From: Brevundimonas sp. G8
GTDB taxonomy: Bacteria; Pseudomonadota; Alphaproteobacteria; Caulobacterales; Caulobacteraceae
Assembly: GCF_902506205.1 (NCBI RefSeq)
Contig: NZ_LR732816.1
Span: 1,869,604 to 1,933,603 of the forward strand
Reading direction: 5' to 3'
DNA length: 64,000 bases
The position numbers and the translations under genes were made by a program. Every line of letters begins with the position of its first letter. The first letter of the stretch is position 1. Shown piece by piece: positions 1-64,000 of the stretch. Under the pieces are notes generated by a model, which had not been told where the DNA came from, made no database searches, and saw only the letters and a list, made by a program, of their open reading frames with translations.

Positions 1-414
1 CTGGGCTTCTCGGCTATCGGCGCGGTCTTTCCGACGGCGCTGGCGGGCCTGCTGAACAAGGGGCCGCATGGCCTGTCGGAGATACTGTACGCCTACACCT
101 CGGCGGCGGCGAACAACGGTTCGGCCTTTGCGGGCCTGACCGCCAACGCCCCTTGGTGGAACACGACCCTGGGCCTGGCCATGCTGTTCGGGCGGTTCAT
201 TCCGGCCGTCGCCGTCCTGGCCATCGCCGGCAGCCTGGTCGTCAAGCCCAAGCTGGCGCCCAGCCCCGGCACCCTGCCCACCGACAACGGCCTGTTCATC
301 GGCCTGCTGATCGGCGTGATCCTCATCCTCGGCGGTTTGCAGTTTCTGCCCGCCCTCGCCTTGGGACCCATCGTCGAGCACTTCCAGGTGCTCGCCGCGG
401 TCGCCGGCGCCTGA
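1..414 (+). CDS. kdpA: Potassium-transporting ATPase subunit KdpA, C-terminal part (gene runs off the left edge)
   Basis: KdpA is the membrane subunit of the Kdp K+ pump that carries the selectivity filter and translocates potassium. Only the last 137 codons lie in the window, open from base 1 in frame 1. The visible part has hydrophobic helices and the segment [13 protein letters not shown], which matches one of the filter-like loops of the family. It ends with TGA at 412-414, and kdpB follows 18 bases later, as expected for kdpABC. The start and the other filter loops lie upstream of the window. The call is firm because of both sequence and position. Confidence 0.95.
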
Positions 415-432
415 TCCTCCGGACATCCTGAC

Positions 433-2499
<2,067 letters not shown>

Positions 2500-2522
2500 T
2501 GCGCGCTTCCAAGGACATCTCC

Positions 2523-3254
2523 ATGCGTAAACCCCACTCCAGAGCCTCGGGCCGCAACGACGCCTGGTTCGCCGCCGCCTGCATCGTCGGCATCGCCGGC
2601 CTGGGCCTGTGCAGCGAGGCCAAGGCCCAGGACGTCTCGGCGAACGTCGCCCTGACCTCCGACTATGTCTTCCGCGGCGTCAGCCAGACCCAGGAAAACC
2701 CGGCGATCTCGGCCGGGGTCGATCTGACCAGGAACGGCTTCTATGCCGGCGGCTGGGCCTCCAACGTCGATTTCGGCGACGATACGGACGCCGAAATCGA
2801 TCTCTACGCCGGCTATCGGCCCGAGATCGCCGGTTATGCGCTGGACTTCGGCGTGATCGGCTACCTCTACGCCGGTCAGCCGGACGGCGCGGACTATGAC
2901 TATGTCGAGCTGAAAGCGGCCGTCTCGCGCGCCGTCGGCCAGACACCTCTAGGATTGGCGACCCTGGGTGCAGCCGTCTATTATTCGCCCGACTTCTTCG
3001 GCGCAGCCGAGGACGAGGCGACCTATGCCGAGATCAACGGCGCCGTCAGCCCGGCCGACAAGTGGACGGTGTCCGGCGCGGTCGGCCGTCAGTGGGTCTC
3101 GTCGGACCTGGACTACACCACCTGGAACTTGGGCGCGGCCTATCAGCTGACCGACAATCTGGCGCTGGACGTCCGCTATCACGACACCGATCAACACGAC
3201 TTCGGCGACGGCTATGGCGCACGCGCCGTAGCCACGCTGAAGGCCAGCTTCTGA
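2523..3254 (+). CDS. TorF-like putative outer-membrane porin inserted between kdpB and kdpC
   Basis: The 243-residue product has a basic N-terminus and hydrophobic stretch followed by AKAQD, so a signal peptide with cleavage after AKA is predicted. The mature part alternates polar and hydrophobic residues and contains SDYVFRGVSQTQENPAISAGVD. That opening is typical of the TIGR02001/TorF family of putative beta-barrel proteins. I chose ATG 2523 because AAGGAC lies 6 bases upstream; an in-frame ATG at 2499 overlapping the kdpB stop is possible. Its place inside kdpB-kdpC suggests that it is made with the pump and may let K+ cross the outer membrane, but that role is inference. Confidence 0.8.
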   Translation: MRKPHSRASGRNDAWFAAACIVGIAGLGLCSEAKAQDVSANVALTSDYVFRGVSQTQENPAISAGVDLTRNGFYAGGWASNVDFGDDTDAEIDLYAGYRPEIAGYALDFGVIGYLYAGQPDGADYDYVELKAAVSRAVGQTPLGLATLGAAVYYSPDFFGAAEDEATYAEINGAVSPADKWTVSGAVGRQWVSSDLDYTTWNLGAAYQLTDNLALDVRYHDTDQHDFGDGYGARAVATLKASF

Positions 3255-3264
3255 GGCGACGATC

Positions 3265-3843
3265 ATGGTCAACCAACTTCGCCCGGCCCTCGTGATGATG
3301 GCCCTTTTCACCCTGCTGCTGGGGCTGGCCTATCCGCTGGCCGTCACCGGCGTCGCCCAAACCCTCTTCCCCGATCAGGCTGACGGCAGCCTGGTGCGCG
3401 ACGCCGGCGGCCGGGTCGTCGGCTCTTCCCTGATCGGTCAACCGTTCGCCGGCGCAACCTATCTGCATCCGCGCCCCTCGGCGGCGGGCGACGGCTATGA
3501 CGCCGCCGCCTCGTCCGGCTCCAACATGGGGCCGCTGAACGCGGACCTGGCCGCCCGCGTCGCCGAAACCGCCCAGGCGATCCGCGTCGAGGACGGCCCC
3601 GGCGTCATCCCCGCCGATGCGGTGACGACCTCGGGTTCGGGCCTCGACCCGGACGTGTCTCCGGCCTACGCTCGGCTTCAGGCCGCGCGGATCGCCCGCG
3701 CCAGAGGCGTCTCCGTGCAGCAGGTCCAGAGCATCATCGACGAGCGGACCGAGGGGGCCTTCCTCGGCTTCATCGGCCAGCCGCACGTCAATGTCCTGAT
3801 GACCAATCGCGCGCTGGACGCCCGCTTCGGCGCGGAGGGCTGA
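3265..3843 (+). CDS. kdpC: Potassium-transporting ATPase subunit KdpC
   Basis: KdpC is the small accessory subunit that stabilises the KdpFABC complex. The 192-residue product has one N-terminal membrane helix (about residues 8-30) ending in the family signature AYPLAVTGVAQ. The soluble part includes SSLIGQPFAGATYLHPRPS, GSNMGPLNADL and VTTSGSGLDPDVSPAYA, all typical of KdpC. It starts 10 bases after the porin gene, and kdpD begins at the base after its stop. Nothing is missing. Confidence 0.97.
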   Translation: MVNQLRPALVMMALFTLLLGLAYPLAVTGVAQTLFPDQADGSLVRDAGGRVVGSSLIGQPFAGATYLHPRPSAAGDGYDAAASSGSNMGPLNADLAARVAETAQAIRVEDGPGVIPADAVTTSGSGLDPDVSPAYARLQAARIARARGVSVQQVQSIIDERTEGAFLGFIGQPHVNVLMTNRALDARFGAEG

Positions 3844-6543
3844 TTGCCCGAACCGGCGCCCGATCCGGCCAAGACAACGCCCGCGACTTCAGCCGTTCCG
3901 CGCCGCAAGCGCGGGCGGCTGAAGGTGTTTCTGGGCATGTCGCCCGGCGTGGGCAAGACCTATGAGATGCTGCGCGCCGCGCGCCGGCGAAAGGCCGAAG
4001 GGCTGGATGTCGTCGTCGGCGTGGTAGAGACCCACGGCCGCAAGGAGACGATGAGCCTGCTGCGCGGGCTGGACGTCATGCCGCGCGCGCCGATCGATCA
4101 CCGCGACCGCGCCCTGATGGAGTTCGACCTCGACGGCGCCTTGGCGCGGCGTCCCGAACTGCTGCTGGTCGACGAATACGCCCACTCCAATGCGCCGGGG
4201 TCGCGCCATCCGAAACGGTGGCAGGATGTGGAGGAGCTGCGCGACGCCGGGATCGACGTCTGGACGACGCTGAACATCCAGCATCTGGAGAGCCTGTCCG
4301 ACGTCGTCCTGCGCATCACCGGGGTGCGCCAGAGGGAGGCCGTCCCCGACAGCGCCCTGACCGGCGCCGACGACATCGAGGTCGTGGACATCACACCCGA
4401 GGACCTGCGGGCGCGTCTGGCCGAGGGCAAGGTCTATGTGCCCGAGACGGCGCGGGTGGCGTCCGAGAACTTCTTCAAGATCGAGAACCTGACGGCGCTT
4501 CGCGAACTGGCCCTGCGCCGCGCGGCACAGACGGTGGACGATCAACTGCTGTTGCACCTGCGTGAGCGGGGCGTGTCGGGGCCGTGGGCGGCGAACGAGC
4601 GGATTCTGGTCCTGGTCGGCGGCGACGCCATGACCGCCTCACTGGTTCGCACCGGGCGGCGGATGTCGGACATGATGATGGACGCCCCCTGGTCGGTGGC
4701 CCACGTCGAACGGCCCAGCGGATCGCGCGCCGACGCCCGCTCGGCGGGCCGATTGTCCGAAGCCTTTAAACTGGCGGAGCAGTTGGGCGGACGGCCCGTG
4801 ACGATCAGCGGCGACGATGTGGTCCGCGCCGTGCTGGATCACGCCCACCGCAACAACGTCACCCAGATCGTCATCGGCAAGACGGGGGGCGGGCGGTTCA
4901 GCGAATGGACAGGACGGGCGCTGGCGACCGAACTGCTGCGCAAGGCCCAGGGCGTCGCCGTCCACGTCGTGACCGAGGGCGACCTGACCGCGCCCGAACC
5001 GGCGTCCAAGTCTGGCGTCAGGGCGGCGTTGGACTGGCGCGGCTATCCGGCGGGCGCGGCCTTCGTCCTGGCCGCGACGGGCGCCGCCCTGTTGCTGGAC
5101 ACGCGGTTCGAGCGGGTCGATCTGGGCGTCATCTATCTGGCGGCCGTGGTGGCGGCCGGGGTGCTGAACGGACTGCGGCCCGCGCTGGCGGCGGCGACCC
5201 TGGCCTTCCTGACCTACAACTTCCTGTTCCTTCAGCCGCGCTACAGCTTCCTGATCGGCTCGCCGACGGACGTGCTGACGCTGATCGTCTTCTGGGGCGT
5301 GGCCCTGGGCACGGGCGCCCTGGCGGGGCGGGTGCGCGAACAGGCCAGGGCGGCCCAGCGCCGCGCCGCCGCCGTCTCGGCCCTGCTGGCCGCCAGCCAG
5401 ACCCTGTCGGCGGGTCAGGATCGCGCGACCACGGCCCGAACCCTGGCCGAACAGGCCTCGGCCGCCGCCGGCGCCGGGGCGGTCGTCCTGCTGCCCGAAG
5501 ACGACGATCTGACCCTGACCGCCGCCAGCCCCGAGGGCGTGACCCTGGCGCCCGACGCCATGGCCGCCGCTCGCTGGGCCTGGACCCATGGCGAGGTCAC
5601 GGGACACGGCACCGGCACCCTGCCGCAGACCCACTGGCGGTTTCAGCCTCTGCAGGGCGTGCGCGGCCGGGCCGGCGTGGCAGGCATCGACGCTTCGGCC
5701 GTGGCGGCGGGATCGGACGAGGAACGCCTGGCCATGGCCCTGCTGGACCAGGGCGCGGTGGCGCTGGAGCGGGCCGACCTGGCGGGGCAGGCGCTGGAAA
5801 CAGAGACCCTGCGTCGCGCCGACCGTTTCCGCGCCGCCCTGATGAACTCGGTCAGCCACGATCTGCGCACGCCCCTGTCCACCGTCCTGGGCTCGGCAAC
5901 CACCCTGATCGACTATGGCGCGACCCTGAAGCCCGAGGTCCGCGACGACCTGCTGCTCAGCATCCGCGAGGAGGCCGAACGCCTGTCGCGCTATGTCGGC
6001 GACCTCTTGGACATGACCCGGCTGGAGGGCGGCGGCCTGAACGTCCGCACCGACTGGACCGATGTGCGCGACATCCTGAACGCCGCCGCCGACCGCGTGT
6101 CGCGCCGCCTGAGCCAACGCAAGGTCACGCGCGACTTCCCGGCCCAGCTCAGCATGGTCGAGGCCGATCCGGGCCTGCTGGAACAGGCGGTGGTCAACAT
6201 CCTGGAAAACGCCATCGCCTACAGCCCCGACGGCACGACCATCGAACTGGCGGCCTATGAGGATCGCGGCGCCGTCGTCATCTCCATCGAGGACGAGGGG
6301 CGCGGCATTCCCACCGCCGAACTGGAACGGGTGTTCGACAAGTTCCGCCGCATGGAAGCGTCCACCGACCGCGCCAAGGGGGCGGGTCTGGGCCTGGCCA
6401 TCGCCAAGGGCTTCGTCGAGGCCATGCGTGGCCGCATCGCCGCCGCCAGCCCGATCCAGGATGGCCCGGACGGCGGCAAGCTGGGCGCCCGCATCCTGAT
6501 CAGCCTGCCGAAGTCCATCGCCACCCACCGGGATCTGCTGTGA
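3844..6543 (+). CDS. kdpD: Osmosensitive K+ channel sensor histidine kinase KdpD
   Basis: KdpD senses potassium limitation or osmotic stress and phosphorylates KdpE. The 899-residue product starts at TTG 3844, directly after the kdpC stop. The cytoplasmic KdpD domain has a Walker-like loop GMSPGVGKT near residues 31-39, and a universal-stress-protein-like domain follows. Four closely spaced membrane helices lie at about residues 400-500, then a GAF-like region. The kinase core has SVSHDLRTPL with phospho-acceptor His at about residue 672, and HATPase boxes NAIAYSPDG, DEGRGIP and GAGLGLAI. Length and order match the family. It overlaps kdpE by one base (TGATG). Confidence 0.97.
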   Translation: MPEPAPDPAKTTPATSAVPRRKRGRLKVFLGMSPGVGKTYEMLRAARRRKAEGLDVVVGVVETHGRKETMSLLRGLDVMPRAPIDHRDRALMEFDLDGALARRPELLLVDEYAHSNAPGSRHPKRWQDVEELRDAGIDVWTTLNIQHLESLSDVVLRITGVRQREAVPDSALTGADDIEVVDITPEDLRARLAEGKVYVPETARVASENFFKIENLTALRELALRRAAQTVDDQLLLHLRERGVSGPWAANERILVLVGGDAMTASLVRTGRRMSDMMMDAPWSVAHVERPSGSRADARSAGRLSEAFKLAEQLGGRPVTISGDDVVRAVLDHAHRNNVTQIVIGKTGGGRFSEWTGRALATELLRKAQGVAVHVVTEGDLTAPEPASKSGVRAALDWRGYPAGAAFVLAATGAALLLDTRFERVDLGVIYLAAVVAAGVLNGLRPALAAATLAFLTYNFLFLQPRYSFLIGSPTDVLTLIVFWGVALGTGALAGRVREQARAAQRRAAAVSALLAASQTLSAGQDRATTARTLAEQASAAAGAGAVVLLPEDDDLTLTAASPEGVTLAPDAMAAARWAWTHGEVTGHGTGTLPQTHWRFQPLQGVRGRAGVAGIDASAVAAGSDEERLAMALLDQGAVALERADLAGQALETETLRRADRFRAALMNSVSHDLRTPLSTVLGSATTLIDYGATLKPEVRDDLLLSIREEAERLSRYVGDLLDMTRLEGGGLNVRTDWTDVRDILNAAADRVSRRLSQRKVTRDFPAQLSMVEADPGLLEQAVVNILENAIAYSPDGTTIELAAYEDRGAVVISIEDEGRGIPTAELERVFDKFRRMEASTDRAKGAGLGLAIAKGFVEAMRGRIAAASPIQDGPDGGKLGARILISLPKSIATHRDLL

Positions 6544-7232
6544 TGTCCGCCGTTCGCCCCCAGGTTCTGGTCATCGACGACGAGCCCCAGATCCACCGCT
6601 TCCTGGCCCCCGCCCTGGACGCCGCCGGCTATGAACCCCGCCGCGCCGACAGCGGTCAGGAGGGCCTGCGCGCCATCGCCCTGTGGAGCCCCGACGCCGT
6701 GGTCTTGGACCTCGGTCTGCCCGACATGGACGGCAAGGACGTGCTGACGCGGGCGCGGGACTTCTATCAGGGCCCGATCATCGTCCTGTCCGCGCGCGAC
6801 CGCGAGGCCGAAAAGATCACAGCCCTGGACCTGGGCGCCAACGACTATGTGGAAAAACCGTTCGGCGTCGGCGAACTGCTGGCCCGCATCCGCGCGGGTC
6901 TGCGTCAGGGCGCGCTGACGCCAGTCGCGGGCGGCGTGGTCACGGCCGGGGACGTCGTGATCGACCTGGACCGCCGCATCGTCACCCGCGCCGGTGAACG
7001 GGTGAAGCTGAGGCCCAAGGAGTACGACGTCTTGGCCTATCTGGCGCGCAACGCCGGCAAGGTGCTGGGCCATGTCGATCTGCTCAAGACCGTCTGGGGC
7101 GCCGGCCATCTGCAAGACGTTCAGTATCTGCGCGTCGTCGTCGGCCAACTGCGGCACAAGCTGGAGGTCGATCCGGCCGAGCCGACCCTGGTGGTGACCG
7201 AGCCGAGCGTCGGCTATCGACTGAACGTCTGA
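6543..7232 (+). CDS. kdpE: KDP operon response regulator KdpE
   Basis: KdpE is an OmpR-type response regulator that activates kdp transcription. The 229-residue product has a receiver domain with acidic DDEP near the start, the phospho-acceptor Asp at about residue 56 in VLDLGLPDMDG, and a conserved lysine in VEKPFG. The C-terminal winged helix contains LRPKEYDVLAYLARNAGKV and ends SVGYRLNV. ATG 6543 shares a base with the kdpD stop; GTG 6540 is an alternative start. The overlap suggests translational coupling with kdpD. Confidence 0.97.
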   Translation: MSAVRPQVLVIDDEPQIHRFLAPALDAAGYEPRRADSGQEGLRAIALWSPDAVVLDLGLPDMDGKDVLTRARDFYQGPIIVLSARDREAEKITALDLGANDYVEKPFGVGELLARIRAGLRQGALTPVAGGVVTAGDVVIDLDRRIVTRAGERVKLRPKEYDVLAYLARNAGKVLGHVDLLKTVWGAGHLQDVQYLRVVVGQLRHKLEVDPAEPTLVVTEPSVGYRLNV

Positions 7233-7260
7233 TCGTCCGGCTGGCGTCGGCGGCCGGACT

Positions 7261-7275
7261 TCCCTTATTAAGGGA
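7261..7275. repeat. Perfect palindrome downstream of kdpE
   Basis: TCCCTTA-T-TAAGGGA has two perfect 7-base arms around one central base. It lies between the end of kdpE (7232) and the start of the next gene (7315). There is no T-tract, so it does not look like an intrinsic terminator. It could be an operator for the flavin reductase gene or a chance dyad. Confidence 0.4.
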
Positions 7276-7314
7276 CGGCTCTCTCGCCCACCACAGACCG
7301 GACCGCCCCGCCTC

Positions 7315-8289
7315 ATGACCGCATCGCCGCCCCGGATCGGAGGCCTGGACGTCGAAAGCTGGGGCGACCCGGAGGATCCCATCGTCCTGCTGATCGGCGC
7401 GCCCGAACGTCTGTCCGGCGACTGGCGCCGGTCGGTACGCGCCTTGGTCGAGGCGGGGCGCCACGTCGTGCTGGCGGCCGATTTCGATCGGACCGAGGAC
7501 GGCTCGGCCGCCCTGCGTCGCCTGCTGACCGAAATCCCCTCGCGCCCGGCCATCGTCTGTTCCGACCGGACGCTGGAGGCCGTGGCTCCCGCGCTCGCCG
7601 TCACCGGACCGGCCCTGGCCAGTTGCCTGACCATCGTCGCCGGCGAAGGGCAGGGCGCCGTGTCGCCCGAGGTCGAGGCCCTGCTGGCCGGCCTGCCGGT
7701 CCAGATCATCTCCCGCGACGACGGTCCCGACCCGGTCGAGGCCGAGAACGCCGCCCTGCTGGGCTTTCTGGAACGCCAGGCCCCGCGCGAGGCCATGGTC
7801 TATCAGGCCGGGTCCGACCCCCGCACCCTGCGTGACGCCCTGGGCTGTTTCGCGACCGGGGTGACGGTGGTGACGACGCTGGACGAGGCCGGACAGCCCG
7901 TCGGCCTGACGGCCAACTCCTTCTCCTCGGTGTCGCTGGACCCGCCGCTGATTCTGTTCTGCCTGGCCCGCTCGTCCACCAACGTCGAGCGTTTCCGTCA
8001 GGCCGACCATTTCGCCATCAACGTCCTGCACATTGGCCAGCAGCCGACCTCCGGCGTCTTCGCCCGGTCCCAGGCCGACCGGTTCCAGGACGTGGCGTGG
8101 GAGACCTGGGACACCGGCGCGCCCATCCTGTCGGGCGCCCTGGCCAGTTTCGAATGCGGCACGGAGCAGATCGTCGAGGCCGGCGATCACCTGGTCATCA
8201 TCGGCCGGGTCACGCGCGCGCGGTTCGAGCCTCGACGCGATCCGCTGCTCTATTTCCGGGGCAAGTATCGGCGGCTGCACTTCTCCTGA
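7315..8289 (+). CDS. Flavin reductase family protein with an N-terminal hydrolase-like extension
   Basis: The 324-residue product has two parts. Residues from about 165 to the end form a flavin reductase-like (FMN-binding split barrel) domain: LRDALGCFATGVTVVTTLDEAGQPVGLTANSF..SLDPPLILFCLARSS and the closing LLYFRGKYRRL are typical. Such enzymes reduce FMN or FAD with NAD(P)H, often for a partner monooxygenase. Residues 1-150 (IVLLIGAPERLSGDWRRSVRALVEAGRHVVLAADF) resemble the start of an alpha/beta hydrolase, but I see no GxSxG nucleophile elbow, so this part is probably not a working hydrolase. No monooxygenase is adjacent. The reductase call is firm; the N-terminal call is tentative. Confidence 0.8.
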   Translation: MTASPPRIGGLDVESWGDPEDPIVLLIGAPERLSGDWRRSVRALVEAGRHVVLAADFDRTEDGSAALRRLLTEIPSRPAIVCSDRTLEAVAPALAVTGPALASCLTIVAGEGQGAVSPEVEALLAGLPVQIISRDDGPDPVEAENAALLGFLERQAPREAMVYQAGSDPRTLRDALGCFATGVTVVTTLDEAGQPVGLTANSFSSVSLDPPLILFCLARSSTNVERFRQADHFAINVLHIGQQPTSGVFARSQADRFQDVAWETWDTGAPILSGALASFECGTEQIVEAGDHLVIIGRVTRARFEPRRDPLLYFRGKYRRLHFS

Positions 8290-8293
8290 CGCT

Positions 8294-8321
8294 TTGAATT
8301 GATCGGGCGGATCGCTATCTG
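8294..8321 (+). promoter_or_regulatory. Candidate sigma-70 promoter for the thiolase gene
   Basis: TTGAAT (8294-8299) and TATCTG (8316-8321) are 16 bases apart, and the thiolase ATG is 26 bases further on. The match to the consensus is fair, and the position between two genes is right. It was identified by eye only. Confidence 0.4.
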
Positions 8322-8347
8322 TCCTCGCAAGCAAGAGGAACCGCTCC

Positions 8348-9529
8348 ATGTCCGATCCCGTCGTCATCGTCTCCTACGCCAGAACCCCGATGGGCGGTTT
8401 CCAGGGCGCGCTGTCGGACGCCAAGTCCACCGACCTGGGCGCGGTGGCGGTCAAGGCGGCGCTGGAGCGCGCCGGGCTGGACCCGAACAAGGTCGAGCAG
8501 ATCATCATGGGCTGCGTCCTGCCCGCCGGCCTGGGCCAGGCGCCGGCGCGTCAGGCGGGGATGGGCGCAGGCCTGCCCGTCTCGACCGAGGCGACGACCA
8601 TCAACAAGATGTGCGGCTCGGGCATGCAGGCGGCGATGATGGCGCACGACGCCCTGGCGGCCGGGTCCGCCGATGTGATCGTGGCGGGCGGCATGGAGTC
8701 CATGACCAACGCCCCGTATCTGATGACCAAGCACCGGGGCGGCGCCCGCATCGGCCACGACGTCATTTCCGACAGCATGTATCTGGACGGGCTGGAGGAC
8801 GCCTACACCCCCGGCAAGCTGATGGGTCAGTTCGCCGAGGACACGGCCAAGGTCTATCAGTTCACCCGCGAGCAGCAGGACGCCTACGCCATCGAAAGCG
8901 CCGGCCGGGCCAAGCGCGCCCAGGACTCGGGCGCCTTCGACGCCGAGATCGCCTCGGTCGAGGTCAAGACCCGCAAGGGCCCCGTCATCGTCGATCGCGA
9001 CGAACAGCCGACCAAGTCCGACCCCTCCAAGATCCCCAACCTGAAGCCCGCCTTCGGCAAGGACGGCACCATCACCGCCGCCTCGGCCGCCTCGATCTCG
9101 GACGGCGCCGCCGCCCTGGTCATGATGCGCCAGTCGACGGCCCAGGCCCTGGGCCTGACGCCCATCGCCCGCATCGTCAGCCAGGCCGCCTACGCCCAGG
9201 AGCCCAGCCTGTTCACCACCGCCCCGGTCTTCGCCCTGCAAAAGGCGCTGAAGAAGGCGGGCTGGAGCGCCGACGACGTCGACCTGTGGGAGGTCAACGA
9301 GGCCTTCGCCATCGTGCCGATGATCGCCATGCAGGAACTCGGCATCCCCCACGACAAGATCAACGTCAACGGCGGCGCCTGCGCCCTGGGCCACCCGCTG
9401 GGCGCCTCCGGCGCCCGCGTCCTGACCACCCTGCTGTCCGCCCTGAAAGCCCACGGCAAGACCAAGGGCATGGCCGCCCTCTGCATCGGCGGCGGCGAAG
9501 CCACGGCGATGGGCGTGGAGTTGGTGTAG
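8348..9529 (+). CDS. Acetyl-CoA C-acetyltransferase (thiolase)
   Basis: This enzyme condenses two acetyl-CoA to acetoacetyl-CoA or does the reverse thiolysis in fatty-acid and polyhydroxybutyrate metabolism. The 393-residue length is standard. The acyl-accepting Cys is residue 89 in INKMCGSGMQ. The second motif NGGACALGHPLGASGAR carries the catalytic His, and AALCIGGGEATAMGVE carries the second Cys. A good ribosome site (AGAGGAA, 8 bases before ATG) supports the start. It stands alone, with no phaB or bdh next to it, so the pathway cannot be fixed from context. Confidence 0.95.
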   Translation: MSDPVVIVSYARTPMGGFQGALSDAKSTDLGAVAVKAALERAGLDPNKVEQIIMGCVLPAGLGQAPARQAGMGAGLPVSTEATTINKMCGSGMQAAMMAHDALAAGSADVIVAGGMESMTNAPYLMTKHRGGARIGHDVISDSMYLDGLEDAYTPGKLMGQFAEDTAKVYQFTREQQDAYAIESAGRAKRAQDSGAFDAEIASVEVKTRKGPVIVDRDEQPTKSDPSKIPNLKPAFGKDGTITAASAASISDGAAALVMMRQSTAQALGLTPIARIVSQAAYAQEPSLFTTAPVFALQKALKKAGWSADDVDLWEVNEAFAIVPMIAMQELGIPHDKINVNGGACALGHPLGASGARVLTTLLSALKAHGKTKGMAALCIGGGEATAMGVELV

Positions 9530-9586
9530 GGCTTTCGTCGTACACTTAGCGGACGATAGCTAAGGGTGCGGAGTTCGAACAACGCG

Positions 9587-10060
9587 TCAGAAGTCGGCGG
9601 CTTGGGTGAGGTGATTGAGAGGATCTTTATAGAGGTCCTTATCCATCGAAGCGCCAGCCTCAAGGGCTTCACGTACCTTCTCAGTCCGCCGACGGGCTGT
9701 GTTCAACCAGTACCTAGCGTCCATGACTCGCGTCACGAGGTCGGTACTCGGCAGTTCGAAAAGAGGAACGCTGCAAAGCAGGTCGATGCACTCATCTAGG
9801 TCTTCTTCAGTGGCGCTGACGTTCCCAAGAGCGAACGTGGTCTTGGCGCTTCTCGTCATCTTGGAATGAGCGCGCCTGATGGCTTCATGAGAGCGTTTCA
9901 GCACGGCGCGAGCAGCGGTGATTTTTGCTTCGGCAGCATTTTGCTCTCGAGCATTGTGCTCTCTGTTTTGTCGAGAGAAAATGGCAAATGCTGCCCAAAC
10001 GGCAGCTACGCTACCAATAGCTTGAACCCAGTCCGTGATGATTGACCAATCGATGGTCAT
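9587..10060 (-). CDS. Small membrane-anchored hypothetical protein (ORFan)
   Basis: The 157-residue product starts with one hydrophobic segment (about residues 8-28, IITDWVQAIGSVAAVWAAFAIF). A charged, probably helical cytoplasmic part rich in Arg, Glu and Ala follows (NREHNAREQNAAEAKITAARAV). I recognise no family. GAGGAG lies 7 bases before the ATG, so the gene looks real. Base composition is lower in GC than in neighbouring genes (about 57 percent in the line 9901-9960, counted by eye). That fits a recently acquired gene. Function unknown. Confidence 0.6.
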   Translation of the reverse strand: MTIDWSIITDWVQAIGSVAAVWAAFAIFSRQNREHNAREQNAAEAKITAARAVLKRSHEAIRRAHSKMTRSAKTTFALGNVSATEEDLDECIDLLCSVPLFELPSTDLVTRVMDARYWLNTARRRTEKVREALEAGASMDKDLYKDPLNHLTQAADF

Positions 10061-10218
10061 GTGGCGCTCCTCTGAAACAATATGGAGCGGCGGATCGCAC
10101 AGTTGGTGTAAACTACTGGTTGCGAATGGCGTGGTGAGTCTGAGGATAAACCGCTTCGGCGCCCAATGTCATGATCGTTCTCATGAAGGAAGTCATTCAT
10201 GACGTGATCGCCAACCCC

Positions 10219-12603
10219 CTAAGCCGCGAACGCCGCCCGGATCGGCTGCACCGTCTGGTCCGGCCGCTTCACCGGCAGGTCGAAGCTGACCACCGTGCCC
10301 AGGCCCGGTTCGCTTTCCATGGTCAGCTTGCCGCCGTGCATCTCGATCAGGGCCTTGGTCAGGGCCAGGCCCAGGCCGGTGCCTTGCGTGGTTTTCGAAT
10401 GCTGGCCCTCGACCTGTTCGAACGGCCGGGCCAGGCGCACCAGATCGTCGGGGGCGATGCCGATGCCGGTGTCGGCGCAGGCGACGCGGATGCGGTCCTC
10501 GCCCGCCGGGCCTGCGAACCGGTCCAGAGACACGACGATGGACCCGCCGTCGGGCGTGAACTTCACGGCGTTTGAGATCAGGTTCAGCAGCACCTGTTTG
10601 ACCCCGCGGTGGTCGGCCTCGATGTCGGGCAGGTCGCCGCCCTCGATGGAAATCTTCAGCCCCGCCTCCTGAACCTTGCCGCGCATCAGGCGCACGGCGT
10701 CCTCGCACACCTCGCGCAGCGACACCGGCTCATAGTGCAGGGTCATCTTGCCGGCCTCGATCTTGGCCATGTCCAGCACGTCGTTGATCAGGCTGAGCAG
10801 GTGCTGGCCCGACTTCAGGATGTCGCCGGCATAGCCCTTGTATTTCTCGTTCAGCGGCCCGAACAGCTCGCTGGCCATGATCTCCGAGAAGCCGTTGATG
10901 GCGTTCAGGGGCGTGCGCAGCTCGTGGCTCATATTGGCCAGGAACTCGGACTTGGCCTGGTTGGCGGCCTCGGCGCGGGTCATGGCGACCTCGTATTTGC
11001 GGGCCAGCAGCGCCAGCGTCTCGCGGCTGGCCTCCAGTTGATCGACGGTGACGCGCAGGTCGTCGGCGGCGCGGCGACGCTCGGCCTCCTGGCGTTTGAT
11101 GGCGGTGATGTCGGCGGCGGTGACGACCGAGCCGCCCTCGGAGGTGAACCGCTCGGACAGCTGCAGCCAGCGCCCGTCGTGCAGCTCGACCTCGCGTAGG
11201 CCAGCGCGGCCGCCTGCGGGCTTATGCTCGGCCTTGATGGCCAGGGCGGCGATGCGGTTCAGCTCGTCCTTCAGCGCGCCGCGCCGGACTATTCCGTGCT
11301 CGAAGCCGAAGGCGTCCTCGAACGCCTGGTTCCACAGGATCAGCCGGCCCTGACGGTCGAACAGGACGAAGGCGTCGGAAATGCTCTCCACCCCGTCACG
11401 CAACCGGCTCTCGGCGGCCTGGGCGGCGGCCTTGGCCCGGCGGGCCTCGGTGATGTCCAGCGCCACGCCCAGGATGGCCGAAAAGCCTGCCTCGCCACGC
11501 GGACCGCGCGCCTGGCCCCGCGCGTCGATCCAGCGCGCGCGCCCGTCGGCGCCCGGCACGGGGAAGGTGATCTCGAAGGCGCCATAGGCCGCGGCCTGGC
11601 GCAGGGCGTGGCGGAAATCTTCCTGGAAGCGCGGGTGGACGCGGGCGATGACGTCTTCGGCCGAGGTCACGCCGCCGCGATCGAAGCCCAGCAGCGCCGC
11701 CATGAAGTCCGACAGGGACACCTCGTCCTTCTTCAGGTCCCATTCCCACACGCCGCAACGCGCGGCCTCGACCGCGATGCGGAACCGCTTTTCGGTGGCG
11801 ACACGCTCGCGGTGCTGACGGGTCCGGCGAAAGCCGTAGAAGACGAACAGACCGACGACGCCCAGGCCCAGCACAAGCGGCACGGCCACCAGCCAAGCGT
11901 CGTCCAGGAACGACGACGCCGCGCCCTTCGACAGGGTCACGACATAGGGCCCGTTCGGCGTCGTGCGCGCGGCGGTCGCGATCCGGCCCTCGCCGTCGAT
12001 GGTCACGTTGCGCGGCGTCGTCTGGTCGGCCAGAGCGGCGGCGTCCACGCCGATCAACGCCCGGATCGGCTGGCCGATTTCGGCGGCGCGGCTGGAGGCC
12101 AGAACGACGCCGCCCGCCGACACGATCCGCGCCTCGCCCGACGCCGGCAGCGGCGGGTCCATCCGCGCCTCCAGCCGCAGGCCGTTGAGGTTGGCGCTGG
12201 CCACGGGGACGGCGCCCTCGCCTTGGGCCGCCTGAACGGTCTCGCCGGGGCCGATCAGAGAGAAACCGACCTGGGGCGCGACGCGACGTGCGGCCTCGAC
12301 CACGTCGATCGGCGCACGACCCGCGCGGATTTCGGCCTGGCCGGCGGCGAGGCCGGCGTCGGCGGACTGGATCAGGACGGCGGTCTGGCTGGCGACCAGT
12401 TGCGCGCTCAGCGTCAGGTTCTCGGCTTCCAGCCGGCTGACATCTCGGGTCGGTCGCGTGATTTCGCGTGACGCCAGAAGCACATAGCCGGTAGCGATCA
12501 AGGCCAGGACCAGCACGGATATGCGCAGCCAGGCAGGCGCGCCGGGGGCGCGGTCCGAGGCGCGACGCCCCGACCGTTGTTCCCGACGCTCCTCGTTGCG
12601 CAA
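10219..12603 (-). CDS. PleC/PdhS-like membrane PAS sensor histidine kinase
   Basis: The 794-residue product has membrane helices at about residues 25-45 and 225-250 that bracket a periplasmic sensor region. Two PAS-like domains follow (one begins about 270 with FRIAVEAARCGVWEWDL, another about 410 with DGVESISDAFVLFDRQGRLILWNQ). The kinase core has HELRTPLNAINGFSEIM with the phospho-acceptor His at about residue 560, and the HATPase boxes NAVKFTPDGG, DTGIGI and GTGLGLAL. The NAINGFSEIM block and the following spacing are typical of the PleC/DivJ/PdhS kinases that control DivK in alphaproteobacteria. TTG 12603 has GGAGGG 7 bases upstream; TTG 12621 is also in frame. Identity as true PleC is not proven. 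Confidence 0.85.
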   Translation of the reverse strand: MRNEERREQRSGRRASDRAPGAPAWLRISVLVLALIATGYVLLASREITRPTRDVSRLEAENLTLSAQLVASQTAVLIQSADAGLAAGQAEIRAGRAPIDVVEAARRVAPQVGFSLIGPGETVQAAQGEGAVPVASANLNGLRLEARMDPPLPASGEARIVSAGGVVLASSRAAEIGQPIRALIGVDAAALADQTTPRNVTIDGEGRIATAARTTPNGPYVVTLSKGAASSFLDDAWLVAVPLVLGLGVVGLFVFYGFRRTRQHRERVATEKRFRIAVEAARCGVWEWDLKKDEVSLSDFMAALLGFDRGGVTSAEDVIARVHPRFQEDFRHALRQAAAYGAFEITFPVPGADGRARWIDARGQARGPRGEAGFSAILGVALDITEARRAKAAAQAAESRLRDGVESISDAFVLFDRQGRLILWNQAFEDAFGFEHGIVRRGALKDELNRIAALAIKAEHKPAGGRAGLREVELHDGRWLQLSERFTSEGGSVVTAADITAIKRQEAERRRAADDLRVTVDQLEASRETLALLARKYEVAMTRAEAANQAKSEFLANMSHELRTPLNAINGFSEIMASELFGPLNEKYKGYAGDILKSGQHLLSLINDVLDMAKIEAGKMTLHYEPVSLREVCEDAVRLMRGKVQEAGLKISIEGGDLPDIEADHRGVKQVLLNLISNAVKFTPDGGSIVVSLDRFAGPAGEDRIRVACADTGIGIAPDDLVRLARPFEQVEGQHSKTTQGTGLGLALTKALIEMHGGKLTMESEPGLGTVVSFDLPVKRPDQTVQPIRAAFAA

Positions 12604-12693
12604 GCCCCGTCCCTCCGGCAAATCTGCTGTAGGGGGAATCTAGGCTGTGTCGCGGATTCCTGTCGAGGCTCGGCGCGCGCTTTTAACGGTATT

Positions 12694-13263
12694 TTAAGCC
12701 GCGGCGACCGGCGCTGGCAGGCGATCGGGCGCCGGTTCCAGCACCCGCGTCACGCCTTGCAGCGTATCGCGCGCCTGACGGGCCAGTGTCAGGACGGCGG
12801 GCGGGGCGTCGTCGGGCGCCTCCGACACCATGTCCACCAGCCCTTGGGCGATCTGCATCAGTTGCGGCGCGGCGGCGATCAGCCGGGCCTGAAGCTCGAT
12901 CTGTTGCGGGTCGCGGTCGTATTCGGCGCCCGGCACGCGCCAGCCGCCCCAGTCCGCGCGGTCGGTAACGACGACGGGATAGGTGCCGGGATGCGGGTGA
13001 TGCAGGCAGTCCTCGGGCAGTTGCCACTTGTTGCGCGCGCGCAGCAGCCTCCATTCGCCGACGCCCTCATCCGCCGACGGATCGTCCATCGCCAGCATCA
13101 GTTCGTTGGCGGTGAACTCACGTCCCAGGCCGACGTCGTATGTGACGCGCACGGGTTCCTCGAAGCCCTTGGCCCAGACGGGCTGGACCTGTTCGACGAA
13201 GGCCCAGGCGCCGACACACTCGACCCAGACCTTCTGACCCTTCTGGAACTGCGCGCGCGCCAT
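12694..13263 (-). CDS. Conserved hypothetical protein
   Basis: The 189-residue, soluble-looking product starts MARAQFQKGQKVWVECVGAWAFVEQV and contains VRVTYDVGLGREFTANEL. That reads like a small barrel or PRC/SH3-like N-terminal part. A middle segment EWRLLRARNKWQLPEDC..HPHPGTYPVVVTDRADWGGWRVPGAEYDRDP is rich in Trp and His. The last 60 residues are helical. GGAGGA lies 4-5 bases before the ATG. It is transcribed towards the kinase gene 90 bases away, so co-transcription is possible. I do not recognise a function. Confidence 0.75.
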   Translation of the reverse strand: MARAQFQKGQKVWVECVGAWAFVEQVQPVWAKGFEEPVRVTYDVGLGREFTANELMLAMDDPSADEGVGEWRLLRARNKWQLPEDCLHHPHPGTYPVVVTDRADWGGWRVPGAEYDRDPQQIELQARLIAAAPQLMQIAQGLVDMVSEAPDDAPPAVLTLARQARDTLQGVTRVLEPAPDRLPAPVAAA

Positions 13264-13339
13264 GCCATCCTCCGATTATGGAGGAACAGCATGAACGACG
13301 ATCCTTGACGCCCGGTGTCAGGGCGCGGTTACGCAGGTC

Positions 13340-13747
13340 TTAACGCGAGATGCTCTCCAGCGTCTCGCCGGCGTATTTCTCCTTCACCCGCGTGGACAGG
13401 TCGCCCAGCGAGACCACGCCGACGACGCGGCCGTGCTTGTCCACCACCGGCGCACGGCGGATCTGTTTGGCGCCCATCAGGTCCAGCACGACCTTCAGGT
13501 CATCGGTGTCCAGCACCGTCTGCGGATCGCGCGTAATGAACTCCACCACCGCCGCGCTGGAGGCCGCGCCGGTCGCCAGCGCACGCACCACGATGTCGCG
13601 GTCGGTGATCGTACCGATCAGCTGGTCGCCGTCCGCGACGGGCACGAAGCCGAAGCCGCCCTTGGCCATGCGGCTGGCCACGTCCTGGATGGTGTCGGCA
13701 GGCCGGGCCAGATGCACGTCCTTGGTCATCACGTCGCGGATCTTCAT
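13340..13747 (-). CDS. CBS-domain protein
   Basis: The 135-residue product is two CBS motifs in tandem and nothing else: MKIRDVMTKDVHLARPADTIQDVASRMAKGGFGFVPV.. and then VVEFITRDPQTVLDTDDLKVVLDLMGAKQIRRAPVVDKHGRVVGVVSLGDLS. Such stand-alone Bateman modules bind adenine nucleotides and act as energy sensors or bind partner proteins. The cue and target here are unknown. AAGGAAA lies 8 bases before the ATG. It is a single-gene unit between the hypothetical gene and the vWA gene. Confidence 0.9.
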   Translation of the reverse strand: MKIRDVMTKDVHLARPADTIQDVASRMAKGGFGFVPVADGDQLIGTITDRDIVVRALATGAASSAAVVEFITRDPQTVLDTDDLKVVLDLMGAKQIRRAPVVDKHGRVVGVVSLGDLSTRVKEKYAGETLESISR

Positions 13748-13807
13748 GGCGGGTTTCCTTGGTTGAAGCGTTGCGCTGGAAACCCGCCGCGAGCGTAGCG
13801 GTTCCGA

Positions 13808-15676
13808 TCAGGGCGTGCGTGTCGGGGGAAGGCCTTGGGCCGCCCGCACCATCTGCACGAACTCGGCCCGATCGCCGTACGGATCCTCGCCCCTGGCCCC
13901 TTGCGCCTGATCGACGATCCGGTCCCAGCCATAGTCGGCCGCCATCCACGGATCGCCCCGCAGCTTCTGCCCGAAGCCGGCGACGGCGATGGCCCAGCGG
14001 GTCGCCTCCGGCGGCTGGGCGCCGACCGGGCCTGATGCGCGATTGGTCAGCGGCTGCTGGATCAGGTCCGAGCGGCTCTGGCCCGGCTGTTTGTAGCGCA
14101 CCTGGACGAAGCCGATCTCGCCGTTCGGATCGCCCCCGCCCACCCCGATGCGGTTGTCGGGATAGCGCCGCTCGGGAACCTGGGTCGGGCCGCCGACGGG
14201 GGTGATCTCGTACAGGGCCGTGACGCTCGCGCCCGATCCGACTTCGCCGGCATCGACCCGATCGTTGTTGAAGTCTTCCTCGTTCAACAGCCGTGTCTCA
14301 TAACCGATCAGCCGCCATTCGGCGACGCGGGCGGGATTGAACTCGACCTGGATCTTGACGTCGTCGGCGATAGGGAAGGCCCCCTTGTCGAAGGCCGGGC
14401 CGAACAGCCGGCGTGCGTCCCTCAGATCCCCGACATAGGCCGCCACCCCATTGCCCGCCTGGGCGATGGTCTGCATCCGCGCGTCCTGATAGTTGCCGCG
14501 CCCGAAGCCATAGACCGACAGATAGATGCCGTTCCCACGCTTGTCGGCGACATAGTCCTCCAGCCGCTTGTCGTCGGTGACGCCGACGTTGAAGTCGCCG
14601 TCGGTGAACATCAGGATGCGGTTGACCTTGTCTCGGGCGAAACTGGCCTGGGCCTGGTCATAGGCATTGGTCATGCCGGTCGCCCCGGCGGTGCCGCCCG
14701 ACGCGCGCAGGCTGGCGACGGCGCAACGCATCTTCAGCTTCTCGTCGCCGCGCGTTGGCTGCAACGTCGTGCCGGCGCCCTCGGCGTAATAGGTCACCGC
14801 CAAGGTGTCCTGCGGCCGCAACCGATCGATGGCCAGGTTCATCGCCTTCTTGGCCAGGTCCAGCTTGTCGGCCGACCCCATCGATCCGGACACATCGACC
14901 AGGAAGGTCAGGTTCAGCGGCCGCTGCTCCCCGGCCGGCAGTTCGTAACCTTGCAGACCGATATGCACGATCTGGCGACCCTCCGCCCAAGGCGAGGCCG
15001 CCACCGCCGTCGTGATGGCGAACGGCCGGCTCTGCGCGGTCGGCCGGGCGTAGTCATAGTCGAAGGCGTTGATCAGCTCCTCCACCCGCACCGCGTCCCG
15101 GGGCGGCGCACGTCCCTCGTCGATGAAGCGGCGGACATTGGAATAGGCGGCCGTATCCACGTCGATGGAGAAGGTCGAGACCGGCTGATCGCTGGTCCGC
15201 TTCACCGGATTGGGCGTCGCGTCGGGATAGCGTTCGGTATCGGCCGGTGGGGGCCTCGTGCCCGGCGCTACGACGCGAGAACCGGTTACGACGAGCTCAT
15301 TCACCGCAGTTGACGCGGCGGACGAGCCTTGGATAAAGGCGGGCCGCATCGGTGCTGGCGGGGCCGGAGGTGGCGGCGGAGGAGGAGGCGCAGGCGGAGG
15401 TGGTGGACCCGGTATATTGACGGGCGGGCCCGTATACTCGACCCGGTCTTCCTTGCGGCTGGGCGTGATGTTCACGGGAGGCGGCGGCATACGGCGCACC
15501 GGGGGCGCAGCGACCGGCGCCGGCTGGCCCAGGTCGAAGCCCAGCGGGCCACAGGCCGCCGGCGTCGCTTCGCCATCCAAAGGCTTGGCCATGGCGATGG
15601 ACGGCAGGGCTGCCGGCGGCGCGGCGATCGACACGCTCAGCAGTGACAGGGCCGCGATCCTGATGACACGTGACAT
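13808..15676 (-). CDS. YfbK-like von Willebrand factor type A domain protein, secreted
   Basis: The 622-residue product begins MSRVIRIAALSLLSVSIAAPPAALPSIAMA, a signal peptide. GGAGGAAG just before ATG 15676 fixes this start, although the frame stays open further upstream. A long Pro-rich linker follows (several runs of five or more Pro, about residues 50-110), then a region starting near SDQPVSTFSIDVDTAAYSNVRRFI. The vWA domain has the MIDAS motif DVSGSMGS. The C-terminal DUF3520-like part has VKIQVEFNPARVAEWRLIGYE. This is the E. coli YfbK layout. It probably acts at or outside the inner membrane; its binding partner is unknown. Confidence 0.88.
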   Translation of the reverse strand: MSRVIRIAALSLLSVSIAAPPAALPSIAMAKPLDGEATPAACGPLGFDLGQPAPVAAPPVRRMPPPPVNITPSRKEDRVEYTGPPVNIPGPPPPPAPPPPPPPPAPPAPMRPAFIQGSSAASTAVNELVVTGSRVVAPGTRPPPADTERYPDATPNPVKRTSDQPVSTFSIDVDTAAYSNVRRFIDEGRAPPRDAVRVEELINAFDYDYARPTAQSRPFAITTAVAASPWAEGRQIVHIGLQGYELPAGEQRPLNLTFLVDVSGSMGSADKLDLAKKAMNLAIDRLRPQDTLAVTYYAEGAGTTLQPTRGDEKLKMRCAVASLRASGGTAGATGMTNAYDQAQASFARDKVNRILMFTDGDFNVGVTDDKRLEDYVADKRGNGIYLSVYGFGRGNYQDARMQTIAQAGNGVAAYVGDLRDARRLFGPAFDKGAFPIADDVKIQVEFNPARVAEWRLIGYETRLLNEEDFNNDRVDAGEVGSGASVTALYEITPVGGPTQVPERRYPDNRIGVGGGDPNGEIGFVQVRYKQPGQSRSDLIQQPLTNRASGPVGAQPPEATRWAIAVAGFGQKLRGDPWMAADYGWDRIVDQAQGARGEDPYGDRAEFVQMVRAAQGLPPTRTP

Positions 15677-15842
15677 GGCTTCCTCCGGTTGTTTTCTTGA
15701 CGCCAGTCGCGGGTCGTCCTGGGGCGAAACTGTGGCGTCCGGGTCGCTCGCCGCACGGCGATCTTCGACCGTGTCTTCGGCGCCATCTCGCAATCGCGCG
15801 CGACGCCCCCCACAATAGGGGCCAGGCTTGAGGGGGAATGTG

Positions 15843-17705
15843 ATGTCCGAGGCGGCGACGGGACTGGATCTGGGCGCGGCGGCCGCCTTGCTGGCGGCGG
15901 GCGTGCTCGCCGTGCCGGTGTTCAAGCGGATCGGCCTGGGCTCCGTGCTGGGCTATCTGGCGGCGGGCCTGGCCATCGGTCCCTTCGGCCTGAAGCTGTT
16001 TCGCGAACCCGAGACCATCCTGCACGTCGCCGAATTCGGCGTGGTCATCTTCCTGTTCATCATCGGGCTGGAAATGCGGCCCAAACGCCTGTGGGGCTTG
16101 CGCAAGGAAATCTTCGGCCTGGGTGCGGCCCAGGTCCTGTTCTGCGGCCTGATCCTGACCCTGACGGCCATGCTGGCCGGCTTCTCCGCCCCGGTCGCCT
16201 TCGTCGGCGCCATGGGCTTCGTCCTGTCGTCCACCGCCGTCATCATGCAGATGCTGGAAGAGCGCGGCGAGATCGCGGGCGGGCCGGGCCAGCGGGCGGT
16301 CTCCATCCTGCTGCTGGAAGACCTGGCCATCGTCCCGCTGCTGGCCATCGTCGCCGTCCTGGCCACGGTGCTGGGCGTCGCGAACGAACAGGCCCCGCCC
16401 CTGTGGCAGACCATCGGCTTCGCGGTCGCGGCGGTCGGCGGGGTGCTGCTGGCCGGCAAATATCTGGTCGATCCGATCTTCCGCCTGCTGGCTCGTTATG
16501 GTGGGCGCGAGGTGATGACGGCCGCCGCCCTGCTGGTCGTCGTCGGCGCGGCCTGGGCCATGTCGCTGGGCGGTCTGTCGATGGCCATGGGCGCCTTCCT
16601 GGCCGGCGTCCTGCTGTCGGAATCGACCTTCCGTCACCAGCTGGAATCGGACGTAGAGCCGTTCCGCGCCATCCTGCTGGGCCTGTTCTTCCTCAGCGTC
16701 GGCATGTCGCTGGACCTGTCGGTCGTGATCACCGACTGGCGTCTGGTCATCGGCGGCGTGGTCGCCTTCATGGTGGTCAAGGCGCTGGGCATCTATGGCG
16801 TCGCCCGCCTGTTCAAGGCCTCCCACCACGAGGCGGTCGAGCGCGCGGCCCTGTTCGCGCAAGGCGGCGAGTTCGCCTTCGTCCTTTATGGCGCGGCCGT
16901 CACGGCCGGCCTGTTCGACGCCCAGGTCGGCGCCATGCTGTCGGCCATCGTCATCCTGTCCATGGCCCTGACGCCGTTGACCAGCCTGCTGACCGAGCGC
17001 CTGCTGCCCAAGCCGGTGCTGTCGGCCGAGGACGCGGACGGCGTCGACTTCGCCAAGGACCTGCGCGGTCAGGTGCTGATCATCGGCTTCGGCCGTTTCG
17101 CCCAGGTCGTGTCCCAACCCCTGCTGGCCCGCGACGTGGACGTGTCGATCATCGAGAACGACGTGGAGATGATCCAGGCCGCCTCCCAGTTCGGCTTCAA
17201 GGTCTATTATGGCGACGGCGCCCAGCTCGCCACCCTCAGGGCGTCGGGCGCGGAGGAGGCCGAGATCGTCCTGGTCTGCGTGGACAAGCCCGAGGCCGCC
17301 GACCGCATCGTCGAACTGGTCAAGTCCGAGTTCCCGACCACCAAGATCATGGTCCGTGCCTTCGACCGGGGCCATTCGATGCGCCTGATCCAGGCCGGGG
17401 TCGACTATCAGATCCGCGAGACCTTCGAGTCGGCGCTCAAGTTCGGCGAGCGCGCCCTGGTCGAGCTGGGCCTGGACGAAAGCCAGGCGGCCGAGACCAT
17501 CGGCGACGTGCGCCGTCGCGACGAGGCCCGTCTGGACCTGCAACTGACGGGCGGCCTCAAGGCCGGCCGCCAGCTGATGCGCGGCAACATGCCGACCCCG
17601 CAGCCCGCCCCCTACATCAAGCCCAAGCGCGAAGGCCGTCTGCTGAACGAGGACGAGGCGGGCCCGGCCGCCCCGGACATCCGGCGCGAGCCCGCCGACG
17701 TCTGA
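15843..17705 (+). CDS. KefB/KefC-type monovalent cation:proton antiporter
   Basis: This CPA2-family protein exchanges K+ for H+ across the inner membrane. The 620-residue product has about 12 helices in residues 5-390, including IGLEMRPKRLWGLRK and LLLEDLAIVPLLAI, both family hallmarks. A cytoplasmic RCK/TrkA-N domain follows from about 408, with the nucleotide-binding loop IIGFGRFAQVVSQ and the acidic end IIEND. A charged tail ends the protein. ATG 15843 has AGGGGG 6 bases upstream; an in-frame TTG lies at 15828. No KefF/KefG-type ancillary subunit is adjacent. Together with kdp it gives this region both K+ uptake and K+ efflux functions. Confidence 0.93.
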   Translation: MSEAATGLDLGAAAALLAAGVLAVPVFKRIGLGSVLGYLAAGLAIGPFGLKLFREPETILHVAEFGVVIFLFIIGLEMRPKRLWGLRKEIFGLGAAQVLFCGLILTLTAMLAGFSAPVAFVGAMGFVLSSTAVIMQMLEERGEIAGGPGQRAVSILLLEDLAIVPLLAIVAVLATVLGVANEQAPPLWQTIGFAVAAVGGVLLAGKYLVDPIFRLLARYGGREVMTAAALLVVVGAAWAMSLGGLSMAMGAFLAGVLLSESTFRHQLESDVEPFRAILLGLFFLSVGMSLDLSVVITDWRLVIGGVVAFMVVKALGIYGVARLFKASHHEAVERAALFAQGGEFAFVLYGAAVTAGLFDAQVGAMLSAIVILSMALTPLTSLLTERLLPKPVLSAEDADGVDFAKDLRGQVLIIGFGRFAQVVSQPLLARDVDVSIIENDVEMIQAASQFGFKVYYGDGAQLATLRASGAEEAEIVLVCVDKPEAADRIVELVKSEFPTTKIMVRAFDRGHSMRLIQAGVDYQIRETFESALKFGERALVELGLDESQAAETIGDVRRRDEARLDLQLTGGLKAGRQLMRGNMPTPQPAPYIKPKREGRLLNEDEAGPAAPDIRREPADV

Positions 17706-17708
17706 TCC

Positions 17709-18335
17709 CTACTGGCTGACGTCCTTCTCCAGACGCGCGCCGGCCAGTTCGGCCTTGGCCTGCAGATAGGGCGCCTCCGACACCAGGCGGGAGATCGTGT
17801 TGAAACGCTCCGTCGTCAGGCCCGACGCCTCGACAGCCGCGGTCAGCTGAGCGCTCTGCGCCGGAGTGGCTTGATTGTTCTGGACCTGGGCTGTGATGGC
17901 GCGGATCTGGGTCATGGCGGTCACGAAGCGGGTCAGTTCATCGTCGGTCACGGCGGCGGCGGGCGTGCCTGGCGCCGGCGGCGTGGCGTTGACCACGCGA
18001 ATGCGGGCCGCCAGAGCCGGATCGGCGGCGACGGCGTTCGACAGGGTGTTGAAGCGGGTCACTTCCAGACCGGAATCCTGTACGGCGGCGGCCATCTGCG
18101 CCTGTTGTTCCGGCGTCGGCTGGGCGCCGTTCAGGGTGTCGCTGACGGCTCTCACCTTGACCATGGCGTCGTCGAACTTCTTCAGCTCGTCATCGGTGAA
18201 GGTCGCAGAGCCGGTCGTGGGCGTGGCGACAGGCGTCGCGCCCGCAGTCGGGGCAGGGGCGTCCTGGGCCTGGGCGGTTGCGGCGGTCGCCAGAACGGCG
18301 ACGGAGGCGAAAAGGGCGAGGCGGGGCGTGCGCAT
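17709..18335 (-). CDS. Secreted DUF4168 protein with a duplicated domain
   Basis: The 208-residue product starts MRTPRLALFASVAVLATAATAQAQDAP, a signal peptide cut after AQA. Two copies of the same unit follow. The first runs from FTDDELKKFDDAMVKVR to VTRFNTLSNAVAADPALAARI, the second from VTDDELTRFVTAMTQIR to TERFNTISRLVSEAPYLQAKA. These match the small helical DUF4168 family, which is usually present once per protein. ATG 18335 has AAGGAC 6 bases upstream; ATG 18341 is possible. Its stop is 3 bases from the stop of the antiporter gene. Probable periplasmic protein of unknown role. Confidence 0.8.
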   Translation of the reverse strand: MRTPRLALFASVAVLATAATAQAQDAPAPTAGATPVATPTTGSATFTDDELKKFDDAMVKVRAVSDTLNGAQPTPEQQAQMAAAVQDSGLEVTRFNTLSNAVAADPALAARIRVVNATPPAPGTPAAAVTDDELTRFVTAMTQIRAITAQVQNNQATPAQSAQLTAAVEASGLTTERFNTISRLVSEAPYLQAKAELAGARLEKDVSQ

Positions 18336-18552
18336 GGGCATGTCCTTTCGATCTGGCGTCCACTTGGAGGCGCCGTCGAACGACGGCGACGACGCAATCA
18401 CGTCGTCGCTCCCCGAGGAATGTGGAGCCTGGATAAGACAAGGGGGGAGCCTTCATAACCTAGGCGTTGACGCCCGGATCGCCAGTCTTCGACGCTGGAG
18501 GCGCGATCAAGGATACGTTAGACGGACGTGATCGCTCCAAAGGTTCGTCTTC

Positions 18553-19572
18553 ATGAAACGTCTCGCCATCGCCGCCCTGGCCCTGATCGCGGTCGCCGCG
18601 CCGGCCGTCACCGTCACCGCCTGGGGCAATACCGGCCACCGCCTGATCGGCGTGGCGGCGATGCGGGCCCTGCCCGATGATCTGCCCGCCTTCCTGCGCA
18701 CCCCGGCCGCCATCGCCGACGTGGGCGAGCTGGCGCGCGAGCCGGACCGCTGGAAGGGCGCCGGCCAGCCGCACGACCGCGAGCGCGATACCGCCCACTT
18801 CATCGACATGGACGATCAGGGCCGAGTGTTCGACCAGCGCGGCATGAGCCTCGCCGACCTGCCGCGCCTGAAATCGGAATATGACGCCGCCCTGACCAAG
18901 GCCGGTCTGGACGTCAACGACGCCGGCTATCTGCCCTACGCCATGATCGACGGCTGGCAGCAGCTGGGCCGCGACTTCGCCTATTGGCGCGTGCTGAACG
19001 CCGCCGAAAAGCGCGAGACCAATATGGAGCGCCAGGCCTGGTACCGCGCCGACCGCATCCGCCGCGAGGCCCTGATCCTGCGCGACATCGGCGTGATGGG
19101 CCACTATGTCGGCGACGGCTCCCAGCCGCATCACACCAGCATCCACTACAACGGCTGGGGCGACTTCCCGAACCCGGAAGGTTTCACCAACTCGCGTCAG
19201 ACCCACGCCCTGTTCGAGGGCGAGTTCACCAACCGCGTCGCCCGTCTGGACGCGGTCGAGGCCGCCATGCCGGCCGCCAATCTGGACGGCTTCGACGTCA
19301 AGGCGCGCACCGTTTCCTATCTGACCACGACGCTCGGCACGGTGATCCCTTTCTATCGGCTGGAAAAGGCCGGCGGTTTCCGCGACGCCGATCCGCGCGG
19401 CGCGGCCTTCGTCAACGAACGTCTGGCGGCGGGTGCCGGCGAACTGCGCGACTTCATCGTCACCGCCTGGACCGCCTCGGGCAGCGCCTCCATCGGCTGG
19501 CCCGCCGTCAAGGTCGCCGAGGTCGAGGCCGGAACCACCGACCCCTGGATCGCCATGGTGGGCGAGGACTGA
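18553..19572 (+). CDS. S1/P1 nuclease family protein, secreted
   Basis: S1/P1 nucleases are secreted zinc enzymes that cut single-stranded DNA and RNA. The 339-residue product has a signal peptide ending ..TVTA, so the mature protein starts WGNTGHRLIG; the N-terminal Trp is a zinc ligand in this family. Further ligands are visible in TAHFIDMD and DIGVMGHYVGDGSQPHHTSIHYNGW. AAAGG lies 8 bases before the ATG. The trmJ gene follows after 5 bases, which suggests co-transcription. In this setting it probably scavenges nucleotides or phosphate, but that is inference. Confidence 0.9.
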   Translation: MKRLAIAALALIAVAAPAVTVTAWGNTGHRLIGVAAMRALPDDLPAFLRTPAAIADVGELAREPDRWKGAGQPHDRERDTAHFIDMDDQGRVFDQRGMSLADLPRLKSEYDAALTKAGLDVNDAGYLPYAMIDGWQQLGRDFAYWRVLNAAEKRETNMERQAWYRADRIRREALILRDIGVMGHYVGDGSQPHHTSIHYNGWGDFPNPEGFTNSRQTHALFEGEFTNRVARLDAVEAAMPAANLDGFDVKARTVSYLTTTLGTVIPFYRLEKAGGFRDADPRGAAFVNERLAAGAGELRDFIVTAWTASGSASIGWPAVKVAEVEAGTTDPWIAMVGED

Positions 19573-19577
19573 TTTCC

Positions 19578-20363
19578 TTGTCTGACCTCACTCCCCCCGC
19601 CGTCATCCTCGACAAGTCGCAGATGGCCGAGAACATCGGCGCCGTGGCGCGGGTGATGGCCAACTTCGGCCTGACGGATTTGCGCCTGGTCACGCCCCGG
19701 GACGGCTGGCCCCAGGAACGGGCCTGGGCCATGGCGTCGGGCGCCGACTGGGTGCTGGAGGGCGTGCGGGTGTTCGACAGCGTCGCCGAGGCAGTCGCCG
19801 ACCTGAACACCGTCTTCGCCACCACCGCCCGCCCGCGCGAGACGCGCCAGCCGGTCCGCACCCCGCGCGAGGCCAGCCGCGTCCTCTATGACGACACCGC
19901 TTCCGGCCTGAAGACCGGCCTCTTGTTCGGCGGCGAGCGTGCGGGGTTGGAGACGACCGACATCGCCCTGTGCGCAGGCATCGTCACCATCCCCATCGAC
20001 CCCCGGCACCACTCGCTGAACCTGGCCCAGGCCGTGGCGATCAACGCCTATGAGTGGCGCACCCTGATCCTGGACGCCCCGCCGCCGCGTTTCCGCGACA
20101 GCGAGCCGCCGGCGTCCAACGAGCTTCTGGTCGGCATGTACGAACATCTGGAAGAAGAGCTGGAAAACGGCGGCTTCTTCTATCCGCCCGAGAAGAAGCG
20201 TTCGATGAGCCAGAACCTGCGCGTCATGCTGGGCCGCGCCGCCTTCTCCGAACAGGAGGTCGCCACCATGCGCGGCGCCATCCACGCCCTGTCGCGTGGT
20301 CGCGGCCGGGTGCTGACCAAGCTGGCGGCTGAGCGGGCGGCGAAAGCGAAGGCGGGCGAATAG
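19578..20363 (+). CDS. trmJ: tRNA (cytidine/uridine-2'-O-)-methyltransferase TrmJ
   Basis: TrmJ is a SPOUT methyltransferase that 2'-O-methylates the anticodon-loop nucleotide at position 32 of several tRNAs. The 261-residue product starts at TTG 19578 with a GGCGAGG site upstream. It shows PAVILDKSQMAENIGAVARVMANFGLTDLRLV, then the knot region GLLFGGERAGLETTDIALCAGIVTIPIDPRHHSLNLAQAVAINAYEW, which binds AdoMet. The C-terminal extension EHLEEELENGGFFYPPEKKRSMSQNLR is typical of TrmJ. It is 5 bases downstream of the nuclease gene. Confidence 0.92.
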   Translation: MSDLTPPAVILDKSQMAENIGAVARVMANFGLTDLRLVTPRDGWPQERAWAMASGADWVLEGVRVFDSVAEAVADLNTVFATTARPRETRQPVRTPREASRVLYDDTASGLKTGLLFGGERAGLETTDIALCAGIVTIPIDPRHHSLNLAQAVAINAYEWRTLILDAPPPRFRDSEPPASNELLVGMYEHLEEELENGGFFYPPEKKRSMSQNLRVMLGRAAFSEQEVATMRGAIHALSRGRGRVLTKLAAERAAKAKAGE

Positions 20364-20380
20364 GAGTTTTGTCTCTCCTT

Positions 20381-20493
20381 CTCCGTCACCCTCGGGCTTG
20401 ACCCGAGGATCGGATCATCCGCTGCCTTGCGTCTCCATCAAAGCACAGTCCGAACGACGCCCGATCCTCGGGTCAAGCCCGAGGATGACGGAG
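20381..20493. repeat. Large nested inverted repeat between trmJ and ynfA
   Basis: Left arm 20381-20413 and right arm 20461-20493 are reverse complements over 33 bases with a single mismatch (20390 C against a T-type partner). They enclose a 47-base spacer. Each arm contains its own smaller dyad, CTCGGG-N5-CCCGAG. The whole unit could fold as a long hairpin or a cruciform. There is no clean T-tract on either side. It looks like a dispersed palindromic element of the REP kind rather than an ordinary terminator. No second copy was seen in the window. Confidence 0.85.
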
Positions 20494-20520
20494 GTGGAAA
20501 GGACCGCGTAGGAAACCCTC

Positions 20521-20847
20521 ATGAAGCTGGCCCTCATATACCCCCTCGCGGCGCTGGCGGAGATCGGCGGCTGTTTCGCCTTCTGGGCCTGGCTGAAGCT
20601 GGATCGCTCGCCGTTGTGGCTGGCGCCGGGCGTCGTCTGCCTGATCGCCTTCGCCTGGCTGCTGACCCTGGTCCCCAGCGATGCGGCGGGCCGGGCCTTC
20701 GCGGCCTATGGCGGGGTCTATATCTGCGCCTCATTGATCTGGATGGCCGTGGTCGAGAAGACGACGCCGGATCGCTGGGACGTGCTGGGCGGCCTGGTCT
20801 GCCTGGTCGGCGCGGGGATCATTCTGTTCGGGCCGAGAGCCGCTTAA
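20521..20847 (+). CDS. YnfA family (UPF0060) small membrane protein
   Basis: The 108-residue product is almost entirely four hydrophobic helices with short loops, the YnfA/UPF0060 layout. Family features are [19 protein letters not shown] near the start and the later [23 protein letters not shown] block (here [10 protein letters not shown]). The end [23 protein letters not shown] is also typical. Related small multidrug-resistance proteins export cationic compounds, but the YnfA substrate is uncertain. Its stop codon overlaps the stop of the gene on the other strand. Confidence 0.9.
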
Positions 20848-21495
20848 CCCGCCCCCAGCAGGTCCGACCAGCGCCAGCTGCCCTTGCCCAACGCCAGCTG
20901 CGCGCCACCCGCCCGGTCTTCCAGCTTCAGCACCGCCAGGCCGCTCATCCGCTGGTTCTTGCACTCTGCCGGGGCGAAGGCGACTTCCAGGGCGATGGCC
21001 TGACGCACGCCGGCCAGGCCCTTGCCCGACTGATTGCGGCTCTGCAGCCAGTCGCCGTTCCAGACCAGGATGGCGCGTCCGTTGGCGTCCATGTCCTGCG
21101 AGGCGTCGATGACGGCGCGTCGCACCGCCTGGTCGTCGCGCACCGCGTCCTGGACCCAGCGCACCATGTCGCACGATCCGCCGCCCGACCCGGAGCCTGA
21201 GCCGGTTCCGCCCGACCCGCCGCCGCACAGATCGCAGGAGCCATGACGGTGCCTGAGCCGCGGCGGCCGGCGCATCCGGCTTGGGCGAGGGATCGGGGGC
21301 CATGACCCGTGCGGGCGGCGGCGGGGGAGGAGGAGGCTCGACCAGTTCGACCATCACCAAAGGCGGCTCGGACACGTCCGGCTCAGGCGTCGCACGCGCG
21401 GTCATCAACAGGGCCAGCCCGGCATGGGCGACCAGAATCGGCGTCGCCGCCAGCGCCCAGCGTCGTGCCCGGCGCCGTGATCGGCCGGCGCTCAA
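20844..21495 (-). pseudogene. Frameshifted TonB-like or proline-rich anchored protein of unknown function
   Basis: Two frames together look like one protein. The N-terminal part (21495 down to about 21245) starts at TTG with a basic stretch, a helix (ALAATPILVAHAGLALLM) and a Pro-rich spacer with eight consecutive Pro, as in TonB-like proteins. The rest (about 21270 down to 20844) is in the +1 frame: a Gly/Ser linker SGGTGSGSGSGGGSCDMV and a compact domain VRWVQDAVRDD..ILVWNGDWLQ..EVAFAPAECKNQRMSGLAVLKLEDR..LGKGSWRWSDLL. The frames switch near 21245-21270. Either one base is extra here (mutation or sequencing error) or they are two genes. The C-terminal domain is not one I can name. Confidence 0.6.
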
Positions 21496-21870
21496 TCGCC
21501 TATCAGTGATGACTGTTGAACACCGCGTCGCATGGTCATCAGAACAGAATGCCTGTAAAAAACATCAGGCCCTGTTGAAAACATTCGGTCGCGTCAGGAA
21601 AGTGGCGCTGAGCCGAATACAACCGGGCGGCGTTTCAGATTAGCGATAGATCAGCCTGCCCGCCCTCCGGCCTCGACCGTCGGCGGCGCAACGGTTGATC
21701 TCGGCGCCGGGTTCCGTGTTGGCGCAAGAATAACGCGAAATACCCCATGTTTTTATGGCCAAGCTGACATGATCCTGCCCAAAGCACGTCATTACTCCGC
21801 CTTGTCTCCTACGCCACCTTCATCTTGCGCAAAAACGGGTGTGGCGCTCCCGGCAAGAAGGAGACAGAAC
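21496..21870 (+). other. Gene-free stretch upstream of the OmpA-like lipoprotein
   Basis: About 375 bases separate the start of the minus-strand frameshifted gene from the TTG start of the OmpA-like gene. Both genes should have promoters here. The right half is AT-richer, with runs such as CATGTTTTTATGG near 21750. A 44-codon frame from 21509 to 21643 has no convincing ribosome site or family resemblance. I see no RNA gene. Confidence 0.5.
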
Positions 21871-22422
21871 TTGAGCAGATCGAAACTCAGGACGGCGGTC
21901 GTCGGCGGCGCCCTCATCGCCCTCGGCTTTGCGGCCAGCGGCTGCGCCAGCCATCGTTTCGTGCGTGATCAGGTGGAAGTCGTCGATACCCGCGTGACCG
22001 GCGTCGAAGGCACGGCGGGCCAGGCGCTCCAGCGCGCCAACGACGCGCACAAACTGGCCGAGGGCAAGTTCCTCTATCAGGTCGTGCTGTCGGACGATTC
22101 CGTGAAATTCCCCACCGACGCGGCGGCTCTGTCGCCCGAGGCCGAGCAACGCCTGGCCCAGTTCGCCCAGCGTCTGGCTGGCGAGAACAAGAACGTCTAT
22201 CTCGAAATCCAAGGCTATACGGACGCGACCGGCACGCCCCAGCACAATGACGAGCTGGGCGAGCAACGCGCCGAGGCCGTGCGTCGCTTCCTGAACCGTC
22301 AGGGCGTCGCCCTGAACCGCATGGCGACCATCTCTTATGGTCAGGAACAGCCGGTGGCCTCGAACGACACGCCCGAAGGCCGTTCGCAGAACCGCCGCGT
22401 GACCATCGTCGTCCTGGCCTAA
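21871..22422 (+). CDS. OmpA family outer-membrane lipoprotein
   Basis: The 183-residue product begins MSRSKLRTAVVGGALIALGFAASGCASHRF, with the lipobox ASGC giving a lipidated Cys at residue 25. TTG 21871 is preferred because AAGGAG lies about 8 bases before it; the frame is open further upstream to 21769. The C-terminal OmpA domain has LSPEAEQRLAQFAQRL, EIQGYTDATGTPQHNDELGEQRAEAVRRFLNRQG and NRRVTIVV. This fold binds peptidoglycan and anchors the outer membrane. A short linker with coiled-coil character precedes it. An intrinsic terminator follows. Confidence 0.92.
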   Translation: MSRSKLRTAVVGGALIALGFAASGCASHRFVRDQVEVVDTRVTGVEGTAGQALQRANDAHKLAEGKFLYQVVLSDDSVKFPTDAAALSPEAEQRLAQFAQRLAGENKNVYLEIQGYTDATGTPQHNDELGEQRAEAVRRFLNRQGVALNRMATISYGQEQPVASNDTPEGRSQNRRVTIVVLA

Positions 22423-22446
22423 CCCGCCTCGACTTCGAAAGACCCG

Positions 22447-22479
22447 AACGGCGGCCGCTTCACAGCGGTCGCCGTTTTT
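22447..22479. terminator. Bidirectional intrinsic terminator between ompA-like and cobB-like genes
   Basis: AACGGCGGCCGC (22447-22458) pairs with GCGGTCGCCGTT (22463-22474 and the following T) around a short loop, with one mismatch. T-runs follow on the plus strand. The genes on both sides converge on it. Confidence 0.8.
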
Positions 22480-22483
22480 GTAT

Positions 22484-23185
22484 TTACAGACTGTCGAAGA
22501 AGCCCGGAACGGCCTGCGTCGCCGGCCCATAGACGCCTTCGTCGAACAGGCGCGCGCCTTGCGTGGGCTCCAGATTGATCTCCACTGTCCTCGCCCCGGC
22601 ATGCCGCGCCGCCTGGACGAAGCCCGCCGCCGGATAGACCGCCCCGGACGTGCCAATGGAGACGAACAGGTCGCAGGCCTCCAGCGCCGCCTCGATCCGC
22701 TCCATCTCCAGCGGCATTTCCCCGAACCAGACGATGTGCGGCCGCATGAGGCCCTGCGGATGACGCGGCGAGGCCTGATCCGCCGCCATGTCGCCCGTCC
22801 AGTCCATCACCACGCCCGACCGGGTGCAGCGCGCCTTCAACAGTTCGCCATGCATATGGATCAGTTTGAACCCGGCGCCGGGCGGCGTCTGCGCATGCGC
22901 CCGGTCGTGCAGATCATCGACGTTCTGCGTCACCAGCAGGAAGTCCCCCTCCCACCGCGCCGCCAACTCCGCCAGCGCCCAATGCGCCGCATTGGGCTGA
23001 ACATCCGCCAACTGCCGCCGCCGCTGATTGTAGAAGTCCTGCACCAGTGCCGGATCGGCCGCATACCCCTGCGGCGTCGCCACATCCTCGACCCGATGCC
23101 CGCACCACAGCCCGTCGTCCGCCCGAAACGTCGGCACGCCGCTCTCCGCCGATATGCCGGCGCCGGTCAGGACGACGAGGTTCAT
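22484..23185 (-). CDS. cobB: NAD-dependent protein deacylase (sirtuin, CobB type)
   Basis: Sirtuins remove acetyl or succinyl groups from protein lysines using NAD+. The 233-residue product has VVLTGAGISAESGVPTFRADDGLW (NAD site), TQNVDDLHDRA and IHMHGELLKARC with the catalytic His. FYNQRRRQL carries the Tyr and Arg that mark succinyl/malonyl-accepting class III sirtuins such as E. coli CobB. The zinc region is unusual: after RCTRSG I see no second Cys cluster where E. coli CobB has CHCC. The gene converges with the OmpA-like gene across a terminator. Confidence 0.92.
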   Translation of the reverse strand: MNLVVLTGAGISAESGVPTFRADDGLWCGHRVEDVATPQGYAADPALVQDFYNQRRRQLADVQPNAAHWALAELAARWEGDFLLVTQNVDDLHDRAHAQTPPGAGFKLIHMHGELLKARCTRSGVVMDWTGDMAADQASPRHPQGLMRPHIVWFGEMPLEMERIEAALEACDLFVSIGTSGAVYPAAGFVQAARHAGARTVEINLEPTQGARLFDEGVYGPATQAVPGFFDSL

Positions 23186-23216
23186 GGCGCGATCTCCTGA
23201 CCGACCTGTAGCGCGT

Positions 23217-23873
23217 TCAGCAAGCGCCGAAGTTCGCCAGATAGGCGGCGTAGTCCGGCCAGCGAAAACCCATTGGCGCGCGGCGTTGTTCCAGCCGTTC
23301 CGGGTCTTCCGTAGGCGACGGGACCATACGTCCGGCGACGCATTGCATCTGGGTGCCGTATCGCTGCGTACGGTTCTCGGCGACGGCGATGCGGTCGTAC
23401 ATCATCGCATACTGCCATTTCAGTGCCTCGCCCCGCTCGGCCATCGCTTCCAGCGCGGGCAGGAAGCGTTTTTGCAACGCCGTGTCGGCGTGCTGGATGA
23501 CCAGGAAGGCTCCTGTCGCGGCATCCTGGCCGTAGGCAACATTGGAGAACCAGCCCTCGGGCGGGACCAGCGACAGAACCGTGGCCACCGTCTCGTCGCT
23601 GATGGCGTCCACTCGCGCCTTGGCCTCTGCCTGCGCGGCAAGGCGATCCGTTTCGGAAAGGGCCGACAGATCGACGCTGTGCATCGCCTTCAACGGCTCC
23701 TGATCAAGGGTCAGCGCCAGCTCCAGTCTTTCCCTGGGTATCGGGTTCTCCGGCAGGGCCGCCTGCTTGGCGCGTGCGGTCGCGATGGCTTCGGTCAGAG
23801 GACGAAGCGCAGCCTCTGCTGCGGGGGAAAGATCGGTCAAACCCAAGGCAGCGACAAGGAACCAGGCCAGCAT
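23217..23873 (-). CDS. DUF6624-like secreted hypothetical protein
   Basis: The 218-residue product starts with a short hydrophobic segment (MLAWFLVAALGLTDLSPAAEA) that could be a signal peptide. The C-terminal half has PPEGWFSNVAYGQDAATGAFLVIQHAD, then FLPALEAMAERGEALKWQYAMMYDRIAVAENRTQRYGTQM. That WQYAxMYDRIAVxENRxQRYGTQ type of block is what I associate with DUF6624 proteins. The biochemical role is unknown. It lies 31 bases upstream of the sirtuin gene on the same strand, so the two may be transcribed together. Confidence 0.75.
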   Translation of the reverse strand: MLAWFLVAALGLTDLSPAAEAALRPLTEAIATARAKQAALPENPIPRERLELALTLDQEPLKAMHSVDLSALSETDRLAAQAEAKARVDAISDETVATVLSLVPPEGWFSNVAYGQDAATGAFLVIQHADTALQKRFLPALEAMAERGEALKWQYAMMYDRIAVAENRTQRYGTQMQCVAGRMVPSPTEDPERLEQRRAPMGFRWPDYAAYLANFGAC

Positions 23874-24018
23874 GAAAGGCGTCTCTCCGTTGCCGGGTCA
23901 GACTATTGTCGCGCGTGAATGATGCAAGTCTGTCGTGTGCCAGGACACGTCCGATCCTGACGCCGTCGTCCTCTACACATCAAACGTCGCGCGTCCCTGC
24001 GAACCAGTCTCAAAAATC

Positions 24019-24032
24019 TGCACGAAAGTGCA
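24019..24032. promoter_or_regulatory. Small dyad upstream of frmA
   Basis: TGCAC-GAAA-GTGCA is a perfect 5-base-arm dyad flanked by A-runs, 91 bases before the frmA ATG. It may be an operator or part of a weak terminator for an opposing transcript. Weakly supported. Confidence 0.3.
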
Positions 24033-24123
24033 CTCAAAAAAATTCAGTGGCCTTCATCGGCGGACGGGCTGGCCTTCCCTGCGTCGCTCGTGAGAAACAG
24101 GCGCAAACCAAGGAGCCCTCGCC

Positions 24124-25230
<1,107 letters not shown>

Positions 25231-25292
25231 TCGACTTGCGCGCCCCACGGTTCGTTGTTTAAAGAAACGGACTGGAAATCGGGAGGTTCGCC

Positions 25293-25676
25293 ATGTTCAC
25301 CCACGTCACCGTCGGCGCCAACGACATCGAGGCGTCGCGCAAATTCTATGACGCGGCGCTCGGCGCTCTGGGCGTCGAGGCGGGGCAGGGGCCGGATCCC
25401 AAGGGCCGCTACTGGTGGCGGACCCTTCGCGGCTCCTTTGGGGTCGGCGCGCCGATCGACGGCGACCCGGCCTGCCACGCCAACGGCGGCACCATCGGCT
25501 TCGCGGCCAAGACGCCCGAGATGGTCCAGGCCTTCCATGACGCCGGTGTCGCCGCCGGCGGTCACGCCATCGAGGATCCTCCCGGCGAGCGCCAAAGCCC
25601 GTTCGGTCCGATGATCCTGGCCTATCTGCGCGATCCGTCGGGCAACAAGATCGTGGCGATGCACCGGGTCGGCTGA
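25293..25676 (+). CDS. VOC (glyoxalase/dioxygenase superfamily) protein
   Basis: The 127-residue product is a single vicinal-oxygen-chelate module: MFTHVTVGANDIEASRKFYDAALGALGV at the start and AYLRDPSGNKIVAMHRV at the end. The candidate metal ligands (first His, final acidic or His positions) are only partly clear. GGGAGG lies 7 bases before the ATG. It follows frmA by 62 bases on the same strand and is likely in its operon. It may handle a glutathione adduct, but the substrate cannot be told from sequence. Confidence 0.88.
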   Translation: MFTHVTVGANDIEASRKFYDAALGALGVEAGQGPDPKGRYWWRTLRGSFGVGAPIDGDPACHANGGTIGFAAKTPEMVQAFHDAGVAAGGHAIEDPPGERQSPFGPMILAYLRDPSGNKIVAMHRVG

Positions 25677-25677
25677 C

Positions 25678-25968
25678 CTAGCGGTCTCGCACGTGTCTCG
25701 CGCCGACGATGGCGCGGCGCACGAACCAGAAGGCGAGCAGGCCAGGCAGCAAGGCCAGGCCGATCGCCATCGGCCATGAGGCCTGACCCGTCGCGCCTAG
25801 GCTGATCTTGGCGGCGGCCAGCAATCCGGCGAGGGCGGCCCGCACGCCGTTGAAGATCAGGACGTTGGCGCCATCCGGATTGGTCGCCTTCGCCACGGCG
25901 CGAATGCTCAGGGCGATCAGTGCGCCGACGGGCAGGGCAAGCGCGGCAACAAGGATCGTTCGCGTCAT
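25678..25968 (-). CDS. Small hypothetical membrane protein
   Basis: The 96-residue product has three hydrophobic segments (about residues 5-25, 38-57 and 65-85) and a basic tail VRRAIVGARHVRDR. It starts MTRTILVAALALPVGALIALSIRAVAKATNPDGANVLIFNGVRAALAGL. I recognise no family. The stop lies one base from that of the VOC gene on the other strand. Real but of unknown function. Confidence 0.65.
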   Translation of the reverse strand: MTRTILVAALALPVGALIALSIRAVAKATNPDGANVLIFNGVRAALAGLLAAAKISLGATGQASWPMAIGLALLPGLLAFWFVRRAIVGARHVRDR

Positions 25969-26020
25969 GCGGTCAGCCTATCATCCTTGAACCGTTTGGC
26001 GAACGACGCCTGGGCGACGG

Positions 26021-26707
26021 TCAACCGGCCGCCTGGGCCTCGCGATAGCGCATATCGCGTGGCCCGTGGGCGGCGATGGTCGCGCACTGATCGGCGACCG
26101 CCTTCTTGTAAGCCGGGCGATCCAGGCAGCGATCATAGTAGGCCTGGAGCGCGGGAAACGCTTCCAGCAGATTCAGCGACGCGGCGATCTTCAGCACCGA
26201 ACTCATCATCAGGTCCGCGACCGTGAAGTCTTCCCCGACCAGCCAGTTCCGGTCGCCCAGCGCCACCTGAAGCTCGCCCAGGCGCCGCTCCGCAAAGGGC
26301 ACGACCTGCGGTCGCCGCACCGCCTTGGTCGCCTCGTCGGGCATAAAAAACTCGGCCTCCGCGACATTCGCCAACGCCCCTTCGACACTGTTCAGGGCCG
26401 CGAAGTACCAGCCCAGAACCTGCGCCCGCATCACCGGATCGGGCGGGATCAGCACGCCGGCGCGTTCGGCGATGTCCCAGACGATGGCGCCGCTCTCGAA
26501 CATCGGGGGTCGACCGTCCTCTTCCACCGTCGGCACCTGACCGAACGGCTGGCGCGCCCTGTGGTCGGTCGACTTCTGATCGACCGCGTCCAGCAGCCGG
26601 ATTTCATAGGGCCAGCCCGCCTCGTTCAAGATCCATCGCACCCGGTGGTCGCGCACCTGACCGGCGGCGAAGGGCGGAACCCATTTGAAGGCGGTGACGG
26701 TGATCAT
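26021..26707 (-). CDS. Glutathione S-transferase family protein
   Basis: The 228-residue product has a thioredoxin-like N-terminal domain (residues 1-85: VRWILNEAGWPYEIRLLDAVDQKS..QPFGQVPTVEEDGRPPMFESGAIVWDIAER) with the cis-Pro QVP and the ES glutathione-binding pair. The helical C-terminal domain has NWLVGEDFTVADLMMSSVLKIA and YYDRCLDRPAYKKAV. It lies between frmA and fghA but on the other strand, so it may use glutathione in the same stress response without sharing their transcript. The substrate is unknown. Confidence 0.92.
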   Translation of the reverse strand: MITVTAFKWVPPFAAGQVRDHRVRWILNEAGWPYEIRLLDAVDQKSTDHRARQPFGQVPTVEEDGRPPMFESGAIVWDIAERAGVLIPPDPVMRAQVLGWYFAALNSVEGALANVAEAEFFMPDEATKAVRRPQVVPFAERRLGELQVALGDRNWLVGEDFTVADLMMSSVLKIAASLNLLEAFPALQAYYDRCLDRPAYKKAVADQCATIAAHGPRDMRYREAQAAG

Positions 26708-26788
26708 GCGACCCTCCTGTCCGATCAGGCGCCCAAGGTGTCAGGCTTGCGCGTTGCGGGCAACGGCGAGGTGGACTAGCCAGTCCTC

Positions 26789-27628
26789 ATGACCTTTGAG
26801 ACCACCAAGACCCACATCGTCCACGGCGGAACCCTCCGCTATCTGAAGCACGACAGCACAACGACCGGCACGCCCATGACCCTGTCGGTCTTCATGCCGG
26901 CGGGCGAGGGGCCGTTCCCGGTCCTGATCTGGCTGTCGGGTTTGACTTGCACAGAGGACAATTTCACCACCAAGGCCGGCGCCTATAAGGCCGCCGCCGA
27001 GCACGGCCTCATCATCGTCGCCCCGGACACCAGCCCGCGCGGGGACGGCGTCGCCGACGATCCGGCCTATGACCTGGGCCAGGGCGCTGGGTTCTATCTG
27101 GACGCCACGCAAGCCCCCTGGGCGGCGCATTTCCGCATGGAAACCTATGTCACGGACGAACTGATCGCCTTGATCGACGCCGCGTTCCCGACCAAGGACG
27201 CCCGCGCCATCAGCGGCCATTCGATGGGCGGCCACGGCGCCCTGACCCTGGCGCTGAACCACCCCGACCTGTTCCGGTCCGTCTCCGCCTTCGCCCCCAT
27301 CTGCTCCCCCACCCAATGCGCCTGGGGCGAAAAGGCCTTCACCGCCTATCTCGGAGACGACCGCGCCGCCTGGGACCGCTACGACGCCGCCAAGCTGATC
27401 GCCGCCGGCACGGCACGCGGGGTCTATGACGACATCCTGATCGACCAGGGCGACGCCGACAGCTTCCTGACCGACCAGTTGAAACCCGAACTGCTGCAGG
27501 CCGCCGCAGACGCCGCCGGCCAGAACATCACCCTGCGCATGCAGCCCGGCTACGACCACTCCTACTTCTTCATGACCAGCTTCATCGCCGACCATGTCGC
27601 CTTCCACGCCAAGCGCTTGAAGGGCTGA
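26789..27628 (+). CDS. fghA: S-formylglutathione hydrolase
   Basis: This serine esterase hydrolyses S-formylglutathione to formate and glutathione, the second step after FrmA. The 279-residue alpha/beta-hydrolase has FPVLIWLSGLTCTEDNFTTKAG, APDTSPRGDGV and the nucleophile elbow SGHSMGGHGALTLAL. The acid is in DQGDADSFL, and the catalytic His is in QPGYDHSYFFMTSFI. Length and motifs fit esterase D/FghA exactly. It is 1.5 kb downstream of frmA on the same strand, with an antiparallel GST between. Confidence 0.96.
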   Translation: MTFETTKTHIVHGGTLRYLKHDSTTTGTPMTLSVFMPAGEGPFPVLIWLSGLTCTEDNFTTKAGAYKAAAEHGLIIVAPDTSPRGDGVADDPAYDLGQGAGFYLDATQAPWAAHFRMETYVTDELIALIDAAFPTKDARAISGHSMGGHGALTLALNHPDLFRSVSAFAPICSPTQCAWGEKAFTAYLGDDRAAWDRYDAAKLIAAGTARGVYDDILIDQGDADSFLTDQLKPELLQAAADAAGQNITLRMQPGYDHSYFFMTSFIADHVAFHAKRLKG

Positions 27629-27668
27629 CCGACTGTCGCTGATCGCCCAGCGGTGATAGAGGGGCGCC

Positions 27669-27896
27669 ATGAGCGCTCCCGATCCCTACGAACCGATGTT
27701 TTCCGCCCTGTGCCGCGAGGTGGGCTATTGCCTGCACGCCAAGGGCCAGAAGAAGGTGATCGAGGCCCTGCCCAAGGGCTTGGACGCCGCCGTCCGCGCC
27801 GTCTTCGCCGCCGAGGGCGTGGACGAGCCCAATGCGCCTGGCGACGTGAAGCGCGCCGTGCGCGAATGCCTGAAGGCGAACTTGCCAGCCGCCTGA
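27669..27896 (+). CDS. Small hypothetical protein
   Basis: The 75-residue, soluble product has two Cys in the first 30 residues (SALCREVGYCLHAKGQKKVIEAL) and one near the end (RECLKANLPAA). It starts 40 bases after fghA on the same strand and could be in its transcript. I do not recognise a family. The frame is short but has codon use like the neighbours, so it is probably real. Confidence 0.55.
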   Translation: MSAPDPYEPMFSALCREVGYCLHAKGQKKVIEALPKGLDAAVRAVFAAEGVDEPNAPGDVKRAVRECLKANLPAA

Positions 27897-27906
27897 CCGG
27901 ACATCG

Positions 27907-28197
27907 TCAGGGCGTCGGCACGATCTCGGTCGTGGTTCCCGACGGCGTCGTGACAGTGCGGGTCGTAACGGGCGCCTTGCCCGTCTCCTCGACCGTAGTC
28001 GTCGTCGAAGACCAGACCGTATGACTAACGCGGCAGGTCTTGCCGCCATAGTTATCCGCGCCGATCGCGGGGTCTTGGGTGCAGGTCGGCGTTTGGCTCG
28101 CCATATCCGCCGCGGCCTCGTCCATCGCCTTGAAACCAGCGCAACCGCTTCCTGAAACGGCGAGCGCCAACAGGGCGACGAATCCGATACGCGACAT
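27907..28197 (-). CDS. Small lipoprotein
   Basis: The 96-residue product begins MSRIGFVALLALAVSGSGCAGFKAM, a lipoprotein signal peptide with the modified Cys at residue 19. The mature part has two further Cys (TPTCTQDPAIGADNYGGKTCRVSHTVW), probably a disulfide in the periplasm. A Thr-rich tail (SSTTTTVEETGKAPVTTRTVTTPSGTTTEI) follows. No family recognised. The stop lies 10 bases from the stop of the small plus-strand gene. Confidence 0.7.
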   Translation of the reverse strand: MSRIGFVALLALAVSGSGCAGFKAMDEAAADMASQTPTCTQDPAIGADNYGGKTCRVSHTVWSSTTTTVEETGKAPVTTRTVTTPSGTTTEIVPTP

Positions 28198-28345
28198 GAC
28201 AGCCTCCGATTGATGTATGGACAATCGCGCGCCTCGTAGGCCAATGCAAATGGCCAAGCTGAACAAAAACCCGACGAAATCGCTTGGGTCAGACGCCACA
28301 GCCCCTAAATGGGGTTCAGGAACAAACCGTCTTCAGGAGACTGAC

Positions 28346-28957
28346 ATGGCCTTCACCCTGCCCCCGCTGCCCTACGCCTATGACGCGCTGGAGCCGGCCA
28401 TCGACAAGGAGACGATGACCTTCCACCACGACAAGCACCACCAGACCTATGTCGACAACCTGAACAAGGCCGTCGACGCCGACGCCGGTCTGCAGGGCAA
28501 GCCGCTGGAAGAGATCTTCACCAGCATCTCCACCGCGCCCAAGGCCGTCCGCAACAACGGCGGCGGTCACTGGAACCACAGCCTGTTCTGGGAACTGCTG
28601 GCCCCGGCCGATAAGGCCGGCGAACCCTCGGCCGAACTCGCCGCCGCCATCGAGAGCGATCTCGGCGGGATGGACAAGTTCAAGGAAGACTTCAACGCCG
28701 CCGGCGCCGCGCAGTTCGGCTCGGGCTGGGCTTGGCTGATCGTGCAGAACGGCAAGCTGAAGATCACCTCGACCCCCAATCAGGACAATCCGCTGATGGA
28801 TGTCGTGGACGAGCGCGGCGAGGTCATCCTGGGCGCTGACGTCTGGGAACACGCCTATTATCTGAAATACCAGAACCGCCGCGCCGACTATCTGAAGTCG
28901 TTCTGGTCGGTCGTGAACTGGAACAAGGTCAACGAACTGTACGCGGCCGCCAAGTAA
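28346..28957 (+). CDS. Superoxide dismutase (Fe/Mn family)
   Basis: This enzyme converts superoxide to oxygen and hydrogen peroxide. The 203-residue product has the metal ligands in [28 protein letters not shown] and [18 protein letters not shown]. Gly in NNGGGH and Gln in NQDNPLM are the positions where Mn-type enzymes usually differ from Fe-type ones, so a Mn or cambialistic enzyme is likely. Annotation as sodB elsewhere would not change the fold. AGGAG lies 7 bases before ATG 28346. A strong terminator follows. Confidence 0.95.
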
Positions 28958-28984
28958 GGCAGGCCCCAAGATCGAGACATGACG

Positions 28985-29014
28985 ACGCCCGCCGGAACCT
29001 CCGGCGGGCGTTTT
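28985..29014 (+). terminator. Intrinsic terminator after the superoxide dismutase gene
   Basis: ACGCCCGCCGG (28985-28995), a 5-base loop, and CCGGCGGGCGT (29001-29011) form a perfect stem followed by TTTT. Confidence 0.88.
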
Positions 29015-29046
29015 CGATTCAGGTCCTACAGATGGAGACGACTGCG

Positions 29047-29982
29047 ATGCGGATCATGATGACGGGGGCGGCCTTGGCTTGCCTGACACTGGCGGCGTGC
29101 CAGCAGCCAGCGAACGAGCAGAAGCCCGGCGATCACGCCCCGCCGACGCCGCAGCAGACGGTCGCGGCCCCGGCGGAAAAGCCGGTCTATCGCTTCAAGA
29201 TCGGCGCGCTGGACGCCATCGCCCTGTTCGACGGCGAAAACCCCGTGCCGAACGACAACAAGGTGTTCGGCGTCGGCCTGAACCCCCAGGCGGTCGCAGC
29301 ACCCCTGACCGCCGCCGGCCAGCCAGCCGATCCGATCATGCTGGAAATCCACCCGCTGCTGGTCAGGAACGGCGACCGGACGATGCTGTTCGACACCGGC
29401 CTGGGCGAGGGCAAGGGTCAGTTGATGGACAGCCTGCAAAAGGCGGGCGTCGATCCGGCCTCCATCACCGACGTGCTGATCTCGCACGGCCACCCCGACC
29501 ATGTCGGCGGTCTGATCCGCGCCGGCGGCCTGGCCTTCCCCAATGCGGCGATCCGACTGTCGCAGGCGGAGTGGGCGTCAATGCGCGCCAATCCCGAACT
29601 CGCCGATCTGGTGCGGATCATCACGCCCAAGGTCCAGGCGTTCTCGCCGGGCGGAGAGGTCGCGCCGGGCGTCACGTCTCAGGATACGGCGGGCCACACG
29701 CCGGGCCACGTCGCCTATCTGATCGCCGACGGCCAGAACCAGCTGCTCTATACCGGCGACCTGATGCACCACTGGATCCTTTCGGTGGAGCATCCCGACT
29801 GGAAGGTCGGCTATGACGACGACCAAACGGCGGGCGAGAAGGCGCGGCTGGACGAGGTGACGGCGCTGCGTAACTCCGGCGCCCACATCTACGCCTATCA
29901 CTTCCCCTTCCCGGGTCTGGGCAAGATCGCCACGCGCGAGGGTCGGGCGATGTTCATCTCCGAGGCCCAGCCTTCAGAATAA
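29047..29982 (+). CDS. MBL-fold metallohydrolase, predicted lipoprotein
   Basis: The 311-residue product begins MRIMMTGAALACLTLAACQQP, a lipoprotein signal with the lipobox LAAC. A Pro-rich linker precedes the metallo-beta-lactamase fold. Metal ligands are in LISHGHPDHVGGL, DTAGHTPGHVAYL and LLYTGDLMHH, with a last His in YAYHFPFPG. The layout fits exported quorum-quenching-like or related hydrolases, but the substrate is not clear. ATG 29047 has GGAG about 8-9 bases upstream; ATG 29032 is in frame. Confidence 0.88.
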   Translation: MRIMMTGAALACLTLAACQQPANEQKPGDHAPPTPQQTVAAPAEKPVYRFKIGALDAIALFDGENPVPNDNKVFGVGLNPQAVAAPLTAAGQPADPIMLEIHPLLVRNGDRTMLFDTGLGEGKGQLMDSLQKAGVDPASITDVLISHGHPDHVGGLIRAGGLAFPNAAIRLSQAEWASMRANPELADLVRIITPKVQAFSPGGEVAPGVTSQDTAGHTPGHVAYLIADGQNQLLYTGDLMHHWILSVEHPDWKVGYDDDQTAGEKARLDEVTALRNSGAHIYAYHFPFPGLGKIATREGRAMFISEAQPSE

Positions 29983-30003
29983 GGGAAGGCCGCCAGATAG
30001 GGG

Positions 30004-30225
30004 TCAGACCCTCAGGTCCACGCCCTGCCGAACGCGCTCGTTCATGCGTTCGGCATGGTGTTGCCTGACCGCGCGGCGCTGGCGCAGCATCTCGTGGATG
30101 CCGTCGGCGAGGTCCAGCAGTTGATGATCGGTCAGGGGTTCGACCAGATCGACCAGTTGTTTTTTCAGGGTTTCCACTGCCTGATCGGACAGGCCAGTTT
30201 GAAAGCTTTTGGATTCAGTCTGCAT
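30004..30225 (-). CDS. Small hypothetical protein
   Basis: The 73-residue, charged and helical product reads FQTGLSDQAVETLKKQLVDLVEPLTDHQLLDLADGIHEMLRQRRAVRQHHAERM. A strong ribosome site (AAGGAGG, 6 bases before the ATG) shows that it is translated. No family recognised; it might be a small regulator or binding protein. It sits alone, divergent from rpsD. Confidence 0.6.
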   Translation of the reverse strand: MQTESKSFQTGLSDQAVETLKKQLVDLVEPLTDHQLLDLADGIHEMLRQRRAVRQHHAERMNERVRQGVDLRV

Positions 30226-30323
30226 TCCACTCCTCCTTGTCCTCGCGCAGTGTTCGGTTGCGTCAGATGAAGGGTGGAATCGGGTGATCGTTCCATTCCA
30301 TCGTGCTTAACGGCTCGTCCGGC

Positions 30324-30352
30324 TTGACTCTGCCAGCCCCTCTGGCCATAAG
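30324..30352 (+). promoter_or_regulatory. Candidate sigma-70 promoter for rpsD
   Basis: TTGACT (30324-30329) and CATAAG (30347-30352) are separated by 17 bases. The leader to the rpsD ATG at 30477 would be about 115 bases, long enough for the S4-type translational control known in some bacteria, but no such structure was confirmed. Confidence 0.4.
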
Positions 30353-30476
30353 CGCCGCCTTCTATGGATCCGTTTCGACGGAGCCGGGGATTGATGACGG
30401 AAGATGCGTGGACCGCCGTTGAGATCGCATTCCCAATCGAGGGGATGCCGGGCCGTATCGTTGAAAAGAGAATAGA

Positions 30477-31094
30477 ATGTCCAAGCGCCACAGCGCCAAA
30501 TACAAGATCGACCGCGCCATGGGTGAGAACCTGTGGGGCCGCGCCAAGTCGCCGGTCAACAAGCGTTCTTACGGTCCCGGTCAGCACGGTCAGCGTCGCA
30601 AGTCCAAGGTCTCGGACTTCGGTCTGCAACTGAAGGCCAAGCAGAAGCTGAAGGGCTACTACGGCAACATCACCGAGAAGCAGTTCGCCAAGACCTACGA
30701 CGAAGCCACGCGTCGCAAGGGCAACACCTCGGAAAACCTGATCGGTCTGCTGGAATCGCGTCTGGACGCCATCGTCTACCGCGCCAAGTTCGTCCCGACC
30801 GTCTGGGCCGCCCGTCAGTTCGTCAACCACGGCCACGTCCTGGTCAACGGCAAGAAGGTCGATATCGCCTCCTACCGCGTGAAGCCGGACGACGTCGTCA
30901 CGGTGAAGGAAAAGTCGCGCAGCATGGCTCTGGTGATCGAAGCCCAGACGTCGTCGGAACGCGACGTGCCGGATTACCTGGAGCTGTCGGACCGTTCGTT
31001 CTCGGCCCGCTACGTCCGCGTGCCGGAACTGTCGGACGTGCCCTACGCCGTGAAGATGGAACCGAACCTGGTCGTCGAATACTACGCTTCGTAA
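30477..31094 (+). CDS. rpsD: 30S ribosomal protein S4
   Basis: S4 binds 16S rRNA early in 30S assembly. The 205-residue product starts [38 protein letters not shown] and has the S4 RNA-binding region [48 protein letters not shown]. It ends LVVEYYAS. The zinc-binding Cys of some S4 proteins are absent. The gene stands alone, away from a ribosomal operon, as in other alphaproteobacteria. A terminator-like structure follows. Confidence 0.98.
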
Positions 31095-31156
31095 GCGCAG
31101 CTTTCTTCAAAGCGGCTATCGGCCTTCGGCCTACTTGAGCCGCTTTCTGGATTTCA

Positions 31157-31197
31157 GTTTGAAGGGCCTCGGATTCGTCCGGGGCCTTTCGTTTTTA
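31157..31197 (+). terminator. Intrinsic terminator after rpsD
   Basis: A GC-rich stem formed by AAGGGCCTCGGA and TCCGGGGCCTT around TTCG is followed by TTTCGTTTTT. The pairing is slightly imperfect. A second stem (AAGCGGCT..AGCCGCTT) lies just before it, at about 31116-31144. Confidence 0.7.
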
Positions 31198-31269
31198 CCC
31201 TGTTCCCTCCACGGGCGAACAGGCGCATTCTCGGCCCGTTCAGGCTTTGAGAGACAGGGGAGGTCGTCG

Positions 31270-31650
31270 GTGCGCGACTCCATCATCGGACGCTTGGCTT
31301 TGATCGCCGCCGCATCGGCGAGCCTTGCCGCCTGCGCCACCTCCAGCGAACCGACCGTCTCGACCCAGGGCATGCCCGGCGCGCTTGAGCCGATCCACGC
31401 CGCCGCCTTCACCAAGAACGAGGCCGTCTTCTGGGTCAGCTCCAACGGCTGCACCGACAAGAGCGACCTGATCCCCATCGTCAGCCTGCAGGGCGGCGCG
31501 GCCGTCATCACCCTGCGCCGCATCGACGAGGACAAGTGTAAGCAGGACCTGGTTCAGGGCGTCGAGCTGAAATGGTCGTTCGAGGAACTGGGCCTGCCGC
31601 CCGGCTCGCCCATCAGCGTCAACAACCCCTATCAGATGCCGCGCTCCTGA
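31270..31650 (+). CDS. Lipoprotein of the NGCT family, copy 1
   Basis: The 126-residue product starts at GTG 31270 with GGGGAGG 7 bases upstream. It begins MRDSIIGRLALIAAASASLAACATSS with the lipobox LAAC. The mature domain has FWVSSNGCTDKSDLIPIV, VITLRRIDEDKCKQDLVQGVELKWSFEELGLPPGSPISV. The two Cys are likely to form a disulfide. The same pattern of residues recurs in the lipoprotein at 35503, so they are paralogues. I know of no function for the family. Confidence 0.75.
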   Translation: MRDSIIGRLALIAAASASLAACATSSEPTVSTQGMPGALEPIHAAAFTKNEAVFWVSSNGCTDKSDLIPIVSLQGGAAVITLRRIDEDKCKQDLVQGVELKWSFEELGLPPGSPISVNNPYQMPRS

Positions 31651-31749
31651 TCCGTCCGCATAGGGATTGGTTAAGCCTGTTCGGGCGCGTCTGATTAAAT
31701 TTCATCGGTTACGAAGCCGGGCTGTCTTCTCCCACGGTCCGTAGCTTTC

Positions 31750-34110
31750 ATGCGCTTTTTCACCTGCCTGACCGACGACCATAACCTCTGGCTGGTCGGG
31801 CTCGCCGCCGGCCTGTGCCTGGTCGGCTCCATCATCACCTTCCGCCTCTATCGCCGGCTGCGCGCCGCGGAAAAGGGCACGCGCCTGGCCTGGGCCTTCA
31901 TGGGCGCCGTGGCGACGGGGGCGACGATCTGGTGCACCCATTTCGTGGCGATGATCGCCTATGAGCCGGGGACGAACATCAGCTACGAGCCGGTCCTGAC
32001 GGGCGTCTCCCTGGGCGTGGCCATCGCCGGCAGCGCCCTGGCCCTGTGGGTCGCCTCGCGAACCGTGCGCTTTTCGGCCGAGATCGGCGGCGTGCTGTTC
32101 GGCCTGACGGTGGTGGCGATGCACTATACCGGCATGGCGGCCTTTGCGACCGACGCGGTCATCCACTGGTCGACCGCCTATGTCGCCGCCTCCGTGGTCG
32201 GCGCCGTCCTGTTCGGGGGCTTTGCTTTCAACCGCGCACGGCGGGCGGGGCAGGTGCTTCCGGTCGCCCTGATGGTCCTGGGGATCGTCGCGCTGCACTT
32301 CACCGGCATGGCGGCCATGACCGTCATACCGCTCGCGCCCATGTCGGGAGACCTCGCCGCCGATCCCGCCAATGTCATCATGGCCTTCGCCGTCTCCGCC
32401 GTCGGGCTGATGATGCTGGGCACCGGCGTGGCCAGCCACGCCCTGGACATGCAGTCGCGGCTCCAGGCCAAGGCGCGTCTCGATCATCTGATCGAGGGCA
32501 GCGTAGACGGCATGGTGGTTGCTCAGGACGGCCTCATCCTGGCCGCCAACGCCGCCTTCGCCGACCTGGCCGGCGTGGCGCATGACGCCCTGGTGGGTGA
32601 GCCCCTGTCGCGCTGGCTGTCTCATACCGCTGACCTGACCATAGGCGGCCTGACCCAGTCCAAGCTGGCCGAAGCGGGTGGAGCCGAAATCCCAGTCGAG
32701 ATCGCTGTGCGCCGCGACGGGGGCCACGCCGTCGAAACCGATCTGATGATCTATGCCGTGCGTGACCTGCGCATGCGCCTGGCCCAGGAACGTCGCATCG
32801 CCCACCTGGCGCGCAACGACGGCCTGACCGGCCTGCCCAACCGCTCATCCTTCCTGGAATGGCTGACGCGCCAGACCTCGGACCTCAACGCCCCGACCAA
32901 GGTCGCCCTGCTGGCCATGGACCTGGACCGGTTCAAGGAGGTCAACGACGTCCACGGCCACGCCGCCGGCGACCAGTTGCTGATCCAGATCGCCGAACGG
33001 ATGCGGGCCTGCCTGCGTCATGACGAGTTCGTGGCTCGCCTGGGCGGAGACGAGTTCGTCGCCGTCATGCCGATCCGCCACCGCGACGACGCCCTGGACC
33101 TGGTGGCGCGCCTGCGCGACGCCGTCACAGAACCCGTCATTCTGGACCATGCCGAGGTCGCTTGCGGCCTCAGCACCGGCATCGCGATCTGGCCCGACGA
33201 CGCCCACGATCCGTCCGCCCTGATCAACGACGCGGACCTGGCCATGTACCGCGCCAAGGCCTCGCTGGGGACCGATGTCTGCTTCTACGAGGAAGAGATG
33301 GATGAGGCGGTGCGCACGCGCCGTCGCATGGCCCAGCAGATGCGCGAGGCCCTGGACCAGGGTCAGTTCAGCCTGAACTGGCAGCTTCAGGCCGCCGTCG
33401 ATACGGGCGACATCACCGGCTATGAGGTTCTGCTGCGCTGGATCCAGCCGGACGGGACCTTCATCTCGCCGGCCGACTTCATCCCCCTGGCCGAAGAGAA
33501 CGGCCTGATCCTGCCGATCGGGGAATGGGTGCTGCGCACCGCCTGCGCCGAGGCCGCAAAATGGGCCGAGCCGCACAAGATCGCCGTCAACCTGTCGCCG
33601 GTCCAGCTGGGCCACGTCGATCTGCCGCGTCTGGTGCATCAGGTCCTGGTGGAGACCGGCCTGTCGCCCTCGCGTCTGGAGCTGGAGATCACCGAGACGG
33701 CCATGATCACCGACATGGAGCGCACGACCCACGTGCTGCGCCAGCTGAAGCTCTTGGGCGTCTCCATCGCCATGGACGACTTCGGCACCGGCTATTCGTC
33801 CCTGTCGACCTTGCGCGCCTTCCCGTTCGACAAGATCAAGCTGGACCGCTCCTTCATGTCGGAGCTGGACGGCGGACCGCAATCCGCCGCCATCATCCGC
33901 GCCGTGCTGGCCCTGGGCGAAAGCCTGGAGATCCCGGTCCTGGCCGAGGGTGTCGAGACGCTGGAGCAACTGACCTTCCTGCGCGACCAAGGCTGCGACG
34001 AGGTTCAGGGCTATCTGCTGGGCCGTCCGCAAAAGACGGCCGAGGGCCATATCCAGCAGGCTGCCCGCGTCCTGTGGGATGGCGCACCACCGCTGGAAGA
34101 CGCCGCCTGA
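31750..34110 (+). CDS. MHYT-PAS-GGDEF-EAL signalling protein (cyclic di-GMP)
   Basis: The 786-residue product has an N-terminal seven-helix MHYT sensor domain with repeated motifs WCTHFVAMI, AMHYTGMAAF and ALHFTGMAAM, proposed to bind copper. A PAS domain (about 235-340), a GGDEF domain (RLGGDEFVAVM, intact) and an EAL domain (YEVLLRWIQPDG, so EVL instead of EAL, with NLSPVQ, ETAMITD and DDFGTGYSS) follow. It could make and/or break cyclic di-GMP at the inner membrane. The I-site position reads RxxE rather than RxxD, so feedback inhibition may be lost. It is a single gene. Confidence 0.95.
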   Translation: MRFFTCLTDDHNLWLVGLAAGLCLVGSIITFRLYRRLRAAEKGTRLAWAFMGAVATGATIWCTHFVAMIAYEPGTNISYEPVLTGVSLGVAIAGSALALWVASRTVRFSAEIGGVLFGLTVVAMHYTGMAAFATDAVIHWSTAYVAASVVGAVLFGGFAFNRARRAGQVLPVALMVLGIVALHFTGMAAMTVIPLAPMSGDLAADPANVIMAFAVSAVGLMMLGTGVASHALDMQSRLQAKARLDHLIEGSVDGMVVAQDGLILAANAAFADLAGVAHDALVGEPLSRWLSHTADLTIGGLTQSKLAEAGGAEIPVEIAVRRDGGHAVETDLMIYAVRDLRMRLAQERRIAHLARNDGLTGLPNRSSFLEWLTRQTSDLNAPTKVALLAMDLDRFKEVNDVHGHAAGDQLLIQIAERMRACLRHDEFVARLGGDEFVAVMPIRHRDDALDLVARLRDAVTEPVILDHAEVACGLSTGIAIWPDDAHDPSALINDADLAMYRAKASLGTDVCFYEEEMDEAVRTRRRMAQQMREALDQGQFSLNWQLQAAVDTGDITGYEVLLRWIQPDGTFISPADFIPLAEENGLILPIGEWVLRTACAEAAKWAEPHKIAVNLSPVQLGHVDLPRLVHQVLVETGLSPSRLELEITETAMITDMERTTHVLRQLKLLGVSIAMDDFGTGYSSLSTLRAFPFDKIKLDRSFMSELDGGPQSAAIIRAVLALGESLEIPVLAEGVETLEQLTFLRDQGCDEVQGYLLGRPQKTAEGHIQQAARVLWDGAPPLEDAA

Positions 34111-34117
34111 TCAGGCC

Positions 34118-35224
34118 TTACGCGTCGGCCTTGCCGTATCCGGGCCAGGTCGTCTTGCCCGCCCGCGCATACTGCGGCGGCAGGTTCTCGTCCTCGCCCA
34201 GGACGACCGCCGCATGGTGCGCCCAGTTGGGATCGTCCAGCGCAGCACGGGCGATGGCGATCAGGTCCGCCTGACGCGAGGCCACGATGTCCTCGGCCTG
34301 CTGCGGATCGAAGATCATGCCCACGGCCATGACGCTGGCGTCCGGCGTCGCGGCCTTCACGGCCTGTGCGAACCGCAGCTGATAACCCGGCTCGGCGCCC
34401 GGAATGTCGGCGCGCGCGACATTGCCGCCCGACGTCAGGTGCAGATAGTCATAGCCCATGTCGTGCAGGGCCTGACCGAAGGCCGTCACCTCGTCCAGGG
34501 CGATGCCGCCCTCGACCCAGTCCGAGCCATTGAACCGCACGCCCAGCGCCTTGGTCCGAGGCCAGGCGTCGCGCAGGGCCTGGGCCACACGCAAGGGGAA
34601 GCGCGCCCGGTTCTCATACTCACCGCCGAAATCATCGGTGCGGTGATTGGACAGGGGCGACAGGAACTGGGTCAGCAGATAGCCGTGGGCGGCGTGCAGC
34701 TCGACTAGGTCGAACCCAGCCCGGTCCGCCCGGCGCGCGGCATCCTCGAAGGCGGCGACGACGCGGTCCATGTCGCCTTCCGTCATCGCGGTCGGGGTAT
34801 GCCAGTCGTCCTTGAAGGCGGCGGCTGAGGCGCTGAACGTCTCCCAAGCGCCCTCGTCGGCGCCCAGGGCGCGACCGCCCTTCCACGGCGCGCTGGTCGA
34901 GGCCTTGCGTCCGGCGTGGCCCAGCTGAACGCCGATGGGCGTGTCGCTGTAGGTGCGGATGTCGGTGATGATCCGGGCGAAGGCGGCTTCCTGGGCGTCG
35001 TTCCACAGGCCGGTGTCGTCCGGCGTGATGCGGCCCGCCGCCTCGACCCCCGTCGCCTCGACGATGACCAGGCCTGCGCCCGAGATCGCCAGCTTGCCTA
35101 GGTGCTGCACGTGCCAGGGCTGGGGCACGCCATCGACGGCCGAATACTGGCACATCGGGGCGATGACGACGCGGTTCTTCAGCGTCAAGGGGCCCACGGC
35201 GCGGGGCGAGAACAGCAGGCTCAT
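34118..35224 (-). CDS. NADH:flavin oxidoreductase, Old Yellow Enzyme (YqjM-like)
   Basis: The 368-residue FMN protein reduces activated C=C bonds with NAD(P)H. It begins MSLLFSPRAVGPLTLKNRVVIAPMCQYSAVDG, where the Cys is the redox-sensing residue of YqjM-type enzymes. FMN and substrate residues are in QLGHAGRKAS and FDLVELHAAHGYLLTQFLSPLSNHRTDDFGG, then IAIARAALDDPNW. The stop is 8 bases from that of the signalling protein on the other strand. I placed the start at 35224, where the family sequence begins; the frame is open to 35302. Confidence 0.95.
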   Translation of the reverse strand: MSLLFSPRAVGPLTLKNRVVIAPMCQYSAVDGVPQPWHVQHLGKLAISGAGLVIVEATGVEAAGRITPDDTGLWNDAQEAAFARIITDIRTYSDTPIGVQLGHAGRKASTSAPWKGGRALGADEGAWETFSASAAAFKDDWHTPTAMTEGDMDRVVAAFEDAARRADRAGFDLVELHAAHGYLLTQFLSPLSNHRTDDFGGEYENRARFPLRVAQALRDAWPRTKALGVRFNGSDWVEGGIALDEVTAFGQALHDMGYDYLHLTSGGNVARADIPGAEPGYQLRFAQAVKAATPDASVMAVGMIFDPQQAEDIVASRQADLIAIARAALDDPNWAHHAAVVLGEDENLPPQYARAGKTTWPGYGKADA

Positions 35225-35386
35225 GAAAGGCGATCCGAAGGGAAGGGGGGAGGGACTGTAGCTATGGCGGTTGCGGTCACGTTCAACCCCGACCCTTTCC
35301 AATTGTTCATCCAGCTTGCCGATTATTCACGTGTGCAGAGCCGGCCCTCGCGGCACATAGGGTCAAGCTTTCAAAGGGGAACCCAA

Positions 35387-35503
35387 ATGCTTCGTCTCGC
35401 TCTCGCCATCGCCATTGCCGCCCCGCTGCTGTCGGGCTGCATCATCGTCTCGACCGAAAAGCCGACCACGCGGGTCATCACAGCCCCGGCCTCGGGTCAG
35501 TGA
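35387..35503 (+). CDS. 38-residue lipoprotein
   Basis: The product is MLRLALAIAIAAPLLSGC followed by IIVSTEKPTTRVITAPASGQ. The lipobox LSGC gives a mature peptide of about 21 residues. AAGGGGA lies about 8 bases upstream. Its TGA overlaps the start of the next lipoprotein (TGATG), a sign of translational coupling. It resembles entericidin-like small lipoproteins in size only. Confidence 0.65.
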   Translation: MLRLALAIAIAAPLLSGCIIVSTEKPTTRVITAPASGQ

Positions 35504-35883
35504 TGCGCGGCTTCGTGAAGGGTCTGGCGGTTGCGGCCCTGGTCGCGCCGCTGCTGTCGGCCTGCGTCATCTATGACAGCGATGCGGGCGAGAACGTCTC
35601 GGTCAATGTCACGCGCAACGACGCCCCGCCGGCCGAGGCCATTCGCGAGGCCCGCTTTGCAGACGGCGCCCTGATCGCGCGGGTCGATTCCAACGGCTGC
35701 ACCCAGGCGTCGGATTTCGAGCTGTCGGTGTCCGAAAACACCCCGACCGAGATCACCCTGCGTCGCACCAAGCCCGATCTGTGCAAGGCCCTGGTCCCGA
35801 ACGGCGTCGAACTGCGCTGGACTTACGCCGATCTCGGGCTGGAGCCCGGAACCCCGGCGCGGATCCTCAATGCGTTGAAGTAG
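35503..35883 (+). CDS. Lipoprotein of the NGCT family, copy 2
   Basis: The 126-residue product begins MRGFVKGLAVAALVAPLLSACVIYDSD, with lipobox LSAC. The mature domain has ALIARVDSNGCTQASDFELSV, ITLRRTKPDLCKALVPNGVELRWTYADLGLEPGTPARI. This aligns with the lipoprotein at 31270. ATG 35503 shares a base with the stop of the 38-residue lipoprotein; GTG 35500 is also in frame. Its 3' end overlaps the end of the thioesterase gene on the other strand by 17 bases. Function unknown. Confidence 0.75.
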   Translation: MRGFVKGLAVAALVAPLLSACVIYDSDAGENVSVNVTRNDAPPAEAIREARFADGALIARVDSNGCTQASDFELSVSENTPTEITLRRTKPDLCKALVPNGVELRWTYADLGLEPGTPARILNALK

Positions 35884-36307
35884 GCGTCTCGAACACCGCC
35901 AGCATCGTGGGCGGAATGCGCTGGGGCCTCAGGGTCTTGGCGTCGACCAGCACCCATTCGGTGACGCCCTGGGCGCAGACGCGACCCTGGGCGTCCTCGA
36001 TGCGGACATAGCGCGTGAAGCGCGGCCCCTGCGGATCGCCGACCCAGGTGCGCGCGACCACGCCTTGGGCGCCCGGTTCGATGCCGCGCAGATAGTCGAT
36101 CTCGTGCCGGGTCGCGACCCACGACCATTTCGCCCGCGTCTCATCGTCGAAGCGCGCGTTCCAGTGGGCCGTGCCGGCGTCCTGAAGCCAGCCGACATAG
36201 ACGACGTTGTTGACGTGTCCATTGCCGTCGATGTGCTCGGGCCGCACGTCCAGCGGCACGACGAAGACCTCGCGGTCCTCGCGCGGCGTCAGCGTCTTGC
36301 GGGCCAT
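35867..36307 (-). CDS. Acyl-CoA thioesterase (4HBT hot-dog fold)
   Basis: The 146-residue product has the hot-dog signature DVRPEHIDGNGHVNNVVYVGWLQDAG, where Asp/His/Asn form the active-site region, and RHEIDYLRGIEPGAQGVVARTWVG later. Such enzymes hydrolyse acyl-CoA thioesters. The ATG overlaps the grxD stop by one base, so it is the last gene of the bolA-AKR-grxD-thioesterase operon. The physiological substrate is unknown. Confidence 0.9.
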   Translation of the reverse strand: MARKTLTPREDREVFVVPLDVRPEHIDGNGHVNNVVYVGWLQDAGTAHWNARFDDETRAKWSWVATRHEIDYLRGIEPGAQGVVARTWVGDPQGPRFTRYVRIEDAQGRVCAQGVTEWVLVDAKTLRPQRIPPTMLAVFETPTSTH

Positions 36308-36660
36308 CAGGCCTCGCCGAGCGGAACGCCCTTCTCGACCATCAGGGCCTGAAGCTCGCCGGCCTGGAACATCTCGCGGATGATGTCCGACCCGCCGACG
36401 AATTCGCCCTTCACATAGAGTTGCGGGATGGTGGGCCAGTCGGTGAAGCTCTTGATGCCTTCGCGCAGGGCCTCGTCCTGCAACACGTCCACGCCCACGA
36501 AGGCGGCGCCGACATGGTCCAGGATCTGCACCGCCAGCGACGAGAAGCCACAGCGCGGCTGGTCGGGCGTGCCCTTCATGAACAGCACGACGTCGTTTTG
36601 GGCGACGGTTTCGCCGATGAAGGCGTGGGCGGGATCGGCGGCTTGAACGGTGTCGGTCAC
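36307..36660 (-). CDS. grxD: Monothiol glutaredoxin (Grx4/GrxD family)
   Basis: Monothiol glutaredoxins carry [2Fe-2S] clusters, usually together with BolA-family proteins. The 117-residue product has the CGFS active site (FMKGTPDQPRCGFSSLAVQIL), WPTIPQLYVKGEFVGGSDI with the cis-Pro, and the glutathione-binding GGSD. It starts at GTG 36660. The bolA-like gene lies two genes upstream in the same operon, which fits cluster trafficking. Confidence 0.96.
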   Translation of the reverse strand: MTDTVQAADPAHAFIGETVAQNDVVLFMKGTPDQPRCGFSSLAVQILDHVGAAFVGVDVLQDEALREGIKSFTDWPTIPQLYVKGEFVGGSDIIREMFQAGELQALMVEKGVPLGEA

Positions 36661-36753
36661 GGGATAGGCCTTTCGTGAAGCCCGTCAGCTAGGGAGCCAA
36701 GGGCGCGCGGTCAAGGCGTCCGCGACGATCGGCATGCCGCGCGTCGCTTGTCG

Positions 36754-37656
36754 TCAGGCAGCGACGCTGGCGACCACGCGCGCCATTTCGATCTGGGCCG
36801 CGAGGCCCGGCGGCATGTCTCGCTCGGGCGCCGCCGCCAATGTCGCCAGCCGGTCGGTGTCGGTGGCGTTGACGATCACGCTGGACACCGTCGGATCGGT
36901 CAGGACGTAGGCCAGGCAGATCGCCTCGGCGGTCCAGTTCTGCGTGCGATACAGGAAGCCGAAGGCGTCCTTTTGCGGCGTATCGGCCGGACGCTTCTGG
37001 GCGCCGATGCCGAACAGGCCCTTCTTGAAGATCGGCGCGATACGTGGACCGGAGCGGCGATCCTTGAAGAAGTCATAGGCGAAGACCGCCATGTCCTGCT
37101 CCCGCGCCGCCCGGATGCGGTTACGGACCCGCCAGTCTGCATTGATGTCGAACGGCGTCAGCAGGGCGTCGAACGCGCCGGTCGAGACATAGGCGTCCAT
37201 CACATCGCCGCCGCCCGCGATGCCCAGCAGCTTGATCCGGCCGGTCGCCCGCATGGCCTTCAGCGCGCTCAGCGACGACTGGGCCAGTTCCGCCTCGCCC
37301 GGCTCGTGCAGCACCGCCACGTCGATCCAGCCCAGCCCCGAGAAGTGCAGCGCCCGGTCGATGGCGGCGGTCATGCCCTGGGCGGAAAAGTCCCGTTCGC
37401 TCTCGCGCCCGTCGCCGGCCCCCAGGGTCAGGCTGACGTAGACCAGCTTGCGATCCACATGCGACAGCGCCTCGCCCAGCACCTCGGCGGCCACCGGATC
37501 GGCGTTCTCCAGCCGATAGCTGTTCACGCCGGCTTCCAACGCCGAATACAGCAGGTCCAGGCCGGCCTCACGCCCCCGCTTCAACGCCTCGGCGCCGAAG
37601 CTGAGCGTCAGGTTCGAAATCGCGGAGCCTGAAACGCCGAAGGGGCGATAGCGCAT
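36754..37656 (-). CDS. Aldo/keto reductase family protein with altered catalytic residues
   Basis: The 300-residue product has the overall aldo/keto reductase barrel: MRYRPFGVSGSAISNLTLSFGA, VLGEALSHVDRKLVYVSLTLG, GWIDVAVLHEPGE, GRIKLLGIAG, RVRNRIRAAREQDMAVFAYDFF. Where the family usually has D-T-A-x-x-Y-G, this protein reads YRLENAD, so the catalytic Asp and Tyr seem to be lost, and the strand that normally ends in the catalytic Lys reads VSLTLG. The His in VLHEP is kept. GGAGG lies 9 bases before ATG 37656. It is 4 bases downstream of bolA and 93 upstream of grxD. Enzyme activity is doubtful. Confidence 0.8.
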   Translation of the reverse strand: MRYRPFGVSGSAISNLTLSFGAEALKRGREAGLDLLYSALEAGVNSYRLENADPVAAEVLGEALSHVDRKLVYVSLTLGAGDGRESERDFSAQGMTAAIDRALHFSGLGWIDVAVLHEPGEAELAQSSLSALKAMRATGRIKLLGIAGGGDVMDAYVSTGAFDALLTPFDINADWRVRNRIRAAREQDMAVFAYDFFKDRRSGPRIAPIFKKGLFGIGAQKRPADTPQKDAFGFLYRTQNWTAEAICLAYVLTDPTVSSVIVNATDTDRLATLAAAPERDMPPGLAAQIEMARVVASVAA

Positions 37657-37660
37657 GGGG

Positions 37661-37903
37661 TCAGGCCTCCTTCGCCGGCGCCGAGGTCTCCAGCGCCAGC
37701 GCATGCAGTTCGCCGCCCATCTGACCCTTCAGCGCCGCATAGACCAGCTGATGCTGACGCACGCGCGCCAGGCCGGCGAAGGCGTCGGACACGATGCGGG
37801 CGCGATAGTGGTCGCCGTCGCCCGCCAGATCCTCGATGTCGATCTCGGCGTCGGGAAAGGCCTCGACCAGATGCTGGCGCAGCGTTTCGACGGACATGGG
37901 CAT
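37661..37903 (-). CDS. BolA family protein
   Basis: The 80-residue product has the BolA fold signature AFPDAEIDIEDLAGDGDHYRARIVSDAFAGLARVRQHQLVYAALKGQMGGELHALALET, with the His in RQHQLVYAAL that helps bind [2Fe-2S] clusters with a monothiol glutaredoxin. It is closer to the IbaG/BolA2 type than to stationary-phase BolA. ATG 37903 or 37897 is the start. It leads the operon that contains grxD. Confidence 0.92.
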   Translation of the reverse strand: MPMSVETLRQHLVEAFPDAEIDIEDLAGDGDHYRARIVSDAFAGLARVRQHQLVYAALKGQMGGELHALALETSAPAKEA

Positions 37904-37960
37904 GGCAAGGGACTCGCGGTTCGTTCGACGCGATTTTGACGGATAAACCTTAATGGCGAC

Positions 37961-38485
37961 CTACACGGAACGGCGGGGCCGCTCGAACAGCTGAACCGTA
38001 TGATCCTTGTAGGTCGCGGTCGCATAGGGGCGATAACCGACCCGCGCCGCCAGCTTCAGCGAGGCCAGGTTCTCGGGCGCAATCATACAGACCGTGCGTC
38101 CCTCCAGCGTCCGGTCGGTCCAGCCCAGAGCCGCCGCCAAGGCCTCGGCCGCATAGCCCTTGCCCTGAAACGCAGGCGCCACGCCCCAGCCCAGTTCGGG
38201 CGCATCGAACGGCGGCTCCAGCTCGCGGCGATAGTCGAACACCCCCACGCTGCCCAGATAGGCTCCGCCGTCGCGCAGCCGGATCGTCCAGTTGCCGTGG
38301 CCCATCGCGGCCCAATGGCCGATGTCGCGCAACAGCCGGAACCAGACCTCCTCGCGTCCCAGCGCCCGTCCCATGATGTGGCGCGTGAAGTCCTCGTTGG
38401 ACCATAGCGTCAGCAGGTCGTCGAAATCCCCGGTCGAGACGGGTTTAAGCACCAGCCGCTCGGTCGTCAGAATGGCGTCGGTCAC
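37961..38485 (-). CDS. GNAT family N-acetyltransferase (RimJ/RimL type)
   Basis: The 174-residue product begins ILTTERLVLKPVSTGDFDDLLTLWSNEDFTRHIMG, the RimJ/RimL opening. The acetyl-CoA-binding segment is ELGWGVAPAFQGKGYAAEALAAALGW, and NLASLKLAARVGYRPYAT closes the fold. It probably acetylates an amine on a protein or small molecule; the target is unknown. Its start overlaps the radC stop by 4 bases, so the two are co-transcribed. Confidence 0.93.
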   Translation of the reverse strand: MTDAILTTERLVLKPVSTGDFDDLLTLWSNEDFTRHIMGRALGREEVWFRLLRDIGHWAAMGHGNWTIRLRDGGAYLGSVGVFDYRRELEPPFDAPELGWGVAPAFQGKGYAAEALAAALGWTDRTLEGRTVCMIAPENLASLKLAARVGYRPYATATYKDHTVQLFERPRRSV

Positions 38486-39222
38486 ATCAGGCCCAGTTGC
38501 TTGAAGCTGGCCACCCCGTCGCGGCCGACGACCAGATGGTCGTGCACCTCGACGTTAAGCGCGCGCCCGGCCTGTACAACCTGTTTCGTGATCTCGATAT
38601 CGGCGCGGCTGGGCGTCGGGTCGCCCGACGGATGGTTGTGGACCAGGATCAGGGCGCTGGCCGACAGCTCCAGCGCGCGACGCACCACTTCGCGCGGATA
38701 GACCGGCGCATGATCGACCGTGCCCCGGTTCTGCACCTCGTCCAGGATCAGCTGGTTCTTCTTGTCCAGATAGAGCACGCGGAACTGCTCTCGCGGTTCG
38801 TGCTGCAGCGCGACCCGCACATAGGCCAGCAGCGCCGTCCACGACGAGATCACCGGCCGTTTCGCCGTCGGCTCTCTCGCGATCCGTCGCGTCACGTCGA
38901 AGATCAGCTGCAGATCCAGCGCCGCCGCCCGCGTCGCCTTGCCGGCGACATAGCCCAGCGACCGCGCGACCTGATCCTCGATCGCCTCATGGCTGGCCGC
39001 CCCGATCCCCTCCAGCCCCCCGAACCGCGCCAGCAGGTCCTTGGCCAGCGGCTTGGTGTCCTTGTAGGGCACGCTGCGGAACAGCAGCAGCTCCAGCAGC
39101 TCATAGTCGGGCAGGGCGCCCAGCCCCCCCTTCGCCGCCCGCTCGCGCAGCCGGTCGCGATGACCGTTGTGGCGCGGTTGCGTCTTAGCTGCGTCTTGCT
39201 CCGACTCCCCGCCGTTCAGCAT
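38482..39222 (-). CDS. radC: RadC family JAB-domain protein
   Basis: The 246-residue product has a helix-hairpin-helix-like N-terminal part (RLRERAAKGGLGALPDYELLELLLFRSVPYKDTKPLAKDLLARFGGLEGI). The JAB/MPN metalloprotease-like domain has the zinc motif LILVHNHPSGDPTPSRADIEIT and a glutamate in REQFRVLYLDKKN. The original link of RadC to DNA repair is disputed; the actual role is unclear. It is upstream of the GNAT gene with a 4-base overlap. Confidence 0.95.
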   Translation of the reverse strand: MLNGGESEQDAAKTQPRHNGHRDRLRERAAKGGLGALPDYELLELLLFRSVPYKDTKPLAKDLLARFGGLEGIGAASHEAIEDQVARSLGYVAGKATRAAALDLQLIFDVTRRIAREPTAKRPVISSWTALLAYVRVALQHEPREQFRVLYLDKKNQLILDEVQNRGTVDHAPVYPREVVRRALELSASALILVHNHPSGDPTPSRADIEITKQVVQAGRALNVEVHDHLVVGRDGVASFKQLGLM

Positions 39223-39290
39223 GTCCCCTCCATTTTTCGCAACCTGTGCGGAATGCGAAAGGGGATCAAGGGTGTGCTGCTAAATGCGCG

Positions 39291-40007
39291 CTAGAAAGCC
39301 GGGGGCGGAGACACAACGTCCAGTCGAGTCTCCCGTGACAGACCGTATCGGTATGTCACCTCCCACCCGTGAGGCGCAGCCTGCGATGGAGCCAGCCTGA
39401 AGGACAGACACCTTGTTTCACCCAGACAGGGCGTCGCCGAGACGATCCGGTCTCGCGAGAGGAAATCCGTCGATGGGTCCGATGCGCGATCTTCCTCCCG
39501 CATGGCTCGAATAGCATCCCAGTAGGCGCGCAGCATTCCGTTCGCGACATCAGATGATAGGGCTGCAAATCCAAAGGGTGCGCCTGTCTGTTGGCGACAG
39601 CCGCCGCTTTCATCAGGGATGCGATAGAGGATTTGGCGATGCCCGCTGAATATCTTGACCAGCGGCTTGCCTTGAACCGTTTGGTCCGTGCCGAAGAAAC
39701 TGTTCAACGCGGTTTCGCATATGCCTTTCGGGCGCGGTTGCGGTGTTTCGACAAGCTCGATCACGACGTTTCCGAACGGTGCAGACGACGCTACGGATAC
39801 GGTCTCAATATCGTCTGCGCGTTCAGGCACGAGCCAAAGCGCCAGATCTCTAGCGGAATAAGACCGAAGCTCAGCGGTCGGTCTCTCCTCGGACGGGATC
39901 GGAATCTGGCTGTAGCCAGTGTTCAGTTGCACCAGCATTCCCGCTTGGTCGAACTTGGCCGCGCAGCTGGCGACCAGAAGAAGCAGCGGGATCGCAGCCT
40001 GTTTCAT
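39291..40007 (-). CDS. Hypothetical lipoprotein
   Basis: The 238-residue product begins MKQAAIPLLLLVASCAAKFDQ, with the lipobox VASC. The mature part contains four further Cys (GICETAL, SGGCRQQ, ATPCLGETRCLSF) and no motif that I recognise. It starts 21 bases after the map stop on the same strand and could be in its transcript. Base composition is visibly lower in GC than that of map or radC. Function unknown. Confidence 0.65.
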   Translation of the reverse strand: MKQAAIPLLLLVASCAAKFDQAGMLVQLNTGYSQIPIPSEERPTAELRSYSARDLALWLVPERADDIETVSVASSAPFGNVVIELVETPQPRPKGICETALNSFFGTDQTVQGKPLVKIFSGHRQILYRIPDESGGCRQQTGAPFGFAALSSDVANGMLRAYWDAIRAMREEDRASDPSTDFLSRDRIVSATPCLGETRCLSFRLAPSQAAPHGWEVTYRYGLSRETRLDVVSPPPAF

Positions 40008-40028
40008 GCAAATCTCGCCCGCCCGCCG

Positions 40029-40847
40029 TCAGTTCGGCCGGAACAGCCCCGCCGGAGACGCCGTAAAGATTTCCAGTCCGTCTTCCGTCACCCCGATGGT
40101 GTGCTCGCACTGGGCCGACAGGGACTTGTCGCGCGTCACGGCGGTCCAGCCGTCGGACAGCACCTTCACGTGCGGCTTGCCCAGGTTGACCATCGGCTCG
40201 ACGGTGAAGAACATGCCGGGCTTCAGCACCGCGCCCTCGCCGCGACGGCCGTAGTGCAGGACGTTGGGGCTGTCGTGGAAGACGCGGCCGATGCCGTGGC
40301 CGCAGAAGTCGCGCACTACGCTCATGCGCTGGGCCTCGACGAATTTCTGGATGGCGAAACCGATGTCGCCGAAGGTATTGCCCGGCTTGACCTGTTCCAG
40401 GCCCAGATCCAGCGACTGATAGGTCACGTCGATCAGCTTCTTGGCCCGCGCGTTGATCTCGCCGACCGCATACATGCGGCTGCTGTCGCCGTGCCAGCCG
40501 TCGACGATGACGGTGTGATCGATGTTGACGATGTCGCCGTCCTTCAGCACCCGATCGCCGGGAATGCCGTGGCAGACGACGTGGTTGATCGAGGTGCAGA
40601 CAGTCTTCTCATAGCCCTTGTAGCCCAGGCAGGCGGGCAGGCCGCCGTTGTCCAGGGTGAACTCGCGCACCAGATCGTCGATCGTGCTGGTCAGGACGCC
40701 CGGCTTCACATGCGCGGCGATCATGTCCAGCGCCTCGGCGACCAGACGGCCGGCCTTGCGCATCCCCTCGAAGTCTTCGGTTTCGTGGACGCGAATGGCG
40801 CTGGTGCGGACCAGGACGTCGGTTTCGATTTCGGGCGTTTCGTACAT
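40029..40847 (-). CDS. map: Methionine aminopeptidase type I
   Basis: MetAP removes the initiator Met from new proteins. The 272-residue product has CTSINHVVCHGIPGDRVLKDGDIVNIDHTVIVDGWHGDSSRM, with two metal-binding Asp. FCGHGIGRVFHDSPNVLHYG carries the metal-binding His, and MFFTVEPMVN and QCEHTIGVTEDG carry the Glu ligands. ATG 40847 matches the usual start (YETPEIETDV..); the frame is open to 40925. It lies divergent from the cinA-like gene. Confidence 0.97.
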   Translation of the reverse strand: MYETPEIETDVLVRTSAIRVHETEDFEGMRKAGRLVAEALDMIAAHVKPGVLTSTIDDLVREFTLDNGGLPACLGYKGYEKTVCTSINHVVCHGIPGDRVLKDGDIVNIDHTVIVDGWHGDSSRMYAVGEINARAKKLIDVTYQSLDLGLEQVKPGNTFGDIGFAIQKFVEAQRMSVVRDFCGHGIGRVFHDSPNVLHYGRRGEGAVLKPGMFFTVEPMVNLGKPHVKVLSDGWTAVTRDKSLSAQCEHTIGVTEDGLEIFTASPAGLFRPN

Positions 40848-40945
40848 GGTGCGATGGGTCTGCAAAAGGCGGGGATACGGCGCGATCCGTTCGCCGCAGA
40901 TGGTCGTTATAGCATGAAACCTCAACCCCGAGTTTGGATTCCCGC

Positions 40946-41713
40946 ATGACCGAAGCCAATCCCGCCGCTGCCGGGCCCACCGCCGCCGTCCTGGTCATTG
41001 GCGACGAAATCCTGTCGGGCCGAACCCAGGATACGAACACCAACACCATCGCCCGCTTCCTGTCCGCGCTGGGGATCGACCTGATGGAGGCGCGGGTCGT
41101 CAGCGACGATCACGACCGGATCATCGAGGCGCTCGACGCGCTGCGGTCGCGCTGGGACTATGTCTTCACCACCGGCGGCATCGGCCCGACCCATGACGAC
41201 ATCACCGCCGACGCCATCGCGGCGGCCTTCGGCGTCGCCCTGCCCGAACATCCCGACGCCCTGGCGATCCTGGCGCGCCGCTATGGCGACGAGTTCAACG
41301 CCGCGCGCCGTCGCATGGCCCGCATCCCTCAGGGCGGGGCGCTGATCGCCAATCCGGTCACCGATGCGCCGGGCTTCCAGATCGGCAATGTCTTCGTGAT
41401 GGCCGGCGTGCCCAGGATCATGCAGGCGATGCTGGAGGACGTGGCGCCGCGTCTGCGCACCGGCGCCGTCGTTCAGGCCCGGACGCTGAAGGTCAGCGGG
41501 GTGGGCGAGGGGGCTGTGGCCGATGTGCTGCGGGCCGCCGCAAATCTGCGCCGTGACCTGTCGTTCGGCAGCTATCCTTGTGGACATGGCAGCGACGGCG
41601 AGATCGGAACCCAGTTGGTCATCCGTGGCCGTGACGCAGGCCTGGTCGAGGCTGCGGCGCATGATTTGATCGCAGAACTTCGTGATCTGGGCATCGATGT
41701 TGCCGCGACGTAA
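40946..41713 (+). CDS. MoaB/CinA N-terminal-like molybdopterin-binding domain protein
   Basis: The 255-residue product has VLVIGDEILSGRTQDTNTNTIARFLSALGIDL and FTTGGIGPTHDDITADAIAAAFG, the signature of the molybdopterin-binding MoaB/CinA N-terminal domain. PGFQIGNVFVMAGVPRIMQAMLE follows. It lacks the CinA C-terminal deamidase, so it is a stand-alone domain. ATG 40946 is preferred to TTG 40934. The role is uncertain; it may act in nicotinamide-nucleotide or molybdopterin metabolism. Confidence 0.9.
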   Translation: MTEANPAAAGPTAAVLVIGDEILSGRTQDTNTNTIARFLSALGIDLMEARVVSDDHDRIIEALDALRSRWDYVFTTGGIGPTHDDITADAIAAAFGVALPEHPDALAILARRYGDEFNAARRRMARIPQGGALIANPVTDAPGFQIGNVFVMAGVPRIMQAMLEDVAPRLRTGAVVQARTLKVSGVGEGAVADVLRAAANLRRDLSFGSYPCGHGSDGEIGTQLVIRGRDAGLVEAAAHDLIAELRDLGIDVAAT

Positions 41714-41832
41714 CCTCTCGAAGCCGTGATCATGTGCGGCTCAGGCGCCACGGTTTCGCCCGTTTCCGGTCCGATGGGGGCCTTGCCCGCAACGCTTTCG
41801 CGCCGTGAACGCTGAGTGGGTTCCTCCCCGGA

Positions 41833-41855
41833 TCGACCGCGCCTAATGCGGTCGA
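41833..41855 (+). promoter_or_regulatory. Leader hairpin before the FadL-like gene
   Basis: TCGACCGC-gcctaat-GCGGTCGA has perfect 8-base arms and ends 20 bases before the ATG at 41876. It lies in the leader of the outer-membrane gene and may affect its translation or mRNA stability. It could also be part of a terminator for the preceding gene. Confidence 0.5.
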
Positions 41856-41875
41856 CGTTTACTTAGGTGTTTGAA

Positions 41876-43219
41876 ATGACCTCCAGGAACTTCGCCCGCG
41901 TGGGCGGGCTCGCCCTGACGACCGCCCTGCTGGCTGGCGTCGCCGCTCCGGCCATGGCCGGCTCCTTCTATGTCCAGGAACAATCGACGCGCGCCCAGGG
42001 CCGCGCCAACGCCGGCGTTGGCGCCGACAAGGGCGTCCAGTCGCTGTGGTGGAACCCCGCCGCCATCGCCGGAACCCAGCGCGAAGTCTATCTCGGCATG
42101 CACGGCCTGATCCTGGACTCCGACGTCGATGACCGTGGCTCCAGCCTGACCTACAACGTCCCCACCCCTGCCATCGTCAGCCGCACGGCCCCCGTCAACG
42201 GCGACCCGCACGTCCACGACGTCGTCGAAAGCGGCATCGTGCCGAACTTCGCTGTCTCCATGCCGATCGGCGACCGTTTCAACGTCGGCCTGGCCGTCCA
42301 GGCGCCCTACAACTTCACCACCAAGTATGAGCCGACCGACTTCGCGCGCTACGACGCCCTGACGTCCGAGCTGCGTTCGGCCAACATCAGCCTGGTCGCC
42401 GCCATGACGGTCACCGACTGGCTGGACCTCGGCGTCGGCTTCGACGCGCAATACGCCAAGGCGACCCTGTCGTCGGCCCTGCCGAACGTGCCGATCCCGG
42501 CTGTCCTGTCGCCGGCCTATGTCGTCTCGCCGTCCACCGACGGTCGCAACCAACTGGAAGGCGATGGGTGGGATTACGGATGGAACGCCGGCGCCCAGAT
42601 GCATTTCGGCAAGCTGGACCTGGGCGTGTCCTACCGTTCCAAGATCGAGCACGAGCTGGAAGGTTCGGTGAACATCTCGGGCCTGACCGGCGTCCTGGCC
42701 GGCGCCAACGTCTCGGCTGATGGCGGCGCGTCCTTCACGACGCCCTGGTACGCCACCGTCTCGGCCCGCTACGCCGTCAACGACCGCCTGACCCTGAACG
42801 CCCAGGTCAACCAGATCGGCTGGAGCGAGTTCGACGCTATCCGCGTCGCCTACACCGGCGGCGGCTCGACCATCGTTCAGGACTATGACGACGTCACCAC
42901 AGGCGCGATCGGCTTCGACTACAGGATCGATCCGTCCATGACCTTCCGCGCGGGCCTGGGCTACGACCCGACCCCGACCCCGGACGATCACCGCACCGCC
43001 CGCATCCCGGACGGCGACCGCTGGCTCTACGCCGCCGGCCTGTCCAAGACAGTCGGTTCGATGACCTTCGACGGCGCCGTGACCTACATCGACATCGACA
43101 CCGCGCAGATCAACGACACGCGCGACGTCTATGGCAACGGCCTGGTCATCTCGAACCTGCGCGGCGAGGCCAAGGGCTCGGGCGTCGGCTTCTCGATGGG
43201 CGCGACCTGGGCCTTCTAA
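41876..43219 (+). CDS. OmpP1/FadL family outer-membrane transporter
   Basis: FadL-type channels take up long-chain fatty acids or other hydrophobic compounds. The 447-residue product has a signal peptide ending PAMA, and the mature N-terminus GSFYVQEQSTRAQGRANAGVGADKGVQSLWWNPAAIAG matches the FadL hatch. Many beta strands follow, with YRSKIEHELEGSV typical of the family, and the last residue is Phe, needed for barrel insertion. ATG 41876 is preferred over GTG 41867. A terminator follows. Confidence 0.93.
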   Translation: MTSRNFARVGGLALTTALLAGVAAPAMAGSFYVQEQSTRAQGRANAGVGADKGVQSLWWNPAAIAGTQREVYLGMHGLILDSDVDDRGSSLTYNVPTPAIVSRTAPVNGDPHVHDVVESGIVPNFAVSMPIGDRFNVGLAVQAPYNFTTKYEPTDFARYDALTSELRSANISLVAAMTVTDWLDLGVGFDAQYAKATLSSALPNVPIPAVLSPAYVVSPSTDGRNQLEGDGWDYGWNAGAQMHFGKLDLGVSYRSKIEHELEGSVNISGLTGVLAGANVSADGGASFTTPWYATVSARYAVNDRLTLNAQVNQIGWSEFDAIRVAYTGGGSTIVQDYDDVTTGAIGFDYRIDPSMTFRAGLGYDPTPTPDDHRTARIPDGDRWLYAAGLSKTVGSMTFDGAVTYIDIDTAQINDTRDVYGNGLVISNLRGEAKGSGVGFSMGATWAF

Positions 43220-43242
43220 GGTCCGCACACGCCTGACATGAG

Positions 43243-43277
43243 AACGGCGGCTCCTGCGAAGGAGCCGCCGTTTTTTT
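43243..43277. terminator. Bidirectional intrinsic terminator between fadL-like and helicase genes
   Basis: AACGGCGGCTCC and GGAGCCGCCGTT form a perfect 12-base stem around a 6-base loop, with seven T after it on the plus strand. The two genes converge here. Confidence 0.9.
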
Positions 43278-43322
43278 ATTGTCTCAAGATGAAGGCGGGG
43301 CGCGAACCCCGCCGTTCGATCC

Positions 43323-44834
43323 TCACCCCTTGGCGCCGCCGACATAGCCCTTGCCGCCGTTGGACGGGCGACGACGGGGACGGCGCTTCATTTCGCCTTC
43401 GGCCGGCTTGACGTTGTCGTTGATCGACGGCACGCGCTCGCCGCCCAGCGGGTTGTAGGCGCGTTCCGGGCGAGCCGGGGCCGCAGCCGTCTCGCCGGGG
43501 CGAGCGCCACGACGCTGGCGATGCGGCTGGCCGCCGCCTTCCGGGCGCACGCCGTCGCGATGCGGGACGCGGCTGCGTCCACGACCGCCGCGACCTTCGC
43601 CACGGCCGCCTTCGTTGCGATCGCCGCCTTCGCGTTCCGGCATGGTCGCCTTCTTGCCGACGCCGGTGGCCATGATGGTGGCGTCCAGCTGGCCCAGGGC
43701 CTTGTCGTTGCGACGGTCGATGGCCGGGATCTTCTGGCGCGTGACCTTCTCGATGTCCTTCAGCAGCTTCATCTCGTCGCCGGCGACGAAGCTGACGGCC
43801 GTGCCGTCCTTGCCCGCCCGCGCGGTGCGGCCGATGCGGTGGACATAGGATTCCGGCACGTGCGGCAGTTCGAAGTTCACGACGTGCGAGACGCCGTCCA
43901 CATCGATGCCGCGCGCGGCGATGTCGGTGGCGACCAGGACGCGCAGCTTGCCGGCCTTGAAGGCGGCCAGGGTGCGTTCACGCTGGGGCTGGGACTTGTT
44001 GCCGTGGATGGCGCCGGCTTCGACGCCGCCGGCTTCCAGATAGGCCGCGACCTTGTCGGCGCCGTGCTTGGTCTTGGTGAAGACCAGGCAGCGCGTGTAT
44101 TCGGGATCCGAGAACATCTCGGTCAGCAGGGCGCGCTTACGGCCCTGTTCGATATAGACGACCGACTGGCTGATGCGCTGCACCGTGGTCGACTGCGGCG
44201 TGACCTGGACCTTGACCGGGTCCTTCAGCAGTTCGCCCGCCAGCTTGCCGATCTCGGACGGCATGGTCGCCGAGAAGAACAGGTTCTGACGCTTGGCCGG
44301 GATCTTGGAGACGATCTGGCGGATCGGCTTGATGAAGCCCAGGTCAAGCATCTGGTCGGCCTCGTCCAGGACGAAGATCTCGGTCTGCGACAGGTCCAGG
44401 TTCTTCTGCTGGATGTGGTCCAGCAGGCGGCCCGGCGCGGCGACCAGGATGTCCAGACCCTGTTGCAGGGCGCGTTCCTGGCCGCCGTATTTCACGCCGC
44501 CGAAGATGACCGCGACCCGGAAGCCCAGGTGGGCGCCGTAGGCCTTGAAGCTGTCGCCGATCTGGGTCGCCAGCTCACGCGTGGGGCTCAGCACCAGCAC
44601 GCGGGTCGTGCGCGGCTTGGGGGCGATGCGGTTCTCGGCCAGGCGATGCAGGATCGGCAGGGCGAAGGCGGCGGTCTTGCCGGTGCCGGTCTGGGCGATG
44701 CCCAGCAGGTCCTTGCCGGCCATGACGTCGGGGATGGCCTTTTCCTGGATCGGGGTCGGCGTGGTGTAGCCGGTCGAGGCCAGGGCCTGGAGGAGGGCCT
44801 TGTTCAGACCCATGGATTCGAAGGTGGTGCTCAC
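43323..44834 (-). CDS. DEAD-box ATP-dependent RNA helicase
   Basis: The 503-residue product has all standard motifs: Q motif (F in STTFESMG and TPTPIQEKAIP), AQTGTGKT, PTREL, DEAD in FVLDEADQML, SAT, and HRIGRTAR. The C-terminal 130 residues are basic and rich in Arg and Gly (RGEGRGGRGRSRVP), as in RhlE-type helicases that unwind structured RNA. GTG 44834 places the Q-motif Phe close to the N-terminus, as expected; ATG 44873 is also in frame. It is likely cold-responsive or involved in ribosome and mRNA turnover, by analogy. Confidence 0.95.
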   Translation of the reverse strand: MSTTFESMGLNKALLQALASTGYTTPTPIQEKAIPDVMAGKDLLGIAQTGTGKTAAFALPILHRLAENRIAPKPRTTRVLVLSPTRELATQIGDSFKAYGAHLGFRVAVIFGGVKYGGQERALQQGLDILVAAPGRLLDHIQQKNLDLSQTEIFVLDEADQMLDLGFIKPIRQIVSKIPAKRQNLFFSATMPSEIGKLAGELLKDPVKVQVTPQSTTVQRISQSVVYIEQGRKRALLTEMFSDPEYTRCLVFTKTKHGADKVAAYLEAGGVEAGAIHGNKSQPQRERTLAAFKAGKLRVLVATDIAARGIDVDGVSHVVNFELPHVPESYVHRIGRTARAGKDGTAVSFVAGDEMKLLKDIEKVTRQKIPAIDRRNDKALGQLDATIMATGVGKKATMPEREGGDRNEGGRGEGRGGRGRSRVPHRDGVRPEGGGQPHRQRRGARPGETAAAPARPERAYNPLGGERVPSINDNVKPAEGEMKRRPRRRPSNGGKGYVGGAKG

Positions 44835-45007
44835 AGCAGTATCTTTCGCGTAGCGGCGACGCGCTTCGGCCATGGCATGACGCCGTCGGGCCGCGCACCG
44901 CCAGTCCCGACGGGGCCTCAAGGAATGAGGCCTGCGGGGTGGATCGGGCGCCGCCCCGCGTGTCCGGGCAGCGAATGGATATGAGGGGCCGGCGGCTTCT
45001 ACAGACA

Positions 45008-45022
45008 GGTCTGAATCAGACC
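45008..45022. promoter_or_regulatory. Perfect palindrome upstream of the helicase gene
   Basis: GGTCTGA-A-TCAGACC has two perfect 7-base arms. It lies about 175 bases upstream of the helicase start, in the 274-base gap before the neighbouring HTH gene. A possible operator; no known regulator matches by eye. Confidence 0.35.
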
Positions 45023-45077
45023 CACACGCGCTGGAGACGCCGGAGATCGCGATTGTGCGACGCAGCGCAAATGGGCG

Positions 45078-45092
45078 CTTATCGCCGATAAG
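45078..45092. promoter_or_regulatory. Second dyad upstream of the helicase gene, overlapping a -35-like hexamer
   Basis: CTTATC-GCC-GATAAG is perfect with 6-base arms. On the minus strand it directly overlaps TTGACT, a good -35 hexamer, but I see no convincing -10. It may be a promoter-operator for the helicase or the end structure of the HTH gene. Confidence 0.35.
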
Positions 45093-45108
45093 TCAACTGC
45101 CGCACACA

Positions 45109-45675
45109 TCAGGGCGCGTATCGCGTCGCCGCCTCGGGCAGGCCGTCGGGCAATCCGATGGCCGCACGCCACTCCTCGGGATGCAGCCGCGCCATCTCCA
45201 GATCCAGCCACGCCAGCGGCTTCAGCCTGCCGTCCTCGTCCCAGAACCGCTCGGCCCACGGCTGTCCCGTCTCGCGCGCCCGCGCCCGGTCCCGCGCGCT
45301 CGCTTCCTGTCCTAGATGCGTCGCCCGCCAGTGATACAGCCACGGAATATGCCAGTGCGGCGCGCTGGTCAGCCGCTCGTCCCGCATCGCCGCCGCCAGA
45401 CATTCCGCCAGCGCCCGCGCCTCCTCCAGCTGGGCGGTGAACGCATCGCGCCGCGCCTGGATATGCCGGTCCCAGCCTTCCGCCGGCTCGATCGGTCCCG
45501 CTGCCGCCGGATCGGGCCGTTTCCACCCCTCCGCCTCGCGCCGCTTCCACAGGGCATGCACCCCCACGTCATAGCGTGCGGCGACCGAGCGCGCGGTTTC
45601 GCCGTCCTCCCACGCCTTGCGAACCTCGGCCCAGACGGCGTCCGGCCGGATCTTGCGATGTATGCCCTGGCTCAT
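45109..45675 (-). CDS. HTH-domain protein, left member of a divergent pair
   Basis: The 188-residue product begins MSQGIHRKIRPDAVWAEVRKAWEDGETARSVAARYDVGVHALWKRREAEGWKRP. That is a helix-turn-helix region like those of phage terminase small subunits and resolvase-type proteins. The remainder is helical and rich in Trp (HWHIPWLYHWRATHLG). It shares the W-A-x-V-R..A..GV..AL..R...EGW pattern with the plus-strand gene at 45851. Function unknown; DNA binding is inferred from the N-terminus only. Confidence 0.7.
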   Translation of the reverse strand: MSQGIHRKIRPDAVWAEVRKAWEDGETARSVAARYDVGVHALWKRREAEGWKRPDPAAAGPIEPAEGWDRHIQARRDAFTAQLEEARALAECLAAAMRDERLTSAPHWHIPWLYHWRATHLGQEASARDRARARETGQPWAERFWDEDGRLKPLAWLDLEMARLHPEEWRAAIGLPDGLPEAATRYAP

Positions 45676-45786
45676 GGGGAAGGGGTCGTCGCACGCCCCT
45701 GCGTCATCATCGGACGCAAGCCAGACCACGGGCCCATTTAGGATGGCTGGCGCGCCGCACCTGACATGTCGCGATCTGGAAAATCA

Positions 45787-45834
45787 GGTCTCTAGCCTCG
45801 AAAATCGCCCGTCTTCCGGCCTGAGGTAGAGACC
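45787..45834. promoter_or_regulatory. Inverted repeat in the divergent promoter region of the HTH pair
   Basis: GGTCTCTA (45787-45794) and TAGAGACC (45827-45834) are perfect 8-base arms with a 32-base spacer, inside the 175-base gap between the two divergent HTH genes. The right arm ends 16 bases before the ATG of the plus-strand gene. It may be an operator bound by one of the two products. A chance match cannot be excluded. Confidence 0.4.
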
Positions 45835-45850
45835 GCCCTAGACTGTCCGC

Positions 45851-46603
45851 ATGGAAAAACGTCGCTACAAGATCAAACCGCCCGAGGTCTGGGCCCAGGT
45901 CCGACAGGACTATCTCTCCGGCCTCGACGCCAAGACCACAGCCGCCCACCACGGGGTCACCGAGGCCGCCCTGCGCGCCCGCGCCACCAAGGAAGGCTGG
46001 TCGCGCCACCCGCGCACCGAGACCCCGCCGTCCGCGCCGCCGCCGCTGTCGGCTCAGGACGCCGCCGACCTCTCGCCCGACGACCCGAATGATCCTTCAG
46101 CCCTGGCCCGCGCCGCCGCCCAGGCCTCGGGCCGCGCCCTCCACGCCCAGGACTTCGCCCATGCCCGCGCCCTGGCGGCCTTGGCCGAGACCTATCGCAA
46201 ACTGGCCGACCGCGACGGCCCCGGCCGCGCCTCGCGCCTGACGCTCAAGACCGCGCCCCTGCAACTGGTCTTCGACATCCTGACCAATCAGGCGGAGGCC
46301 CAGCGCCGCTTCGCCATGAACACCAGCGACAAGAGCGACTGGGAGCTGAGAGGCCAGTATTGGAAAGCCAAGGAGAAGCTGGACCGCGCCAACGATGAAT
46401 GGAGCGAGGCTCAACTGGCCCGCCGCGTCCAGCTGGACCGCCGCATCGCCGCCCTGGAGGCCCAACTCCGCGAAGCCGGCCTCGACCCCGTCATCGAGCG
46501 CGAACAGGACCGCCGCATCTCCCAGGGCCTCGACCTCTACCTCGGCACCTGGCGCGGGATCGTGACGATGGAGGAGTGGGAGAAGACGCTGGATGAGTTG
46601 TGA
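45851..46603 (+). CDS. HTH-domain protein, right member of a divergent pair
   Basis: The 250-residue product begins MEKRRYKIKPPEVWAQVRQDYLSGLDAKTTAAHHGVTEAALRARATKEGWSRHP, a helix-turn-helix region related to the one at 45109. An Ala/Pro-rich linker follows, then long charged helices (SDWELRGQYWKAKEKLDRANDEWSEAQLARRVQLDRRIAALEAQLREAG), probably a coiled coil. It ends WRGIVTMEEWEKTLDEL. No clear ribosome site precedes the ATG. Its stop is 15 bases from the stop of the putative endonuclease gene. Unknown function; a terminase-small-subunit-like origin is possible. Confidence 0.72.
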   Translation: MEKRRYKIKPPEVWAQVRQDYLSGLDAKTTAAHHGVTEAALRARATKEGWSRHPRTETPPSAPPPLSAQDAADLSPDDPNDPSALARAAAQASGRALHAQDFAHARALAALAETYRKLADRDGPGRASRLTLKTAPLQLVFDILTNQAEAQRRFAMNTSDKSDWELRGQYWKAKEKLDRANDEWSEAQLARRVQLDRRIAALEAQLREAGLDPVIEREQDRRISQGLDLYLGTWRGIVTMEEWEKTLDEL

Positions 46604-46618
46604 GAACCGAACTTCGGC

Positions 46619-47416
46619 TCAATCAGAATAGCGGCTGATCGCCGCTCGATCTATTTGATCGGCGGATACGAGTTGATAGTGGCGCTCGTCCACAACTCGG
46701 ATTTCGTCGTCTTGGAGGGTCAACTCGAACATCGCGATCACACCGTCATCCATGAACTGAGCTGATATCGCTCGGCAGCGAAGGCCTGGGAACTTCTCTT
46801 CGACGAACCGAATGTCCTGGGTGGTCTGAACTACGCCGATCTGGTCCTTGCCGCCCTTCGCTTGGACAGGGATGACATAGTGACAACCGCGCTTGTCGAG
46901 GCCGACGTAGAGTTCATCGATCTCGATCTGACCGATGCCTTTGACGGTGGTGCGTAGATGGTTCTGCAAACTGTATGTCGTCAGGCCCAGAAAGGTGTCG
47001 ATCAGGCGATTGTAGCGAACGATGGCGAGAAGAGCCTGCTCGTCGTCCAAAGCATAGGCTCGGATCAATTCGGGGGTCGCGTCCGGCACCGATATGCGAA
47101 CCAAATCCGCGCGCGGCAACACACGCTGAGCTTTTACGAGCTTGAACCGATAGCCTGCGCGCCCTGCGCCTTCGATGATCCAGTTCTGACCCTCGGGTTG
47201 GGTCGCCTTGATGGAGTCGGGATAATCGATCCGATAGCGAAACGCATAGATCACGTCTCCTTGGTTCTTCGGCAGCTTGATCGAAAGCGCGCTTGCGACG
47301 GTCTCGATTTCCTCGCGAGCGAATTGAAAAGCTGTCTTGCCCGGTTCGAAATGATCGAAGAAAATCTTCTCGATCAAAAGCTTGTAGGTGTTCTCGCGGG
47401 GAGGAGCCTTAGCCAT
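46619..47416 (-). CDS. Putative type II restriction endonuclease of the dcm/vsr module
   Basis: The 265-residue product has IGQIEIDELYVGLDKRGCHYVIPVQAKGGKDQIGVVQ. Its D/E..QAK arrangement on a predicted strand-turn-strand fits a PD-(D/E)xK nuclease site. The rest has no motif that I know. The ATG overlaps the end of the cytosine methyltransferase gene by 8 bases, so the two are translated together. Position next to dcm and vsr makes a cognate endonuclease the most likely identity. GC content falls to about 55 percent in parts (line 47281-47340, counted by eye), which suggests transfer. The recognition site is unknown. Confidence 0.7.
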   Translation of the reverse strand: MAKAPPRENTYKLLIEKIFFDHFEPGKTAFQFAREEIETVASALSIKLPKNQGDVIYAFRYRIDYPDSIKATQPEGQNWIIEGAGRAGYRFKLVKAQRVLPRADLVRISVPDATPELIRAYALDDEQALLAIVRYNRLIDTFLGLTTYSLQNHLRTTVKGIGQIEIDELYVGLDKRGCHYVIPVQAKGGKDQIGVVQTTQDIRFVEEKFPGLRCRAISAQFMDDGVIAMFELTLQDDEIRVVDERHYQLVSADQIDRAAISRYSD

Positions 47417-48737
47417 TTGCAATCCGTGCGACCATGTCGGCTTCCTCTATCTCGCTCTGCTTTCGCTTGCGAGCTCCGCTTTTTTGGTCACGCCGTTGAG
47501 GCGTGAAGGCTTTGCCGAAGAAGGATGATGCGTCCTTCATGCTGATCGAAATCAGCATGGGGTCGCCGAGCATGATCGATTTTTCGGGGCGTTCCACTTC
47601 TATGCCCATCGCAGCGATCAACGACGAAGCCACCGCTCTTGCCAGCGGTGGCGGCACGGCGTTTCCGACCTGTCTTGCACCATGCCACTTCGTGTCGTGC
47701 AGGCGGAACCAATCGGGGAAGCCATGCAGTCGTGCCATCTCGCGCACCGTGATGCAGCGGTCGTGCTTGTAATGTATCGGACGCGGGCTGGTGAACGCGC
47801 CCCGCGCGGCGTCCGTACCTGCGCGTAGGGTGTTGGAAACGCCATTGGGTGGCAGGCGGAAAAAGCGAGAGATAGGCTCGACGTCGCCTGGCGCGGTCTT
47901 TGCAAATCGCCTGCGTGAAATCTCCGTGTGTTCCGTGCGAGCGCTCGAAGTGAGAACATTGGGTTCCCAGCAGCGAACATACCCATAGTGCCAGCTGTCG
48001 GCTGTACGGCATCGCATCTCTGTCGCGTATTCGCTTGGCTTTGCCCACGAGCTAGTTGCGACGCTGTCCGTGGTTTTCAAGCGCTCGAACTTTTCGGCAT
48101 CGGGTAGGTCGCCCAAGGCCTCCTTGCAGCTTGGTCCTTCCTGCAGCGGTGAAAGTTTTGAGCCGGCAGGCCGAGTGATGGCTTCGGGGTAGCGAGGCAT
48201 CGCCAAACCATCCTTTGCGCCCATCAGGATTAGGCGCTCGCGGCTCTGAGGCACGCCATAGTCTGCGGCATTCAGCACCTTCCATTTCTTCTCGACAGAA
48301 TATCCAGCAGCGACGAACTCGTCGATCAGTTCGTCTAGAAAAGCGCGATGGCGTCCGACCGTGATGCCCTTGACGTTCTCGAACACAAAATACGACGCAT
48401 CGAGTTCTCGAACGAGCCGAACGAAGTCGCGCACCAGCGAGTTTCTGGGATCGTCCAGCGCCCGCTTTCCGATCATCGAAAACCCTTGGCAGGGGGCGCC
48501 CCCAAAGACCACGTCGACCGTTTTGCCGCCGATTCCGGCGAGCGTCCGGATGTCTTTTCCTGTGAGGTCCTGCACCGACCGGGCGATTACTGTCGTGTCG
48601 GGAAAGTTGAAGGCATGGGCCGCTGCGTGAATCGGGTCGATTTCGACTGCGGCGACGACGTCGAACCCGGCCTGTTCGAACCCAAGGCTCATCCCGCCGA
48701 CGCCCGAGAACAAGTCGACTCCGATCGGACGTTTCAT
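47409..48737 (-). CDS. dcm: DNA (cytosine-5-)-methyltransferase
   Basis: The enzyme transfers a methyl group to C5 of cytosine in a specific site. The 442-residue product has motif I VDLFSGVGGMSLGFEQAG, motif IV GGAPCQGFSMIGKR with the catalytic Cys, motif VI FENVKG, motif VIII QSRERLILMG, and motif X QVGNAVPPPLARAVASSL. AAGGAG lies 7 bases before the ATG. The C-terminal 50 residues after motif X are basic and extra to the core. It heads a two-gene unit with the putative endonuclease and diverges from vsr. Confidence 0.95.
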   Translation of the reverse strand: MKRPIGVDLFSGVGGMSLGFEQAGFDVVAAVEIDPIHAAAHAFNFPDTTVIARSVQDLTGKDIRTLAGIGGKTVDVVFGGAPCQGFSMIGKRALDDPRNSLVRDFVRLVRELDASYFVFENVKGITVGRHRAFLDELIDEFVAAGYSVEKKWKVLNAADYGVPQSRERLILMGAKDGLAMPRYPEAITRPAGSKLSPLQEGPSCKEALGDLPDAEKFERLKTTDSVATSSWAKPSEYATEMRCRTADSWHYGYVRCWEPNVLTSSARTEHTEISRRRFAKTAPGDVEPISRFFRLPPNGVSNTLRAGTDAARGAFTSPRPIHYKHDRCITVREMARLHGFPDWFRLHDTKWHGARQVGNAVPPPLARAVASSLIAAMGIEVERPEKSIMLGDPMLISISMKDASSFFGKAFTPQRRDQKSGARKRKQSEIEEADMVARIANG

Positions 48738-48854
48738 GCAGGCTCCTTGCGACGCGACTCTCTCACCCTATCAATCTTCTTCGATCATGTCGATCGCCTT
48801 TTGTTCCATGTCGATTTTAAAGGCGCCGATGCAAACGGGTCATCCACCTCCTAG
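48738..48854. other. Divergent dcm-vsr intergenic region
   Basis: This 117-base AT-richer gap must hold promoters for both dcm and vsr. I see TTTTAA (48815-48820) and TTGTTC (48801-48806), but not at a good spacing. No clear C-protein-type operator was seen, and no controller gene is present. Confidence 0.4.
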
Positions 48855-49322
48855 ATGAAGGTCGTGGAACAAAGGCGACCATCGACAGAAATCGACGTTT
48901 TGGTCGATCCGAAGCGGAGCGCCATCATGCGCAGCGTTGGAGACAAGAACACCGCTCCGGAGCTCAAGGTGCGCTCGGCCTTGCACAAAGCGGGATACCG
49001 CTTTCGCCTTCACCGAAAAGATTTGCCCGGAAGTCCCGACATCGTCCTGCCTTCGAGGAAGGCCGTAGTCTTCGTTCACGGGTGTTTTTGGCATCGCCAT
49101 GCGGGTTGCCGGTATTCCAGCAATCCATCGACGAGGGCGGATTTCTGGAGACTCAAGTTCGCGAGAAACGTCGAGAGAGACCGTCGAAACATCGGCGATC
49201 TCGAAAAGGCAGGCTGGTCCGTCCATGTAGTTTGGGAATGCGAAACAAAGGGGCGCGACCCCACATTTTGGGACAGTTTGGAAAGATTCTTGAGCGCGCT
49301 TGCGCGAAAAACCGCCGGTTGA
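48855..49322 (+). CDS. vsr: Very short patch repair endonuclease Vsr
   Basis: Vsr nicks DNA at T:G mismatches that arise when 5-methylcytosine deaminates, and it normally accompanies a cytosine methyltransferase. The 155-residue product has RSAIMRSVGDKNTAPELKVRSALHKAGYRFRLH, LPGSPDIVLPSRKAVVFVHGCFWHRHAGC with the active-site Asp and zinc-binding residues, and FARNVERDRRNIGDLEKAGWSVHVVWECE. Length and motifs match E. coli Vsr. It diverges from dcm across 117 bases and stops 7 bases from the uvrB stop. Confidence 0.95.
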   Translation: MKVVEQRRPSTEIDVLVDPKRSAIMRSVGDKNTAPELKVRSALHKAGYRFRLHRKDLPGSPDIVLPSRKAVVFVHGCFWHRHAGCRYSSNPSTRADFWRLKFARNVERDRRNIGDLEKAGWSVHVVWECETKGRDPTFWDSLERFLSALARKTAG

Positions 49323-49329
49323 GCTCGGC

Positions 49330-51684
<2,355 letters not shown>

Positions 51685-51750
51685 GAACAGAACTTAGTGC
51701 GTGCGGATGTGTCACGCCATAGCGCGCCTCGCTCCAGACGGTTGCGCTGG

Positions 51751-54700
51751 TCAAGCCGCGCGCCGCGCGGCGAAGCGCCCGTCGGACAGCGGCGTGATCC
51801 ACCCATAGCGAACCAGGGTATAGAGCGCCTGAATGACGCGCGGCTCGATCCGCTTGCCCCCAGCCTTGAACGCGCGGGCGATCTCGGTCGCGTCCATGGC
51901 GTGGCCCGACCGCTCCAGCACGGCGCGAATGGCCAACGGCTGTTCCGACTTGTCTTTGGGGAAGGCCGGCAGGCTGCGGTCGAAGGCGACGACATTGTCG
52001 CCTAGGTCCAGCGCGCCGGACGTTTTCGAGGCGGCCTTGGCGAAGCGTGGGATCTGGTAGTTTGGCCGCAGCCAGCGGACATGACCGGCGGCTTCTTCTG
52101 CAGCGCGTTCGGCGTTGAGAGCAACGAGACGTTCCAGAATCTGTTCGTCCGACAGATCGTGGGGCCAGCCGTAGGCGTCTGCGGTCGCGCGGTCGATCTG
52201 ATCGTGCAGATCCTTGAGGATCAGGACGCGGCCGCGTGCCTTGACGTCCTCATCCTTTGCGTCGAGCGCCGTTCCGGCGCGGACCTTTTCCAGCACATTG
52301 TAGAGGCCGGTAAGGGTCAGATCGGAATGCTCGGCCTGAACGGTCTTGCGTGTGGCGTCTAGCTCTTCGCCGAGGTCGCGAAGGGTGGAGCGAATGGCGT
52401 CGGACGGATCGGGGAAGGGGAAGGGGTCGAAGCAGAGTGTGTTATTGTAGACGGGGTCATTACCTTTGCCGACCCGTCCGCCAATGGCGGTTGCCCAGTG
52501 AACGTGAAACGTGGACGACAGCATTGCCAAAAGCCAAGCTTGGTCGGAGGCGATTACTCGGATTTTCTGGTCTGGTAGGATGCTGTGCCCGAGAAATGTA
52601 AACCAGCGATGCTTCGAGGTCTCGGTCGTGGCAATGTAACGGGGAATTCCGGCTAGAGCATTCCGCATCCCAGGACGAGCTTCGCCGAAAATCCACCAGT
52701 TAACGCGATGATTTTTACGCACAACCGTGTCCCGAAAAGGTTTGACGTGATCTATAACGTGCTGAAAAAGCGCTGGATGGTTTTGCCGAGCATCGGTTTC
52801 AGACATTCCAAAGAAATCGATTATTCTACGGCTCGTCCGATTATCTGCTAGATCTTTTCCTGACAAATACTCGCGTAAAACACTCGAATTTGCGTTCTCG
52901 ATTAGTTCGGTCTCATTCTTAGAAAGAACGAACCGCAAGCTGACTGGAATGACGCCCATAAAGGACAGCCCTTGATCGGCCTTTAGTGGCTTAGCCGCCG
53001 AAAGCATCGCGCCGGTGGTAAGGAAGGGGGTGATTTTGCCGTGCGTGGCGCTTGCGAGTGATTCACTTCCAGCCTGTCCATGCCTCTTGTTTTCCACCTG
53101 CTGGACCTTTCCAGAGAAAGTGCCGCCAGCTCCGACCGTCATCGCTATCCGAACGGAAGCAGTCGTGTCGCCTTCGGTCCACGGATGATCGGGGATCGCG
53201 TAAATGAGTGAAATCGGGAACTTTGCTTCTAGCCGATCTTCCATAACGGAGCGATTGAAGGCCATCGTGATCGAATTTGTCGTCACAAGGCCAAAACGCC
53301 TTATCGCGCCGATTGCAGCTAAGTCAGCAGCCCTAGCCCACCAGTACATCACAAAGTCCGCCGACTCAGTTACGTTTTCCCAAGTTCTTCTCAGGGCGCG
53401 GACGTATTTCTCTGAGAGCTGTTCTTTCATCCGTTTGTTACCGATAAAAGGCGGGTTACCTACAATGAACTCCGCCTCGGGCCAGTCTGGCCGTCGCGCG
53501 TTCGGATAGACTTGAACCGCGACCCCGTCCCGCATCTCGAACTGAAGCTCGGGATAGCCGTCCCAGGTGAGGACAGCATCCTTCTGCTGGATGTTGCCGA
53601 AGGCCTTGAGGATGGGTTCGGCGGGGTGCTCGGCCCGGTTGCGATAGTGTTGTTGCAGATAGCCGATCCACAGCACCAGTTCGGCGATGGCGGCGGCGCG
53701 GACGTTCAGTTCGATGCCCAGGAACTGGTGCGGGTCTACGGTCTCGAAGCCGATGGTTTCGGACTGGCCCAGTTCGGCCAGCGCTTCGAGCACGTCGCCT
53801 TCCAGCTTCTTCATCAGTTCAAGCGAGACATAAAGGAAGTTGCCCGTCCCGCACGCGGGGTCCAGCACGCGGGTGTTGCAGAGGTGATGGTGGAAGGCGC
53901 GGATGATGGAGACGGCCTCTTTCAGGTCGCCGCGCTCTCGGGCGTCACCGGCCTTCAACTGTGCGTCGGCCCAGTCGCCCCGCAGCGGCTCCATCACCGT
54001 GACTTCGACCAGGCGTTCGACATAGGCGCGCGGCGTATAGTGGGCGCCCAGCTTGCGGCGCTCCGTCGTATCCAGGGCCTGTTCGACCAGAGTGCCGAAG
54101 ATGGCGGGCTCGACGTAGCGCCAGTCGTGGCGCGACGCCGCCAGCAGTTCTCCGATCTCCTCGCGTCCCATCGGGAATGCGCGGGCGTCGTGAAAAAGGC
54201 CGCCGTTGAAATAGCGCAGATGGGTCTTGAAGCCGGAGAAGAAGCGGTCGGCGTATTCCGGCGCATCCATTTTGCGCCACAGGTCCTGAAGCAGCGGCGC
54301 GAAGCTGGTCGGACCGTCGAGGCATTCTTCCAGCAATGCGGTGAACTGGCCCCGGGGCAGCAGGTCTGCGTCCTCGGCGAACATGGTGAAGATGCAGCGC
54401 ATCAGGAATTGCGCGACCTCTTCGGCGGGGTGCTTCTTCTCCAGCGCCTTGGAGACTTGGGCCAGGCGTTCGGCGATCTGCCGCGTGACGCGGGCGGCGT
54501 GACGGCCGGGGTCCAGGCTGTGGGGATCGGACCAGATGTCTCTGAGGCGTGCGACGACCTCGGGATCACGCAGATCTTCCAACTGAATGCGGAAGCGCTT
54601 GCGGTCGGGAAAGTGAGAATAGGCCCGGCCGCTGCCCGAGAAGTCCGCATAGACCTCGAAGACATAGCCGACGTCGCAGACAATGATGAAGGGCGGCGCC

Positions 54701-55107
54701 GCGTGATCGGCGGGCAGGCGAAAGACATAGTCTTCGGCTTGGCGACGGGCGTTGCGCATCAGGATGTCCCAGCGGCCCTGCGACGCGGCGGTAGAGACGG
54801 TCTCGTCGGCGTTGAAGAGCGTCGCCTGGCCATCTGGCCGATGGGCGGCACGCGACTGTTTGGCCTCAAGGATGAAACTGCCGCGCTTGTAGAGATCGAT
54901 GCGCAGGGTTGACGCCAGGCCTTCGGACTCGCGCCGCTTAACGCCGCGCTCGAAGACGTAGTCGTTGGCGCGTGTGTCGTCACTGGCAGGCGCCGGTCTG
55001 GGCAGGTCCAACGCCTCGCAAAGCTCGGTGAGAAACATCTGGTAGTTGGCGCGCTCGGCGCCGCCGCGGGCGGATTGCCAGCGCTGAATAAATCCCTCGG
55101 CGTCCAC
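51751..55107 (-). CDS. MmeI-like restriction-modification protein (fused nuclease and N6-adenine methyltransferase)
   Basis: Numbered from GTG 55107, the 1118-residue product has an N-terminal PD-(D/E)xK-type site, RIDLYKRGSFILEAKQ (D71, E81, K83). Its D-x9-E-x-K spacing is that of MmeI. Motif I of an adenine methyltransferase follows (VLDPACGTGNFLYVS, about 415), and NPPFIGNK (about 550) is the catalytic motif. The rest holds a target-recognition region and a winged-helix-like end. GTG 55107 (VDAEGFIQRW) fits the family start; TTG 55137 is in frame. GC falls to about 40 percent in 52861-52920 against 68 percent in 54001-54060 (counted by eye). It probably cuts and methylates one site alone. 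Confidence 0.88.
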   Translation of the reverse strand: MDAEGFIQRWQSARGGAERANYQMFLTELCEALDLPRPAPASDDTRANDYVFERGVKRRESEGLASTLRIDLYKRGSFILEAKQSRAAHRPDGQATLFNADETVSTAASQGRWDILMRNARRQAEDYVFRLPADHAAPPFIIVCDVGYVFEVYADFSGSGRAYSHFPDRKRFRIQLEDLRDPEVVARLRDIWSDPHSLDPGRHAARVTRQIAERLAQVSKALEKKHPAEEVAQFLMRCIFTMFAEDADLLPRGQFTALLEECLDGPTSFAPLLQDLWRKMDAPEYADRFFSGFKTHLRYFNGGLFHDARAFPMGREEIGELLAASRHDWRYVEPAIFGTLVEQALDTTERRKLGAHYTPRAYVERLVEVTVMEPLRGDWADAQLKAGDARERGDLKEAVSIIRAFHHHLCNTRVLDPACGTGNFLYVSLELMKKLEGDVLEALAELGQSETIGFETVDPHQFLGIELNVRAAAIAELVLWIGYLQQHYRNRAEHPAEPILKAFGNIQQKDAVLTWDGYPELQFEMRDGVAVQVYPNARRPDWPEAEFIVGNPPFIGNKRMKEQLSEKYVRALRRTWENVTESADFVMYWWARAADLAAIGAIRRFGLVTTNSITMAFNRSVMEDRLEAKFPISLIYAIPDHPWTEGDTTASVRIAMTVGAGGTFSGKVQQVENKRHGQAGSESLASATHGKITPFLTTGAMLSAAKPLKADQGLSFMGVIPVSLRFVLSKNETELIENANSSVLREYLSGKDLADNRTSRRIIDFFGMSETDARQNHPALFQHVIDHVKPFRDTVVRKNHRVNWWIFGEARPGMRNALAGIPRYIATTETSKHRWFTFLGHSILPDQKIRVIASDQAWLLAMLSSTFHVHWATAIGGRVGKGNDPVYNNTLCFDPFPFPDPSDAIRSTLRDLGEELDATRKTVQAEHSDLTLTGLYNVLEKVRAGTALDAKDEDVKARGRVLILKDLHDQIDRATADAYGWPHDLSDEQILERLVALNAERAAEEAAGHVRWLRPNYQIPRFAKAASKTSGALDLGDNVVAFDRSLPAFPKDKSEQPLAIRAVLERSGHAMDATEIARAFKAGGKRIEPRVIQALYTLVRYGWITPLSDGRFAARRAA

Positions 55108-55264
55108 GAAATGCCCCCCGGCAATCTGATCGATCAAGCGGTAAGGGACCGATATGCAAGCGTAGGTCGTTAATTATAGGTATCTAAGGGTGTGTATTGA
55201 TCAACTTAAGCGCGACGCTCATCTTGAAGTACACTCCCGCTTGACTCCCTCGCACAGTATGTCA

Positions 55265-55291
55265 CACACACTGTGTATCACACACTATGTG
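55265..55291. promoter_or_regulatory. Two tandem CACA-N3-TGTG palindromes before the PadR gene
   Basis: CACA-CAC-TGTG (55265-55275) and CACA-CTA-TGTG (55281-55291) are spaced 16 bases centre to centre. Outer bases GTCACA (55261) and TGTGAC (to 55293) add a larger dyad. TTGACT at 55241-55246 is a fair -35. The array ends 17 bases before the PadR ATG, the place for an autoregulatory operator. Confidence 0.65.
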
Positions 55292-55308
55292 ACGCATAAG
55301 GATGGCGC

Positions 55309-55644
55309 ATGAGCGAGAACGATGAAGCGCTGCTGTTCGAGAGCTTGCGGCTGGAGCTGCGGCGGGGGTCGTTGATCCTGGCCGTGCTGGCGAGCTTGCG
55401 GCGCGAGCAATACGGCTATTCGCTGCGGGTGGCCCTGGGCGAGGTCGGGGTCGAGATGGAGGAGAGCACCCTCTATCCGCTGCTGCGCCGGCTGGAGAGC
55501 CAGGGGCTGCTGGACAGCGAGTGGCGCGAGGAGGAGCGGCGCAAGAAGCGGTTCTACCGCCTGTCGCCGCGCGGCGAGACGATGCTGGCGCGGCTGGCGA
55601 CCGAATGGCGCGGCCTGTCGGTCTCGCTGGAGAAAATGCTGTGA
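55309..55644 (+). CDS. PadR family transcriptional regulator
   Basis: The 111-residue product begins with a helical stretch, then shows GSLILAVLASLRREQYGYSLRVALGEVGVEMEESTLYPLLRRLESQGLLDSEWREEERRKKRFYRLSPRGETML. That is the winged-helix PadR domain with its typical ESTLYPLLRRLE recognition helix. A C-terminal dimerisation helix follows. It is followed directly (TGA at 55642) by a membrane protein with a HAAS-like N-terminus, the usual partner of PadR repressors. It probably represses its own operon through the tandem palindromes upstream. Confidence 0.93.
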   Translation: MSENDEALLFESLRLELRRGSLILAVLASLRREQYGYSLRVALGEVGVEMEESTLYPLLRRLESQGLLDSEWREEERRKKRFYRLSPRGETMLARLATEWRGLSVSLEKML

Positions 55645-55670
55645 ACACCGGGAAAGAGGGAGAGACGGGC

Positions 55671-56774
55671 ATGGACCTGGTCGAACGTTATCTGAAGGCC
55701 GTGGCGGCCCAGTTGCCCAAGGCTGATCGCGACGACATCGCTGCCGAGTTGCGCGACGAGATCATGGATCGGCTCGACGCGCTGGAGGGGCGTCTGGGCC
55801 GTGCGCCGACCGACGACGAGGTCGAGGCGTTGTTGCGCGAAGTCGGGCATCCACTGACCGTGGCGGCGCGCTATCGCTCGGGGCCACAGGCGCTGATCGG
55901 GCCTGAGCTCTATCCCTGGTGGATGTTCGGGGTGAAGGTCGGGCTGACGGTCATGGCCGGCGTGACCCTGATCGGGCTGGCGGTGCGGGTGCTGGTCGGC
56001 GACGTCTATGTGGGTCAGGCGATCAGGCAGGGCATCGCCAGCCTGTTCAGCGGGGCCATCACCATCATCGGCCTGTTGACCGTGGCTGGCTTCGTGCTGG
56101 AACGTCAGCAGAAGAAGCCGGACTTCATCGTGAAATGGCGGGTCAAGGATCTCGGCCTGTTCGAGCTGGGCGGCGACTTCGACGCCGACCAGTGGGGCCA
56201 ACGGCTGGCGCGGGGCGACTGGTCTTCGCCTAAGGCCAAGCCCGGCGCGGCGGTCCGCAAGAGCGCGGAGATGTCGCCGGTGGCCCGCGCGGTCGCCAGC
56301 GCCATCGGCTGGACCGTCGTGCTGATGTGGTGGACGGGCCTGCTTCAGGTCGCGCCGATCCGGCCCGAGGATCTGGCGGGCGTGGTCGACGGCGTCGATT
56401 ACGGGCGGATCCTGGGCGACATGGTGCGCGCCGCCTATTGGCCGGTCGCCCTGTTCGCGGCCTGCCGTGTGGGCTTCGACCTGATGCGAGCGGCGTCGGG
56501 GGGAAACGTGCGTCTGACGGCGCTGGGCGATCTCGCGTTCGGGATCGCGGCCGCGTGGGGCCTGCTGTGGGTCTGGTTCTGGTCGGCGCTGTCACCGCTG
56601 ATCTGGGTCGGCAGCGTCACCGACTTCGTGGAGCGGGTGCGGGTGCTGATCGGCCGCTCCGGCGAGGACGTGGGCGGGGTGGCGACGATCCTGATGGTCG
56701 TGGTGGTCTGGGCCTTCGCCGCCGAGGTGGTGCGGGTGGTTCGGGCGGCGGCGCGGCTGGTCGCGGGGCGCTGA
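55671..56774 (+). CDS. HAAS/DUF1700-like membrane protein, PadR partner
   Basis: The 367-residue product starts with about 70 residues of acid-helical sequence, LVERYLKAVAAQLPKADRDDIAAELRDEIMDRLDALEGRLGRAPTDDEVEALLREVGHPLTVAARY. That is the HAAS/DUF1700 signature. Several hydrophobic helices follow, near residues 82-105, 112-142, 205-230, 260-285, 295-315 and 340-360. GGGAGAG lies about 8 bases before ATG 55671; GTG 55641 is in frame but less likely. Such proteins are co-regulated with PadR and likely control an envelope response. Precise role unknown. Confidence 0.85.
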   Translation: MDLVERYLKAVAAQLPKADRDDIAAELRDEIMDRLDALEGRLGRAPTDDEVEALLREVGHPLTVAARYRSGPQALIGPELYPWWMFGVKVGLTVMAGVTLIGLAVRVLVGDVYVGQAIRQGIASLFSGAITIIGLLTVAGFVLERQQKKPDFIVKWRVKDLGLFELGGDFDADQWGQRLARGDWSSPKAKPGAAVRKSAEMSPVARAVASAIGWTVVLMWWTGLLQVAPIRPEDLAGVVDGVDYGRILGDMVRAAYWPVALFAACRVGFDLMRAASGGNVRLTALGDLAFGIAAAWGLLWVWFWSALSPLIWVGSVTDFVERVRVLIGRSGEDVGGVATILMVVVVWAFAAEVVRVVRAAARLVAGR

Positions 56775-56778
56775 AAAT

Positions 56779-56803
56779 CATCCCCTTCCTCGACGGGAGG
56801 GGA
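56779..56803 (+). promoter_or_regulatory. Hairpin at the 5' end of the SLC13-type permease gene
   Basis: ATCCCCTTCC and GGGAGGGGAT can pair around a 5-base loop with one weak position. The structure ends on the ATG at 56803, so it could mask that start, or it may be a terminator remnant of the upstream gene. No T-tract follows. Confidence 0.4.
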
Positions 56804-58650
56804 TGAACCTTCGGGCGGCTGCACCGTTGGGGCCAAGCGGCGCCGTTCAGGCCGCGGCGGGGGCGGATCATCGCGTGACATTGCAGCAGGGTTTGGCGTT
56901 CGGCCTGGTTGGCCTGACGGTGGCGGCCTTCATCTGGGGCCGCTTCCGCTATGATCTGGTGGCGCTGGCGGCGCTGGTCGCGGGCCTCGCCGTCGGGGTG
57001 ATCCCGGCGGAGGACGCCTTTTCAGGCTTCGCCAACGACGTGACGGTGATCATCGCTTGCGCCCTGGTCGTGTCTGCAGCCTTCGCCCGGTCTGGCATCG
57101 TTGAGATGGCGCTGAAGCGGGTCCTGCCGCACCTGAAGACGGAACGCAGTCAGGTTCCGGTGCTGACGACGGCGGTGACCCTGCTGTCCATGGTGACCAA
57201 GAACGTCGGGGCGCTGGCCATCATGATGCCGGTGGCGCTTCAGGTCTCGCGCAGGACCGGCACGCCCCAGTCGCGCCTGCTGATGCCGATGGCCTTCGGC
57301 GCCATGGCGGGCGGCATGGTGACCCTGGTGGGCACCTCGCCCAATATCCTGGTCGCCCAGGTGCGCCAGGAGATCGTGGGTCAGCCGTTTCAGATGTTTG
57401 ACTACGCGCCCGTCGGTCTGGCGCTGACGGCGGCGGCGCTGGTGTTTCTGGCGTTCGGTTATCGGCTGCTGCCGAAGGATCGAACCGGCGCGCTGGGCCT
57501 GTCGGCAGCCCTTTCGGCCAACGCCTATCTGACCGAGGCCCGCGCACCGGACGACTGGATGCGAGAGCCGACGACGATCACAGCCCTGGTGGCGTTGACG
57601 CCCGACGCGGTCGAAGTCATGGCCCTGATCCGAGACGGCAAGCGTCGCGCCAGGCCGCGTGGCAACACCCTGGTCCAGCCGGGCGACACCCTGTTGCTGA
57701 AGGGCGACCAAGAGGCGCTGGAAGCGTTCATCGATGCGACGAAGCTGACGCTGGTGCGGGGCGACCGCCCGGTGCTGCTGGAACAGGCCAAGGACGAGGT
57801 CAATCTGGTGGAGGCGGTGGTCGGGGCTGAATCCCCGCTGACGGGTCAATCGGTGCGCCAGCTGGACCTTTACGGCCAGCATGGTCTGAACCTTCTGGGG
57901 GTGTCGCGCAGCGGCTATGAACTGACGCAGCACCTCAGAACGGCCAAGCTTCAGGCGGGCGACGTGTTGCTGCTTCAGGGGTCCGAGGCGGCGATGCCCA
58001 AGGTGCTGGCCGAACTGCAGCTCCTGCCCCTGGCCGAGCGTGAGGTGCGGCTGGGCGGCAAGCGACGCAAATACCTGCCGGCGGTGGTGCTGGCGGCGGC
58101 GATGGTGATGGTGGGGTTCGGCATCCTTCCCGTGGCCATCGCCTTCTTCGGCGCCGCCGTGGTGATCGTGGCCTTGGGCGGCCTGCGGATGCGCGACGCC
58201 TATGCGGCGCTGGACGGGCCGCTGCTGGTTCTAATCGCGGCGTTGATCCCCGTGTCCGACGCCATCCAGCAGACCGGCGGCGCCGACCTGATCGCCAGTC
58301 ATCTGAAGGCGGTGTTCGAAGGCATTCCGCCGGTGGTGGCCGTGGCGGGGATGATGGCCGCGTCGATGGCGGTGACGCCCTTCCTGAACAACGCCGCCAC
58401 GGTTCTGGTCGTGGCGCCCATCGCCGGTGTTCTGGCCCAGCAGTTGGGCCATCGCCCCGACCCGTTTCTGATGGCGGTTGCGGTGGGGGCCGCGTGCGAC
58501 TTCCTGACCCCCATCGGACACCAGTGCAACACCATGGTCATGGGACCCGGCGGCTACAAATTCTCGGACTATCCGAAGCTGGGCGCGCCGTTGAGCCTGC
58601 TGGTGCTGATTATCGGCCCGCCGATGATCCTGCTGTTCTGGCCCATGTGA
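56803..58650 (+). CDS. SLC13-type permease with two TrkA-C (RCK_C) domains
   Basis: The 615-residue product has about 10-12 helices split by a central soluble part. The first half has FGAMAGGMVTLVGTSPNILVAQVRQEIVGQPFQMFDYAPVGL, and the second has FLNNAATVLVVAPIAGVLAQQ and FLTPIGHQCNTMVMGPGGYKFSDYPKLGAPL. These are typical of the divalent-anion/sulfate-type SLC13 transporters. Between them lie two RCK_C modules (TPDAVEVMALIRDG..GDTLLLKGDQEALE and GAESPLTGQSVRQLDL..GDVLLLQGSEAAM). The ion carried is not known. The start may be GTG 56875 instead of ATG 56803, whose ribosome site is too close. Confidence 0.9.
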   Translation: MNLRAAAPLGPSGAVQAAAGADHRVTLQQGLAFGLVGLTVAAFIWGRFRYDLVALAALVAGLAVGVIPAEDAFSGFANDVTVIIACALVVSAAFARSGIVEMALKRVLPHLKTERSQVPVLTTAVTLLSMVTKNVGALAIMMPVALQVSRRTGTPQSRLLMPMAFGAMAGGMVTLVGTSPNILVAQVRQEIVGQPFQMFDYAPVGLALTAAALVFLAFGYRLLPKDRTGALGLSAALSANAYLTEARAPDDWMREPTTITALVALTPDAVEVMALIRDGKRRARPRGNTLVQPGDTLLLKGDQEALEAFIDATKLTLVRGDRPVLLEQAKDEVNLVEAVVGAESPLTGQSVRQLDLYGQHGLNLLGVSRSGYELTQHLRTAKLQAGDVLLLQGSEAAMPKVLAELQLLPLAEREVRLGGKRRKYLPAVVLAAAMVMVGFGILPVAIAFFGAAVVIVALGGLRMRDAYAALDGPLLVLIAALIPVSDAIQQTGGADLIASHLKAVFEGIPPVVAVAGMMAASMAVTPFLNNAATVLVVAPIAGVLAQQLGHRPDPFLMAVAVGAACDFLTPIGHQCNTMVMGPGGYKFSDYPKLGAPLSLLVLIIGPPMILLFWPM

Positions 58651-58660
58651 CGATCGCCTC

Positions 58661-58689
58661 TTGACGGCGTGTAACCTATAGGTGATATG
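58661..58689 (+). promoter_or_regulatory. Candidate promoter of the membrane protein/XRE operon
   Basis: TTGACG (58661-58666) and GATATG (58684-58689) are 17 bases apart. The -10 lies inside the nested dyad described next, as expected for a repressed promoter. Confidence 0.5.
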
Positions 58690-58704
58690 TCACCTCAAGG
58701 TTAC
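58671..58704. promoter_or_regulatory. Nested 34-base operator-like dyad before the membrane protein/XRE pair
   Basis: The order is GTAACCT, 2 bases, AGGTGA, 4 bases, TCACCT, 2 bases, AGGTTAC; all arms are perfect. It can also be read as two ACCT-N2-AGGT palindromes (58674-58683 and 58692-58701) whose centres are 18 bases apart. It overlaps the predicted -10 and ends just before an ATG at 58707. This is a strong candidate operator for the XRE regulator encoded two genes on. Confidence 0.75.
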
Positions 58705-58727
58705 TTATGACACAGGGAGGCAAGACC

Positions 58728-59417
58728 ATGCAAGACGAACAGGCGATCCGCCTGATGGAATCGAAGCGGGCGACGAAATGGCGTTGGGCGATAGGCCTGG
58801 GGGCAGTCAGCACAGCCGCCGTGATCGGCGGCGTCGCGGTCGGGGTTCGGGTCGATGGCGACCTGGCCACCGCTGCGGGCGCGGTGACGGGCGCCGGGGC
58901 CGTGATCCTGGTTGCGGCGCTGGCCTTGGCCTGGTGCACACGGCCAGGACAGTCGGTGGAGGCGCTTATGCGGCGCCAGGGGACAAGCCGAGATCAGTTG
59001 CAGAAGGCGCGGACGCGTCAGTTGATCATCTTCCCCTTCGTCATGCTGGCCTTCATGTTCCAGGCCCATTTGGCCATGCAGCAGGTCCTGGCCGGGCAGG
59101 GGAACTGGGGGCATTATCTGCAGGTGTCCTTGCCGGTCCTGTACGGCTGGGTCGTGCCCCTGATCGTGATGGGTTGGGACTTGACCACGCGAAAGCACCG
59201 CAGCCTGCTGGACGACGAACTGACCCAGTCGATGCGGGCGCAGGCGATGATCCTGGCGTTCGTGGTGCTGATGGGCGGGGCGACGGTCGCTCTGATGCTG
59301 GGCATGTGGCGGCCGGCCTATGGCGTCGCCGCCCTGCCCTATGTGCTGGCCATCGGCGGGGCGACGGCGGGGCTCAGGTTCGCCTGGCTGGATCGGGAGG
59401 CCGAGCGCGGTGGGTGA
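58728..59417 (+). CDS. Integral membrane protein paired with an XRE regulator
   Basis: The 229-residue product (from ATG 58728, with AGGGAGG 7 bases upstream; ATG 58707 is also in frame) has six hydrophobic segments near residues 20-40, 50-70, 100-115, 130-150, 170-190 and 200-218. A soluble stretch RRQGTSRDQLQKARTRQ lies between the second and third. No enzyme motif is seen. The last 8 bases overlap the small XRE gene, so the two are co-translated, as in other small membrane-protein/XRE pairs. Function unknown. Confidence 0.75.
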   Translation: MQDEQAIRLMESKRATKWRWAIGLGAVSTAAVIGGVAVGVRVDGDLATAAGAVTGAGAVILVAALALAWCTRPGQSVEALMRRQGTSRDQLQKARTRQLIIFPFVMLAFMFQAHLAMQQVLAGQGNWGHYLQVSLPVLYGWVVPLIVMGWDLTTRKHRSLLDDELTQSMRAQAMILAFVVLMGGATVALMLGMWRPAYGVAALPYVLAIGGATAGLRFAWLDREAERGG

Positions 59418-59619
59418 TCCGAGATTGGGATCGCGCCTGAAGGAGGCGCGGCTGGCCGCCGAACTGACCCAGGCCGGCCTGGCCGACAAGGCGGGCGTGT
59501 CACGCAAGACCATCAATACGGTCGAGAACGGCGTCTTCGTGCCTTCAACCGTCCTGGCGCTGGAACTGGCGCGGGCGTTGGAGACGACGGTGGAGGCGCT
59601 GTTCTTCCTCAAGGACTGA
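59410..59619 (+). CDS. Small XRE-family HTH regulator
   Basis: The 69-residue product is little more than one helix-turn-helix: LGSRLKEARLAAELTQAGLADKAGVSRKTINTVENGVFVPSTVLALELARALETTVEALFFLKD. It starts at GTG 59410 inside the end of the membrane-protein gene (8-base overlap). It resembles the YozG-type mini-regulators encoded next to membrane proteins, which are likely autoregulated. The nested dyad upstream of the pair is its probable site. Confidence 0.88.
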   Translation: MGDPRLGSRLKEARLAAELTQAGLADKAGVSRKTINTVENGVFVPSTVLALELARALETTVEALFFLKD

Positions 59620-59677
59620 TCCGATCCATGTCCGAAAACCGCGAGACATCGCGGGCCGAGCGGGGCATCCTGTCCTT

Positions 59678-60769
59678 ATGGAACAGCCCCTGGATCAGGA
59701 TGCCTGCTGGCGCGCCGCCGTGGCGCGGGACGCCCGTTTCGACGGGCGTTTCTTCACCGGCGTGACCTCGACCGGGATCTATTGCCGGCCGGTCTGTCCG
59801 GCGCGGACGCCAAAGCGTGAGAATGTCGTGTTTCATCCGACGGCGGCGGCGGCGGAGGAGGCGGGGCTTCGGGCCTGCCTGCGTTGCCGGCCCGAGACCG
59901 CGCCCGAGATGGGCGCCTGGCGCGGCACGTCGAACACCGTCAGCCGCGCCTTGGCGCTGATCGAGGCGGGGGCGCTGGACAGGGGCGATGCGGAGGCGCT
60001 GGCGACCCGGCTGGGCATGGGCGAGCGGCAACTGCGCCGCCTGTTCCGCCAGCACCTGGGCGCCGCCCCGGTCAGCGTGGCCCAGACGCGACGCGTGCTG
60101 CTGGCCAAACAGCTGATCCACGAAAGCGACCTGTCGATGGCCGAGGTGGCGATGGCTTCCGGCTTCGGCAGCGTGCGGCGCTTCAACGAGACCTTTCAGG
60201 CCCTCTACGGCCGCGCGCCGTCGGACCTCCGCCGACGCAAGGTCGAAGGCGAGCCGGGCGGGGTGATCAAGATCAACCTGTCCTACCGGCCGCCCTATGA
60301 CTGGACCGCCATGATGACGACGCTGGCGATCCGCGGCGTCGCGGACGAGGCGGTGGTCGATGGCATATGGACCCGTCGGCTGCGCATCGATGTGGATGGC
60401 ACGGACGGGTCTGTGACGGTGCGCCCCGCCGCCATGGGCAGGGCGGCGGTCGAGGCGCGGGTCTACGAGCTGAAGGCCTTGCCCGGCGTTCTGGCGCGGG
60501 TGCGGCGGGTGTTCGACCTCGCCGCCGATCCCGAGGCGATCACGCGCGACCTGTCGGCCGATCCCGTCCTGCGGGCGGCGGTCGAGGCGCGGCCGGGATT
60601 GCGGCCTGCGGGCGACTGGATCGACGCGGGCGAGGATGCGCCCAGCGACCGGCTGGCGACGACGGATGTCGGACTGCTGGCGCGCGCGGAGCGGTGGCGG
60701 CCGTGGCGAGCCTATGGCGCCCTGTACTGGACCCTGATCGAGGAGCGGCGAGATGACGAAGCAGCCTGA
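59678..60769 (+). CDS. Ada-type methyl-phosphotriester sensor/AraC regulator with a shortened AlkA part
   Basis: The 363-residue product starts with the Ada N-terminal zinc domain (Cys 36, 40, 67 and 70: GIYCRPVCPAR..ACLRC) that accepts methyl groups from phosphotriesters. An AraC-type HTH follows (residues about 85-195: GFGSVRRFNETFQALYGRAPSDLRRRK). Then comes an AlkA-N-like part (INLSYRPPYDWTAMMTTLAIRG). After GLRPAGDW the text jumps to ATTDVGLLARAERWRPWRAYGALYW, normally near the end of an AlkA glycosylase. About 120 residues with the HhH-GPD core seem to be missing. It likely works as a regulator; base excision is doubtful. It overlaps ogt by 17 bases. Confidence 0.9.
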   Translation: MEQPLDQDACWRAAVARDARFDGRFFTGVTSTGIYCRPVCPARTPKRENVVFHPTAAAAEEAGLRACLRCRPETAPEMGAWRGTSNTVSRALALIEAGALDRGDAEALATRLGMGERQLRRLFRQHLGAAPVSVAQTRRVLLAKQLIHESDLSMAEVAMASGFGSVRRFNETFQALYGRAPSDLRRRKVEGEPGGVIKINLSYRPPYDWTAMMTTLAIRGVADEAVVDGIWTRRLRIDVDGTDGSVTVRPAAMGRAAVEARVYELKALPGVLARVRRVFDLAADPEAITRDLSADPVLRAAVEARPGLRPAGDWIDAGEDAPSDRLATTDVGLLARAERWRPWRAYGALYWTLIEERRDDEAA

Positions 60770-61280
60770 GATGCATCTGACCCTGGACCGAATCCCGTCG
60801 CCCGTGGGCGAGGTGCTGGTCGTCACCGACGCGGACGGTGCGGTGCGGGCGCTGGATTTCCACGACTATGAGGCGCGGCTGCTGCTGCTGCTGCGTCGTC
60901 ACTATGGCCAAGTCGTTCTGGTCGAGGGGCGCGCGCCCGAGATCGTGCGTAGGGCCGTCGAGGCCTGGTTCGGCGGAGACCTGACCGCCTTCGACACGGT
61001 CGAGGTGAAGACCGGCGGCACGGAGTTTCAGCGTGCGGTGTGGAAGGCCCTGCGCGAGATCCCCTCTGGTGAGACGCGCACCTATGGCCAGCTCGCCTCG
61101 GCGATCGGCGCGCCCAAGGCGGTGCGGGCGGTCGGTCTGGCCAACGGCGCGAATCCGGTCGGGGTCATCGTGCCCTGCCATCGCGTGATTGGGGCGAACG
61201 GGACGCTGACCGGCTATGCGGGCGGGCTGGAGCGCAAGCGCTGGCTGCTGGCGCACGAGGCCGGCGGTCGATTGCTCTAG
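60753..61280 (+). CDS. ogt: Methylated-DNA--protein-cysteine methyltransferase
   Basis: This suicide enzyme moves a methyl or alkyl group from O6-alkylguanine in DNA to its own Cys. The 175-residue product has VIVPCHRVIGANGTLTGYAGGLERKRWLLAHE with acceptor Cys142, and EFQRAVWKALREIPSGETRTYGQLA before it. The gene overlaps the Ada-like gene by 17 bases, so the two form an adaptive-response operon. ATG 60771 is an alternative start. Confidence 0.96.
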   Translation: MTKQPEMHLTLDRIPSPVGEVLVVTDADGAVRALDFHDYEARLLLLLRRHYGQVVLVEGRAPEIVRRAVEAWFGGDLTAFDTVEVKTGGTEFQRAVWKALREIPSGETRTYGQLASAIGAPKAVRAVGLANGANPVGVIVPCHRVIGANGTLTGYAGGLERKRWLLAHEAGGRLL

Positions 61281-61987
61281 CGCCGCGTGAACCGTTCGGG
61301 GGGCAGGGCGGCGTGGGTGAAGCGTGCCTGGCGCACCGCGCCCTTGAAATAGTTCACGCGGTTCATGCGACAGCCGACCGAGGCGCGGCCTGGTCCTTGA
61401 GGCTTGAACGGCACGGCATGTTCGCCTTGCAGGACGCCGTCGACATAGGCCCGGTACATGACGCCGTCGAAGGTCTGGGCGACGTGGAACCACTGGCCGC
61501 AGGGGTAGAGGCGCTCGGGAAAGATCAGGGTGTGGTTGTAGCCGGGGCCGCGGGTGAAGGCGTCCAGGTACCAGCGGTCCTGAACCACGCGGATCTCGAA
61601 CAGGAAACGCGTCTGGGACGGCGGCTGGCCGGCGGGCGCCTCTGCGGCGAGATGGAACCAGCGTTGCTCGAAGGCGCCGCCGTCGGGCCGGAACAGGGCC
61701 TCGAACGTAAAGGTCTCGGCGCCGGCCAGCGGATGGTTGTCGATGAACAGGGCGTCGTCCACGCCGTCGAACAGCACGGCCCGGCCATAAGGACTGTCGA
61801 TCAGGGTCGGGTCGCCCTCGACGCTGGTCGCGACCCCGCCGATGTCGCTCAGCCGATCAAAGGTCCACACCGTCTGGCGCGGCGCGGCGGCCCCCATCGT
61901 CGCACATCCCGGCAGGATCGCGCCCACGACACCCGATGCCCCCAGGGCCATCAGGCGGCGGCGGTCCAGGGGCAGGGCGTCGGGCAT
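61277..61987 (-). CDS. LamG/concanavalin-A-like lipoprotein, probably Tat-exported
   Basis: The 236-residue product begins MPDALPLDRRRLMALGASGVVGAILPGCATMG. This is a twin-arginine-like signal with a lipobox, so it is likely exported folded and lipidated. The rest fits a LamG-type beta-sandwich: AVLFDGVDDALFIDNHPLAGAETFTFEALFRPDG, GQWFHVAQTFDGVMYRAYVDGVLQGE and GRASVGCRMNRVNYFKGAVRQARF. It probably binds a carbohydrate. Its stop overlaps that of ogt by 4 bases. Confidence 0.85.
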   Translation of the reverse strand: MPDALPLDRRRLMALGASGVVGAILPGCATMGAAAPRQTVWTFDRLSDIGGVATSVEGDPTLIDSPYGRAVLFDGVDDALFIDNHPLAGAETFTFEALFRPDGGAFEQRWFHLAAEAPAGQPPSQTRFLFEIRVVQDRWYLDAFTRGPGYNHTLIFPERLYPCGQWFHVAQTFDGVMYRAYVDGVLQGEHAVPFKPQGPGRASVGCRMNRVNYFKGAVRQARFTHAALPPERFTRR

Positions 61988-62096
61988 GGTTCGTCTCTCG
62001 GCGGTTTTGTCGCGCGACACTATGGGAATGGCTGCGCGAGGCAACGGCCTGCGCCCCGGTTCGTTGTCTCAACCCTTACAGACTGGAGTATCGACG

Positions 62097-62495
62097 ATGA
62101 AACTTTCCAATGGCGCACTGGTGGCGGTGGTCGACGGCGAAAAGCTGGCCCTGTTCAAGAACACGAACGCCTCGGACATCAAGCTGACGCCGCTGGAAAA
62201 TCCTCCTATCGCGGATCGCGTCTCCGGCTCTGCCGGCCGCCGTTCCAATGAGGCCAATCCCGACAACGACACCCAGGCCGAGGACGGTTTCGCCATGGGC
62301 GTCGCCGAGGTGCTGAACAAATGGTCGGTCACCAACAAGATCGACGAACTGCTGGTGATCGCGGCGCCCAAGACGCTCGGCGAGCTGCGCAAGCACTGGC
62401 ACAAGGACCTTCAGGGCAAGCTGGTCGGCGAGATCGCCAAGGACCTGACGGGACACTCCAGCGACCAGATCGCTGCGGCGATCGACAAGGCCTGA
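62097..62495 (+). CDS. Host attachment family protein
   Basis: The 132-residue product has VAVVDGEKLALFKNTNASDIKLTPLENPPIADRVSGSAGRRSNEANPDNDTQAEDGFAMGVAEVLNK, then DELLVIAAPKTLGELRKHWHKDLQGKLVGEIAKDLTGHSSDQIAAAI. This is the pattern of the Agrobacterium host-attachment protein family, which is related to peptide-release-factor-like folds. GGAG lies about 8-9 bases before ATG 62097. It is followed by a terminator. The molecular role is not established. Confidence 0.88.
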   Translation: MKLSNGALVAVVDGEKLALFKNTNASDIKLTPLENPPIADRVSGSAGRRSNEANPDNDTQAEDGFAMGVAEVLNKWSVTNKIDELLVIAAPKTLGELRKHWHKDLQGKLVGEIAKDLTGHSSDQIAAAIDKA

Positions 62496-62503
62496 ATGAT
62501 CAG

Positions 62504-62533
62504 AGGGGGCGCCGCAAGCGCCCCTTCTTTTTG
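62504..62533. terminator. Intrinsic terminator after the host-attachment-family gene
   Basis: GGGGCGC and GCGCCCC form a perfect 7-base stem around CGCAA, followed by TTCTTTTT. The converging metallophosphoesterase gene ends 4 bases beyond, so it may serve both strands. Confidence 0.85.
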
Positions 62534-62536
62534 CCG

Positions 62537-63964
62537 TCAGTCCTTGATCTCGGCGGTGCAGGGCCGGTCGTCGGGGCCGGCGGCGCCGTCGCAGCGGCGG
62601 GCGGCGAGCAGGGCGGCTTCGCTCTCGACCAGACGGTTGCGGCCGTCTTCGCCGCGCACAAGGGCGAAGGCGTCGTAGAGGCCACCCTCGGCGGTGAAGG
62701 CCTTGAAGTCGATGCGCGCGTCGGCGACGTCGATCACTTGATAAAGCTCGGTGTTCTCAGCGGCGCGCACGGGCTGAGTATCGGCGCGGTCGTTGAGGCC
62801 ATACATCTTCGAACCCACGACCGAGACCAGATAGACGGGGCCGACCGGCTGGCCTGCGTCCGACGCCGTGCGCGAAGCTGCGGCGCCCGCCTCGTTGGAG
62901 ACGCGGGCATAGCAGTGGTCGTGGCCCTGCAGGACCAGATCGACGTTGTGACGTTCGAAGATCGGCTTCCACACGGTCTTCAGCGGCTCGGTGTCGTTGG
63001 GGCGGGCGCAGGTGAAGATCGGTTGGTGCATCAGGACGATGTTCCAGAGGGCGGTGCTCTCCGTCAGGACACGATCCAGCCAGGCGGTCTGGCTGTCCAG
63101 CGTGCCCAGGTCGATGGCTGAGGTGCCGTCCAGCACCACGAACCGCGCGCCCTGATAATCGAAGACGTAAGACGTCGCCTCGGCGCCCGGCGCGCCATTG
63201 GCCGGCAGGGCGTGGTGCGGTGTCCAGCCCGGACCCAGTTCGCGTGTCTCGGACCCGTCGGCGGCGACGGCGTCGCGATATTCATGGTTTCCGGCGGCGA
63301 CCGCCTGGGGGATCATGGCGAAGGCGTATCCGCCGGCGGCGGTCCACTCGCCGTATTCGTCGTCGGCGACCTTGGTTTCGCGCTGGGCGATCTGGTCGCC
63401 GGCGTGGACGGCCAAATCCACGGGGCCGGACGAGAGGAAGGCCTGGCGGATGACGCGCGACCCGACCTCAAGGATGTCGTTCTGCGTATCGCCGAAATAA
63501 AGGAAGCGGAACGGGGCGGGTTCGGCCTCGGCGGTGGTGAAGGGCAGCCATTCGGACCAGCCGTCGGCAGCCCTGACCCGATAGACGTAGCGCGCGCCCG
63601 GGGTCAGGTCGGTGAAGCGGACATGGTGGTGATGGGCCGGACCGTTCTCGGCCGTAGAAGCGATCGTTTCCCCCGTGACGGTGCGGGCTGCATGACCCAG
63701 CAGGGGGCCGGCGATGTCCAGGGCGATCTCGGCCTCGGCCGTGGTCTGGGCCGTCGAGGTGCGCCAGGCGACGCCCATCTGTCGCGCGGCGTCGGCGCCG
63801 GGCGACAAAACGATCCGGTCGGCCCAGCCCTTGGCCGCATAGCGGCCGTTCGGCGCGTGGGCGGGTGGCGGCAGGGGATCGGGATCGGCCGGCGCGACTA
63901 CCTGGGCTTGGACGGCGCCGGCGGCCAGCAGGGCGCATAGCGCCGAGGTCAGAAGCAGTCGCAT
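62537..63964 (-). CDS. Secreted metallophosphoesterase with a purple-acid-phosphatase-like N-terminal domain
   Basis: The 475-residue product has a signal peptide MRLLLTSALCALLAAGAVQAQ. An N-terminal fibronectin-like module follows (residues about 45-145: RIVLSPGADAARQMGVAWRT..HHHHVRFTDLTPGARYVYRVRAADGWSEW), as in purple acid phosphatases. The metallophosphoesterase motifs are FLYFGDTQND, AVHAGDQI, VAAGNHEYRD, LMHQPIF and LQGHDHCYARV. A C-terminal domain has VYLVSVVGSKMYGL. It probably releases phosphate from organic esters in the periplasm or outside. Confidence 0.93.
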   Translation of the reverse strand: MRLLLTSALCALLAAGAVQAQVVAPADPDPLPPPAHAPNGRYAAKGWADRIVLSPGADAARQMGVAWRTSTAQTTAEAEIALDIAGPLLGHAARTVTGETIASTAENGPAHHHHVRFTDLTPGARYVYRVRAADGWSEWLPFTTAEAEPAPFRFLYFGDTQNDILEVGSRVIRQAFLSSGPVDLAVHAGDQIAQRETKVADDEYGEWTAAGGYAFAMIPQAVAAGNHEYRDAVAADGSETRELGPGWTPHHALPANGAPGAEATSYVFDYQGARFVVLDGTSAIDLGTLDSQTAWLDRVLTESTALWNIVLMHQPIFTCARPNDTEPLKTVWKPIFERHNVDLVLQGHDHCYARVSNEAGAAASRTASDAGQPVGPVYLVSVVGSKMYGLNDRADTQPVRAAENTELYQVIDVADARIDFKAFTAEGGLYDAFALVRGEDGRNRLVESEAALLAARRCDGAAGPDDRPCTAEIKD

Positions 63965-64000
63965 GGTGTTCCCCCGTGATCAGTCGGGGCGGGGCTAAAC

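Follow-up and report, generated by a model that had tools for sequence, protein, structure and literature searches.

An Ada–AlkA fusion protein of Brevundimonas that has lost its glycosylase core and very probably persists as a methylation-sensing regulator

In the window (the entire 64-kb stretch of Brevundimonas DNA analysed here), a gene for a 363-residue protein with an Ada-type methyl sensor, an AraC-type DNA-binding domain and part of an AlkA glycosylase overlaps an ogt gene, and a candidate operator and promoter lie directly in front of it. The features are as follows.

59630..59648, + strand: operator-like site GTCCGAAAACCGCGAGACA, which adjoins and overlaps the presumed -35 element and ends 29 bp before the ATG
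59643..59671, + strand: proposed promoter GAGACA-N17-CATCCT, 6 nt before the ATG, from column conservation in 14 upstream regions with the hexamers picked by eye
59678..60769, + strand: core-less Ada–AlkA protein, 363 aa, ATG start
59702..59896, + strand: Ada_Zn_binding domain, residues 9–73, with Cys36/40/67/70 (Pfam, E 2.3e-31)
59999..60238, + strand: AraC-type HTH domain, residues 108–187 (Pfam HTH_18, E 3.3e-23)
60272..60616, + strand: AlkA_N model match, residues 199–313 (Pfam, E 2.6e-24)
60617..60682, + strand: junction and linker, residues 314–335, in place of the HhH core (from alignments)
60683..60733, + strand: retained last AlkA helix, residues 336–352, RAERWRPWRAYGALYWT (from alignments and the AlphaFold model)
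60753..61280, + strand: ogt, O6-methylguanine-DNA methyltransferase (Pfam, E 3.3e-37; TIGR00589)

With the promoter placed here, the transcript would be leaderless. The original prediction described the gene as an Ada-AraC-AlkA fusion without its glycosylase core, overlapped by ogt, and both parts of this description agree with our results. The Ada_Zn_binding, HTH_18 and AlkA_N models all match (the last over what corresponds to domain 1 of AlkA and the leading helices of domain 3), and Pfam gave no HhH-GPD match in the 363-residue protein at E values up to 0.1. The ogt start at 60753 lies inside the end of the regulator gene at 60769, an overlap of 17 bp. Since C36, C40, C67 and C70 are invariant across a 38-row alignment, the four-cysteine methyl sensor is intact. 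The combination of this sensor with an AraC-type HTH is that of E. coli Ada (1u8b). In contrast to E. coli Ada, the methyltransferase is encoded by the separate ogt gene, with no C-terminal methyltransferase domain detected by Pfam in the 363-residue chain, and both the upstream site and two of three B-box contact residues differ (R117 and Q118 replace F114 and H115 of E. coli Ada, by the contact list in PMC3788762). The genome is a single 3.32-Mb contig, in which the next-best matches to the protein query have E 4.4e-4 and 8e-4. We also note that a pair of genes lies directly upstream of the regulator, one encoding a hydrophobic protein (58707-59417) and overlapping a small XRE-type HTH gene (59413-59619; HTH_3, E 9e-12); the DNA at this place is unrelated in three other Brevundimonas loci (L062, L065, L066).

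The extent of the missing core is apparent from comparison with full-length relatives. In the window protein, RPGLRPAGDW runs directly into ...DRLATTDVGLLARAERWRPWRAY, and this direct passage, which had been pointed out in the original prediction, is seen in the translation of the open reading frame. Between RPGLR and WRPW, the 25 full-length relatives with both motifs parsed have 161–170 residues, compared with 33–36 in the Brevundimonas short forms (counts that omit rows without a parsed motif as well as L056 and L060, in which the pattern caught unrelated upstream text). The net loss, between RPGLR and WRPWRAY of the full-length relatives, is thus about 130 residues with the frame kept, close to the HhH-GPD deletion of about 120 residues proposed at the outset. 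Aligned through a full-length relative to 1diz (E 3.9e-40), the shared sequence ends near AlkA residue 111 and restarts near residue 249; the lost part corresponds approximately to residues 112–248 of E. coli AlkA, catalytic Asp238 included. In E. coli AlkA, domain 2 spans approximately residues 113–230, and domain 3 is made up of residues 89–112 and 231–282. The lost part is the HhH domain together with the segment that bears Asp238. We considered the aspartate of the TTDVGLL motif as a retained catalytic residue and rejected it, because the alignments place it where the last helix begins, near AlkA residue 250, and put the Asp238 position within the deleted stretch. The last helix keeps W340, W343 and Y346 and has T352 at the position of Trp272; all three features of an AlkA glycosylase considered (the HhH hairpin, Asp238 and Trp272) are missing from the window protein. 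Judged by these alignments, the catalytic middle of the fused repair enzyme is cleanly lost. Automatic annotation could label such core-less proteins glycosylases despite the absence of the catalytic parts.

The short form is found throughout the genus. In the family search, 122 of 131 Brevundimonas genomes (our own included) matched the gene at E 1e-35, and all of the genus rows examined, a set that excludes carriers G147 and G186, are without the core. Most of them are unbroken to the last helix, with some split by contig ends or by an inserted loop; full-gene rows are 62–94% identical to the window protein, and the short form is present in named isolates of several species. Nine genomes had no match at E 1e-35, and in two of these (G024 and G056; loci L153 and L154) the gene that matches best encodes an Ada-like protein ending in a methyltransferase domain.

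Outside Brevundimonas, 161 genomes of other Caulobacteraceae genera matched, and the listed matches end at query residues 314–317 in open frames of at least 487 aa. A search of the class, in which 48 of 385 genomes matched, revealed short forms in two more genera, g103 and g193. Whole-length short-form rows were present in 49 of 65 g103 genomes (with partial rows in 3 more) and in 6 of 11 g193 genomes; fifteen genes from g103 and five from g193 were read individually. Sister genera in the families of g103 and g193 have full-length genes (L158, L159 and L161; L174). In the phylum sample, 88 of 398 genomes matched, and only Brevundimonas and one g103 genome gave rows extending to query residue 350. 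Some relatives consist of sensor and HTH only (five read; further matches end near residue 190). For second copies of the gene in g103, we considered recoding of an in-frame TGA and rejected it, as five genes are sensor-and-HTH proteins that end there, with no AlkA_N motif found by eye after the TGA in the five copies.

Other genes have lost parts of the enzyme in other ways. L160 (G813; family f70, genus g313), of 451 residues, lacks about 50 residues of the core, the GIGxWT hairpin motif among them, and keeps the catalytic Asp; it is a possible intermediate. Four genes from 'Proteobacteria' MAGs (L105, L110, L112 and L117), which are outside the tree sample, are near full length with the GIGxWT hairpin replaced and the catalytic Asp gone. 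The Trp272 position is Leu in these four and in L160.

Given the size of the missing stretch, we considered that the short form might be an assembly error, a frameshift or a decaying pseudogene. A few damaged copies do exist: the frame of the gene in G013 (L186; a Brevundimonas genome that is 85% complete) breaks within the linker and one g103 gene (L173; G875) has a stop codon in the last helix, each of which may be a real loss or a sequence error, and the G030 gene is split, although at unknown bases (X residues) and with no frameshift. In contrast, the occurrence of the same short form across the genus, in named isolates and at the identities given above, excludes the assembly error that could have overturned the original prediction for the window gene; moreover, dN/dS is below 1 in every region and the upstream site is conserved (see below). 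We regard error or decay as having a negligible chance of being correct.

To estimate how often the core was lost, we used a tree built on residues 4–318 of 92 rows. Brevundimonas is nested among the full-length Caulobacteraceae genes of its own family (97/84, 97/87 and 95/89, then 100/99 for Brevundimonas), and g103 and g193 fall in another clade (100/99) that includes full-length members. If the short form had arisen only once and then spread by horizontal transfer, the short forms should share one origin, and one common origin is not rejected by the AU test on the 92 rows, long branches included (p=0.145), nor is a single g103 and g193 clade on 48 rows (p=0.177). One common origin is rejected, on the other hand, with the 48 rows chosen to be without long branches (p=0.002), and the linker sequences differ between the Brevundimonas, g103 and g193 clades. 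A single origin followed by transfer is thus improbable, and the AU tests and the nesting indicate that the core was probably lost at least twice, perhaps three times.

What remains of the protein appears to be under selection. In 12 Brevundimonas genes, dN/dS was 0.11 for the sensor, 0.09 for the HTH, 0.48 for AlkA_N, 0.17 for the domain-3 helices, 0.30 for the linker, 0.036 for residues 336–350 (the last helix) and 0.53 for the last 13 residues. Across four short-form sets (two of Brevundimonas, one each of g103 and g193), the values were 0.02–0.11 for the sensor, 0.03–0.13 for the HTH, 0.20–0.48 for AlkA_N, 0.10–0.17 for the domain-3 helices and 0.02–0.08 for the last helix. By this measure, with dN/dS below 1 in every region, the remaining regions are under purifying selection. 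The AlkA_N rate in Brevundimonas (0.33–0.48) exceeds that in four full-length sets (0.11–0.30; three sets of three genes each and one of five rows, of which two are second copies from the same contigs), and a part of the module may therefore be weakly constrained; these rates describe an AlkA_N that is relaxed yet still constrained in Brevundimonas.

In the last helix, the active-site Trp272 position sets the short forms apart. In counts of distinct but related rows, which are not independent events, 56 of 61 full-length rows have W there, against none of 79 short rows (60 Brevundimonas-type, 14 g103 and 5 g193). The positions of Trp260, Trp263 and Tyr266 are W, W and Y in all 79 short rows, although the helix search pattern itself required similar residues there (W/L/F, W/Y and Y/F, respectively). 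Eight of 163 rows had no match to this pattern and were dropped: L173 with its stop codon, five fragments or broken frames (L078, L099, L109, L123 and L050), a sensor-and-HTH protein (L044), and L103, which carries WIPWRAYAAMYLW.

An AlphaFold model of the window protein (mean pLDDT 81.6, pTM 0.69) speaks to the fold of the remnant. Residues 195–358 of the model superpose on E. coli AlkA 3ogd with a Z of 15.4 (155 aligned, rmsd 2.4), and thus the two remaining AlkA domains, 1 and 3, are predicted to stay packed despite the missing domain 2, with the caveat that the model may reproduce a remembered AlkA fold. The likeness to E. coli AlkA is confined to these two domains, as the window protein no longer has domain 2, the Asp238 segment or Trp272.

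We considered that the AlkA remnant might be a mere structural hanger-on, such that the sensor and HTH do all of the work and the remnant persists because further cuts would unfold the protein. In keeping with this idea, AlkA_N is the fastest-evolving folded part in the 12 Brevundimonas genes, the sensor-and-HTH-only relatives argue that the module is dispensable in principle, and in the short forms L173 and L186 the damage falls near the last helix. The low dN/dS of the last helix and of the domain-3 helices in all four short-form sets argues against it. We consider such a passive remnant quite plausible, with somewhat less than an even chance of being right.

The upstream DNA contains a site that is conserved with the gene. 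The first 16 bases of the operator-like site are found exactly upstream in 58 of 60 distinct Brevundimonas-type short rows, and with one mismatch in one more; the remaining row (L111) is a contig-start fragment without upstream DNA. In comparison, among 3000 random 235-bp stretches from the window, none had a match with up to two mismatches and seven had one with three. The site is also present within three mismatches in 14 of 14 g103 rows, 5 of 5 g193 rows, 51 of 62 full-length rows and 5 of 7 partial rows kept outside the groups. The full 19-mer is matched exactly in 51 of 180 loci, a single time in each (with some genomes represented twice), and has a single match in the window. For scanning sequences, the site can be written as GTCCGAAAACCGCGAG, and a conserved site of 16–19 bp offers a way to approach Ada–AlkA regulons in alphaproteobacteria by sequence. 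We found no description of this site in the literature searched.

The arrangement of the site relative to ogt is informative. Of the 17 full-length loci whose ogt lies on the opposite strand, 15 carry a second, inverted copy of the site, compared with 0 of the 29 whose ogt shares the strand; this inverted copy is also found in 3 of 16 full-length loci without ogt in the stretch and in none of the 79 short forms. Upstream of full-length genes, facing copies can be seen in L130, L131 and L081, for example, mostly with a divergent ogt. Since the inverted copy accompanies divergent ogt, the pattern fits a candidate site that drives both the regulator and ogt, with one copy per promoter. A wider regulon is unsupported, because the site was not found, at up to five mismatches, in the stretches of the own genome that hold small AlkA (described below), Tag, two AlkB-type genes, Nth and MutY; the same scan of the window and these repair-gene stretches gave four sites, all in the window, of which only that at 59630 is exact.

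We also considered that the remnant might dock Ogt, so that an E. coli-like Ada would be reassembled from two chains, the regulator and Ogt. In support of this, M. smegmatis Ada-AlkA elutes together with Ogt as a complex (PMC7432924), and an ogt match lies on the same strand in the fetched stretches of 60 of 60 distinct Brevundimonas-type loci and 13 of 14 g103 loci. In contrast, none of the five g193 short forms has ogt in its fetched stretch, and the module is nonetheless kept there. We think that docking of Ogt is unlikely to explain the remnant.

If the fused glycosylase is gone, another enzyme might remove 3-methyladenine. The own genome encodes Tag, two AlkB-type matches and a 217-aa stand-alone HhH-GPD protein (small AlkA), whose best solved match is 2yg8 (E 1.6e-27), presumably the AlkA of Deinococcus radiodurans treated in PMC3788762. 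At E 1e-25, small AlkA was found in 206 of 388 family genomes (the search drew 388 of 390) and in 119 of 122 carriers of the short form; among the other three carriers, G179 and G192 are listed without small AlkA and G029 is missing from both lists shown. Among the other genera of the family, 5 of 161 genomes with an Ada–AlkA-type match (at least one of which, G224, is a sensor-and-HTH match only) also have small AlkA, versus 74 of 98 without such a match, an exclusion with a Fisher p of 5e-37 when relatedness is ignored. The two kinds of gene are thus almost mutually exclusive there; within genus g29, 1 genome has both, 36 have Ada–AlkA only, 32 have small AlkA only and 6 have neither. From these distributions, the two glycosylases look interchangeable, in which case the core would be dispensable in Brevundimonas.

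Taken together, the loss of the core, purifying selection on the rest, the conserved site and a backup AlkA indicate that the gene very probably encodes a functional regulator that senses methylation and has shed its glycosylase. The suggestion of an adaptive-response regulator without its repair enzyme therefore stands as the best reading of the sequence, with the cysteines intact, the operator-like site conserved and the core gone. We hold with considerable confidence that the gene derives from a full-length Ada–AlkA and acts as an Ada-type methylation sensor and activator, in which AlkA domains 1 and 3 form a non-catalytic folded module. By analogy with E. coli Ada, Cys36 would take a methyl group from a DNA methylphosphotriester. 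The methylated protein would then bind GTCCGAAAACCGC, adjoining the -35 element of its own promoter, and recruit RNA polymerase, as the position of the site and the AraC-type HTH suggest. One transcript would carry the regulator and the overlapping ogt, and 3-methyladenine would be removed by the separate Deinococcus-type small AlkA and by Tag, whose genes are present.

Thus, in a fused stress regulator, sensing appears to have been split from repair by deletion, and probably more than once. The similar losses in other bacteria suggest that the enzyme half of the fusion may serve a second, non-catalytic purpose. Tentatively, we propose that AlkA domains 1 and 3 have a role independent of the glycosylase (for example, contact with RNA polymerase, dimerisation or docking of Ogt), and that lineages with a further 3-methyladenine glycosylase have repeatedly removed or inactivated the catalytic domain and kept the module, a proposal that we consider possible and on the whole rather doubtful. 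If it is correct, the core-less genes (Brevundimonas, g103 and g193), the partly deleted L160 and the dead-core L105, L110, L112 and L117 would represent stages from an enzyme to a regulatory pseudoenzyme. A testable question is then whether or not the AlkA part of Ada–AlkA contributes to transcription.

Ada-AlkA fusions have been described already (PMC1839093 and PMC7432924), and a survey of Ada architectures was built on the four domains of E. coli Ada (PMC10957082). We found no description of the core-less variant in the literature, including the accessible parts of PMC10957082, PMC1839093, PMC7432924, PMC10140301 and PMC3788762; relatives share the short form, and a known function for it was likewise not found there. 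The mycobacterial Ada-AlkA (PMC7432924) is similar in that an Ada sensor is fused to AlkA and ogt is separate, but it has the HhH-GPD core and catalytic Asp that the window protein is without. Caulobacter Cada2 is, likewise, an alphaproteobacterial adaptive-response regulator; in contrast, it has no zinc sensor, is activated via methylation of its own methyltransferase cysteine and has motifs GCAA and CGG (PMC10957082). A shared layout is seen in Bacillus subtilis AdaA/AdaB, two genes with an 11-bp overlap, in which a regulator without a repair domain is likewise followed by an overlapping methyltransferase gene (PMC1839093). Unlike AdaA/AdaB, the window protein continues after the HTH into an AlkA remnant of about 165 residues that is predicted to be folded.
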